In this document: positions 1-44,606 of the stretch, in pieces
How positions within the stretch are numbered: the first letter of the stretch is position 1
How the letters are laid out: each line of letters starts with the position of its first letter
Origin: Hyphomicrobiales bacterium
GTDB taxonomy: Bacteria; Pseudomonadota; Alphaproteobacteria; Rhizobiales; Aestuariivirgaceae
DNA length: 44,606 nucleotides
Assembly (NCBI GenBank): GCA_027024225.1
Contig: JALVSR010000037.1
Coordinates: forward strand, 1-44,606
Direction: 5' to 3'
The notes under the pieces: generated by a model
What the model was told of the DNA's origin: nothing
Databases searched by the model: none
Seen by the model: the letters and a program-made list of their open reading frames with translations, nothing else
Program-made: the position numbers and the translations under genes

Positions 1-269
1 GGCTGATGTTCGTGCTCTATTACGGCGTCATCGACTTCTACATCGGCTTCATCGCCGGCATCAAGGCGTTCACGGCCGCCGTGCTGGGTGGCATCGGCTC
101 GCTGCCCGGAGCCATGCTGGGCGGGCTCATCATCGGGCTGATCGAGACCATGTGGTCGGCCTATTTTACCATCGAATACAAGGACGTGGCGGCGTTTTCC
201 ATTCTCGCCATCACGCTCATCTTCCTGCCCTCCGGCCTGTTGGGCAAACCGGAAGTGGAAAAGGTCTGA
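1..269 (+). CDS. livH: Branched-chain amino acid (HAAT) ABC permease LivH, C-terminal part
   Basis: The reading frame is open from the left edge (first full codon at base 3) to TGA at 267-269, so only the last ~88 residues are present; the true start lies outside. The fragment holds hydrophobic segments around a Gly-rich GGIGSLPGAMLGG stretch, typical of the end of LivH-type inner-membrane permeases, and ends in a short polar tail (GKPEVEKV). It precedes livM, livG and livF in the usual order, so it is one of the two channel subunits of an importer for branched-chain amino acids or related compounds. The substrate cannot be read from the permease. No binding-protein gene for this first system is visible; it may lie to the left. 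Confidence 0.9.
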   Translation, partial: LMFVLYYGVIDFYIGFIAGIKAFTAAVLGGIGSLPGAMLGGLIIGLIETMWSAYFTIEYKDVAAFSILAITLIFLPSGLLGKPEVEKV

Positions 270-300
270 AAACCGCGCTTGAGCAGGGGATTACGGGGCC

Positions 301-1665
301 ATGAGCGAAGCGACGGCGAAGACCTCGGAAACCACGGGGCGGACGGCGCCCGCGCCGCACGCGCCGGTGCGCAATCCCGTGGTGGAGGCGGCGAAGGAAT
401 CCTTCATGGCCGGCTTGCTGGCCGCCGTGCTGGCCTCCTTCATCCTGGGCGTGAAGACGGTGGACACGCCCACAGGCCTGCAGCTGCAATACCGCTGGCA
501 CTGGGTGCTTTACGCTTTCACCATCGTGGCGGTGGGGCGGTTCTTTTTGCGCCTGTTCTGGTGGAAGGCCAATGCGGCGCTTCCGAAGCTGGTGGGCAAC
601 ATCGGCGCCGGCGTGGCGCGCACCACCGCGCCGCTTGGCAAATGGGTGGGCCTGGCGCTGGCGATAACGGCTTTTGTCCTGCCCTTCATCCCCGGCATCG
701 GGCGCTACGAGCTGGACATCGCCATCCTGGTGCTCACCTATGTCCTGCTGGGCTGGGGGCTGAACGTGGTGGTGGGTTACGCGGGTCTGCTGGACCTCGG
801 CTACGTGGCCTTCTACGCCGTGGGCGCCTATTCCTACGCCCTGCTGGCCAAGACCTTTGGCCTGGGCTTCTGGACGGTGCTGCCGCTGGCTGGTTTGCTG
901 GCGGCGCTGTGGGGCATGATACTGGGCTTTCCGGTGCTGCGCCTGCGGGGTGATTACCTGGCCATCGTCACGCTGGCGTTCGGCGAGATCATCCGCGTGG
1001 TTCTGCTGAACTGGCAGGAGGTCACCGGCGGGCCGGATGGCATCACCGGCATTCCGCGCCCCACCTTCTTCGGCCTTGAATTCAAGCGCTTCGGTGAGAA
1101 TACCTTCCACCAGTTCTTCGGCCTTGAATATTCGTCCATGCACCGCATCGTGTTCCTCTATTTCATCATCCTGTCGCTGGCGATGATCACCTTTTTCGTG
1201 ACCAACCGCCTGCGGCGGCTGCCGGTGGGGCGTGCATGGGAGGCCATGCGCGAGGGCGAAATCGCCTGCCGGACACTGGGCATCAACACCACCAACACCA
1301 AGCTCACCGCCTTCGCCGTTGGCGCGTTCTTCGGCGGGCTGGGTGGTTCGTTCTTCGCCACGCGGCAGGGCTTCATCTCGCCCGAGTCCTTCACCTTCAT
1401 CGAGTCGGCCATCATCCTGGCCATCGTGGTGCTGGGCGGCCTGGGCAGCCAGATCGGCGTGGCCATCGCCGCCATCGTCATGATCGGCGGCTTCGAGGTG
1501 TTCCGTGATCTGGAGGAGTTCCGCATGCTCATCTTCGGCCTCTTGATGGTGGTCATCATGGTGTGGAAGCCGCGCGGTCTCGTCTCCAGCCGCATGCCCA
1601 CCATCTTCCTGGGCAAGGAGCGAAGAGCCATTTCCGCCGACATGGTGCAGGAGGGACAGGGATGA
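301..1665 (+). CDS. livM: Branched-chain amino acid (HAAT) ABC permease LivM
   Basis: 454 residues. The first ~40 are polar, then membrane segments follow; the core carries the LivM signatures GLNVVVGYAGLLDLGYVAFYA and FPVLRLRGDYLAIVTLAFGEI, and a cytoplasmic EAA-like loop (AWEAMREGEIACRTLGIN) that contacts the ATPases. It is longer than a minimal LivM because of about 100 N-terminal residues with extra hydrophobic stretches, as in many alphaproteobacterial LivM proteins. It starts 31 bases after livH, and its stop overlaps the livG start (ATGA at 1662-1665), so translation is probably coupled. Role: second channel subunit of the importer in the inner membrane. Confidence 0.95.
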   Translation: MSEATAKTSETTGRTAPAPHAPVRNPVVEAAKESFMAGLLAAVLASFILGVKTVDTPTGLQLQYRWHWVLYAFTIVAVGRFFLRLFWWKANAALPKLVGNIGAGVARTTAPLGKWVGLALAITAFVLPFIPGIGRYELDIAILVLTYVLLGWGLNVVVGYAGLLDLGYVAFYAVGAYSYALLAKTFGLGFWTVLPLAGLLAALWGMILGFPVLRLRGDYLAIVTLAFGEIIRVVLLNWQEVTGGPDGITGIPRPTFFGLEFKRFGENTFHQFFGLEYSSMHRIVFLYFIILSLAMITFFVTNRLRRLPVGRAWEAMREGEIACRTLGINTTNTKLTAFAVGAFFGGLGGSFFATRQGFISPESFTFIESAIILAIVVLGGLGSQIGVAIAAIVMIGGFEVFRDLEEFRMLIFGLLMVVIMVWKPRGLVSSRMPTIFLGKERRAISADMVQEGQG

Positions 1666-2498
1666 GCGAAACCACGCCCATTCTCACCGTGGAGCACATG
1701 ACCATGCGCTTCGGTGGCCTGGTGGCCATCGACGATCTCTCGTTCACCGCGCGGCGCGGGCACATCACCTCCATCATCGGTCCCAACGGCGCGGGCAAGA
1801 CCACGGTGTTCAATTGCATCACCGGGTTCTACAAGCCCACCACCGGCCGGCTGACGCTCACGCACGAGGATGGCAAGACCTTCCTGCTGGAGCGCATGGA
1901 CGATTTCCGCATCAATTCGCAGGCCAAGGTGGCGCGCACGTTCCAGAACATTCGCCTGTTCACCGGCATGACGGTGCTGGAGAACCTGATGGTGGCGCAG
2001 CACAACATGCTGATGAAGGCATCGGGCTATTCCTTCGCCGCTGTGTTCTGGCCGCGCAGTTACCGCGAGAAGGAAAAGGAGGCGGTGGAGCTGGCGCGCT
2101 ACTGGCTGGAGAAGACCGGCCTCATCCACCGCGCGGACGAGGCTGCGGGCAGCCTGCCCTACGGCGAGCAGCGCAAACTCGAGATCGCGCGGGCCATGTG
2201 CACCCGCCCTAAGCTTCTGTGCCTGGACGAACCCGCCGCCGGCCTGAACCCGAAGGAATCGGAGGAGCTCAATCAGCTGCTGGTGTCCATCCGCGACGAT
2301 GACAAGGTGTCCATCCTGCTGATCGAGCACGACATGGGCGTGGTGATGAAAATCTCCGATCACATCGTGGTGCTGGACTACGGCAAGAAGATCGCCGAGG
2401 GCACGCCGGAAGAGGTGCGCAACGACCCGGCGGTGATCGCCGCCTATCTCGGTGTGGAGGACGAGGAAGTGGCCGACGTGAAGGAACAGATCCAATGA
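1662..2498 (+). CDS. livG: Branched-chain amino acid ABC transporter ATP-binding protein LivG
   Basis: 278 residues from ATG 1662, chosen because it overlaps the livM stop and places the usual N-terminus (LTVEHMTMRFGGLVAIDDLS) directly at the start; the frame is open further upstream inside livM but that part is not family-like. Walker A is GPNGAGKTT, the signature is LPYGEQRKLEIARAM (the LivG variant of LSGGQ), Walker B is LLCLDEPAAGLNP, and the H-loop is in LIEHDMGVVM. It is the cytoplasmic ATPase that pairs with LivF. Its stop overlaps the livF start by ATGA (2495-2498). Confidence 0.96.
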   Translation: MSETTPILTVEHMTMRFGGLVAIDDLSFTARRGHITSIIGPNGAGKTTVFNCITGFYKPTTGRLTLTHEDGKTFLLERMDDFRINSQAKVARTFQNIRLFTGMTVLENLMVAQHNMLMKASGYSFAAVFWPRSYREKEKEAVELARYWLEKTGLIHRADEAAGSLPYGEQRKLEIARAMCTRPKLLCLDEPAAGLNPKESEELNQLLVSIRDDDKVSILLIEHDMGVVMKISDHIVVLDYGKKIAEGTPEEVRNDPAVIAAYLGVEDEEVADVKEQIQ

Positions 2499-3229
2499 CG
2501 GAGCAAGCCACACATCCCATCCTGCAGGTGGAGAACGTGAGCGCTTCTTATGGCCACATCCAGGCCCTGCACGACATCACCATGGACGTGCAGTATGGCG
2601 AGATCGTCACCATGATCGGCGCCAATGGCGCGGGCAAGTCCACGCTGATGATGACCATCTTCGGCCATCCGCGCGCCAGCTCGGGCCGCATCATCTTCGA
2701 CGGCTGGGACATCACCGAGGAGCCCACGCATCACATCGCGCGGCGCGGCCTCTCATTGGTGCCGGAGGGCCGGCGCATCTTTCCGCGCATGACTGTGCTG
2801 GAAAACCTGCAACTGGGCGCGGAGCTGGCGCCCGACAGTCATTTCGACGATGATCTGGCCTTCGTCTACTCCCTGTTTCCGGTGCTGGAAAAGCGCCAGA
2901 ACCAGCGCGCCGGCACGCTTTCCGGCGGTGAGCAGCAGATGCTGGCCATTGGCCGCGCGCTCATGGGCAAGCCGCGTTTCCTGATGCTGGACGAGCCATC
3001 GTTGGGCCTGGCGCCGCTGCTGGTGAAGCAGGTATTCGACGTGTTGCGCGAGCTGAACGAGAAACACAACATGACCATCTTCCTGGTGGAGCAGAACGCC
3101 TTTCACGCGCTCAAGCTGGCGCATAGGGGCTACGTGCTGGTCAACGGCCGCATCACCATGAGCGGCACCGGCGAGGAGCTGCTGGCGAAGGAAGAGGTGC
3201 GCGCCGCCTACCTGGAAGGCGGCATCTGA
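2495..3229 (+). CDS. livF: Branched-chain amino acid ABC transporter ATP-binding protein LivF
   Basis: 244 residues. Walker A reads GANGAGKST (the Ala after Gly is normal for LivF), the signature is LSGGEQQMLAIGRAL, Walker B is FLMLDEPSLGLAP and the H-loop-equivalent segment is FLVEQNAF, with the Gln-containing LivF form instead of His. The ATGA overlap with livG indicates coupled translation. Together with livG it forms the heterodimeric ATPase of the first importer. A second, more divergent pair is encoded at 30.7-32.4 kb. Confidence 0.96.
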   Translation: MTEQATHPILQVENVSASYGHIQALHDITMDVQYGEIVTMIGANGAGKSTLMMTIFGHPRASSGRIIFDGWDITEEPTHHIARRGLSLVPEGRRIFPRMTVLENLQLGAELAPDSHFDDDLAFVYSLFPVLEKRQNQRAGTLSGGEQQMLAIGRALMGKPRFLMLDEPSLGLAPLLVKQVFDVLRELNEKHNMTIFLVEQNAFHALKLAHRGYVLVNGRITMSGTGEELLAKEEVRAAYLEGGI

Positions 3230-3306
3230 AGCCGACGTGGCGACGTGGAAACACGGAAAAACACGGAAACGCATGATCGCGCGAGCGGGCTGACGGGGAT
3301 GGGCCG

Positions 3307-3687
3307 ATGAACGGACTGACCAACTTTCTCGCTTCTCCCATGCCGGCCTGGCTGTATGACGGCCGGGTGGGGGTGTTCATCCTGCTGAACCTCATCGTGG
3401 GGGCGGGCGCGGCCTACATGTCGGGCCGGGCGTTGGCGCTGAAGTGGCGGGGGCTGTGGCAGGTGTTCGTTTACATGTTCCTGCTGGCCTGGGCGGTGCG
3501 TTTCCTGCACTATGCCCTGTATGAAGAGGTGTTCCTGTCCGTGGGCAACCTGCTGGTGGATTACGCCACCATGCTGTTCTTCGCCTTGCTGGGGTATCGC
3601 CTCACGCGGGTGAAGCAGATGGTGACGCAGTATTACTGGCTCTATGAGCGCGCCGGGCCCTTCAGCTGGCGCGAGAAGCGGGCCTGA
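3307..3687 (+). CDS. Small membrane protein, DUF6867-like, associated with liv operon
   Basis: 126 residues with three predicted membrane segments (about residues 21-44, 50-72 and 84-104) and a basic C-terminus (ending FSWREKRA). It starts 77 bases after livF on the same strand, preceded by a G-rich stretch that could act as a ribosome-binding site. I recall a family of this size (DUF6867) next to liv ABC genes in alphaproteobacteria; that assignment is from memory and not checked. Its position suggests an accessory subunit or a co-regulated membrane protein of the importer. Function unknown. Confidence 0.8.
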   Translation: MNGLTNFLASPMPAWLYDGRVGVFILLNLIVGAGAAYMSGRALALKWRGLWQVFVYMFLLAWAVRFLHYALYEEVFLSVGNLLVDYATMLFFALLGYRLTRVKQMVTQYYWLYERAGPFSWREKRA

Positions 3688-3798
3688 GGCGCTCTTCCCG
3701 GCGTGCCGAATGCCGCCGCCCTTTTCCATGGCCATTCTCATGGGCCGAAAACCGCCTTGTTCACGGCTGGCGGGCGTGCCAGCCTGTAACCGCTTGAA

Positions 3799-4644
3799 AT
3801 GTCTTCGGCAGCGGGCGTACCCATGACGGACTGGCTGGCAGAACATCGGCTGCGCATCGGCACATCGGGCTGGGCCGGCAATGGCTGGCGCAAGCTGTTC
3901 TATCCGCCCGGCCTGCCGGAGGACGAATGGCTGGGCCATTACGCCCAACACTTCGACACCACGGAGCTGACGGCCACCTGCTACCGCCTGCCGGAAGAGG
4001 ACATGATCCTGCGCTGGCGCGAGATGGTGCCCGATGGCTTCCTGTTCACGGTGAAGGCGCCGCACCGCATCTGCCGCCGCAAGCGCCTGCGCAACTGTTT
4101 CACGGACATGATGCACTTCTTCCTGCGCATCGAGCTGCTGGACGACCGACTGGGCCCAATAATCTGGCAGCTGCCGCCCACCTTCAAGCGCGACGAGGAG
4201 GCGCTGGCCGACTTCCTGCCCCGCCTGCCGAAAGACATGGTGCATGTCATCGAGTTCCGTCACGCCAGCTGGCACTCGGCGAAGGTGCGCGAGCTGCTGG
4301 AGGAGCATGACGTGAGCATGGCCTTTCACGACCATGACGGCCGGCGCACGCCGTGGTGGGTGACGGGACCGGTGGTGTTCTTCCGTCTCAATGGCCTTCA
4401 GGCGCAAAAGCGCTGTTATGGCGTTGGCGGGCTGGAGCCTTTCGTGGAGGACATGGAGCGCGCCATGGACGAGGAAGGTCGTCCGGTGTTCGTGAGCTTC
4501 GGCGACGATGCCGAGGGCTGCGCGGTGCGCGACGCCTCCATCCTGCAACACCTGGCAGGGCAGCCGCCAGCCATGCCGGATGTCATCGCGCAGGTCGAAA
4601 GCGAATCCACGCCCATCGCGCTGGCCATCGCCGGGCAGGATTGA
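3799..4644 (+). CDS. DUF72 family protein (TIM-barrel-like)
   Basis: 281 residues. The N-terminus carries the DUF72 hallmark RIGTSGWAGNGWRKLFYPPG, followed by YAQHFDTTELTATCYRLP and, in the middle, VIEFRHASWH, all conserved in this family. DUF72 proteins have a TIM-barrel fold and no settled biochemical role. An internal ATG at 3823 (MTDWLAEHRL) is an equally good start, giving 273 residues; neither has a clear ribosome-binding site. It stands alone between the liv operon and the convergent accA gene. Confidence 0.85.
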   Translation: MSSAAGVPMTDWLAEHRLRIGTSGWAGNGWRKLFYPPGLPEDEWLGHYAQHFDTTELTATCYRLPEEDMILRWREMVPDGFLFTVKAPHRICRRKRLRNCFTDMMHFFLRIELLDDRLGPIIWQLPPTFKRDEEALADFLPRLPKDMVHVIEFRHASWHSAKVRELLEEHDVSMAFHDHDGRRTPWWVTGPVVFFRLNGLQAQKRCYGVGGLEPFVEDMERAMDEEGRPVFVSFGDDAEGCAVRDASILQHLAGQPPAMPDVIAQVESESTPIALAIAGQD

Positions 4645-4780
4645 GCTAGAAAAACGGCTGCGTTCCGAAAGCTTTTTTCCGGGCGCAGACCTGGAGACGG
4701 ACTTGGAGGCAGGCTTGGGGGTGGAGGGTTGGACAGGTCGTGCAGTTTGAAAGTACCGCGTGCGTGGCCGCGGCCGGCCC

Positions 4781-5746
4781 TCAGCCCAGCGAGCGGCCGA
4801 TGGCAAGGAATTTTTCCCGCCGGTGGCGGCGGATGGCCTCACCCTCCATGCCCTCGAATTCCTTCAGCGCTTCGGCGATGGCATCCCCCACTCGCGCAAT
4901 CATCTCTTCCGGCGCCCGGTGCGCGCCGCCCAGTGGTTCCTCGATGATCTCGTCGATGACACCCAGCTCCTTCAGATCGGTGGCCACCAGTTTGAGCGCC
5001 TTGGCCGCCGTTTCCGCCTTGGTGGGGTCGCGCCAGAGGATGGAAGCCGCGCCTTCCGGTGAAATGACGGAATAAATGGCGTGCTCCAGCATGAGCACCT
5101 TGTTGGCCGTGGCCAGCGCCACCGCGCCGCCGGAGCCACCCTCGCCGATGATGGTGGCGATCAGCGGTGTCTTCAGTTGCAGGCAGCGCTCGGTGGACCG
5201 GGCGATGGCTTCGGCCTGGCCGCGCTCCTCCGCCCCCACGCCTGGATAGGCGCCGGCGGTGTCGATAAAGGTGATAACCGGCATATCATGGCGCTCGGCC
5301 AGGTCCATCAGCCGCACCGCCTTGCGGTAGCCCTCCGGCCGCGCCATGCCGAAGTTGTGCTTCACCCGGCTTTCGGTGTCGGAGCCCTTTTCCTGGCCGA
5401 TGACCATGACCGGCCGGCCACGGAACCAGCCCGGTCCGCCGACGATGGCGTGGTCCTCGGCAAAACAGCGATCGCCCGCCAGCGGCGTGAAATTCTCGAT
5501 CAGGGTGTTGATGTAGTCGAGGGCGTGGGGGCGCTCCGGATGGCGGGCCACCTGCGTCTTTTGCCAGGGGTCCAGCTTCTGGTAGAGATCGGCCAGCGCC
5601 TTTTCCACCTTCTTTTCCAGCTGGGCGACTTCCTCGCCGATGTTTATGCCGCCCTCCTTGGCCTCCTCGTCGGAAAGCGAGCGGAGCTCCGCGATCTTGC
5701 CTTCCAGCTCGGCGATCTTGGTTTCGAATTCCAGATAGGTTTTCAT
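4781..5746 (-). CDS. accA: Acetyl-CoA carboxylase carboxyltransferase subunit alpha
   Basis: 321 residues from the ATG at 5746, matching the usual AccA length (about 320) and N-terminus ([18 protein letters not shown]); the frame runs 32 codons further upstream without family resemblance. Early conserved block [15 protein letters not shown] lies near residues 59-73; the crotonase-fold core follows with [12 protein letters not shown] and [16 protein letters not shown] near residues 200-242. With AccD it transfers the carboxyl group from carboxybiotin to acetyl-CoA, giving malonyl-CoA for fatty-acid synthesis in the cytoplasm. It follows xerD on the minus strand after 126 bases, a pairing common in alphaproteobacteria. 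Confidence 0.97.
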
Positions 5747-5872
5747 GGCCAGCACCGGGAAAGGTTTGCCCCCACAGGCGCGCGGGCAGACCGCGCGCCG
5801 GATATCGCTTGCGTTGATGGGCGTATCAAGACGCGATGTCAAGCCGCCATGGAATGCCCTGGCACGGGTGGT

Positions 5873-6850
5873 TCAGGTCCGTTTCGCCAGCGGGTGGTGC
5901 GCCTGCATGGTGTGCCGCAGCCGCTGCATGTTGACATGGGTATATATCTGCGTGGTGGCGATGTCCGCGTGCCCCAGCATCATCTGCACCGCGCGCAAAT
6001 CCGCGCCGTGGTCGAGCAGATGCGTGGCGAAGGCATGACGCAGCACGTGCGGCGAAACGCGCTCCGGCGCCAGTCCGGCGCGGGCAGCCAGGATTTTCAG
6101 TTCCTGTGCGAATCGCTGGCGGGTCACGTGGCCGCTGCCGGCGGAAGAGGATGGAAACAGCCAGCCGCTGGCCCGCAGCCGCCCCTTGCCGCCCGCCTTG
6201 CCGGAAACACTGGCGCAGTGTTCGCGGTATTCGGCCAGTGCGCTCAGCGCTTGCCCGGTCAGCGGCACCATGCGCTCCTTGCCGCCCTTGCCCAGCACGC
6301 GCACCATGGCACTTCGCTCGTCCACGTCGTTCTCGCGCAAGGCAATCAGCTCGGAGACGCGCATGCCCGTGGCATACAAAAGCTCCAGCATGGCCATCAT
6401 GCGCAGGGCGCGGCAACGGGCCTTTTCCGTGCGGGCGGCGGCAATGTCCGCCTGCAACCGCTCGAACAGGCGCGTTACCTCCTCCTCCGAGAGCACTTTT
6501 GGCAGGGAGCGGGCCTTGCGCGGGCCTTGCAGGTGCTGGGCGGGATTGGCATCGGCCAGCCCCTCGCCGTAAAGGAAATTGTGAAACTGACGCACGGCGG
6601 AAAGGCGCCGGGCCTGCGTGCTGCGCGCCAGCCCCTGCGCGGAGAGCGAGGAGGCGAAGGATCGCACGTCATCCTCGTCCGCCTCCGCAACCGCGCGCCC
6701 GCGTGCGGCCATGTGCGTGGCGTATTCGCTCAAGTCACGTTCGTAGGCCGCAAGCGTGTTGGCGGAGGCGTTGCGTTCCGCCGCCATCATTTCGAGAAAG
6801 CGCTCGATCAGGGCAAGGCTGCGCTCATGACTGCTCGCGCAAGGGGGCAT
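5873..6850 (-). CDS. xerD: Tyrosine site-specific recombinase XerD
   Basis: 325 residues. The N-terminal SAM-like DNA-binding domain covers about residues 10-105 and the catalytic domain the rest. The active-site set is complete: R164 (TGMRVSEL), K188 (GKGGKER), H268 and R271 (HVLRHAFATHLL), H294 (LGHADI) and the nucleophile Y303 (QIYTHVN). It is a chromosome-dimer-resolution recombinase by length and by its setting beside accA and aroK; no dif site is seen in this window and no phage or integron genes surround it. Its start lies inside the end of the small gene 6825-6974, a 26-base overlap in a different frame, so the two are probably co-transcribed. XerC versus XerD cannot be decided from motifs alone, but the context favours XerD. 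Confidence 0.92.
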   Translation of the reverse strand: MPPCASSHERSLALIERFLEMMAAERNASANTLAAYERDLSEYATHMAARGRAVAEADEDDVRSFASSLSAQGLARSTQARRLSAVRQFHNFLYGEGLADANPAQHLQGPRKARSLPKVLSEEEVTRLFERLQADIAAARTEKARCRALRMMAMLELLYATGMRVSELIALRENDVDERSAMVRVLGKGGKERMVPLTGQALSALAEYREHCASVSGKAGGKGRLRASGWLFPSSSAGSGHVTRQRFAQELKILAARAGLAPERVSPHVLRHAFATHLLDHGADLRAVQMMLGHADIATTQIYTHVNMQRLRHTMQAHHPLAKRT

Positions 6851-6974
6851 CGGAAAGCTCTTTCGTCACATCCTGCGGCTGCGGCGTCATGTTCGCCAGC
6901 ACGTAGGCCGCCGCGTATATGCTTCCGATTATGCCCGCAATGATTAACAAAAAGCGGATGGAATCAGGCATCAT
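6825..6974 (-). CDS. Small single-span membrane protein upstream of xerD
   Basis: 49 residues (M56 of a longer open frame taken as start, with a GAGG stretch about 11 bases upstream). It has one clear membrane helix (RFLLIIAGIIGSIYAAAYVLA), then a polar tail rich in Pro, Gln and Asp. Small proteins of this shape often sit between aroK and xerD in alphaproteobacteria. The overlap with the xerD start and the intact frame support it being real. Function unknown; a start one codon later (6971) is equally possible. Confidence 0.6.
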   Translation of the reverse strand: MMPDSIRFLLIIAGIIGSIYAAAYVLANMTPQPQDVTKELSDAPLREQS

Positions 6975-7153
6975 GACGGTTTCGCCCTCATTTGCATGCC
7001 AAAAGCCCGTTTCTGGCTTTGCTTTGACCGCCGGACATTGGCGCGCTATGGAATAGCACAAAAGGCCGCCGGGGATGTTCCTGAACAGAAGGTGCGCAAC
7101 TTCAAAGTGTTGCGGCAAAATGACGGCTGACACGCACACCTGCGGTGAAACAT

Positions 7154-7744
7154 ATGGATATGGCGCCGATGTCGGAAGACAACCTAGGGGATAAAATCCA
7201 CACGATCAACGCGCGGCTGAAGGGCCGCTCCATCGTGCTCATCGGGCTGATGGGCGCGGGCAAGACCACCGTGGGGCGCCGGCTGGCCAAACGGCTCGGC
7301 TTGCCATTTGTGGATGCCGATCATGAAATCGAGCGCGCGGCGGGCAAATCCATCGAGGAAATCTTTGCGGAAGACGGCGAGGAATTCTTCCGCGCCGGTG
7401 AGGAGCGCGTAATCGCCCGGCTGCTGGAAAACGGTCCGCAGGTGTTGGCCACCGGTGGTGGGGCATGGATGCGCGAGGCCACGCGCGAGCGGGTGAAGGA
7501 GCGTGGAATTTCGGTATGGCTGAAGGCGGACCTTGATGTGCTCATGGAGCGCGTTTTGCGTCGGCCGGGGCGGCCGCTGCTGAAGAACGACAACCCGCGC
7601 GCGGTGATGGAGCGGCTCATCGAGGAACGTTATCCCGTTTATGCGCTGGCGGACATCACGGTGGAGAGCTGCAACAAGCCGCACAACGTGGTGGTGGGGC
7701 GCATCATCCGGGCGCTGGCCGACTGGCTGGAGAGGCAGGAATAG
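7154..7744 (+). CDS. aroK: Shikimate kinase
   Basis: 196 residues from ATG 7154, which has GGTGA at 7144-7148 as a ribosome-binding site; a GTG three codons earlier lacks one. The P-loop is GLMGAGKTT (about residues 31-39), followed by the shikimate-binding DADHEIE, then the ATGGGAW turn and the lid RRPGRPLL. It phosphorylates shikimate at the 3-hydroxyl in the aromatic amino acid pathway, and the next pathway gene, aroB, follows on the same strand. The ~20-residue N-terminal extension before the kinase core is common in alphaproteobacterial AroK. It is transcribed divergently from the xerD group. Confidence 0.96.
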   Translation: MDMAPMSEDNLGDKIHTINARLKGRSIVLIGLMGAGKTTVGRRLAKRLGLPFVDADHEIERAAGKSIEEIFAEDGEEFFRAGEERVIARLLENGPQVLATGGGAWMREATRERVKERGISVWLKADLDVLMERVLRRPGRPLLKNDNPRAVMERLIEERYPVYALADITVESCNKPHNVVVGRIIRALADWLERQE

Positions 7745-7765
7745 GTCCGCTCACTTGAAGTTTTC

Positions 7766-7894
7766 TCACAACCCCTTGAATGTCAATGGTGAAATCGCTC
7801 TGCGACGGACCAAGGGCCCGCCATTGACATTCAAGGGGTTGTGAAAAGAATGGCAAGGAAGCGCCAATGGCGAGAAATCGCCATTGGCGCTTCC
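7766..7894. repeat. Composite palindromic element, copy 1 (aroK-aroB gap)
   Basis: Part one is a perfect 24-bp inverted repeat (arms 7766-7789 and 7821-7844) around a 31-nt loop that itself holds a small hairpin (TCGC-TCT-GCGA, 7795-7805). After a 12-nt linker comes part two: a hairpin with a 17-bp stem (7857-7873 with 7878-7894) and a GAAA tetraloop. A second copy with the same architecture lies at 9105-9235. It is not a simple terminator, as no T-tract follows either stem. It ends 35 bases before the aroB start, so if transcribed it would form the aroB leader. Confidence 0.85.
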
Positions 7895-7929
7895 CTCAGC
7901 AGGAAAATATCCGAAAAGTAACCTCGGCG

Positions 7930-9081
7930 ATGGAAGACAATGCGGTAAGGAACAGCACGGTGGAAACGACGCAAACGGTGCGGGTGGAGCCCACCGGCTG
8001 GCCAGCCTATGACATTCACATCGGGCCGGGCCTGCTGCCCCGCGCCGGGGAGATCATCCGCCCGCTGCTGGCGCGGCCGAAGACGCTGGTGGTGACGGAT
8101 GAAAACGTCGCCCGGCATCACCTGGATGCGCTTTCCGCCAGTCTGAACGCGGCGGGCATCGAACACGCGGTGACGGTGCTGCCCGCGGGCGAATCCACCA
8201 AGAGCTGGCAGCACCTGCAGGAGCTGGTGGAGGAAATTCTTGCCCAACAGCTCGAGCGCAACGATCATATCATCGCCTTCGGCGGGGGGGTGATTGGCGA
8301 TCTCGCGGGCTTCGCCGCCGCCATCGCGCGGCGCGGCATGCCGTTCATCCAGATTCCCACCACCCTGCTGGCGCAGGTGGACAGTTCCGTCGGTGGCAAG
8401 ACAGGCATCAACTCGCCACATGGCAAGAACCTCATCGGCGCCTTTCACCAGCCCTCGGTGGTGCTTGCCGACACGGACGTGCTGGCCACCCTGCCGCGGC
8501 GCGAGCTGCTGGCGGGATATGCCGAGGTGGTGAAATACGGCCTGCTGGGCGATGCGGACTTTTTCGCGTGGCTGGAGGCGCACGGGAACGACGTGCTGGC
8601 GCTGAAGCCCGAGGCCATCATTCACGCGGTGGCCACCTCGTGCCGGGCCAAGGCCGCCATCGTGACGGAAGACGCGCGGGAGAAGGGCAGGCGCGCGCTG
8701 CTGAACCTTGGCCACACCTTCGGCCACGCGCTAGAGGCTGCGCTGGGCTATGACGGCACGCTGTTGCACGGCGAGGGCGTGGCCATCGGCATGGCGCAAG
8801 CCTTACGCTTTTCCGAGAAGCTGGGCTTGTGTCCGCCGGGCCGGGCGGCGCGGGTGGCGGAGCATCTTGCCGCCGTTGGCCTGCCGGTGGATCTGCGGGC
8901 CATTCACAATCGCCTGCCTGCTCCGAAGGACCTACTGGAGCTGATGCGGCAGGACAAGAAGGCCAGCGGGGGGAAGCTGGTGTTCATCCTGGTGCGCGAT
9001 ATTGGCGAGGCCTTCATCGCGCGCGACGTAGCGGAAGAGGATGTGCTGGCCTTCCTGCGCGAGGAGCTTGCCGAGGCCTAG
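7930..9081 (+). CDS. aroB: 3-dehydroquinate synthase
   Basis: 383 residues from ATG 7930. A start 21 codons earlier (7867) is open but would be encoded by the hairpin of the repeat element, so it is rejected. Family motifs: the NAD-binding GGGVIGDLAGFAA, the lysine-containing QVDSSVGGKTGIN, the metal-binding stretch AEVVKYGLLGD, and LNLGHTFGHALE with H-based zinc ligands, then LLHGEGVAIGM. It converts DAHP to 3-dehydroquinate, the second step of the shikimate pathway. It lies downstream of aroK, and copies of the palindromic element lie on both sides. No strong ribosome-binding site precedes the start. Confidence 0.96.
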   Translation: MEDNAVRNSTVETTQTVRVEPTGWPAYDIHIGPGLLPRAGEIIRPLLARPKTLVVTDENVARHHLDALSASLNAAGIEHAVTVLPAGESTKSWQHLQELVEEILAQQLERNDHIIAFGGGVIGDLAGFAAAIARRGMPFIQIPTTLLAQVDSSVGGKTGINSPHGKNLIGAFHQPSVVLADTDVLATLPRRELLAGYAEVVKYGLLGDADFFAWLEAHGNDVLALKPEAIIHAVATSCRAKAAIVTEDAREKGRRALLNLGHTFGHALEAALGYDGTLLHGEGVAIGMAQALRFSEKLGLCPPGRAARVAEHLAAVGLPVDLRAIHNRLPAPKDLLELMRQDKKASGGKLVFILVRDIGEAFIARDVAEEDVLAFLREELAEA

Positions 9082-9104
9082 CAATTCCAGGCAGAGATGC
9101 ATTG

Positions 9105-9235
9105 TTTCACAGCTTTTCGAATGTCAAGGATGGCCCTTCGGGCCACCGCGAAGCGGTCTTGTCCTCGACATTCGAAAAGCCGTGAAAAGAATGGCGAAGA
9201 AGCGCCAATGGCGGAAAATCGCCATTGGCGCTTCT
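9105..9235. repeat. Composite palindromic element, copy 2 (aroB-transporter gap)
   Basis: Part one: 26-nt arms (9105-9130 and 9162-9187) pair at 24 of 26 positions (two A-C mismatches) around a loop of exactly 31 nt, which folds into two mini-hairpins (TGGCCC-TTC-GGGCCA and CCGC-GAA-GCGG). Part two: a hairpin with arms 9198-9213 and 9220-9235, nearly identical to that of copy 1. Here the element lies between convergent genes, so it could also help end transcription from both sides, though no T-tract is present. Confidence 0.85.
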
Positions 9236-9252
9236 CTTTGCCTGAAAAATGT

Positions 9253-11019
9253 CTATAGCGGCCAGATGAACAGAATCATGGGAATAGAAACGGCCAGCAC
9301 GATCAGCTCCAGCGGCAGGCCGAGGCGCCAGTAATCGCCGAAAGCATAGCCGCCCGGGCCCATGATAATGGTGTTGTTCTTGTGCCCGATGGGCGTGAGG
9401 AAGGCGCAACTGGCCGCCACCGCCACGCCCATGAGCATGGTGTCCGGGTTCACCCCCAGCGTGTTGGCCACCCCCACCGCCACGGGCGCGGCGATGAGCA
9501 CGGTGGCGACGTTGTTCAACACATCGGAGAGCGTCATGGTCACCACCATGATGAGCGCCAGCACCATGACCGGCGGCAGCCCTTGCGTGAGCCACAAGAT
9601 GCCCTGCGCGATGATGTCCGTGCCGCCGGAGCGTTCCAGCGCCGCGCCGATGGGAATGAGCGAGCCCAACAGCACGATGACCGGCCACTCGATGGCGTCA
9701 TAGATGCGGCTCAAGGGCATGATGTTGAACAGGGCGAAGGCCACCACCACCGCGCCCAGCGCCACCGGCAGATACACCAGCTTCAGCGCCGAGGCGACAA
9801 TCGCCGCCGCGAACAGGGCGATGGCCAGCCACGCCTTCTGCCATTGCGGCACGCTGCGCGCCTCCGTCTTCAGCGGCAGCGCGCCGAGCCAGCGGGCGGT
9901 GGCCTCCAGCACGTTGTCCGGCCCCATCAGCAGCAGTATGTCGCCCGGCCGGATGCGCTCCTTGCGCACGCGCTGGCGGATGGTGCGGCCTTTGCGCGCG
10001 ATGCCCACCAGCACCACGCCGTGGCGCGCCAGCAGGCGCATGTCATCAGCCGAGCGGTTGACGATGCGCGCCTCGCGCGGCACCACAGCCTCCAGCATGT
10101 TCATGGCGTCCGCCAGCAGGTGCGCGTGCTTGCGCGAGCGTGAGACGTTCAGCTTAAGCGCGGCGGCGAACTGCTCCAGCCCCTCCGGCGTGCCCTCGAT
10201 GACGAGCGTGTCGTTGGCGCGGATTTTCAGGTTGTTGCGCAGCCGCTCGCGCTCGCCGCGCCGAACTACCGAAAGCAGCCACACGTCCGCCTCGCGCGCG
10301 TGCTCTTTCAGCTCGCCGACGGTGCGGCCGACGGCCGGGGAATCGGCGGGCACGATGAGCTCCATGATGAAGTTTTCCGGCTCCGCCGCGCTCCTGTCGC
10401 TTGCTCCCTTGCGCTGCGGAATGAGCCGCCAGCCGATGAAGGCAATGAACATTAGCCCCGCCAGCGCCACCGGCAGGCCGACGGGCGCGAAATCGAACAT
10501 CAGGTAGGGCGCGCCCAGCGATTGTTCGCGGAACTGGGCGATGACGATGTTGGTGGGCGTGCCGATGAGCGTGGTCATGCCGCCGAGGATGGTGGCGAAG
10601 GACAATGGCATGAGGGTGAGTGCGGCGGTGCGCTTCGCCCTCGCCGCGGCCTGCATGTCCACCGGCATGAGCATGGCAAGCGCCGCGACGTTGTTCATGA
10701 AGGCGGAAAGGAAGGCTCCCACCCCGCCCATCAAGAGAATGTGCTGCCAGATGGGCCGGGCGGAATCGACGAGCCTACGGGTGATCATCTCCACCACGCC
10801 GGCGCGCTCCAGCCCTTTCGACACCACCAGCACCAGCGCGATGATGATGACCGCCGGGTGGCCGAAGCCGGCGAAGGCGTGCTTCGTTTCCACCACGCCC
10901 AGCATGACCGCCAGCATTAGCGCGCCGAAGGCCACGAGGTCATAGCGCCAGCGTCCCCACAGCAACAGCGCCAGCACCCCGCCCATGATGGCGAACAGCA
11001 ATGCCTGGTCGGCGGTCAT
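9253..11019 (-). CDS. SLC13-family anion permease with two TrkA-C (RCK_C) domains
   Basis: 588 residues from the ATG at 11019, which has GGGAG six bases upstream; an ATG two codons earlier is too close to that site. The N-terminal half has several membrane helices and the DASS-type loop FMNNVAALAMLMPV with SFATILGGMTTLIGTPTN. Two soluble RCK_C-like domains follow in the middle (around residues 215-290 and 310-380: MELIVPADSPAVGRTVGEL and IRPGDILLLMGPDNVLEAT). The C-terminal half repeats the membrane fold with LSDVLNNVATVLIAAPVA and LTPIGHKNNTIIMGPGGY. This resembles sodium- or proton-coupled transporters of sulfate or dicarboxylates; the substrate cannot be told. It converges with aroB. Confidence 0.9.
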   Translation of the reverse strand: MTADQALLFAIMGGVLALLLWGRWRYDLVAFGALMLAVMLGVVETKHAFAGFGHPAVIIIALVLVVSKGLERAGVVEMITRRLVDSARPIWQHILLMGGVGAFLSAFMNNVAALAMLMPVDMQAAARAKRTAALTLMPLSFATILGGMTTLIGTPTNIVIAQFREQSLGAPYLMFDFAPVGLPVALAGLMFIAFIGWRLIPQRKGASDRSAAEPENFIMELIVPADSPAVGRTVGELKEHAREADVWLLSVVRRGERERLRNNLKIRANDTLVIEGTPEGLEQFAAALKLNVSRSRKHAHLLADAMNMLEAVVPREARIVNRSADDMRLLARHGVVLVGIARKGRTIRQRVRKERIRPGDILLLMGPDNVLEATARWLGALPLKTEARSVPQWQKAWLAIALFAAAIVASALKLVYLPVALGAVVVAFALFNIMPLSRIYDAIEWPVIVLLGSLIPIGAALERSGGTDIIAQGILWLTQGLPPVMVLALIMVVTMTLSDVLNNVATVLIAAPVAVGVANTLGVNPDTMLMGVAVAASCAFLTPIGHKNNTIIMGPGGYAFGDYWRLGLPLELIVLAVSIPMILFIWPL

Positions 11020-11225
11020 GCCCATCTCCCGTTCATCGTCGCAAGGTATATCACCGCAGCGGCGGGCTGTCCCCATGTCCCGGCAATTTTCGCGGCGGCG
11101 AATTTTCTCGCCATGGCGCATTCCACCCTCTTGACCTCGCCCACATTCCGGCTTTCCTGTTGACGAAGCCAGAAGCGCCATCTTCGGATGGATCCTTGCA
11201 TTGTTGAACAGCGGGAGAGGTTTTC

Positions 11226-11510
11226 ATGAGCGCACTGGGCCCCGTGGGGCAGGAGATGCAAAAGCGCCTGCAAGAGGCGCTCAACCCTACGCACCTGGAA
11301 GTCATCGACGAATCGCACCGCCATGCCGGCCATGCCGGCGCGCATCCGGAGGGCGAGTCGCACTTTCGCGTCGTCATCGTTGCGGACGTCTTCGAAGGCA
11401 AGTCGCCGGTGCAGCGGCATCGTCTGGTGAACGAGGCGCTGGGCGAGCTGCTGCGCGAGCGGGTGCATGCGCTCGCCATCACCGCGCGTGCGCCGGGCGA
11501 AACCCCGTAA
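11226..11510 (+). CDS. BolA family protein
   Basis: 94 residues with the BolA core: THLEVIDESHRHAGHAGA, then SHFRVVIVADVFEGKSPVQRH and a conserved end HALAITARAP. The His residues in the HAGH loop and the later conserved His are those used with monothiol glutaredoxins to bind a 2Fe-2S cluster in related proteins. It probably acts in iron-sulfur cluster handling or as a stress regulator. It starts 206 bases upstream of the divergent transporter's start and is followed by mobB after 23 bases. Confidence 0.92.
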   Translation: MSALGPVGQEMQKRLQEALNPTHLEVIDESHRHAGHAGAHPEGESHFRVVIVADVFEGKSPVQRHRLVNEALGELLRERVHALAITARAPGETP

Positions 11511-11533
11511 GCGGCGCGCCCGGGAGACTTCTC

Positions 11534-12097
11534 ATGCCGGCTCGCATTCGCGGTTATCCCGTCTTTGGCCTGTGCGGTTACAAGAACAGCGGCAAGACCA
11601 CGCTGGTCTGCCGGCTGGTGGAGGAATTCACACGACGGGGCTTGCGGGTGGCAACCGTGAAATATGCCCATTGCGATGTCGAGATAGACCACGAGGGGCG
11701 TGACAGCTTTCGTCACCGGCAGGCGGGTGCGCGGCAGGTGGCGCTTATCAGCCCCTATCGCTGGGCGGTGATTCACGAAATCGACCGCACCGCGCGGGAG
11801 CAGCCGCCGCGGCTGGAAGATGTGCTCTCGCACATCGGCCCGGCCGACCTGGTGCTGGTGGAAAGCAACAAGACCGGCCAGTATCCGAAAATGGAGGTGC
11901 GCGATGTTCACCACGAACGCCCGCCGTTGGCCGACACGGACGCGCACATCCTGGCCATCGCCGCCAACGGGCCGTTGACACATCCGCGCGTGCCGGTGTT
12001 CCATCGGGACGAAGTGGCCGCCATCGCCAATTTCATCAGCCAAGCGCTGGACCTGACGCCACCGGCGCAGTCAACAGCGGAGCCTGAAAAGCCATGA
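11534..12097 (+). CDS. mobB: Molybdopterin-guanine dinucleotide biosynthesis protein MobB
   Basis: 187 residues from ATG 11534, preceded by GGGAGA; a longer open frame upstream runs through bolA out of frame and is not coding. The P-loop GYKNSGKTTLV lies at residues 15-25, followed by VATVKYAHCDVEIDHEGRDS and LVLVESNKTGQYPKMEV, all MobB features. MobB is a GTP-binding helper of MobA in adding GMP to molybdopterin; it is not essential in E. coli. mobA is not in this window. The stop overlaps the moeA start (ATGA at 12094-12097), so the two are co-translated. Confidence 0.94.
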   Translation: MPARIRGYPVFGLCGYKNSGKTTLVCRLVEEFTRRGLRVATVKYAHCDVEIDHEGRDSFRHRQAGARQVALISPYRWAVIHEIDRTAREQPPRLEDVLSHIGPADLVLVESNKTGQYPKMEVRDVHHERPPLADTDAHILAIAANGPLTHPRVPVFHRDEVAAIANFISQALDLTPPAQSTAEPEKP

Positions 12098-13377
12098 GCA
12101 CCCCTCCTCGCAAGCTGGCCAACGACTGTTTCGCCTGCCTGCACGAGCTGATGCCGCACGAGGAGGCCATGCGCCTGCTCAGAGAGCGCATCACCCCGGT
12201 GGTGGATGTGGAAGAGCTGCCGCTGGCCGAGGCGCTGGGCCGGGTGCTGGCCGAAGACGTGATCGCCCCGCGCGACATTCCGGCCTTCGCCAACGCGGCC
12301 ATGGATGGCTTCGCCGTGCGCCAGGCCGACCTGAATCCGCAAGCCGAGACGGAACTGCCCGTTTTCATGACCATTTTCGCTGGCGATGTGCCAAGGCGCC
12401 TGCCCGAGGGCACGGCGGCGCGCATTTTCACCGGCGCGCCCATGCCCGAGGGCGCGGACACCTGCGTGATGCAGGAAGACGTGGAGCACGACGAGGCGGC
12501 TGGCGTTGCGCGGTTTCCCGCCGGAATCCTGCGCGGCATCAACGTGCGCCCGGCGGGCGAAGACCAGCAGGCGGGCCAGCCGGTGGTGCGCGCGGGCGAA
12601 CGGTTGCGTCCGCCGGAGCTGGCGGCCATCGCCTCCACCGGCGCCGCGCAGGTGAAGGTGTTCGGGAAATTGCGCGTGGCGCTCATGTCCACCGGCAACG
12701 AGATCATCCGCCCCGGAGAGCCCTTCACGCCCGGCGCCATCTATGACGCCAACCACTTTTTCCTGCGCGGGGCTTTGGCCACCCTGCCGGTGGAGGTGGT
12801 GGACTTCGGCGTGCTCGCCGATGAGCGGGAGGTGGTGGAGCGCGCCTTCAGGCGAGCGGCGGAGCAATGCGACGTCATCATCACCTCCGCCGGCATCTCC
12901 ACCGGCGAGGCCGACTACATGGCCGAAACCGCGCGCAAGCTGGGCAGCCTGCACGCCTGGCGGCTGGCCATCAAGCCGGGCAAGCCCATCGCCTTCGGGC
13001 AGATTGGCGATACGGTCTATCTGGGCCTGCCGGGGAACCCGGTGGCGGCGTTCGTGACCTTCCTCGTCTATGGATGGCCGCTGCTGGCCCGGCTGGCGGG
13101 TCATGCATGGCGCGAACCGGAGCGAATCGTGCTGCCGGCCGCCTTCGAGATGAAACGCCGCAAGGCGGGACGGCGCGAGTTCCTGCGCGGCTGGCTGGAA
13201 ACGGACGAAGAAGGGCGCACGGTGGTGCGGCGTTTTCCGAAAGATGGCTCCGGACTCATTTCCTCGGCCGTGGCCGCCACCGGGCTTATCGAGATCACGG
13301 AAGAACCCGACCACGTGTCACCGGGCGATCCGGTGCGCTTTATCCCTTTCGGCGCCTTCGGCCTGCCGCCCAGATGA
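12094..13377 (+). CDS. moeA: Molybdopterin molybdenumtransferase MoeA
   Basis: 427 residues, near the usual length. Motifs in order: ANAAMDGFAVR (domain with the catalytic Asp), the FTGAPMPEGADTCVMQEDVE loop, STGNEIIRPGE, ITSAGISTGEADYM and KPGKPIAFGQ with YLGLPGNPVAAFVTF of the molybdopterin-binding domain, then a C-terminal beta-barrel (residues about 345-420). It inserts molybdate into adenylylated molybdopterin. Overlap with mobB marks a small Moco operon. The protein starts with about 20 residues before the family core (NDCFACLHELMPHEEAM). Confidence 0.96.
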   Translation: MSTPPRKLANDCFACLHELMPHEEAMRLLRERITPVVDVEELPLAEALGRVLAEDVIAPRDIPAFANAAMDGFAVRQADLNPQAETELPVFMTIFAGDVPRRLPEGTAARIFTGAPMPEGADTCVMQEDVEHDEAAGVARFPAGILRGINVRPAGEDQQAGQPVVRAGERLRPPELAAIASTGAAQVKVFGKLRVALMSTGNEIIRPGEPFTPGAIYDANHFFLRGALATLPVEVVDFGVLADEREVVERAFRRAAEQCDVIITSAGISTGEADYMAETARKLGSLHAWRLAIKPGKPIAFGQIGDTVYLGLPGNPVAAFVTFLVYGWPLLARLAGHAWREPERIVLPAAFEMKRRKAGRREFLRGWLETDEEGRTVVRRFPKDGSGLISSAVAATGLIEITEEPDHVSPGDPVRFIPFGAFGLPPR

Positions 13378-13387
13378 AAACCTCGCA

Positions 13388-13419
13388 CCGCCGGGCGCGG
13401 CGCGGCCGACGCCGGGCGG
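13388..13419. repeat. GC-rich hairpin between moeA and ppa
   Basis: A 32-nt near-perfect inverted repeat just after the moeA stop: outer 10-nt arms CCGCCGGGCG and CGCCGGGCGG pair with one mismatch, and the inside holds CGGC-GCG-GCCG. No T-tract follows, so it is not a classical terminator. The remaining ~130 bases up to ppa are GC-rich with shorter inverted repeats (for example CCGCC..GGCGG at about 13440) and no gene. Confidence 0.5.
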
Positions 13420-13555
13420 AACGGAGGGCCAGGCCTTCTCCGCCGGATCAGGCGGATGCAAGGTGGCGTCGTCTTCACCTCCGCGGGCCGCGGGCGCCCT
13501 GCGGAATCCTTCAGCAAGGTGGGCGATGCCCGGTGGTATCAGGCCCGGCAACCCA

Positions 13556-14095
13556 TCACCTGGCCGCGGCCCCGCCACCGGCCTCGATGGCGGACATGAT
13601 GAGCCTTTCGGCCTCCTCGTGGTCGCCCCAGCCGATGGTTTCCACCCACTTGCCCGCTTCCAGGTCCTTGTAGTGGGCAAAGAAATGCTCGATCTGCTTC
13701 AGCTGGATTTCCGGCAGGTCGGCGATGTCGTGAATGTTTTCGTAGTGCCGCGTGATGTGCGGCGCCGGCACGGCGATGATCTTTTCGTCCATGCCCTTCT
13801 CGTCGCGCATCTTGAGCACGCCCACGGGACGCACCGCGATGATGCAGCCCGGGATGAGCGGGCGGGAGGAAATCAGCACCACGTCAATGGGATCGCCATC
13901 GTCGCACAGGGTGTGCGGAATGAAGCCGTAATTGCCGGGATAGCGCATGGGCGTGTAGAGATAGCGGTCCACCACCATGGTGCCGGCATCCTTGTCCATC
14001 TCGTACTTGATGGGCTCGCCGCCAATGGGCACCTCGATGACCACGTTGACTTCCTTCGGCGGATTTTCGCCCACGCTGATCGCATCCAGTCGCAT
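13556..14095 (-). CDS. ppa: Inorganic pyrophosphatase (family I)
   Basis: 179 residues, full length for the bacterial soluble enzyme. Metal-binding residues are in place: D66, D68 and D71 in DDGDPIDVV, then D98, D103 and K105 in [15 protein letters not shown]; also the conserved [13 protein letters not shown]. It hydrolyses pyrophosphate and so pulls biosynthetic reactions forward in the cytoplasm. Next upstream on the same strand is rpmE, with a terminator-like hairpin between, so ppa probably has its own promoter. Confidence 0.97.
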
Positions 14096-14131
14096 CGTTG
14101 CTCCCCCTTGTGACCGTGAGGTCGAAAAGGC

Positions 14132-14178
14132 CGAAAAGAAAGAGGAGCAGGCACATCCCTGCCGGGAAAGCCTGCTCC
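14132..14178 (-). terminator. Rho-independent terminator of rpmE
   Basis: On the minus strand a perfect 9-bp stem GGAGCAGGC / GCCTGCTCC (14170-14178 with 14144-14152) encloses a 17-nt loop and is followed directly by TCTTTCTTTT. It lies 30 bases past the rpmE stop and before ppa. Confidence 0.75.
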
Positions 14179-14207
14179 CCTCCCGAATGCTTCCGGGATA
14201 TCGAGAT

Positions 14208-14435
14208 CTACTTCTTGCCGCCCATGAGGAAGCCGTACTTTTCCTTGAAGCGGGAAACGCGACCGCGGTCTATCACTTGCTGCGGGCCACCCGTCCAGGC
14301 CGAATGCGACTTGGGGTCGATTTCCAGCGTCAGCACGTCGCCTTCCTGCCCCCAAGTGGAACGGGTGATGTACTCGGTACCGTCGGTCATGACCACCTTG
14401 ATGAAATGGTAGTCCGGATGGATGTCCTTTTTCAT
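14208..14435 (-). CDS. rpmE: 50S ribosomal protein L31
   Basis: 75 residues from the ATG at 14435 ([10 protein letters not shown]), the family start, with AGAGG seven bases upstream; the frame is open further but not conserved. Motifs [14 protein letters not shown] and HSAWTGG are typical. It lacks the cysteines of the zinc-binding form, so it is the zinc-independent type normal in alphaproteobacteria. It forms part of the bridge between ribosomal subunits. Confidence 0.96.
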
Positions 14436-14538
14436 CGCCAGCCTCTTGTCATTCATGGCAAAAAGGCAGCCGATGCAGGTGGGGCGCCTGCCCGCCCGCG
14501 TTCGTGCCACCTCGCAAAAACACGCTTGTGATGCGCGC

Positions 14539-14566
14539 TTTATAACAGTGTCGTGCTATATTGCAA
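14539..14566 (-). promoter_or_regulatory. rpmE: Candidate sigma-70-type promoter of rpmE
   Basis: On the minus strand TTGCAA (14566-14561), a 16-nt spacer and TATAAA (14544-14539) match the -35 and -10 consensus at 4/6 and 5/6. It lies about 105 bases upstream of the rpmE start, in the AT-richest part of this gap. Confidence 0.4.
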
Positions 14567-14659
14567 TAGGCGGCGCGCAAGCCTCCCTTTCGTCCGCGGC
14601 GTTGCGCAAATGCCACATTTCGACCGGCGAATGCGATTATGCGAGGCAAACCGCTGGCG

Positions 14660-14678
14660 TTAAGATCTTGCTTACCAA
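14660..14678 (+). promoter_or_regulatory. Weak candidate CtrA box before L,D-transpeptidase
   Basis: TTAA-N7-CTTACCAA matches the CtrA consensus TTAA-N7-TTAACCAT at 9 of 12 positions, with a perfect first half. It lies about 110 bases before the start of the L,D-transpeptidase gene. Alone it is weak; it is listed because two much better matches precede other envelope genes in this window. Confidence 0.25.
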
Positions 14679-14789
14679 TAATTGCAAGGCTGAGTCGAAA
14701 ATGTCATTTTTCGTCGGTGGACCGACACGCTGTCGCATGCCTTACCGGGGGTGGCCGGGACTGATCCGGCAAAAAGACAAGGTTGCCGC

Positions 14790-16916
14790 ATGATGTTCAA
14801 ACGCAAATTTCCGCTTTCCATTTCCATGCTGGCCGTTGGCCTGGCCATCATGCTGGGGGGTGGTTTCCACACCGCGCCGGCGCACGCCGGCAAGATGACC
14901 AACGTCAAGAGCGGCAACTGGAAGAGCTCGGGCCGCATCACCGGCCAGCGCCCCCGGTTCGAGCGCCGCAAGCGCGCCTCGCGCCGCATCGACTTTTTCG
15001 AGCTGTTCGACCTTGTGCCGCCCCGACGGTCCAGGCCGACCTCGGCGGGGCGAGGCAACCTGCCCCTTGAGGGCGCGCCCGCGCTGATCGCGCCGGATGC
15101 CCCGGTGACGGAATATGTCGAAAAGCCGAAGATTTACGTTTACCCGGTGCCGCAGTTGCGCCCCTTGCGCGCGGTCCGCGTGGATGGCGAGGCGAAGGCC
15201 CCCCTGGCGGGGGCCATTCTGGGCGTGTTGCGCAGCGGCGCCGCGCGCGTGGAGGTGGAGCCGGCGCATTACAAGGCCATCGTCGCCTTTTACAAGAACC
15301 GCGGCTTTGCGCCGGTGTGGGTGGCCGGTTCCGATGTTTCGGCGAAGGGACAGGCCGTGCTGGCGCTGCTGGCCCGTGCCCACGAACACGGGCTGAAGCC
15401 CGAGCACTATCGCGTGCCGGTGGTGTGGGAGCACGACGGCGATGCCCGGGCCATTGCGGGCAACGACTACAATCTGGCGCGGCTGGACGTGGAGCTGACC
15501 GCCATGGCGCTGCGCTACGCCCGCCACCTTTCGGGCGGCGTGGTGGACCCGAACAAGCTCAGCACCTATCACGACCTGCGGCCGCCGAAGGTGTCCGCGC
15601 AAAAGGCGCTGAAGAAGCTGGCGGAGGTTGAAGATGTGGCCGGCTGGCTGGAATCGCTTGCGCCGAAGCATTTCGCCTATGGCCTGATGAAACGCGAGCT
15701 GGCGCGCCTGCGCGGTGCGGCGCCGGAAAAGCTGCTACCGCCCATTCCGGTGGGCAGGCTCATTCGACCGGGCAAGCGCGATGAGCGCCTGCCGCTCATC
15801 CGCCGCCACCTGATGAAGCTGGGGCTGCTGGCGTCCGCGAGCTCCAGCGCGGATGGCGGCGCCGTGACGGCGGAGCCCACCGCGGGAGAAGGAGGGGCCG
15901 TCGACGGGAACCTGCCTGAAACAGCCTCCACCAGCGCCATTTCCACTTCGTCCACTTCGGTCGCGCAACCGGCGGCGGACCCCACCCTGTACGACGAGGC
16001 GGTCGAAAAAGCCGTGCGCAAATTCCAGAAAATGGCCGGCCTGAAACCCGACGGGCTCATCGGCAGGGGCACCATCCGCGCGCTCAACCGTCGCAACAGC
16101 GGCACGGGCAAGAAGGCACGCATGGAAAAGCTGGCGCTGAACATGGAGCGCCTGCGCTGGATGCCGCGTGATTTCGGCAATCCGCATTTCCTGGTCAATG
16201 TGCCGGCCTTCGAGGTCTACCTGTACGAAAACGGCAAGCGCCGCTGGAGCAGCCGCGTCATCACCGGCAAGCCCAAGAACCAGACCTATTTCTTCTCCGA
16301 TTACATCGAATATGTCGTGTTCAATCCCTACTGGGGCGTGCCGCAGTCCATCATACGCAAGGAATTCATTCCCAAGCTGATGAAAGACCCCCACTGGCTG
16401 GACAAGGAAGGTTACGAGGTGCGCGACAAGAAAGGCCGCGTCATCAGCTCCGCCTCGGTGGATTGGGCCCGCTGGCGCAATGCCAAGCGCATTCCTTTCG
16501 ATATCCGCCAGCTGCCCGGCGACAAGAACGCACTGGGGAGGATCAAGGTGCTGTTCCCCAACAGGCATGCCATCTACATGCACGACACGCCGTTCAAGAG
16601 CCTGTTCAAGCGCCGCAAGCGCGCCTTCTCGCATGGCTGCGTGCGCGTGCACAAGCCAGTGGAGCTGGCCGAGCTGGTGTCCGGCCTCGATCCCTTCGAG
16701 ATCGAGAATTACCTGAAGGAAGGCAAGAATAGACAGATCAAGCTGGACAAGCGCATTCGGGTGCACATCGCCTATTTCACCGCCTGGCCCGATGATACCG
16801 GCAAGATGCATTATTACGAGGATGTGTACGGCCGTGACAAGCTGCTGAAAATCGCGCTGGCCAAACATGATGCCGCCTATATGCGCCTGAACGGGCGGCA
16901 GGCAGGGCTGCGCTGA
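14790..16916 (+). CDS. L,D-transpeptidase, YcbB/LdtD type
   Basis: 708 residues from ATG 14790, preceded by AAGG at seven bases; an ATG directly after it is equivalent. A signal peptide covers about residues 1-33 (cut after APAHA). A basic, Arg-rich segment follows, then a YcbB-like scaffold domain (FYKNRGFAPVWVAG), a low-complexity Ser/Thr/Ala stretch (about 350-395), a PG_binding_1 domain (about 400-440: AVRKFQKMAGLKPDGLIG) and the YkuD catalytic domain with MHDTPF and SHGCVRV, nucleophile C617 and H615. It makes 3-3 cross-links in peptidoglycan or attaches proteins to it, in the periplasm. The gene stands alone; a 13-bp tandem repeat begins at its stop codon. Confidence 0.93.
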   Translation: MMFKRKFPLSISMLAVGLAIMLGGGFHTAPAHAGKMTNVKSGNWKSSGRITGQRPRFERRKRASRRIDFFELFDLVPPRRSRPTSAGRGNLPLEGAPALIAPDAPVTEYVEKPKIYVYPVPQLRPLRAVRVDGEAKAPLAGAILGVLRSGAARVEVEPAHYKAIVAFYKNRGFAPVWVAGSDVSAKGQAVLALLARAHEHGLKPEHYRVPVVWEHDGDARAIAGNDYNLARLDVELTAMALRYARHLSGGVVDPNKLSTYHDLRPPKVSAQKALKKLAEVEDVAGWLESLAPKHFAYGLMKRELARLRGAAPEKLLPPIPVGRLIRPGKRDERLPLIRRHLMKLGLLASASSSADGGAVTAEPTAGEGGAVDGNLPETASTSAISTSSTSVAQPAADPTLYDEAVEKAVRKFQKMAGLKPDGLIGRGTIRALNRRNSGTGKKARMEKLALNMERLRWMPRDFGNPHFLVNVPAFEVYLYENGKRRWSSRVITGKPKNQTYFFSDYIEYVVFNPYWGVPQSIIRKEFIPKLMKDPHWLDKEGYEVRDKKGRVISSASVDWARWRNAKRIPFDIRQLPGDKNALGRIKVLFPNRHAIYMHDTPFKSLFKRRKRAFSHGCVRVHKPVELAELVSGLDPFEIENYLKEGKNRQIKLDKRIRVHIAYFTAWPDDTGKMHYYEDVYGRDKLLKIALAKHDAAYMRLNGRQAGLR

Positions 16917-16976
16917 GCGGGGTCCGCTGAACGGCTCCGCTGAGCGGCTCTGCTGAGCGGCTCCGCTGAGCGGCTC
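16911..16976. repeat. 13-bp tandem repeat (five units) at the L,D-transpeptidase stop
   Basis: Units of CGCTGAGCGGCTC run at 16911-16924 (14 nt, variant), 16925-16937, 16938-16950, 16951-16963 and 16964-16976. Each unit contains the small palindrome GAGC-G-GCTC. The first unit includes the last codons and the TGA stop of the transpeptidase gene, so copy-number change would alter its 3' flank but not the protein unless the stop is hit. Confidence 0.9.
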
Positions 16977-17068
16977 CGCACAATTCATATCCCGGCCCTT
17001 GCCGCGTCCTTGGCGCATGCGCATATTCCGGACGATTTCGTTAGTCTGTCGCGCAACGGGAAACGGCC

Positions 17069-18061
17069 ATGTGGAACTACTTCAAGACAGCCATGTTGCT
17101 GGCGGCGCTCACGGCGCTGCTGATGGGCATGGGATATCTGCTGGGCGGCGAGACGGGCATGGTCATTGCGCTCGTCGTGTCGCTGGGCATGAACGTTTTT
17201 TCCTGGTGGAACTCCGACAAGATGGTGCTGCGCATGCACCACGCGGAGCCGGTGGATGAACGCACCGCGCCGGAGCTTTACGCGCTGGTGAAACAACTGG
17301 CGCGCAACGCCGGCATCCCCATGCCGCGGGTCTATCTCATCCATACCGAGCAGCCCAACGCCTTCGCCACCGGGCGCGACCCGGAGCATGGCGTGGTGGC
17401 CATTACCACCGGCCTGCTGAAAGTCCTGGACAGGGAGGAGCTGGCGGGCGTGATCGCGCACGAGCTGGCGCATATCAAGAATCGCGACACGCTCATCATG
17501 ACCATCACGGCCACCATTGCCGGCGCCATATCCATGCTGGCGAATTTCGCCATGTTTTTCGGCGGGCGAGACCGCAACAATCCGCTGGGGTTCATCGGCA
17601 CGCTGCTGATGATGATCCTCGCGCCCATGGCCGCCATGCTGGTTCAGATGGCCATATCCCGCACGCGCGAATATGCCGCCGATCGCGAGGGCGCGATCAT
17701 TGCCGGCAATCCTTTGTGGCTGGCCCGGGCCCTTCAGAAAATAGAAGCCCATGCACGGGGCATCCCCAATCCCCATGCCGAGGCGCATCCGGAAACGGCG
17801 CACCTGTTCATCGTCAATCCTCTCACCGGCCAGGGCATGGACAACCTGTTCTCCACCCATCCAAACACGGAGAACCGCATCGCCGCGCTGATGGAGCTGG
17901 CGCATGAAATGGGCGTGGCGGAGGAGCGGTCCGCTGACGGGATGAGGGAGAGGTATAACCTCGATCCCCTGTTCGATACCGATGGCCGCTTCGATTCCGG
18001 CGATTCGTATTCCTCCGGGCCCTCTCCGTGGGACAAGCCCTCTCGCGGCCCCTGGGGCTGA
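17069..18061 (+). CDS. htpX: Membrane zinc metalloprotease HtpX
   Basis: 330 residues. Two N-terminal membrane helices (about 7-25 and 29-48), the zinc site H131-E132-L-A-H135, two further hydrophobic segments (about 142-165 and 173-196) and the downstream SRTREYAAD motif with E201 as third zinc ligand. The C-terminal ~50 residues are Ser/Pro/Gly-rich and disordered, longer than in E. coli HtpX. It degrades misfolded inner-membrane proteins with FtsH. rsmB follows after 35 bases, an arrangement seen in other alphaproteobacteria. Confidence 0.96.
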
Positions 18062-18096
18062 GGGGGGCGGTTGGGGTGTCGCAATCCGCTAACAAC

Positions 18097-19416
18097 ATGG
18101 CCGAAGCATCAGGCGGCCTGCCCGCCCGGCGGGTGGCGCTGGCCCTGCTGGAGGCGGTGTTGTGCCGCGGTGAGCTGCTGGGACGGGCGCAGGCGGCGCA
18201 GGCCGCAGGATTGCGAAGACTGGACGCCGCCGACCGCGCGCTGGCCGAACACATCGTGCGCACCACGTTACGCCGGCATGGGCAGCTGGGTGTCATCGTT
18301 GGCCGGTTTTTGAGGCGCCCCTTGCCGCGCAAGGCCTGCGTGGCGCGTGCCGCGCTGATGATGGGCGCGGCGCAGCTTCTGTTCATGCGCGTGCCGGCAC
18401 ACGCGGCCATTCACACTACCGTGCAATTGCTGAAGAAGCACCCAAGGGCGCGCCACATGGCCGGGCTGGCGAATGCCGTGCTGCGGCGCATCGCCGAGGG
18501 GGGCGAAGCGCTGGCGGGGGAGGTGGACGAGCTGGAAAACATTCCCCGTTGGCTGAGGAAGCGCTGGCAGGCGGCTTACGGCGAGGAGGCCGTGCGGGAA
18601 ATGGCGCGGGAGCTGGTGCGGGAGCCGCCGCTGGACATTTCGCTGAAACACCCCCAACGGGCGGATGCGTGGGCCGAACGGCTGGGTGGCGTGGTGCTGC
18701 CGACGAAAACGGTGCGCATCGAGCACCCCGTGGGCGCGGTGCATTACCTGCCGGGCTACGAGGAAGGCGAATGGTGGGTGCAGGATGCCGCCGCCGCCCT
18801 GCCCGTGCTGTGCATGGGCGATGTCAGAGGCTTGCGCGTGGCTGACCTGTGCGCCGCGCCCGGAGGCAAGACGGCGCAACTGGCCGCTCGCGGCGCTCTG
18901 GTCACGGCCGTGGACATTTCGCAGGGGCGGTTGCAGCGGCTGCGGGAGAACCTGTTGCGGCTGAAACTCTCCGCCGAAATCGTCGCCACCGACGTGCTGC
19001 AATGGCGGCCCGCCGAACCGTACGATGCCGTATTGCTGGATGCGCCATGTTCCGCCACCGGCACCTTTCGCCGCCATCCGGACGTGCTGCTGACCAAGAC
19101 GCCGGAACAGGTGGCGAAGCTGGTGGCCTTGCAGCGGGACATGCTGGCCCGTGCCGCAGCGCTGGTGCGCCCTGGCGGCCTGATGGTCTATTGCGTCTGT
19201 TCACTGCTGCCGGAAGAGGGCGAGGAACAAGCGGAATATTTCCTGCGCGCGCATGGCGATGCTTTCGAGCGCCTGCCTGTGCAGGCGGAGGAAATCGGAG
19301 GTCTTGCCCATCTCATCATGAAAGAGGGGGATGTGCGGACCCTGCCACACCTGCCCATCGGTAAAAGCCGTGGCATGGACGGCTTTTTCATCGCCCGCTT
19401 CCGCCGCCGGGCCTGA
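18097..19416 (+). CDS. rsmB: 16S rRNA (cytosine-967-C5)-methyltransferase RsmB/NOP2-Sun family
   Basis: 439 residues from ATG 18097. An N-terminal NusB-like helical domain (about residues 1-140: ARRVALALLEAVL, HAAIHTTVQLLKKH) precedes a Rossmann methyltransferase domain with the SAM-binding ADLCAAPGGKTAQLA (about 248), then VLLDAPCSATGTFRR with C318 and the YCVCSLLPEEGEEQ segment with C368, the two conserved cysteines of this class. It methylates C967 of 16S rRNA if it is the RsmB ortholog. The frame is open 23 codons further upstream into htpX; that part is not conserved. A palindromic repeat begins at its stop codon. Confidence 0.93.
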   Translation: MAEASGGLPARRVALALLEAVLCRGELLGRAQAAQAAGLRRLDAADRALAEHIVRTTLRRHGQLGVIVGRFLRRPLPRKACVARAALMMGAAQLLFMRVPAHAAIHTTVQLLKKHPRARHMAGLANAVLRRIAEGGEALAGEVDELENIPRWLRKRWQAAYGEEAVREMARELVREPPLDISLKHPQRADAWAERLGGVVLPTKTVRIEHPVGAVHYLPGYEEGEWWVQDAAAALPVLCMGDVRGLRVADLCAAPGGKTAQLAARGALVTAVDISQGRLQRLRENLLRLKLSAEIVATDVLQWRPAEPYDAVLLDAPCSATGTFRRHPDVLLTKTPEQVAKLVALQRDMLARAAALVRPGGLMVYCVCSLLPEEGEEQAEYFLRAHGDAFERLPVQAEEIGGLAHLIMKEGDVRTLPHLPIGKSRGMDGFFIARFRRRA

Positions 19417-19543
19417 TACCGGAATGCATAAAGAACCATCCACCGCCCCGTGCCTCCGCCCACCCTCCCAAATTGTCAAAAACAAGGGCTTGGGCGGGGG
19501 CGCGGGGCGGCTTGCACCGGTCATCCTTTATGCAGCTTGGTAT
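19416..19543. repeat. Palindromic repeat family B, copy 1
   Basis: A long interrupted palindrome: ATACC (19416-19420) pairs with GGTAT (19539-19543), TGCATAAAG with CTTTATGCA, and a 20-bp inner stem (19443-19462 with 19491-19510) pairs fully if two T-G pairs are allowed. It begins at the last base of the rsmB stop. Two blocks recur at 39355-39469: a 25-nt block before and within the 5' arm, differing only by transitions, and GGCTTGCACCGGTCATCC with two changes. From 19544 to 19687 I see no gene. Confidence 0.75.
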
Positions 19544-19687
19544 GACAAGGCGCGATGGCGAAGGGAAAGCGGAGCGGAAATCCTCGTGATCTTCTCGAAA
19601 TGGGCAAGGCCGCGGCGCCGGGAAATCGAGGCGGGATGCGCCGCGCGCGCGTTCGAATTCGCCCCGGCGGCTCGCCAAGGCCAGGGC

Positions 19688-21331
19688 TCAGAAGCGCTGG
19701 CGCAGGCCAAGGTGCATGGTGTGGATGGGCCTCTGGTCGGGGGCGTTTTCCTCGAATTCCTTTTCGAGCTCGTATCCGCCGATGATCCACAGCCGGCGGT
19801 GGATGCGCCAGGCCAGCGAGGTTTCAAGCCGCAGCGCCAGACGGTCGTTGCCGTTGCGCACGTCGGTGCGCCGCGCTTCCATCCGGCCACGCCATTCCAG
19901 GCCGCGGCGCAGGATCTGCTGAATGGAAAGCGCCAGCGTCTGCTCGCGCGCGGGGTTCGCGCCGCCGTCGTCGGTGAGGCCGAAAGCGGCCTCCATCTCC
20001 ACCGTGGTGGAGCGCCGCGGACGCCAGGTCAGCAGCCCGGCGGCGCCCACGCCGACGAGGGTCTTCACGCCCGGCTGCTCGTAGTCGCGCGCTTCCGCCC
20101 GCACGCCCATCCTGCCTTCCAGGATGGGCCCGCGCAGCCATTCCACGCCCAGCTCGGCTTGCACGCCTTTCGAATCTCGCTTTCTGCCGGATGAATCGCG
20201 CTTCTGGTCGTGCCGGCGCACGTCCGCTGCCAGCGTGCCGTAAATCGCCAGCGCGGGCGTGGTGCGCAGCCGCGCGTGCAGGCCGGCATAAGGAGCGGTG
20301 TAGTCGTCCGTTTTCGTTTTGGGCTCGTGATGGCGCCGTGCGCCGCCCATGACCGTCAGCCGCAGCCTGTTGCGCGCGTATTCCACCGCCGCGGCGGCAT
20401 CCGTGTCGTGCTGGAACCTGTTGGAGCCGATGCGGATTTCCGTGATGGCATGGCTGGCGCCCAGCCGCAGGCGCAAGTGCCGCCGCGCATCCAGCCGCAG
20501 GGCCGCGCCAAGGGTGCCTTCCTTTTCCACTCCGCCTTTTGTCTTGCCGTTTTTCGTCCAGGCGGTGGCGCTGCCGGAAAGGCTGAGGGCCAGCTCATGC
20601 CGCGACCAGTTGCTCATCAGCCGCAAGTCGGGCGCCAGGCGCAACCCCGCGGAGGGACGGTTGGCCGCTCCGCGGCGGCTTGTGTAAACGGCGCTTTCCG
20701 TCACTTCGCCATACAGGGTGAAGGCGCCCATGCGCAGCCCTTCTCCCGGCTCCGTGCCGCGAGAAGGCGCCATGGGAAAGCCGGGCGCGGGCGCGAGGTC
20801 CGATGCGCCCCTGGAGGTGCCGTTGGCCTCGGAGGGCGCGATATCGGGAGCCGTCGGCATGTCGCCAGGGCGGTCGATGCCGGAAGTGGTGATGGCGGTG
20901 GCGGGAGGGGACGTGCGCAATTGCGGCAGACGCGCCGGTGCCCGCGGCTTAGGCAGGGCGGACAGCGTCGCGGCGCCGGAGCTTGCGCTGGTGCGAGGGG
21001 GAGTGCGCCGAATGCTTCGATCATTGGCGCCGAAGGCGGTATCTTCCGCCAGTGGCGATCCGTTCCGGCTGTTCCCGGACGGGGCGCCGCTGCCGCCAGC
21101 GTCGGTCTGCACGCCCTCGAATGCATCTTCGCCATTGTCGGAAAAAACCGCGCCTATTTCGTCCTGCCGCCGGTAAATGGACGACGTGGACGAAAACGGA
21201 GTGTGCAAGGCTGAAGAGGTGTCATCGCGCGTCTCGGACGCCTCCTGCGCGGAGAGGCCCCCAGCGCCCGTGGCCAGGCCGGCCGCCAGCAAGAGAGTGA
21301 ATGTGGCGATGGTGCCCGTGTGAAATCTCAT
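19688..21331 (-). CDS. Outer-membrane beta-barrel protein (BBP2/DUF560-like)
   Basis: 547 residues with GGAAGG five bases before the ATG. A signal peptide covers about residues 1-28 (cut near GLSAQEA). Residues about 30-195 are low-complexity, rich in Ser, Pro, Thr and Arg, and look disordered. From about residue 200 (GAFTLYGEVTESAVY) alternating hydrophobic and polar strands with LRLAPDLRLMSNWSRHEL form a beta-barrel, and the protein ends in an aromatic residue (LRQRF), as outer-membrane proteins do. The barrel resembles the BBP2_2 group; the role is unknown. It is divergent from an MsbA-like exporter, and a strong candidate CtrA box lies in its promoter region. Confidence 0.85.
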   Translation of the reverse strand: MRFHTGTIATFTLLLAAGLATGAGGLSAQEASETRDDTSSALHTPFSSTSSIYRRQDEIGAVFSDNGEDAFEGVQTDAGGSGAPSGNSRNGSPLAEDTAFGANDRSIRRTPPRTSASSGAATLSALPKPRAPARLPQLRTSPPATAITTSGIDRPGDMPTAPDIAPSEANGTSRGASDLAPAPGFPMAPSRGTEPGEGLRMGAFTLYGEVTESAVYTSRRGAANRPSAGLRLAPDLRLMSNWSRHELALSLSGSATAWTKNGKTKGGVEKEGTLGAALRLDARRHLRLRLGASHAITEIRIGSNRFQHDTDAAAAVEYARNRLRLTVMGGARRHHEPKTKTDDYTAPYAGLHARLRTTPALAIYGTLAADVRRHDQKRDSSGRKRDSKGVQAELGVEWLRGPILEGRMGVRAEARDYEQPGVKTLVGVGAAGLLTWRPRRSTTVEMEAAFGLTDDGGANPAREQTLALSIQQILRRGLEWRGRMEARRTDVRNGNDRLALRLETSLAWRIHRRLWIIGGYELEKEFEENAPDQRPIHTMHLGLRQRF

Positions 21332-21376
21332 GAATCCTTCCGCGCAAGAAAATTCCTCCCTCCTGTGTGCCCCTTT

Positions 21377-21395
21377 ATGGTTAAAAAACCCTCAA
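21377..21395 (-). promoter_or_regulatory. Candidate CtrA box upstream of the outer-membrane barrel
   Basis: On the minus strand TTGA-GGGTTTT-TTAACCAT matches the CtrA consensus TTAA-N7-TTAACCAT at 11 of 12 positions. It lies 46 bases upstream of the barrel gene start and about 165 bases before the exporter on the other strand. The same sequence form recurs at 32472. Confidence 0.55.
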
Positions 21396-21560
21396 TGAAG
21401 CGTCTCGCCCCGCGCCGCCTCTTGCCCTTTCAGGTTCGCTGTGGTTTGCAGCTAAGGCCCTTGGATCAGGATGGCGCACATGAACCGAGGACGAGGCCAT
21501 GCGCAACGGCGTGGCCCGGCTGGACGGGAGGAAGGCACCTTGCGCAAGAAGGATGCGGAC

Positions 21561-23354
21561 ATGGAAAACCTGCCCGCTGACCCCAAGCGGCGGCCAAAGG
21601 CGCGCAGCCTGAAGCCCCTGAAGCGGCTGGCACCCTATCTCTTGCGGTACAAGCCAAGGGTGTGGGCCGCGCTGATCGCCCTGCTGGCGGCGGCCGCGGC
21701 CACGCTGGCCGTGCCCCTGGCGGTGCGCCGTGTCATCGATCACGGCTTCTCGGCCGAGAATGCGCATTTCGTGGACAAGTATTTCCTCATGATGCTGGGC
21801 GTGGCGGCATTGCTGGCGGTGGCTTCCGCCGCGCGCTATTATTTCGTCACCTGGCTGGGCGAAAGAGTGGTGGCGGATTTGCGCGCCGATGTATTCTCGC
21901 ATCTCCTGCGCCTGTCTCCCGCCTTTCACGAGCGCAACCATTCAGGCGAAATTCTCTCCCGCCTGATGGCGGACACCACACAGATCAAGAGCGCTTTCGG
22001 GACCACCGCCTCGCAGGCCTTGCGCAACCTGGTGCTGCTTGTCGGCGCAGTGGCCATGATGCTTGTGACCTCACTCAAGCTTTCCGCCATCACCCTGCTC
22101 GCCATCCCGCTCATCGTGTTGCCGCTGGTCATCTATGGCCGCAAGGTGCGCCGCCTGTCGCGCCAGGCGCAGGATACGCTGGCCACCACCAGCTCGCTGG
22201 CGCAGGAGGCGCTCACGGGCGTGCGGGTGGTGCAGGCCTTCCGCCAGGAGGAGCGGTTGAGCCGCAAGTTTGCCGAGGCCACTCGCGCCGCCTTCCAGGC
22301 CGCCGCGGCGCGCACGAGCGCGCGGGCGGTGCTTACCGCCATGATCATTTTCATCGCGTTTGGCGCCATCGTTGCCGTTTTGTGGATGGGTGCGCGCGAT
22401 GTGCTGGCCGGCACCATGACCGGTGGCGAGCTGGGCCAGTTCGTCCTGTATGCCGCCTTCGCCGCCGGGGCGCTGGGCTCCCTGTCCGAGGTCTGGGGCG
22501 AGCTGCAATTGACCGCCGGCGCTGCGGAACGCCTGGCTGAGATCCTGGACGCGGAGCCGGAAGTGAAACCCCCGCCCAATCCCGCGAAACTGCCGGAGCC
22601 GCCGCGCGGCGAGGTTGCTTTCGAACATGTCACCTTCCATTACGGTGACGATGCGAAGGATGCGGCGCTGCGTGACGTTTCGTTCGCGGTCAGGCCGGGG
22701 GAGCGGGTGGCCATCGTCGGACCTTCCGGCGCGGGCAAGAGCACCATTTTCAATCTGCTGCTGCGTTTCTACGACCCCGGCGAGGGAAAGATTCTGGTCG
22801 ATGGCGTGAACATTCGCCTGGCCGATCCGAAGGATGTGCGCGCCCGCATGGCGCTGGTGCCGCAGGAGACGGTAATCTTTTCCACCACCATTCGCGAGAA
22901 CATCCGCTTTGGCAATCCGGATGCCTCCGACGCGGAGGTGGAGGCCGCGGCGAAAGCCGCGCGCGTGGACGAATTCGCGGCGAAGCTGCCCGACGGCCTG
23001 GATACCATGCTGGGAGAGCGCGGCGTGAATCTTTCCGGTGGCCAGCGCCAGCGCATAGCCATTGCGCGGGCCATCCTGGCCGATGCGCCCATCCTGCTGC
23101 TGGACGAGGCCACCAGCGCGCTCGATGCGGAGAGCGAGCGGCTGGTGCAGCAGGCGCTGGAAACACTCATGGAGGGACGCACCACGCTGGCCATCGCCCA
23201 TCGGCTGGCCACCGTGCGCGGCGCGGACAGGATCATCGTCATGGAACACGGGCGCATCGTGGAAACTGGCAGGCACGAGGAGCTCATTCGCAAGGGCGGG
23301 CTTTATGCTCATCTGGCGCGCTTGCAGTTCACGGATGCGGAGCCCGTAGTCTGA
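21561..23354 (+). CDS. ABC exporter, fused membrane and ATPase domains (MsbA-like)
   Basis: 597 residues from ATG 21561, which has AAGGA seven bases upstream. In-frame alternatives are a TTG at 21540 with a stronger GGAGGAAGG site, and an ATG at 21471, so the N-terminus is uncertain by up to 30 residues. A six-helix membrane domain occupies about residues 25-310 and the nucleotide-binding domain the rest: Walker A GPSGAGKST, signature LSGGQRQRIAIARAI, Walker B ILLLDEATSALD, and AHRLATV. Such half-transporters flip lipids or export hydrophobic compounds. Next to an outer-membrane barrel and near isoprenoid and sphingolipid genes, a lipid substrate is plausible but unproven. ispA starts 12 bases after its stop. 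Confidence 0.9.
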   Translation: MENLPADPKRRPKARSLKPLKRLAPYLLRYKPRVWAALIALLAAAAATLAVPLAVRRVIDHGFSAENAHFVDKYFLMMLGVAALLAVASAARYYFVTWLGERVVADLRADVFSHLLRLSPAFHERNHSGEILSRLMADTTQIKSAFGTTASQALRNLVLLVGAVAMMLVTSLKLSAITLLAIPLIVLPLVIYGRKVRRLSRQAQDTLATTSSLAQEALTGVRVVQAFRQEERLSRKFAEATRAAFQAAAARTSARAVLTAMIIFIAFGAIVAVLWMGARDVLAGTMTGGELGQFVLYAAFAAGALGSLSEVWGELQLTAGAAERLAEILDAEPEVKPPPNPAKLPEPPRGEVAFEHVTFHYGDDAKDAALRDVSFAVRPGERVAIVGPSGAGKSTIFNLLLRFYDPGEGKILVDGVNIRLADPKDVRARMALVPQETVIFSTTIRENIRFGNPDASDAEVEAAAKAARVDEFAAKLPDGLDTMLGERGVNLSGGQRQRIAIARAILADAPILLLDEATSALDAESERLVQQALETLMEGRTTLAIAHRLATVRGADRIIVMEHGRIVETGRHEELIRKGGLYAHLARLQFTDAEPVV

Positions 23355-23366
23355 ACGAGCACCGGG

Positions 23367-24266
23367 ATGACGGAGGAACGCTTCAAACAACGCCTCGCCG
23401 AAACCGCACAGGCCATCGAGGCCCTGCTGGACAGCTTGCTGCCCGTGCCCGCCGAGGCAGCGGCCCCCCGGGTGGTCGAGGCCATGCGTCATGCCGCGCT
23501 GGGCGGGGGCAAGCGCGTCCGGCCCTTTTTCGTGCGCGAAAGCGCGTGGCTTCTGGGCGCGGATGACGAGAATGCCCTGCACGTGGGCGCGGCGCTGGAA
23601 TGCGTGCACTGTTATTCGCTGGTGCATGACGACTTGCCGGCCATGGACGACGACGACCTGCGCCGTGGCCGTCCCACGGTGCACAAGGCCTTCGACGAGG
23701 CCACGGCCATCCTCGCCGGCGATGCCCTGCTGACCATCGCCTTCGAAATCCTGTCGTCGCGGGCCACGCACCCGGAAGCGGCCGTGCGGCTTGAATTGAT
23801 ACGCACGCTGGCGAAGGCCTCCGGCGAGGCCGGAATGGTCGGCGGGCAGATGCTCGACCTGGAGGCGGAGCGGGAGGATGCGCACGAGATGAACCAGGTG
23901 CTGCGCATCCAGCGCCTGAAAACCGGCGCCCTGTTTCGCTTCGCGCTGGATGCCGGCGCCATTCTGGCCGGCGCCGCAGAGGACGATCGCGCGCGTTTGC
24001 GACGCTATGCCGATGCCGTGGGCCTGGCCTTTCAAATCGCCGATGACATCCTGGACGTGGAGGCCAGCGCCGAAGAGCTGGGCAAGACCCCGGGCAAGGA
24101 TGCGGAGGCCGGCAAGGCCACCTTCGTCGACCTGCTGGGACTGGAGGGTGCCCGGCGCAAGGCGGAGGAGCTGGTGCGGCAAGCCGAGGAGGTGCTCGAG
24201 CCCTATGGCGAGCGGGCGGAAGTGTTGCGTGCCGCCGCCCGCTTCATTATCACCCGGCGCCACTGA
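23367..24266 (+). CDS. ispA: Short-chain polyprenyl diphosphate synthase (farnesyl type)
   Basis: 299 residues. The first Asp-rich motif is D88-D89-LPAMD-D (HDDLPAMDDDDLRRG) and the second is FQIADDILD with D226, D227 and D230; the region GGGKRVRP binds isopentenyl diphosphate. The two-residue insertion in the first motif (DDxxxxD) is characteristic of bacterial farnesyl diphosphate synthases, so it most likely makes C15; a C20 product cannot be excluded. It lies 12 bases after the ABC exporter and is probably co-transcribed with it. A hairpin with a short T-run follows. Confidence 0.92.
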   Translation: MTEERFKQRLAETAQAIEALLDSLLPVPAEAAAPRVVEAMRHAALGGGKRVRPFFVRESAWLLGADDENALHVGAALECVHCYSLVHDDLPAMDDDDLRRGRPTVHKAFDEATAILAGDALLTIAFEILSSRATHPEAAVRLELIRTLAKASGEAGMVGGQMLDLEAEREDAHEMNQVLRIQRLKTGALFRFALDAGAILAGAAEDDRARLRRYADAVGLAFQIADDILDVEASAEELGKTPGKDAEAGKATFVDLLGLEGARRKAEELVRQAEEVLEPYGERAEVLRAAARFIITRRH

Positions 24267-24281
24267 CCCGCTCCTCGCCGC

Positions 24282-24308
24282 AAGCCCCGGTGGCGAACCG
24301 GGCTTTCT
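24282..24308 (+). terminator. Probable terminator after ispA
   Basis: AAGCCCCGGT (24282-24291) pairs with ACCGGGCTT (24297-24305) apart from one bulged C, with a five-base loop, followed by TTCTAG. The T-run is short. The gene beyond it (24369) is convergent, so it may serve both. Confidence 0.45.
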
Positions 24309-24368
24309 AGCCGGCGTCAATCCGCCGCCAGCGGTTGCCGGATTGCCGCGAAGGGAAGCGGGGCGCGC

Positions 24369-25574
24369 TCAGCCGGCGAGGCTGGCCACCTGCTCGCGGG
24401 CGCGATCGAAGGCGGCGATGACCTGATCGATCTCCTCCTCCGTGTGCGCGGCGGAGGCGGAGCAGCGCAGCAGGCTCAGCTTGTTGGGCGTGCCGGGCGG
24501 CAGGGCGAGGTTCACATAGACGCCGTTTTTCAACAACGCGTCCCACATTGCCACCGCAGCCTCTTCCGAGGGGCAGATGACGGCCACCACGGGCGAGACG
24601 TAGTTCGTCAGGCCCAGTTGAAAGCCTTTTTCCATCAGGCCCCTTTGCAGGCGTTCGGCATTTTTCATCAGCCGCTCGCGACGTTGCGGCTCGTTCTCGA
24701 TGATGTCGAGCGCGCACAGCGTGGTGGCGATGGACACGGGTGAGGGCGAGGCGGTGAACATGTAGGGCCGCGCGGCATAGCGCAGCACCTCGAACATCGG
24801 ATGATCGCTCACCGCGTAGCCACCGATGCCACCCAGCGATTTGGAAAAGGTGCCGACAATGAAATCCACCCCGTCCTCGACACCCGCCCTCTCGGCCAGT
24901 CCACGGCCCCTTTCGCCCAGCACACCGAAGGAATGCGCCTCGTCCAGCAGGATCTGGAACTCGTATTCCTGCTTCAGCGCCACGAAGTCGCGCAAGGGGG
25001 CGAAATCGCCGAGCATGGAATAGATGCCCTCCAGGATCACCAGGCGACCGCCCTTGCCGGGATCGTGCCGGGCCAGCTGGCGGGCCAGGTGGTCGGGGTC
25101 GTTGTGGCGGAAGGTCTTGAACCGGGCCTGCGAAAGCTTCACGCCGTCGTAAATGGAGGCGTGCGAATCGATATCGATGAAAATGGTGTCCTCAGGCCCG
25201 CACAGGCCCGCAATCATGCTCAGGTTGGCCTGAAAGCCGGTAGAAAAGACGATACAGTGCGCGCGCCCCATGAAGCGGGCGAACTCGCGCTCCAGCAGCG
25301 TGTGCAGGCCATAGGTGCCGTTGGCAATGCGCGAGCCCGTGGTGCCGGTGCCGTATTCCTCGAGCGCTTCCTTGCCGGCTTCGATGCAGGCGGGCTCGAA
25401 GGTCACGCCCAGGTAGTTGTTGGTGCCGGCCAGTATCACTTCCCGCCCATTGATAATGCCACGGGTGGGGGAAAGGATGCGGTCGTTCACCAGCCCCACC
25501 GGATCGGCAAAGCGCTGCGTGACGGCGTCGTGCCGCTCCTTCAGGTCGCGGTATTTGTCCAGCAAGTCGGCCAT
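24369..25574 (-). CDS. spt: Serine palmitoyltransferase (alpha-oxoamine synthase family)
   Basis: 401 residues, the size of soluble bacterial serine palmitoyltransferases. PLP-site residues are visible: H138 (DSHAS, stacks on the cofactor), D211 and H214 (DEAHSFGV) and the Schiff-base lysine K245 (GTFSKSLGGIGG); the substrate loop TGSRIANGTYGLH is also typical. It condenses serine with a fatty acyl thioester to 3-ketosphinganine, the first step of sphingolipid synthesis. A related enzyme such as KBL or 8-amino-7-oxononanoate synthase would show the same motifs, but the adjacent acyl carrier protein and NAD-dependent reductase match the Caulobacter spt-acp-cerR order, so serine palmitoyltransferase is favoured. 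It is 71 bases after the acp gene. Confidence 0.85.
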   Translation of the reverse strand: MADLLDKYRDLKERHDAVTQRFADPVGLVNDRILSPTRGIINGREVILAGTNNYLGVTFEPACIEAGKEALEEYGTGTTGSRIANGTYGLHTLLEREFARFMGRAHCIVFSTGFQANLSMIAGLCGPEDTIFIDIDSHASIYDGVKLSQARFKTFRHNDPDHLARQLARHDPGKGGRLVILEGIYSMLGDFAPLRDFVALKQEYEFQILLDEAHSFGVLGERGRGLAERAGVEDGVDFIVGTFSKSLGGIGGYAVSDHPMFEVLRYAARPYMFTASPSPVSIATTLCALDIIENEPQRRERLMKNAERLQRGLMEKGFQLGLTNYVSPVVAVICPSEEAAVAMWDALLKNGVYVNLALPPGTPNKLSLLRCSASAAHTEEEIDQVIAAFDRAREQVASLAG

Positions 25575-25645
25575 GAGGATCCTGACTGTGATTGTTGCAT
25601 GTTGTTCGTGGTTCGGGTTCCGGTGCCGAAACGGCGGGCGGCCGC

Positions 25646-25900
25646 TCAGGCGCTCGCTTCCAGACGCTCGGCCACCAGGTTGGCCAGGTCGGCGACGGTA
25701 TGGATGTCGGCGAGTTCGTTCACCGAGATATCAATGTCGAATTCGTCTTCCACCTCCATGACGAAATTGAGCACGTCGGCCGAATCGATGTTCAGATCGG
25801 CGCTGATGCGGGTGTCTCCCGCCAGCGGCACACCATCCTTGTTGTAGGGCTCCAGCAGGCGGACGATGGTGGCCTCGATGTCTTCGTGCGTGGCGCTCAT
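25646..25900 (-). CDS. Dedicated acyl carrier protein of the sphingolipid cluster
   Basis: 84 residues from the ATG at 25900, with AAGGA five bases upstream; a start six codons earlier is open but lacks a site. The phosphopantetheine-attachment serine is S40 in LNIDSADVLNF, here IDSAD instead of the DSLD of housekeeping AcpP. The protein is acidic (EVEDEFDIDIS). It probably delivers the acyl chain to serine palmitoyltransferase. In Caulobacter a specialised acyl carrier protein sits in the same place; the match is by context and motif. Confidence 0.88.
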   Translation of the reverse strand: MSATHEDIEATIVRLLEPYNKDGVPLAGDTRISADLNIDSADVLNFVMEVEDEFDIDISVNELADIHTVADLANLVAERLEASA

Positions 25901-25924
25901 GGGATCCTTCTCCGGCATCTTCGG

Positions 25925-26992
25925 TCAGTCGAGACGTTCAGAGCGGTCGAAAACGGTCTCTTCGCGGCGTGGCCGTGCGGGCAGGCGTTCCTGCGGCAAT
26001 CGCGCCCGCGCGCACCAGTAGCCGAGTGTGTCCAGGAAACCTTGAGCAAATTGCAGCCGCGCTGTCCAGTCCAGCCTGTCGGAGACCTTTGGCGTGCGTG
26101 CCACCCAGTCGTCATGATAGAGCTCGTTCACCTTCTGGCGCGAAAGCATGAAGGGGCGCCGGGTGATGAGCGAGGCCGCGTCCGCCAGCAGGGCCGCCGC
26201 GCGCACCAACGGCCGGGGCAAGAGGTGCAGCCTTACCGGCCGGCCCAGCGCGCGTGCGGCTTCTCGCGCGATGTCGGCCCAGGAATAGCCACCCTCGCGG
26301 CCATCGTCGATATCCAGCACCTCGCCGCCGGCCGCATCGGCCAGCGCCAGTCGCGCCAGCGCTTCCGCCAGGTCGTGAACGTGGATGAGCGAAACGCGCA
26401 TGCCGGCATGGCCCGGGATGAAGGCGTGCGGACGGGAGAGCTGGTCGACGAGGCCGAAGGTGGCCTCGTCGCCGGGGCCATAGACGGCCGGCGGGCGCAC
26501 CGCCACGGCGCGCTTGCCCAGCGCCGCCAGCACGGCCTCCTCGCCGGCACGCTTGGAGCGGGCATAGGCCGAAAGGTGCGGCTCGCGCGCGGCCAGGGAA
26601 GACACCTGCACGAAACGGCGCACGCCCGCGGCGTGGGCCAGCCGGGCCAGATGTGCGGCGGCATCGGCATTCACGCGCATGAAGGCGGCCTCGTTGAGCG
26701 CCTTCACCACGCCGGCCACGTGCACCACCGTATCGGCGTCGTCCAGCAGGCGCTTCATGGCATCGGCATTGATGGTGTCGCGCGGTGTGTGCGCCAGCGC
26801 GCCGGGGATGATTTCCAGCCGCGCGCGCCAATCCGGCGGCAGCCCGGCAAGCGTCTCCCGCAGGCGTTGCGGATCACGCACGAAGGCCCGCACGCGCGCG
26901 CCATGTCGCAGCAGCGCGCGCAGGGTGTGCGCACCGACAAAACCGGTGGCGCCGGTGAGCGCTACGGTGTGGTTCGAGAAGGTGGTGTTCAT
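25925..26992 (-). CDS. cerR: NAD(P)-dependent epimerase/dehydratase, probable ceramide reductase
   Basis: 355 residues from the ATG at 26992; the frame is open for 133 further codons with no family resemblance. It is an extended short-chain dehydrogenase: cofactor loop G14-ATG17-FVG20, DTVVHVAGVV, VQVSS, and the catalytic Y143-xxx-K147 (SAYARSKRAG). In Caulobacter the homologous gene beside spt and acp reduces the ceramide-pathway ketone (CerR); I assign it on that context. The C-terminal ~35 residues are basic and may be disordered. Ceramide synthase (bCerS) and the acyl-activating enzyme are not in this window. It starts the minus-strand cluster, divergent from the second liv operon. Confidence 0.75.
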   Translation of the reverse strand: MNTTFSNHTVALTGATGFVGAHTLRALLRHGARVRAFVRDPQRLRETLAGLPPDWRARLEIIPGALAHTPRDTINADAMKRLLDDADTVVHVAGVVKALNEAAFMRVNADAAAHLARLAHAAGVRRFVQVSSLAAREPHLSAYARSKRAGEEAVLAALGKRAVAVRPPAVYGPGDEATFGLVDQLSRPHAFIPGHAGMRVSLIHVHDLAEALARLALADAAGGEVLDIDDGREGGYSWADIAREAARALGRPVRLHLLPRPLVRAAALLADAASLITRRPFMLSRQKVNELYHDDWVARTPKVSDRLDWTARLQFAQGFLDTLGYWCARARLPQERLPARPRREETVFDRSERLD

Positions 26993-27342
26993 TCGGCCGT
27001 GCGTCTGTTCTTTGCTTCCATGCGGATCGCGGGGTCGCGGGGCAGATTCCTTCTTGCGGGTGGCGGCGATGCATTGTAGCGTTTCGTCGGGTACGGTCTC
27101 CGCGGGGTGGAGGGCTGGCGATTTCTCCAGGGTCTGGCCACCTGTCTCCACCCTTCTGGCCGCTTCTGGTGCGGAGGCTGTGACTTTCTGCCGGTGCCGC
27201 CATTTTCCGGTCCTTGCCCGGGCACCGTTTTGTCGCATCATGTTGACAAACATCATTTGCCCGTGTGCGCACGCCATGCAAGGGAAAATGCGGAACTGCC
27301 GGCAGAATTCGGGAGACGAGAAATTTTTTGGGAGGGTAGGAA
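26993..27342. other. 350-bp gap between cerR and liv binding protein, rich in inverted repeats
   Basis: No gene is supported here. It must hold the divergent promoters. Inverted repeats: CTCCGC (27099-27104) with GCGGAG (27171-27176), enclosing GGGTGGAG (27105-27112) with CTCCACCC (27146-27153); CGGTGCC (27192-27198) with GGCACCG; and a perfect palindrome CTGCCGGCAG at 27296-27305, about 40 bases before the binding-protein start. A TTGACA at 27243-27248 has no good -10 partner. The palindrome at 27296 could be an operator. Confidence 0.4.
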
Positions 27343-28587
27343 ATGATTTCCAGACGCACCATGCTGAGCGCCTCCATGCTCGCCGTGGCATTGGCTCTGG
27401 GCGGCATGAGCACGACCGGCGCCAAGGCGGAGGACTGCAGCATCACGCTGGGCGCGGCGGTGTCGCTCACGGGCAAGTATTCCACCAACGGCAAGCACAC
27501 CAAGAACGGCTATGACCTCGCGCTCAAGGTCATCAATGGCAAGGGCGGCGTGAAGGTCGGTGGCAAGACCTGCAAGCTGGCCATCAAGTATTACGACGAC
27601 GAATCCACGCCCGCGCGCGCCGCGGCGCTGGCCGAGCGGCTGATCAAGCAGGACGGCGTGAAGTTCATGCTGGGGCCGTATTCGTCGGGCCTGACCAAGG
27701 CCATCGCGCCGGTGACGGAAAAGCACAAGGTGCCCATGGTGGAGGCCAACGGCGCCTCGCGCTCGCTGTTCACCAAGGGATACAAGTATCTGTTCGCGGT
27801 GCTTTCCACCTCCGAGCAGTATCTCAAGTCGGCCATCGAGCTGGCGGCGGAAAACGCCGACAAGATGGGCAAGAAGCCCAATGAGCTCACCATCGCCATG
27901 GCCATCGAGAACGATCCCTTCAGCCAGGACATCCGCGCCGGCGTGATGGAGGACGCCAAGCGCTTCGGCATGAAGATCGTCATCGACGACAAGCTGCCCA
28001 AAGAGCTCAACGACATGTCGGCCACGCTGACCAAGGTGAAGGCGCTCAAGCCCGACATCCTGGTGGTGTCCGGCCATGCCAAGGGCGCGGCCACGGCGGT
28101 GCGGCAGGTGGCGGAAATGCGCGTGGACGTGCCCATGATGGCCATGACGCACTGCGATTCGGCCCAGATCATCAAGAAGTTCGGCAAGGACGCCGAATAC
28201 ACCCTGTGCGCCTCGCAGTGGGCGCCGACGCTGAAGTATTCCGATAGCTACTTCGGCTCGGCCATGGACTTCGCCAAGCTGTTCGAGAAGACCTACGGCT
28301 ACGCGCCACCCTACCAGGCGGCCGAATCCGCCGCCGCGGTGCTGGTGTTCAAGGACGCCTTCGAGCGCGCCGGCACGCTTGACCCGCAGAAGGTGCGCGA
28401 TGCCCTGGCGGCCACGGACATGATGACCTTCTACGGCAGGATCAAGTTCGACGAGACGGGCAAGAACATCGCCAAGCCCATGGTGCTCTACCAGGTTTTG
28501 CAAGGCAAATACGTGGTGGTGGCGCCGTCGAAATGGGCCGAGGCCAAGGCCGTCATTCCGCGCCCGAAGTGGAGCGAGCGCAAGTAA
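27343..28587 (+). CDS. Amino acid (HAAT) ABC transporter substrate-binding protein
   Basis: 414 residues with GGGAGGGTAGGAA just before the ATG. A signal peptide covers residues 1-29 (cut after GAKA); it begins ISRRTML, so Tat export is possible besides Sec. The mature protein is a Peripla_BP_6 (LivJ/LivK) type: ITLGAAVSLTGKYS, the VKFMLGPYSSGLTKAIAPV block and VPMVEANGASRSLF, with a likely disulfide between Cys31 and the Cys of KTCKLAI. It binds an amino acid, amide or urea-like compound in the periplasm; the ligand cannot be told. It heads the second liv operon, and a strong hairpin separates it from the permease gene. Confidence 0.93.
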   Translation: MISRRTMLSASMLAVALALGGMSTTGAKAEDCSITLGAAVSLTGKYSTNGKHTKNGYDLALKVINGKGGVKVGGKTCKLAIKYYDDESTPARAAALAERLIKQDGVKFMLGPYSSGLTKAIAPVTEKHKVPMVEANGASRSLFTKGYKYLFAVLSTSEQYLKSAIELAAENADKMGKKPNELTIAMAIENDPFSQDIRAGVMEDAKRFGMKIVIDDKLPKELNDMSATLTKVKALKPDILVVSGHAKGAATAVRQVAEMRVDVPMMAMTHCDSAQIIKKFGKDAEYTLCASQWAPTLKYSDSYFGSAMDFAKLFEKTYGYAPPYQAAESAAAVLVFKDAFERAGTLDPQKVRDALAATDMMTFYGRIKFDETGKNIAKPMVLYQVLQGKYVVVAPSKWAEAKAVIPRPKWSERK

Positions 28588-28611
28588 CGCCATCCCTTTT
28601 CCTCCTGATTT

Positions 28612-28638
28612 CCGGTCCCGCCCACGCGGCGGGACCGG
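28612..28638 (+). promoter_or_regulatory. Intercistronic hairpin between binding protein and permease genes
   Basis: A perfect 11-bp stem CCGGTCCCGCC / GGCGGGACCGG with loop CACGC lies 24 bases after the binding-protein stop. No T-tract follows. Hairpins in this position commonly protect the binding-protein message from 3' decay, so more of it is made than of the membrane parts. The T-rich CCCTTTTCC just before it is on the wrong side for a plus-strand terminator. Confidence 0.6.
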
Positions 28639-28732
28639 CATGACGCGCAGGCGGCGAGATCCGGATGAGGGGAGAAGGCCTTGTCATCGCCGCCAACCCC
28701 GACGAATCCGATCCTGGCTGGGAGGGGACGAG

Positions 28733-29632
28733 GTGCAGAATCTCCAGCTGCTGTTGCAGGCCCCGGTGTTCAACATCCAGCTGCTGCTGGACGGCATGTT
28801 CATCGGCGCGGTGTTCGCGCTGGCAGCCTTCGGCATGGCGCTGGTGTGGGGCGTGATGAACATCATCAACGTCTCCCAGGGCGAGTTCGTCATGCTGGGC
28901 GGTTTCATCACGCTCATGGTTGTGCAGGCGGGGCTCAGCCCGCTGCTGGGCATTCCTGTGGCGGCAGTGGTGTTGTTCGTGCTGGGTTGGGCGCTCTACA
29001 GAGGCATCATCTGGCGCATCGTCGAGGCCGACATGTTCACCTCGCTGCTGGCCACCTTCGGCGTTTCCATCATGCTCCAACAACTGATGAACGAGATCTT
29101 CGGCGCGGACGTGCGCACGGTGGAAAGCGGCCTTGGCATCTGGTTCCTGTTCGACGGCATGGTCACGGTAACGCAAATCAAGGTGCTGGCCTTCGTCCTG
29201 TCCTTCGTCATCGGCCTGGCGCTGTGGCTATTCCTGAAGACCGCGCGGCTGGGACAGGCCATTCGCGCCACCGCGCAGAACGCGCGGGCCGCGCGCATCC
29301 TCGGCATCGACACCGACCGTGTCTATGCCGCCACCTACGCAATCAACGCGGCGCTGTGCGGCGCGGCCGGGGCGCTGGTGGTCATGGCCTGGTCGATTCA
29401 CCCCTACATGGGACTGCCCTACACGTTGCGTTCCTTCATGATCGTCATCGTGGCCGGGCTGGGCAACCTGGCGGCGGTCATTTCCGCGGGGCTGGGGCTG
29501 GGCGTGGCGGAGCAATTCGCCGGGTTCATTCTCGGCGCGGAGTTTCAGCTCGCCTTCGTCTTCCTGCTGCTGGTGGCGGTGCTGGTGGCCCGGCAGGTCA
29601 TGCTGGCGCGCAAGCGGCAATATCTGAAATGA
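28733..29632 (+). CDS. livH: HAAT ABC permease, LivH type (second system)
   Basis: 299 residues from a GTG at 28733, chosen because GGGAGGGG lies five to six bases upstream and the hydrophobic core starts shortly after; longer in-frame starts are not conserved. Motifs: FALAAFGMALVWGVMNIINVSQGEFVM, the EAA-like loop GQAIRATAQNARAARILGI and VIVAGLGNLAAVISAGLGLG near the end. It is the first channel subunit of the complete second importer. livM follows after 16 bases. Confidence 0.94.
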   Translation: MQNLQLLLQAPVFNIQLLLDGMFIGAVFALAAFGMALVWGVMNIINVSQGEFVMLGGFITLMVVQAGLSPLLGIPVAAVVLFVLGWALYRGIIWRIVEADMFTSLLATFGVSIMLQQLMNEIFGADVRTVESGLGIWFLFDGMVTVTQIKVLAFVLSFVIGLALWLFLKTARLGQAIRATAQNARAARILGIDTDRVYAATYAINAALCGAAGALVVMAWSIHPYMGLPYTLRSFMIVIVAGLGNLAAVISAGLGLGVAEQFAGFILGAEFQLAFVFLLLVAVLVARQVMLARKRQYLK

Positions 29633-29648
29633 GGCGGAGGGCGCGCGC

Positions 29649-30728
29649 ATGAACCGCAGGCTGAGGCACATTTCCGCACTCACCGCGCTGTTCGCCATCG
29701 GGCTCGTGGGCCCGTGGCTCATGCCGGCCTACATCAGCCAATTCGCCCAGCTGTGGCTGTTCATCGTGCTGGCGTTGTCGTGGGATATCATGGGCGGGCA
29801 AACGGGCTACAACTCGTTTGGCAACATCATCTATTTCGGCATTGGCATGTATGCCTCGGCCGTGGCGCAGGTGGGGGTGGTGTGGCCAGTGGCGGATTAT
29901 ACCGCGGCCAAGGGCGGCGGCACGGAATTCGTCTTCACGGCCGAACAGATCTACACCGGCCTGGCGCTGGGCATACCGCTGGGCGGGCTGCTGGCCATGG
30001 CGGCGGCCATCGTCTTCGGCGCGTTGCTACTGGGCATGCGCGGGCATTATTTCGCCATCGCCACGCTGGGGCTGGCGGTGGCCATTGCCGAACTGGCGGC
30101 GGGCTGGGATTACATCGGCGCCGGTTCGGGTATGGTAACGCCAACGCTCCCACAAGAGATCGAGGGGCCGGTGCTGTTCTATTACCTCAGCCTGGCGCTG
30201 GCGGTGCTGGCCATCCTGTTCTACGCCTGGCTCTATTCCACCCGCTTCCGGCTGGCGATAAACGCCATCCGCGACGACGAGGACAAGGCCGAGGCGCTGG
30301 GGCATCATACCACCCGCAACAAGATGACAGCCTGGGCCATTTCCGCCCTGTTCACCGGCATGGCCGGCGCCATCTACGGCAATCTTTCCGGCTTCATCGA
30401 TCCGCACGACATTGCGTTCAACGCCGAGATTGGCGTGTGGATGATCCTCATGGCCATTCTTGGCGGCAAGGGCACGCTGTGGGGGCCCATCATCGGCGCC
30501 ATCGTGTTTTTCGTCTCCAAGGAGCTGTTCTGGACATACCTGCTGGGCTGGCAACGGGTGGCGCTGGGTTTGCTCATCGTCATCATCGTGGTGTTCTTCC
30601 CCGAGGGCATCATGGGCTGGGTGCGCAGCCGCTGGCCGCACCTGTTCGCCGCACCGCACCTGGACGGAGATGAAGGCAACGCCGCCGCGGCCGCCACGGA
30701 CGAACGGAAGGAGGCCGCCAATGCGTGA
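29649..30728 (+). CDS. livM: HAAT ABC permease, LivM type (second system)
   Basis: 359 residues. Motifs: LSWDIMGGQTGYNSFGNIIYF, LGMRGHYFAIATLGLAVAIAEL, the cytoplasmic loop AINAIRDDEDKAEALGH and LMAILGGKGTLWGPIIGA, all LivM features. The long loop between TM2 and TM3 (ADYTAAKGGGTEFVF) is unusual compared with the first LivM here. The C-terminal ~35 residues are polar. Its last eight bases overlap the start of the ATPase gene at 30721. Confidence 0.94.
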   Translation: MNRRLRHISALTALFAIGLVGPWLMPAYISQFAQLWLFIVLALSWDIMGGQTGYNSFGNIIYFGIGMYASAVAQVGVVWPVADYTAAKGGGTEFVFTAEQIYTGLALGIPLGGLLAMAAAIVFGALLLGMRGHYFAIATLGLAVAIAELAAGWDYIGAGSGMVTPTLPQEIEGPVLFYYLSLALAVLAILFYAWLYSTRFRLAINAIRDDEDKAEALGHHTTRNKMTAWAISALFTGMAGAIYGNLSGFIDPHDIAFNAEIGVWMILMAILGGKGTLWGPIIGAIVFFVSKELFWTYLLGWQRVALGLLIVIIVVFFPEGIMGWVRSRWPHLFAAPHLDGDEGNAAAAATDERKEAANA

Positions 30729-31485
30729 ATGGCAGGCGCAGGACAGGCCGCTTCTGGAGGTGAAGAACGTCACCAAGCGTTTTGGCGGCGTGGTGGCGAA
30801 CCGCAATATCTCGCTGTTCGTGGAGCGCGGCACCATCGTCGGGCTCATCGGTCCCAATGGTTCGGGCAAGACCACGCTGTTCAATTCCATCGTCGGCGCG
30901 CATCCCATCGATGAAGGAGAAATCTGGTTCGATGGCCGGGAAATCTCGCGCTACCGCACGGCGCAGATCGCGCGGATGGGGCTGATGCGCACCTTTCAGC
31001 AAACCCACATCTTCGGCAAGATGACCTGCATCGAGAACATGTTGATTTCCATGCCGGAGCGCCGGCGGCAGCTGCGCGACCTGTTCAGCCCCGGAAGCCG
31101 CGCCGACCGGGCGCGGGCAGTGGACCTGTTGCAGTTCGTGGGGCTGTATTCGAAGCGCCATCACCTGGCCGGCAGCCTTTCCTTCGGCCAGCAGAAATTG
31201 TTGGAATTCGCCATGGCGCTGATGAGCGAGCCGAAGATGCTGCTGCTGGATGAACCCACCGCCGGCATCAATCCCACGCTCATCAATGGCCTGGTGGACA
31301 GGCTGCGCCGCACCAACGCGGAGCTGGGCATTACGCTCCTGGTGATCGAGCACAACATGCGGGTGATCATGAATCTTGCCGAATACATCTATTGCCTGGC
31401 GCACGGCGAGCTGCTGGCCGCCGGACCGCCGGAGGAAATCCGCAACGATCAGCGTGTGATCGATGCATATCTCGGAGCCTCGTGA
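30721..31485 (+). CDS. livG: HAAT ABC transporter ATP-binding protein, LivG type (second system)
   Basis: 254 residues from ATG 30721, overlapping the permease stop by eight bases; GGAGG of GAAGGAGGCC lies just before it. Walker A is GPNGSGKTT, the signature is LSFGQQKLLEFAMAL, Walker B is MLLLDEPTAGINP and the H-loop is VIEHNMRVI. Compared with the first LivG (LPYGEQRKLEIARAM) the signature differs clearly, so the two systems are ancient paralogs and not a recent duplication. Confidence 0.95.
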   Translation: MREWQAQDRPLLEVKNVTKRFGGVVANRNISLFVERGTIVGLIGPNGSGKTTLFNSIVGAHPIDEGEIWFDGREISRYRTAQIARMGLMRTFQQTHIFGKMTCIENMLISMPERRRQLRDLFSPGSRADRARAVDLLQFVGLYSKRHHLAGSLSFGQQKLLEFAMALMSEPKMLLLDEPTAGINPTLINGLVDRLRRTNAELGITLLVIEHNMRVIMNLAEYIYCLAHGELLAAGPPEEIRNDQRVIDAYLGAS

Positions 31486-31488
31486 GCC

Positions 31489-32385
31489 ATGAGCGCGAAC
31501 ACTGACGGCACGGAAAGAAATGGCAAGAAGGGCAAGCATCGCCGCGTCTCCGGCTATGGCGAGGGCACGACGGAGGTGGTGCTGTCGGTGGATGCGGTGG
31601 CCGAGGAAGCCGCGCGGCTGGCGAGCGAGGCGCCAGCGCGCGAGCACCTGAAAGCGCTGGCGGGCGAGGACGTGATCCTGGACATCGAGGATCTGCACGC
31701 CGGCTATGGCCGCATGGAGATCCTGCACGGGCTGGATCTGTATGTGGGGCGGGGGCAGTCCCTGTGCCTTATCGGCCCCAATGGCGCTGGCAAGTCCACG
31801 GTGCTGCATTCCATCTTCGGCTTCACCAACATCTTTTCCGGCCGGATCCGGCTGCGGGAAAAGGACATCACGCACCTGAAACCCAACGAGAAGCTGGCCG
31901 AGGCGGGCATTGCCTACATCCTGCAGGACAATTCCGTCTTTCCCGACATGACGGTGGAGGAAAACCTGTGGATGGGCGGCTGGCTGCTGCACGATGCCGC
32001 GGAGGCCAAGCGCCGGGCGGAGGAGGTGTTCGAGAAATACGACCGGCTGGCGGCGCGGCGCAAGAAGCCGGCCTCGGTGCTTTCCGGCGGCGAGCGGCGG
32101 CTGCTGGAAATCGCTCGCGCGCTCATCATGCGGCCCGACATCCTGCTGGTGGACGAACCCTCCATCGGCCTGGAGCCGCGCTTCATCGACATGGTGTTCG
32201 ACATCCTCGACGATTTGCAGCAGGTGGAGGGCAAGACCATCATCATGGTGGAGCAGAACGCGCGCAAGGGGCTTGAGTTTGCCGACATCGGCTACGTGCT
32301 GGTCTCCGGCCAGCTTGTGAAGGCGGCCAGCGGGGACGAGCTGCTGGAAGACCCCGACGTGGGGCGGCTGTTCCTGGGCGGTTGA
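31489..32385 (+). CDS. livF: HAAT ABC transporter ATP-binding protein, LivF type with N-terminal extension
   Basis: 298 residues. The ATPase core starts only at about residue 60 (VILDIEDLHAGYGRMEILHGLDL). Walker A is GPNGAGKST, the signature is LSGGERRLLEIARAL and Walker B is ILLVDEPSIGLEP, with MVEQNARKG at the end. The first ~58 residues are extra: a basic, polar part (GTERNGKKGKHRRVSGYG) and then an acidic helix-like part (VDAVAEEAARLASEAPAREH). No such extension is present in the first LivF. The start at 31489 follows the previous stop by three bases, and no later start precedes the core convincingly. Confidence 0.92.
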   Translation: MSANTDGTERNGKKGKHRRVSGYGEGTTEVVLSVDAVAEEAARLASEAPAREHLKALAGEDVILDIEDLHAGYGRMEILHGLDLYVGRGQSLCLIGPNGAGKSTVLHSIFGFTNIFSGRIRLREKDITHLKPNEKLAEAGIAYILQDNSVFPDMTVEENLWMGGWLLHDAAEAKRRAEEVFEKYDRLAARRKKPASVLSGGERRLLEIARALIMRPDILLVDEPSIGLEPRFIDMVFDILDDLQQVEGKTIIMVEQNARKGLEFADIGYVLVSGQLVKAASGDELLEDPDVGRLFLGG

Positions 32386-32471
32386 GGGGACCGTGGCAGA
32401 TCGCCGCCAGGCCCGGCGTTCGGATGATCCACCTGGCTGGCCGGGCGCCGAAATGGCAGGGCGGAGAGGCA

Positions 32472-32490
32472 TTGAGAAAACATTAACCAT
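32472..32490 (+). promoter_or_regulatory. Candidate CtrA box upstream of M23 peptidase
   Basis: TTGA-GAAAACA-TTAACCAT matches TTAA-N7-TTAACCAT at 11 of 12 positions, the same single change as at 21377. It lies about 200 bases before the peptidase start, within a small palindrome (GAGAAAA at 32474 and TTTTCTC at 32491) whose loop holds the second half-site. The rest of the 302-bp gap (32386-32687) has no gene; it contains a further TTAAC at about 32593 without a partner half-site. Confidence 0.55.
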
Positions 32491-32687
32491 TTTTCTCGAT
32501 GATCCGTTACGGAACTTGTGAACGGACCCTGCCTTTTTCCCGCCACAGAAATGTGGTCCTGCCTCTTGCAATCCGGGGCGCTCTTGGTCACATTAACAGC
32601 GCAACGAAAGGCGGGGGCGCAACGGAACCGGCCGCATGATGGCCATGCCTTGTATCTCCTCATTTGGGGATGGAGGGGGAGTGAATA

Positions 32688-34478
32688 TTGCAGCACCTGC
32701 GTAAACATGGCGCTCGCGCCGTTCTGCATGGCAACGGACGCGATGATGCTGGTCGCGGCCATGCCTCGGCGGCAGGTCGTGGCGCCGCGGCTTCCGCAGC
32801 CACTTCTTTCGCTTCCACTTCCACCACTCCCGCCTTTCCCACCACTTCGGTTTTCTCCAGCGCCTCCGTTTCCAAGAGGGCGGCGCGGCATGCGCTCATG
32901 AAAGAAACGAATGGCGACACATCCGCCAGACGCAGGCCCATTCCGGCCCGTGCGGTCATGGCGGCGGCGGCCGCGCTGGGCGGGCTGTGCGGCCTGTTGG
33001 GCGTCATGCTTTTGCAATCGGACGCATTGCGCCAGGACGGCGGGGCCAATGCCGCCATGGCGAACGTCGCGCTTGCGGTCGCTCCCATGCGCATGCCCTT
33101 CGCGGGCGATGCGGGCTCTTCTCGCGGCGCTTCCTCTGCCGACATGACGCACGGCGTGATGAGCGCGGGCAAATCGGACATGGCCGCGCCGTTGCTGACG
33201 CATTTTGCCAGGTTTTCCGGCGAGGGACTTGCGGCGGATGTGGTGCCGCTGGTGTTGCAGGCCTCCCTGAGGGTGGACGACTCTTCCAGTGGCACTGCCG
33301 AAATCATGAAGACACCACCGCCCGAGCCGGTGGACAAGAATTTCGTCCTGAAGAAGGGTGAGACGCTGGTGGACAAACTGGTGGCGCTGGGCGTTGATGA
33401 AACCCTGGCGCGCGCCCTGACCAGGGAAATCGCGCGCGTCTGGCCACTGAACAAGATCCGGCCCGGACAGAAGTTCATGCTGACCCTGGACAGGCAGATG
33501 AATTTCTTCGGCCAGGACGCCACCTACCCGGTGTACCTGTCCTTCTCGCCCAGGCCCGGCAAACAGGTGGTGGTGGAGGCCGATGACGAAGGGCTGTTCA
33601 CCGCCCGCGTGTTGCAGCGCGGCAAGGCGCAAGAAAAGCCCGCGGCGGTGGCGAAGGCGCCATACCTGAGGGTGCGGGGGCGCATATCTTCCTCGCTCTA
33701 TGCCGCGGCGCGGGACGAGGGCGTGCCCGATTACATCATCAACCAGATGATGCGCGCCTTCTCGCACCAGGTGGACCTGCAGCGTGAGATCCACAAGGGC
33801 GATACCTTCGAGATTCTCTACGGCCGGCCTTTCTCCGGCACGTCCAAGCGGCGCTACGTGCTGCATTACGCAAGGTTGACCAGCCGCGGGCGCACGCATG
33901 TGTTCTATCGCTTCACCACGCCAAAGGACAAGAAAACCGGATATTTCGACCCCAAGGGCCGCTCGGTACGTCGCGGCATCATGCGCACGCCCGTATCCGG
34001 CGCGCGCATCAGTTCCGGTTTCGGCTACCGGCGTCATCCCATCCTGGGATACACCAAGCTGCATACCGGCGTGGATTTCGCCGCTCCTCGCGGCACGCCC
34101 ATTCGCTCTGCCGGTTCCGGCGTGGTCATACACGCGGGCTGGCGCGGCGGTTATGGCAAGGCGGTCATGATCAAGCATGACAACGGTTATGTCACGCTGT
34201 ACGCCCATCAGAGCCGTATCGCGCGCGGCATCCGCAAGGGCGTGCGCGTGCGCCAGGGCCAGGTCATCGGCTATGTCGGCAGCACCGGCCGCTCCACCGG
34301 CCCGCACCTGCACTTCGAGGTGCGCATCAAGGGCAAGCCGGTCAATCCGCTGCGGGTGCGCACCGCCTCGCGCTACCGCCTGAGCGGCGATGCGCTGCGG
34401 GCCTTCAAGCGTCACAAGGCGCGCATCGACGCGCTGTTGAAAAAGACACCCGTTACCTCCCATATCGCCCAGAAGTAA
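32688..34478 (+). CDS. M23 family (LytM-type) peptidoglycan endopeptidase
   Basis: 596 residues from a TTG at 32688 with GGAGGGGG eight bases upstream; an N-terminal Ala/Ser-rich cytoplasmic part (~85 residues) precedes one membrane helix (about 88-113). A LysM/OapA-like domain follows at about 220-270 (FVLKKGETLVDKLVALGVD, LNKIRPGQKFML), then a middle domain and the M23 catalytic domain near the end with zinc ligands H459 and D463 (KLHTGVDFAAP) and H540-L-H542 (PHLHFEVR). All active-site residues are present, so it should cleave peptide cross-links in the periplasm, for example in cell separation. The start could be further downstream. Candidate CtrA control is noted upstream. Confidence 0.92.
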   Translation: MQHLRKHGARAVLHGNGRDDAGRGHASAAGRGAAASAATSFASTSTTPAFPTTSVFSSASVSKRAARHALMKETNGDTSARRRPIPARAVMAAAAALGGLCGLLGVMLLQSDALRQDGGANAAMANVALAVAPMRMPFAGDAGSSRGASSADMTHGVMSAGKSDMAAPLLTHFARFSGEGLAADVVPLVLQASLRVDDSSSGTAEIMKTPPPEPVDKNFVLKKGETLVDKLVALGVDETLARALTREIARVWPLNKIRPGQKFMLTLDRQMNFFGQDATYPVYLSFSPRPGKQVVVEADDEGLFTARVLQRGKAQEKPAAVAKAPYLRVRGRISSSLYAAARDEGVPDYIINQMMRAFSHQVDLQREIHKGDTFEILYGRPFSGTSKRRYVLHYARLTSRGRTHVFYRFTTPKDKKTGYFDPKGRSVRRGIMRTPVSGARISSGFGYRRHPILGYTKLHTGVDFAAPRGTPIRSAGSGVVIHAGWRGGYGKAVMIKHDNGYVTLYAHQSRIARGIRKGVRVRQGQVIGYVGSTGRSTGPHLHFEVRIKGKPVNPLRVRTASRYRLSGDALRAFKRHKARIDALLKKTPVTSHIAQK

Positions 34479-34552
34479 AAGTCGTGCACGCACGGCATCA
34501 ACGGCGTCGGGACGTTTCTTGACGCTTTCCGCTGGCAACGGGAGTTTTCGAC

Positions 34553-35518
34553 ATGGCAGACGGCAAGGAGCAGACACGCGCGGCGCGCGCGGAGATGGGC
34601 GACGATATCGTGTTGCCCTTCACCGTGGATGCGCTGGATATACGAGGCCGCATCGCCCATCTGGGCTCGGTGGTGGACACCAGCGTTCGCCAGCATGACC
34701 TGCCCGAGCCGGTGGCGCGCCTGCTGGCGGAAATGCTGGCCCTGACCGCGCTTCTGGGCACCACGCTGAAGTTCCAGGGCAAGCTCATCGCCCAGGCACA
34801 GACGGACGGGCCGGTGCGCCTGCTGGTGGCGGACTTTGCGGCTCCGGGCAGCATGCGTGGGCTGGCACGCTTCGATGAAGACCAGGTGCGTGCGCTGATG
34901 GAAAGGGGCGAGGCCACTTCCGAAAATCTGCTGGGCAGTGGTCAGCTGGTGTTCACCCTCGACCAGGGGCCGCACATGCGGCGCTACCAGGGCGTGGCGC
35001 AATTGCAAGGCTCCCTGCAGCGCGCGGCGGAGGAATATTTCGCCACCTCGGAGCAGATTCCCACCCGTGTGCGGCTGGCCGCCGGCACGCTGACGGATGA
35101 AAAAGGTGAACACTGGCGCGCGGGCGCGATGATGATACAGCACATGCCGCCGCCGGCGGGCGATGCCGCCACTGACGAGGAACGCGAGAAAAAGCGCGAG
35201 GCGGACGCCGACAACTGGGCCACCGCCGAGGCCCTGTTCGACACGCTGGAAGACCAGGAGCTGCTGGACCCGTCCATCTCGCCGGAGCGGCTGGCCTACC
35301 GGCTGTTCCACGAATACGGCGTGCGCGCCTTCGAGCCGGTGAAAGTGGAATGGGACTGCCGCTGCTCGCGCGAGATGCTGCTGGAAGTTTTGCGTCGTTT
35401 CAGCCCGGAGGAACGGGCGCGGATGGTGGAGGAAGACGGCAAGATCCGCGCCACGTGCGAATTCTGCGCCACCACTTATGAATTCACGCCGGAAGAGCTG
35501 AACGCCGGGACCGCGTGA
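34553..35518 (+). CDS. hslO: Redox-regulated chaperone Hsp33
   Basis: 321 residues. The C-terminal zinc switch has all four cysteines: C269 and C271 (DCRC) and C302 and C305 (CEFC). The N-terminal domain begins at about residue 17 (IVLPFTVDALDIRGRIAHLG) and the linker is charged (EEREKKREADADN). On oxidative stress the cysteines form disulfides, zinc is released and the protein holds unfolded clients. It follows the M23 gene after 74 bases on the same strand. Confidence 0.96.
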   Translation: MADGKEQTRAARAEMGDDIVLPFTVDALDIRGRIAHLGSVVDTSVRQHDLPEPVARLLAEMLALTALLGTTLKFQGKLIAQAQTDGPVRLLVADFAAPGSMRGLARFDEDQVRALMERGEATSENLLGSGQLVFTLDQGPHMRRYQGVAQLQGSLQRAAEEYFATSEQIPTRVRLAAGTLTDEKGEHWRAGAMMIQHMPPPAGDAATDEEREKKREADADNWATAEALFDTLEDQELLDPSISPERLAYRLFHEYGVRAFEPVKVEWDCRCSREMLLEVLRRFSPEERARMVEEDGKIRATCEFCATTYEFTPEELNAGTA

Positions 35519-35701
35519 GGCTGGCGGCGTCACAAGGCCAATGGCGTTCGCGCGGCCTGAACAGGACGGTGCGCGGGCATTGCCGGTCTTTTCTCGAAAA
35601 AAGGCGGTTGCCAGCGGCTTTTGCCGGCAATATTCCTGATGGGGACCTGGCCGCCCAGCAGCGGCCCGAACTGGCAACCCCTGTTCCGGACATCCGCCCG
35701 C

Positions 35702-36259
35702 ATGATGAACGACCGGTTCGAGCTGCATCATGCGCCTGCCCCAGCGCGCGAAGCCGAGGCCCTGCTGGACGCGGCTTTTGGCCTGTCGCGCCGGACCAAG
35801 GCCTCCTATCGGCTGCGTGAAGGATCCTCGCCGCTTGAGGACCTGAGCTTTCATGTCCGGCATGCGGCATCGAGCCGGTTGGCGGGGGTCATCTCCTTCT
35901 GGCCGCTCAGGGTTTCCCCGGCCGGGGTTCCGGCGCTGTTGCTGGGCCCCTTGGCGGTGCATCCCGATTTTCAGCGCGCCGGACTTGGCACGGTACTGAT
36001 GAACGCCGGGCTGGGTGCCGCGCGCGAGGCCGGGCACGGGCTGGTGTTCCTGGTGGGGGACGAGCCCTATTACGGCCGGCACGGGTTTCGTCAGGTCCCG
36101 ATGGGCCAGGTGCTGATGCCCGGACCATATGATCCCGCGCGGTTGCTCTATCATGAGCTGCGGCCGGGGGCCATGGCGGGGGTGAGCGGCCTGCTGCTGC
36201 CGGAGTGGCGCTGGCGGGCCAGGCACGAGGCCGCTCCGGACAATGGGAGCGGCCGTTGA
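35702..36259 (+). CDS. GNAT family N-acetyltransferase (YhbS-like)
   Basis: 185 residues from ATG 35702 (a second ATG directly follows); the longer open frame from 35621 has no family resemblance. The acetyl-CoA loop is LAVHPDFQRAGLGTVLM (about residues 81-97), followed by FLVGDEPYYGRHGF, typical of the COG3153/YhbS group. The substrate is unknown. It lies between hslO and cobT. Confidence 0.85.
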   Translation: MMNDRFELHHAPAPAREAEALLDAAFGLSRRTKASYRLREGSSPLEDLSFHVRHAASSRLAGVISFWPLRVSPAGVPALLLGPLAVHPDFQRAGLGTVLMNAGLGAAREAGHGLVFLVGDEPYYGRHGFRQVPMGQVLMPGPYDPARLLYHELRPGAMAGVSGLLLPEWRWRARHEAAPDNGSGR

Positions 36260-36266
36260 CTCCGCT

Positions 36267-36298
36267 GTTCGCTTCGCTCACCTGTCGAGGTGAGGAAC
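36267..36298. repeat. Hairpin between GNAT gene and cobT
   Basis: CTCACCT (36277-36283) and AGGTGAG (36288-36294) form a perfect 7-bp stem with loop GTCG, extended by GTTC (36267-36270) and GAAC (36295-36298) across a six-base bulge. No T-tract follows. It could be a small interspersed palindrome; no second copy was found here. Confidence 0.45.
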
Positions 36299-36351
36299 GA
36301 CGGTGGGATTGAACGGACAAGAGGCCGACACGAGGCGCGAGCGACGCAGCG

Positions 36352-38214
36352 ATGAGCGACCGCGAAAAACAACTGGAACAACTGGAGCGCGCGATTGCCG
36401 TGTGCCTGAAGACGGTGGCGCAGCGGCCCGACCTGCAGGTGCAGTTCACTCCACGCCGGCCCATGCTCTCGCCCGAGCGCGCCCGCCTGCCACAACTGCC
36501 GCATGAGCCCGATGTGGAAGACGTGGCGCTGGCGCGTGGCACGGCGGACAGATTCGCGCTGAGGCTCGCCTATCACGACGAAGAGGTGCACGCCCAACAC
36601 ATGCCCCGCACCATGCAGGGCATGGCCCTGTTCGAGGCGCTGGAAGAGGCGCGCATCGAGGCGCTGGGGGCGCGCGCCATGCCCGGCATGGCCGCCAACA
36701 TGCAGGTCGAGCTGGAACAGAGGCTGGAAAGGCAACTGGCCATGAACAAGGGGCCGCTGGCCTCCGATACGGACGAGCTGGCCACCGCCCTGCATTTGCT
36801 TGCGCGCGAAAAGCTGGCCGGGCTGCCCACCCCGGCGGTGGCGCAGACATTGGTGGAGCGCTGGCGCGATCACATCGAGGCTCGCGTTGGCGCGCCGCTG
36901 GAGCACTTGTGCGAGCTGCTCCATGACCAGGCCGCCTTCGCCGACGTGGTGAAGGACATCATCCATGCGCTCGACCCTGGCTCCCGCATGCAGGAGGAGC
37001 CGGACGAGATGGGCCAGCGCCCGGATGAGGACAGCGAGGAGGCGGGCGATGTCGGCACCGGCGAGGAGCACGACATGGAAAACCCGCACGCGGAGGACAT
37101 CAGCGCTTCCGGCGATGAGGCGCAAATGTCAGACGACCGCGGCGACGTGCAGGTGGAAGTGACCGAGCAGGGCATGGGCGCGCCGGAGGACACCCGCGCC
37201 GATGACGCCCACACCCCGCCGCTGCCCATGTCCAACCACGCGACGGCCGAGCCGCAGGCCTATCGCATCTTCACCACCGAGTTCGACGAGATCGTAACGC
37301 CCGAGGAGCTGGCCACGCCGGAAGAATTGGGCCGCCTGCGCATGCAGCTGGACAAGCATCTCTCCTCCCTGCAGGGCGTCATCGGGCGGCTGGCCAACCG
37401 GCTGCAACGCCTGCTCCAGGCGCGTCAGCAACGGGCGTGGGAGTTCGATCTGGAAGAAGGCATCCTGGATGCGGCGCGGCTTTCCCGCGTCGTCATCGAC
37501 CCCCTGCAGCCGCTCTCCTTCAAGCAGGAAAAGGACGCCGACTTCCGCGATACGGTGGTCACGCTTCTCATCGACAACTCCGGCTCCATGCGCGGACGGC
37601 CCATCACCATCGCCGCGCTGTGCGCGGACATCCTCACCCGCACGCTGGAGCGTTGTGGCGTGATGGTGGAGGTGCTGGGCTTCACCACGAAGGAGTGGAA
37701 AGGCGGCAAGTCGCGCAAGAAATGGATGGCGGAAAACCGTCCGCCCAATCCCGGCCGGCTGAACGACCTGCGTCATATCATCTACAAGCCCGCCGACATG
37801 CCCTACCGCCGCTCCCGGCGCAACATGGGGCTGATGTTGCGCGAGGGGCTGCTGAAGGAAAACATCGATGGCGAGGCGCTCCTCTGGGCGCATCAGCGGC
37901 TGCTGGCAAGGCCCGAGCAGCGCAAGATCCTGATGGTCATTTCCGATGGCGCGCCGGTGGACGATTCCACCCTCACGGTGAATGACAACGCCTATCTGGA
38001 ACGCCACCTGAAACAGGTCATCGCCGACATCGAGGCGCGCTCGCCGGTGGAGCTGCTGGCCATCGGCATTGGCCATGATGTCACGCGCTATTACCGCCGC
38101 GCCATGACCATTCACGACGTGGAAGGGTTGGGCGAGGCCATGACGAAACAGCTCATTCACCTGTTCGCCGAGGAATCGCCGAAAGATGCACGTCAGCGGC
38201 GCAAGATCGCCTGA
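36352..38214 (+). CDS. cobT: Cobaltochelatase subunit CobT
   Basis: 620 residues, full length. An N-terminal CobT domain (about 1-230), an acidic linker ([17 protein letters not shown] and neighbours, about 225-300) and a C-terminal von Willebrand A domain (about 400-600) with the metal-ion site D408-N-S-G-S-M413. CobT forms, with CobS, the ring that helps CobN insert cobalt into hydrogenobyrinate diamide in aerobic cobalamin synthesis. cobS and cobN are not in this window; the gene before cobT is an acetyltransferase. The start has only a weak ribosome-binding site. Confidence 0.96.
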
Positions 38215-38351
38215 GATATGCGCCCGGTGCCCCACTTCGTGCGCCCTTGCGGTTTTTCAGCACCACTTTCCGTTGACGTTTCCAGTGTTTCCGCGGTTAC
38301 ATTTTCGCGCCTTCATACCGTCAACTTGTCCGGATGACGCGAGATTTTCCC

Positions 38352-39041
38352 ATGTCCGAGCACTCCACCGCAGCCTCCGCTCCTTCCGACCGCAGCCGCA
38401 TACGCCGCGCACCGCACAAGGCGCGCTATGACCGCGAGACGATCCACGCCATCCTGGACGCCCAGCCGCTGGCGCACTTGGGCGTGGTGCTCAAGGACGG
38501 CTCGCCACTGGTCATCCCCACCCTGCAATGGCGCGAGGGGGATCATGTCTATATCCACGGCTCCGCCGCCTCGCGCGCATTGAAGGCGGCGCTGGCCCGC
38601 CCGGCCTGCCTGACGGTGTCGCTGTTCGACGGCTGGAAGCTGGCGCGCTCGGCCTTTCATCACGCGGCGAATTACCGCTCGGTGGTCATACATGGCCAAA
38701 TGGAAAAGGTGGCCGAGGAGGAAAAGCGGCAAAAGCTCGACAACATGATCGAGACGTATTTCCCCGGTCGCAGCGCCGTCTTGCGGCCGATGAAGGACAA
38801 GGAGCTGAAGGCCACCATGGTGCTGCGCATGGCGCTCGATGAGGCGGTGGCCAAGGTGGACGACCTGCCCGTGCAGGATGACGAGGAAGACCTCGACCTG
38901 CCCATCTGGGCCGGCGTGGTGCCGCTTCTCACCGTCGCCGGTCAGCCGCGGCCGGACGCGGACATGCCGCCCGATGTGCCCATGCCGGAGCACGTGATAC
39001 CCGTGTATCTGCGGAAGCGAAAGTGCGAAGACGGCGAATAG
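38352..39041 (+). CDS. Pyridoxamine 5'-phosphate oxidase-fold, flavin-binding family protein
   Basis: 229 residues from ATG 38352 (MSEHSTAASA); an ATG at 38334 would add six residues. Motifs HAILDAQPLAHLGVVL, VIPTLQWREGDHVYIHGS, FHHAANYRSVVIHG and the late LPIWAGVVPL match the Pyridox_ox_2 (NimA-like, split-barrel) family. Such proteins bind FMN or related cofactors; the substrate is unknown. It stands alone after cobT. Confidence 0.85.
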   Translation: MSEHSTAASAPSDRSRIRRAPHKARYDRETIHAILDAQPLAHLGVVLKDGSPLVIPTLQWREGDHVYIHGSAASRALKAALARPACLTVSLFDGWKLARSAFHHAANYRSVVIHGQMEKVAEEEKRQKLDNMIETYFPGRSAVLRPMKDKELKATMVLRMALDEAVAKVDDLPVQDDEEDLDLPIWAGVVPLLTVAGQPRPDADMPPDVPMPEHVIPVYLRKRKCEDGE

Positions 39042-39657
39042 TGGCGAATGGAAAAACGATGATATTGCCGGCCATGCGCTCGCGGGCAACCAACCATCCG
39101 CTCGGACCTTGTTCGTGACCTGTCATCTTGCGGGCGCGGGTGGCGATGCGGGAACGGGCCGGAAGCGGCCCTGGCAGAGCCGAAAGGATCGCGATGTTGC
39201 GGCAGGGGGGCGGTTGAAATTTGGGGTCTATCACCGCCTGGGCCGCCACCGAACCGGGCCCGGTTCATTCCTGTCGCAGTTGGCGTTTCAGGGAGAATCG
39301 CGCAGCCCCGGCCCGGCGGACTTGCTGGAGAATCACCTCCTTCCCTTGTGCAAAATGCATGAAGAGCCACCCGCCGCCCCGCGCCCTTACCCACTTCTTG
39401 TCTTTCATGATGGGGATTGGGTGGGCGCGCGAAGCGGTTTGCACCGGTCAGCCCTTACGCACCGGTATCAAAGCATTTCCCTGCTTGCATTTCCCGGATC
39501 GCGACAAATTGCTTTCAGGGGCCGTCCGTTGAGAATCCGGAACGGCCAAATTCGCGAAACCGAGGCATGAGAGCACATGAGGCCGCAAGGCCTGAAGTCG
39601 AAGACCGTTTTTCCTTGTCAGCCCGTGTGGAATCGACCGGAAGAGGGGCCGCGTCCG
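39042..39657. other. 616-bp gap with palindromic DNA, no supported gene
   Basis: No open frame here resembles a protein family. Features seen: a perfect 16-bp palindrome GAACCGGGCCCGGTTC (39251-39266), palindromic repeat B copy 2 (39355-39469), and an inverted repeat GGCCGT-CCG / CCGG-AACGGCC at about 39520-39547 with one bulge. The flanking genes are convergent, so this region lies between two 3' ends. Confidence 0.6.
39355..39469. repeat. Palindromic repeat family B, copy 2
   Basis: It shares ATGCAT and a following 25-nt block with copy 1 (19416-19543), with five differences that are all transitions, and GGTTTGCACCGGTCAGCC (39437-39454), with two differences. The inner stem (about 39373-39392 with 39419-39438) pairs imperfectly, and the outer stem is weaker than in copy 1. 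The middle of the element looks more like the reverse complement of copy 1 than like copy 1 itself. Confidence 0.65.
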
Positions 39658-40545
39658 TCAGGCCTGCCCAGCCTCCGGAAGCTCGTCCGCCTTGCTTTCC
39701 GTGCCGGCCGTGTCGGTTGAATCGGCAACGGGCTTGAGGGGTTCTTCTGCCGAGGTCGAGTCGCGCGTGGGCTCGGCCTGGGCCTGGGCGGACCCGTCTT
39801 CCGTCCGGGCGGAACCGTTGCCCTTGCGGCGGGTGGTCGTGCGGCGACGGGTGGTTTTTCCACCACCGTCGGCGGCCCTTCCGGCCTTGCCGTTGCCACC
39901 GGTTGCCGCGCTGGTGTCCGCCTTCGTGCTTGCTTCGGCCGCGGAGGGAGCATCGGAAGCGGTCTGCTCCTGCGCATCGCCGGCTTCCTGCAGGACGGGC
40001 GTGGTCAGAAATTGCGGCGGCTGATCACCCCAGTCGCCGCCATTGCCCTTCGTCCGAGCTTCCGGCTCTTTGGCCGTGCCGGCATCGTTGGTGCCGGTTT
40101 CCGCGGATGCGTCCGCGCTCTCCACCACCATGGCGTCATCCGTCATGGCGCCATCCGTTTCCGCGGCGCTCGCATCGGAAATTTCCACGGTTAGCGACGT
40201 CTCCGCGGCTTCCACGGTCTGTGACTGGGCATCGCCATTGCCCTTGCGGCGCTCCAGGGTTTCCTGTCGGCGCTGCTGCTGTTGTTGGCGCCGCTGCTGC
40301 TGTTGCTCCAGCGCGGCGGCGATGATGCGCAGATAATGCTCCGCATGCTGAAAGTAGTTTTCCGCCTTGATGGCATCGCCGGAAGAAAGCGCGTCGCGCC
40401 CCAGCTGCAGGTATTTTTCGGCAATTTGTTGTGGCGTGCCACGAACCTTCACATCCGGTCCGTTGCTTTCATAGACCTTGTTGGCCGGATTGGGTTGGCG
40501 CCGGGCGCGCGCGCGCGCGCGATTTCTATGCTGTGGCTGTCTCAT
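39658..40545 (-). CDS. DUF4167 domain protein
   Basis: 295 residues. The conserved domain is at residues 1-85: an Arg/Ala-rich start, NPANKVYESNGPDVKVRG and TPQQIAEKYLQLGRDALSSG with AENYFQHAEHYLRI. A Gln/Arg-rich stretch follows (about 90-105), then a long low-complexity acidic and Ala/Thr/Ser-rich tail with a basic patch (TTRRRTTTRRKGNG). The N-terminal RARARARR is coded by a 17-nt alternating GC run (about 40505-40521). The family is common in alphaproteobacteria, and the basic start suggests RNA or ribosome contact, which is only an inference. Confidence 0.9.
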   Translation of the reverse strand: MRQPQHRNRARARARRQPNPANKVYESNGPDVKVRGTPQQIAEKYLQLGRDALSSGDAIKAENYFQHAEHYLRIIAAALEQQQQRRQQQQQRRQETLERRKGNGDAQSQTVEAAETSLTVEISDASAAETDGAMTDDAMVVESADASAETGTNDAGTAKEPEARTKGNGGDWGDQPPQFLTTPVLQEAGDAQEQTASDAPSAAEASTKADTSAATGGNGKAGRAADGGGKTTRRRTTTRRKGNGSARTEDGSAQAQAEPTRDSTSAEEPLKPVADSTDTAGTESKADELPEAGQA

Positions 40546-41068
40546 GTTTCTCGCTGATTTGTTGAGTCTCGGTGCGATCCTGCCTGCCTTGCCATGTCAC
40601 CTGCATGGCGGTCTTGTGGCCTACCGGTTTAGCGGACTGTCTGGCGCACTCCGTTGAATTCCGTCAAATGGCGACATTTCACCAATTCGGACCAAGGGGA
40701 AAAGCTCGCGTCAACCACACTGCGCCAGCTCTGGCACGATCTTCTCCTTGCCTGGAAGCCCTGAAATTGCTCTCGATGCGGACACAACGCCCGACGCCGG
40801 ACCATCGGGCCACATCCGCTCAAAATCCGGTCTTTTCGTTCGCACGCAGTTGATTCTTTAACGCTTCCGGGAGGCTTTTCCAAGCATGTTTTCCAAAAAT
40901 GGCCATTAAAAATCCGCACACAAGCCAGCCATGGTAAACATGGCGTGAAGAAGGCGCGCCATTGCCTTTGTCAGACACGGCCATTATATAAGATGCATTC
41001 CCGCAAGATCGAATGGATCGAACAATTGCGGTAGTTCCGGCTTTCCGGAATGCCGAAGGAGAGAACGC
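40546..41068. other. 523-bp divergent gap with a candidate trcR promoter
   Basis: No gene is supported. The gap separates DUF4167 (minus) from trcR (plus). The 3' third is AT-richer. A candidate promoter for trcR is TTGCCT (40962-40967), 17-nt spacer, TATATAAG (from 40985). GANTC sites occur at about 40564 and 40853, which in CcrM-bearing alphaproteobacteria can mark methylation-controlled promoters, but such sites are expected by chance at this density. Confidence 0.4.
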
Positions 41069-41803
41069 ATGTCTGAAAAACCACTCATGCCGCGTGCCAC
41101 CGCCGTGTGGCTGGTGGACAACACGGCACTGACCTTCAAGCAGATCGCCGAATTCACTGGCCTGCACGAACTGGAGGTGCAGGGTATCGCCGATGGCGAG
41201 GTGGCCCAGGGCATTCGGGGCGTGGATCCCATTGCCACCGGCCAGCTCACGCGCGAGGAAATCGAGCGCGGCGAGAAAGACCCCAACTATCGGCTGAAGC
41301 TGGCCAAGCCGCCGGTGGAGCTGCCGAAGACCCGGCGCAGGGGGCCGAAGTACACGCCTTTATCCAAGCGCCAGGACAAGCCCAACGCCATCGCCTGGCT
41401 GCTGAAGCACCATCCCGAGTTGTCCGATGCGCAGATCATCCGGCTGATCGGCACCACGCGCAACACCATCGAGCAGATCCGCAACCGCACGCACTGGAAT
41501 ATCGCCAACATCACGCCCAAGGATCCGGTGGTGTTGGGCCTGTGCAAGCAGGTGGAGCTGGACGAGGCTGTGCGCAAGGCGGCCGAGCGGGTGGCGAAGG
41601 AACGCGAAAAGGCCGGTATCGCCCATCCCGAGGAGGAAACGCTCAAGTCGCCGGAAGAAACCCTGGCCGAGCTGGACGAAAAGAGCCTGGACGATGTTTT
41701 CGGCGCCCCGTCGGCGCAGGCCGAGGCGAAGGAAGAAGAGGAAGGCGTGCCCGATGCCGAATCCGTCTTTGCCGGCCTGAAGAAGACCGATCCGGAGCAA
41801 TGA
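41069..41803 (+). CDS. trcR: DUF1013 cell-cycle transcriptional regulator (TrcR type)
   Basis: 244 residues with AAGGAGAG six bases upstream. Conserved blocks: MPRATAVWLVDNTALTFKQIAEFTGLHELEVQ (a helix-turn-helix-like region near the start), YTPLSKRQDKPNAIAWLLKHHPEL and a second helix-turn-helix-like DAQIIRLIGTTRNTIEQI, then an acidic Ala/Glu-rich tail. The name TrcR (cell-cycle regulator linked to RNA polymerase) is from memory of Caulobacter work. The family is restricted to alphaproteobacteria, so it marks the lineage. Confidence 0.88.
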   Translation: MSEKPLMPRATAVWLVDNTALTFKQIAEFTGLHELEVQGIADGEVAQGIRGVDPIATGQLTREEIERGEKDPNYRLKLAKPPVELPKTRRRGPKYTPLSKRQDKPNAIAWLLKHHPELSDAQIIRLIGTTRNTIEQIRNRTHWNIANITPKDPVVLGLCKQVELDEAVRKAAERVAKEREKAGIAHPEEETLKSPEETLAELDEKSLDDVFGAPSAQAEAKEEEEGVPDAESVFAGLKKTDPEQ

Positions 41804-41996
41804 ATTCTGCCCCGCTACCTTGACAAGGCGGGCGTGTGGGCCTTAAAAGCCCTCCATCCAATGGAATGCGACGGGGACGGCGGGCGAACGCCGTCCCTTG
41901 TCTGTTGCGCCGGGGGAGTGGCCTTCGCCATGGCCGCGCCGGCGGAATGGGCAGGCCGGAACAGCAACGTCCACAGTTTTTCAAGGAGCACGTGCC

Positions 41997-42122
41997 ATGA
42001 AAGTGCGCAACTCGCTTCGTTCGCTGGCTCGCCGCGATCGTGACAACCGCGTCGTCCGTCGCCGCGGCCGCCTGTATGTCATCAACAAGGTCAAGAAGCG
42101 CTTCAAGGCGCGCCAGGGCTGA
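41997..42122 (+). CDS. rpmJ: 50S ribosomal protein L36, zinc-free type
   Basis: 41 residues from ATG 41997 with AAGGAG eight bases upstream. The sequence [14 protein letters not shown] to FKARQG is the alphaproteobacterial L36 form (YkgO type), with no cysteine ligands. It is very basic. A longer open frame upstream is not coding. A terminator follows at 42199. Confidence 0.95.
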
Positions 42123-42198
42123 GCCTTGCGCCCGTGCGGGCATGATCTCATGCATCATCATGTCCGTGCGCAGGGCGTAACGAGAGCAAGAATTTCTC

Positions 42199-42233
42199 CC
42201 CCGGAATGGCCTCGCCATTTCGGGGATTTGTGT
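42199..42233 (+). terminator. Probable terminator after rpmJ
   Basis: CCCCGGAATGGC (42199-42210) and GCCATTTCGGGG (42214-42225) form a 12-bp stem with one G-T pair and a three-base loop, followed by ATTTGTGT. It lies 76 bases past the rpmJ stop. A smaller hairpin GCCCG-TG-CGGGC precedes it. Confidence 0.65.
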
Positions 42234-42331
42234 ATGAGCCCGGGCCATGCTTAAGATGTGATGGTGTGACTTGGAGGTTGCGCGGGAGACATGATGGCAG
42301 GGACCGCCCCGAGCGGGATGGCGGGTACGGG

Positions 42332-44606
42332 ATGACGGATTCCACGAAGATGACCGCGCTCATTGCGGAATTGACCGGTGTGGACTTTTCGCGGCCCGAA
42401 GCGGCGGGCGAGGCGGTGGATACGCTCATCGCGCGATTGAAACAAGAGCACGCGCCGGACAAGCCGGCTTTCCGCAGCGGCCTTCTGAAGGGCGGACGCG
42501 AGATCATCAAGGCCGTGCGCGCCGAGGCCGAGCGCCATCTGCTGGAAAACCGCAAAGGGCTCGCCTGCGCGCAATTTCTCTCCGACGCGCAGGACGCCTT
42601 CCTGCAGGCCCTGTTCCGCTTCATCACCACCGACCTGTATCCGCGCTCCAACCCCACCGCTTCCGAGCGCCTGGCCATGGTGGCCACCGGCGGCTATGGC
42701 CGCGGCGCACTGGCGCCGGGGTCGGACATCGATCTGTTGTTTCTCTTCCCCTTCCGCCAGACGGCCTGGGGCGAGCAGGTGGTGGAATACCTGCTCTACC
42801 TGCTGTGGGACCTCAAGTTCAAGGTGGGCCACGCCACCCGCTCGCTGGACGACTGCGTGCGGCTGGCGAAGGAAGACCAGACCATCCTGACCGCGCTGAT
42901 GGAGACGCGGCACCTGGCCGGCGATGAAACGCTGTTCGAGGAGTTCCGCCAGAAGTTCAGGAAGGAGGTGCTGGGCCGCGACCCGCAGAAATACATCGCC
43001 GCCAAGCTGGCCGAGCGCGACGAGCGCCACCGCCAGCACGGCGAGTCGCGTTACCTGGTGGAGCCGGACGTGAAGGAGGGCAAGGGGGGCCTGCGCGACC
43101 TGCAGACGCTGTTCTGGATCGGCAAGTATGTCTATGGCGTGGACGACGTGGCCGGGCTGGTGGAGCATGGCGTGTTCACGAAGGAGGAGCTGCGCCGCTT
43201 TCAAAAGGCGGAGGACTTCTTCTGGGCCGTGCGTTGCCACTTGCATTTCCTCTCGCCGCGGCCCACGGACAAGCTCACCTTCGACCTTCAGCCCAAGGTG
43301 GCGGAACGCTTGGGCTTCCGCTCCGCGCACGCGCGGCTGAAGCACGTGGAGCGCTTCATGCGCCGCTATTTCCTGCACGCGAAGGAAGTGGGCGACCTGA
43401 CGCGCATCTTCGCCGCCGTGCTGGAAGAGCAGCAGCTCAAGCCCCTGCCCCGCGCATCGCGCCTGTTGCAGCGCCTGCTGCGCCACCCGCGCAGCCGCAA
43501 GCTGAAGGATTACCCGGGCTTTCTCATCGAGACGGGGCGGCTGGATGTGGAAAACGAGGATGTTTTCCGCAACGATCCGGTGAACCTGTTGCGCCTGTTC
43601 GTGCTGGCCGACCGGCTGGGGGCGGACATTCACCCCAACGCGCTCAAACTGGTGCGCCGTTCCATCCGCCTCATCAACGAGGATGTGCGCAACGACGAGG
43701 AGGCCAACCGCCTGTTCCTGCACCTCTTGTGCGATTCCAACGACCCGGAAAACGTTCTGCGTCAGCTCAACGAGGCCGACATCCTGGGCCGGTTCATTCC
43801 CGATTTCGGGCGCATCGTGGCGCTGATGCAGTTCAACATGTATCACCACTACACGGTGGACGAGCACCTCATCCGCACCGTGGGCTGGCTGGCGAAGATC
43901 GACCGCGGCCAGTTGAAGGAAGAGCACCCGCTCTCGGCCGAGATCATGCCCAAGGTGAAAATGCGCCGGGCGCTGTACGTGGCGGCCTTCCTGCACGACA
44001 TCGCCAAGGGCCGGCCGGAAAGCCACTCCATCGCCGGCGAGAAAGTGGCGCGCAAGCTGTGCCCGCGGCTTGGTCTGTCCGAGGCGGAAACGGAAATGGT
44101 CGCCTGGCTGGTGCGCAATCACCTGTTGATGAGCGAGGTGGCGCAAACGCGCGATCTCACCGACTTCAAGACCATTCTCGACTTCGCCGAGCAGGTGCAA
44201 TCACCGGAACGCCTGCGCTTGCTGCTCATTCTCACGGTGGTGGACATCCGCGCCGTGGGGCCGGGGGTGTGGAACGGCTGGAAAGGCGAGCTTTTGCGTA
44301 CGCTCTATTATGAAACAGAGCCGGTGCTGTCCGGCGGGCACGCCACCATTCCGCGCCAGCAGCGCGTGGCGCGGGCGCAGGCGAAGTTCGCCGAAGCGGT
44401 GGGCTGGCCTGAAGAAAAGCTGAAATCCTATCTGGAGAGGCACTACGAGGCCTACTGGCTGGGCACCGACCTGGAGCATCAGCTGCGTCACGCCAGGCTC
44501 ATCGAGCGGGCGGAGCGCGAGGGCGAAAAGATCGCCATCGACATTCACACCGACAAGTTCACCGCCATAACCGAGATCACCGTCTACACGCCGGACTATC
44601 CGCTGC
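42332..44606 (+). CDS. glnD: PII uridylyltransferase/uridylyl-removing enzyme GlnD, N-terminal part
   Basis: 758 residues visible; the frame runs off the right edge at the start of the first ACT domain (ITEITVYTPDYPL), so roughly the last 180-200 residues are missing. ATG 42332 is preceded by GGTACGG; upstream ATGs are out of frame. The nucleotidyltransferase motif GGYGRGALAPGSDIDLLFL has its Asp pair near residue 132-134, then VEPDVKEGKGGLRDLQTLFW. The HD domain has HHYTVDEHLIRTVGWL and FLHDIAKGRPESHS (near 550). GlnD adds UMP to PII protein when glutamine is low and removes it when high, so it controls nitrogen regulation. It is in line with rpmJ but behind a terminator. Confidence 0.97.
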   Translation, partial: MTDSTKMTALIAELTGVDFSRPEAAGEAVDTLIARLKQEHAPDKPAFRSGLLKGGREIIKAVRAEAERHLLENRKGLACAQFLSDAQDAFLQALFRFITTDLYPRSNPTASERLAMVATGGYGRGALAPGSDIDLLFLFPFRQTAWGEQVVEYLLYLLWDLKFKVGHATRSLDDCVRLAKEDQTILTALMETRHLAGDETLFEEFRQKFRKEVLGRDPQKYIAAKLAERDERHRQHGESRYLVEPDVKEGKGGLRDLQTLFWIGKYVYGVDDVAGLVEHGVFTKEELRRFQKAEDFFWAVRCHLHFLSPRPTDKLTFDLQPKVAERLGFRSAHARLKHVERFMRRYFLHAKEVGDLTRIFAAVLEEQQLKPLPRASRLLQRLLRHPRSRKLKDYPGFLIETGRLDVENEDVFRNDPVNLLRLFVLADRLGADIHPNALKLVRRSIRLINEDVRNDEEANRLFLHLLCDSNDPENVLRQLNEADILGRFIPDFGRIVALMQFNMYHHYTVDEHLIRTVGWLAKIDRGQLKEEHPLSAEIMPKVKMRRALYVAAFLHDIAKGRPESHSIAGEKVARKLCPRLGLSEAETEMVAWLVRNHLLMSEVAQTRDLTDFKTILDFAEQVQSPERLRLLLILTVVDIRAVGPGVWNGWKGELLRTLYYETEPVLSGGHATIPRQQRVARAQAKFAEAVGWPEEKLKSYLERHYEAYWLGTDLEHQLRHARLIERAEREGEKIAIDIHTDKFTAITEITVYTPDYPL

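Follow-up and report, generated by a model that had tools for sequence, protein, structure and literature searches.

A dispersed double-palindrome intergenic element in Hyphomicrobiales whose outer stem arms change in pairs

Two copies of a large composite palindrome flank aroB in the window analysed here (the whole stretch of 44,606 nucleotides from a Hyphomicrobiales bacterium, contig JALVSR010000037.1 of assembly GCA_027024225.1). A preliminary description of this DNA had remarked that the long stems of the two copies differ at many positions, nearly always with a matching change on the opposite arm, and had proposed that the fold is kept either by selection or by a copying process that restores symmetry. 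The locus raises an old question, namely whether paired changes in a stem come from selection or from strand copying. Here we establish that the element is dispersed and that its stems evolve in pairs, and we favour arm-to-arm copying, without regarding it as proven, as the main cause of the paired change.

Each copy consists of a first palindrome (hp1), a linker and a second palindrome (hp2), with the coordinates given in Table 1. The long palindromes and their loops of equal length were borne out in both copies, as were the shared linker sequence, the second hairpins of 15-17 bp, and the difference in the outermost hp2 pair (G-C versus A-T in copies 1 and 2). What had been overlooked is that the loop is made of two mini-hairpins lying in opposite orientation in the two copies, so that hp1 of copy 1 comprises an outer stem, a GTCAA/TTGAC core and an apex reversed relative to that of copy 2. 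Compared with 200 shuffles, DNA folding gave z scores of -14.0 (copy 1) and -11.4 (copy 2) and RNA folding gave -12.5 and -11.1, and none of the 200 shuffles equalled the copies in either case. Copy 1 starts 20 nt after the aroK stop codon, aroB has an alternative start (ATG at 7939), and the convergent gene beyond copy 2 is presumably transporter-like; the names aroK and aroB are those of the preliminary description, and all gene calls were made with a home-made codon score. Sigma-70-like promoter matches (TTGACA or TCGACA, 16 nt, AAGAAT) were present at 7824-7851 and 9165-9192. Elsewhere in the window, positions 19420-19515 hold another inverted repeat that is rich in GC, ACCGCCCCG...CGGGGCGG; it lies near GGAATGCATAAAGAACCA, recurs by eye in L042, L063 and L010 and is apparently a separate repeat family of the genus.

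Table 1. Positions of the element copies and neighbouring genes in the window, and of MITE copies at other loci
Feature	Position	Strand	Measure or basis
aroK, flanking gene	7154-7744	+	home-made gene call
Copy 1 first palindrome (hp1)	7764-7846, palindrome arms 7763-7789/7821-7847		96% of 27 paired; model R1 88.5 bits
Copy 1 apical loop, 31 nt, two mini-hairpins	7790-7820		folding
Copy 1 linker between palindromes, contains AGAATGGC	7847-7856	+	
Copy 1 second palindrome (hp2), type A, GCGCCAATGGCG...CGCCATTGGCGC	7857-7894, arms 7857-7873/7878-7894		17 bp, 100% paired
aroB, gene between both copies	7930-9081	+	home-made gene call
Copy 2 hp1, apex forward	9105-9187, arms 9105-9130/9162-9187		92% of 26 paired; model R1 81.7 bits
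Copy 2 apical loop, 31 nt, two mini-hairpins	9131-9161		folding
Copy 2 linker, contains AGAATGGC	9188-9197	+	
Copy 2 hp2, type A	9198-9235, arms 9198-9213/9220-9235		16 bp, 100% paired
Convergent gene beyond copy 2	9253-11025	-	home-made gene call
MITE copies	L017:2876-3129, L020:2155-2391, L041:3226-3478		
MITE copies	L099:127-380, L069:5576-5829, L094:4547-4799		

A search of the 2.22-Mb genome with a type A hp2 pattern (GCGCCAATGGCG N6 CGCCATTGGCGC, up to 3 mismatches) returned 24 places against zero in the reversed control. At a limit of 2 mismatches, type A hp2 was found in 9 of the 69 genomes of the taxonomic family, all belonging to one genus; this 11-genome genus, which carries the repeat family, is probably Thermopetrobacter. 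Among named genomes a 9-bp version of hp2 matched 74 stretches, 55 of them from Thermopetrobacter, Hyphomicrobiales MAGs or an alphaproteobacterial MAG, and the remaining 19, from other taxa, were judged by their titles to be chance stem-loops and excluded. The preliminary description had suggested a covariance-model search of the genome and its relatives, and had allowed for the two copies standing alone. Model R1, built from 48 hp1 copies, instead gave 67 strand matches in this genome, corresponding to 36 distinct hp1 places, and matched 10 of the 69 family genomes, namely 9 of the 11 members of the genus and one genome of another genus (G005). In a class-wide sample of 385 genomes, searched at low depth with 11 candidates scored per genome, R1 also matched G315 and G381, which represent two other families. 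In the G315 copies L158 and L160, hp1 again adjoins a second palindrome of unrelated sequence. At the G005 loci L136, L146 and L154, hp1 lies within a larger imperfect palindrome (CGTCGAA..GTCTTCCATG), several copies having similar arms. By eye, many copies of types A and B (the two kinds of second palindrome) have the trinucleotide TGG a few bases beyond hp1, as do G005 and one G315 copy.

Across copies, hp1 has an 18-bp outer arm that is free in sequence, a nearly invariant core of GTCAA followed mostly by GG, and an apex of two mini-hairpins. A scan that accepted hp1 when its core was almost intact and 10 or more of the 18 stem positions were paired collected, after removal of identical sequences, 113 hp1 in the genus, of which 71 adjoin a type A second palindrome, 36 a type B and 6 none; hp2 is interchangeable between the two types. 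The type B hp2 is a near-perfect palindrome, mostly of 21-31 bp, rich in CCTCCCC and GGAAAGAAAA and with A-run/T-run arms. Type labels were assigned automatically and at least one is wrong, L115 being labelled A although it is without a true second palindrome. Four of the six hp1 with no second palindrome were left out of the apex and mismatch analyses, and all six out of the orthologue and GANTC counts. Relative to hp2, the apex of type A elements (with the MITE cluster counted once) was forward in 12, reverse in 20, symmetric in 11 and unparsed in 7. Apical triloops were GNA or TNC in 77 of 107, a count in which related copies are not independent, and 39 further loops were parsed as four bases; GNA loops form very stable DNA mini-hairpins. 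The base of the type A hp1 (TGTTTCAC...GTGAAA; window 7764-7771 and others) resembles, in our judgement, two split parS half-sites. It is absent from type B, and the parS reading was therefore dropped. The integron attC motif is RYYYAAC/GTTRRRY, and by eye the base of the element does not match it.

The compensated changes noted in two stems extend to a set of 48 hp1 copies, in which 98.9% of 1392 cells were paired; the corresponding figures were 69.7% for shuffles and 31-44% for slid controls. Cells changed on both sides numbered 405 versus 106 in shuffles, and 21 of the 29 pairs did so at least once versus 18 in shuffles. The 51 distinct arms paired at 16.9 of 18 positions with their own partners and at 7.4 with swapped partners, in a set that came from a scan requiring pairing. 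When the 24 type A hp2 of the genome were used as an anchor independent of pairing, 21 had beside them an hp1 in which 15 or more of the 18 positions were paired, and three did not.

Change at orthologous sites could be followed in 17 pairs with hp1 on both sides. Nine of these, at six loci, share type and orientation, have recognisable arms, and make up our main count; the other eight were dropped because type or orientation differed, because the arms were too unlike to be called homologous, or because of decay (L115/L207). Taking one pair per locus, the 102 outer positions of the six loci comprised 71 that were the same, 26 paired changes (14 transitions and 12 transversions) and 5 single ones, where by rough arithmetic about 34 single and 1-2 paired changes would be expected if the sites changed independently, each at about 0.21. 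All nine pairs together had 33 paired and 5 single changes in 153 outer positions, and none of their 45 core pairs had changed. The recognisable pair L115/L207, with one decayed copy and with L115 lacking a second palindrome, had 1 paired and 7 single changes, and its inclusion with the six loci makes 27 paired and 12 single of 119. Among the dropped pairs, L012/L135 had 10 paired and no single changes and L016/L204 had 8 and 2; over all 17 pairs there were 94 paired and 26 single outer changes, with 2 of 85 core pairs changed.

Unbiased copying of one arm from the other predicts that pairs change at the single-site neutral rate, whereas under compensation by way of an unfit intermediate the rate should be lower and transitions should predominate. 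At flanking fourfold-degenerate sites 317 of 1421 positions differed, 225 by transversion (ten comparisons, not independent), and paired stem change, at 0.25, therefore runs at about the fourfold rate, as unbiased copying predicts. The transversion share in the stem (12/26) is below that at fourfold sites (225/317) and so is compatible with some selection, and fourfold sites may themselves be non-neutral. By eye, the apex was turned while the arms were kept between the orthologues L013/L098 and L008/L190, with apices that are themselves unlike in sequence. In the MITE lineage (see below), five copies from Thermopetrobacter sp. TC1 have two unpaired positions in common, which indicates that copying is not automatic, and the unpaired decay in L115/L207 and in a remnant in G066 (described below) counts against the copying reading. 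On the strand running from hp1 to hp2, mismatches were 40 A-C versus 10 G-T with redundant copies included; counted once per arm cluster they were 26 versus 12 in type A (p 0.03) and 8 versus 7 in type B, and leaving out the MITE cluster gave 25 versus 19. We had considered single-strand recognition on the basis of this bias and rejected it, and the asymmetry was not used further, since it was lost once redundancy was removed.

Element sites are shown to lie at gene 3' ends. Among 37 sites in the fetched genome parts, 16 were in convergent, 20 in codirectional and 1 in divergent gaps, compared with 10, 50 and 24, respectively, for other gaps of at least 40 nt at the same loci (p = 0.0006, divergent versus rest). 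Comparison with relatives shows that the copy between aroK and aroB has been gained. Anchors in the flanks, set to span hp1 and 110 nt to either side of it, are 303 nt apart here and 106-137 nt apart in G060, G061, G062, G063, G064, G065 and G067; in G066, the nearest relative by AroB identity (86%), they are 251 nt apart and enclose a decayed remnant, whose decay is unpaired. No aroB was obtained from G068, and G059 did not lend itself to the comparison. Likewise, a gap filled in L012 and L077 is short in L143 (111 and 120 nt), and one filled in L077 at 2251 is short in L135 (97 nt). The claim of a dispersed element thus holds, with copies at many places and gain and decay by lineage. Several orthologous gaps retain an element of one type or another, and type or orientation differs within the same gap in L006/L053, L020/L058, L012/L077, L110/L100 and L011/L041. 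Functional re-occupation of such gaps was considered and rejected; by rough arithmetic, chance re-insertion could yield about as many, and we therefore do not take re-occupied gaps as proof of function. A type B element with identical arms is common to G065 and G066 (L194 and L206), one flank having 99% and the other 88% identity, which points to either recent transfer or a misplaced contig.

One subfamily of the hp1+hp2 pair sits within a MITE that has GGGGCTGTCC ends, measures 229-256 bp (usually 254) and by eye is flanked by exact 8-bp target duplications at 6 of 15 distinct places; from the size of the duplication we take this MITE to be IS1595-like. The two copies in the window are by eye without ends of the GGGGCTGTCC type, and no target duplication was seen around them. 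Nor was a clean target duplication seen for other non-MITE copies, which were inspected unsystematically, and no mobilizing enzyme was found for typical copies.

The main rival to arm copying is that the element is a structured RNA at mRNA 3' ends, a bidirectional terminator or stabilizer, whose RNA fold is selected and whose stems undergo ordinary compensatory substitution; we regard this as possible, though clearly short of an even chance. The placement of 36 of 37 sites in convergent or codirectional gaps, the retention of some element type in several orthologous gaps and the A-run/T-run arms of type B hp2 are all in its favour, as are five matches resembling terminators near the two copies in the window; every one is on the minus strand, and 1.5 were expected (sd 1.7). 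One of the five is hp2 of copy 1, which on that strand has the T-rich tail GCCATTCTTT, so that the earlier statement that no T-tract explains the element has to be qualified. The plus strand, from which aroK and aroB are read, has no terminator-like match, however, and mismatches on the transcribed strand in codirectional gaps were 12 G-T and 17 A-C (redundant copies included), with no G-T bias. The frequent paired transversions, the variable order of hp1 and hp2 relative to transcription, and the missing or decayed aroK-aroB copy in relatives also argue against an RNA. That the copies are dispersed promoters, with a -35 hexamer in the hp1 core and AAGAAT in the linker, is a weak and very improbable reading: copy 1 has TTGACA-16-AAGAAT and copy 2 TCGACA-16-AAGAAT (2 found versus 0.3 expected), but type B by eye keeps TTGAC with a linker that has no -10-like sequence, and some type A linkers are AAAATGG.

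Known repeat families offer further alternatives. RIME and other Rhizobium intergenic mosaic elements are, by their descriptions, likewise dispersed, palindromic, modular and intergenic. No Rfam family matched the window above the gathering threshold, and among the literature matches listed no title or opening of an abstract described the element. To that extent the element is undescribed, as had been claimed, although its layout resembles one already known. The closest known layout, judging from a review (PMC2229807), is that of the CIRs, the Caulobacter CcrM-associated intergenic repeats of Chen and Shapiro 2003. As that review presents them, CIRs are about 110 bp long, intergenic and built of two long inverted repeats and a linker; our element is likewise alphaproteobacterial, intergenic, just over 100 bp and composed in the same way. 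It is unlikely that the element is a diverged lineage of these repeats, which occur in Caulobacter, Brucella and other alphaproteobacteria. In contrast to CIRs as described there, it is nearly without the GANTC loop site (present in 3 of 107 elements; 4 sites in 15.0 kb versus about 20 expected from the density in the window), its outer stem is free, and its hp2 is interchangeable between unrelated sequences. Given the near absence of GANTC, we file it among dispersed palindromic intergenic repeats and not under CIR. Least probable of all, and strongly so, is that the element is of the REP/REPIN or IS200/IS605 type and depends on a Y1 tyrosine transposase for its movement. REPINs are also extragenic and palindromic, with compensatory changes in their hairpins, according to PMC3116915, but Y1_Tnp (PF01797) had no match at E <= 0.001 in the 11 genomes of the genus, several of which are incomplete assemblies, while a control matched in 5 of 14 known genomes. 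That no Y1 transposase was found in the genus argues against both REP/RAYT and IS200/IS605, and the two-mini-hairpin apex and the second palindrome further set the element apart from REPINs.

Between selection and copying, then, the evidence leans towards copying for the outer stem and selection for the core. We give an even chance to the account in which the element is a non-coding, non-autonomous intergenic repeat, with arm-to-arm copying as the main reason why the arms stay equal and with a core that selection maintains. On this account one arm would repeatedly template the other, through template switches made while the DNA replicates or the hairpin is repaired; a change would thereby spread to both arms, and the apex could be inverted. 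Selection would hold only the GTCAAGG core and the apical mini-hairpins, probably as the recognition site of a protein acting on the folded strand. Arm homogenization with spacer inversion is the footprint of template switching in reports on yeast (PMC8604942) and rRNA (PMC8794818); those cases are single sites or rRNA stems, whereas ours is a dispersed family with several loci. Changes in both arms and inverted apices were seen between orthologous copies, with simultaneous change of the two arms as one possible reading, and selection with true compensatory substitution yields the same paired pattern. More speculatively, and with little confidence, the element may move as a folded single strand, with each move or repair renewing one arm on the template of the other, much as in hairpin-transfer replication. 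Only symmetry would then be inherited, the arm sequence would not be information, the apex flip would be a by-product, and hp1 with any second palindrome would, in several alphaproteobacterial families, be handled by a putative enzyme recognising the GTCAAGG core together with the GNA mini-hairpins.

Compensatory changes are routinely taken as proof of a functional RNA, and this family warns that covariation alone is insufficient. Since it offers dozens of stems of free sequence beside a nearly invariant core, together with orthologous sites and a background rate, selection and copying can be separated quantitatively, and the element lends itself naturally to testing how perfection is maintained in DNA palindromes.
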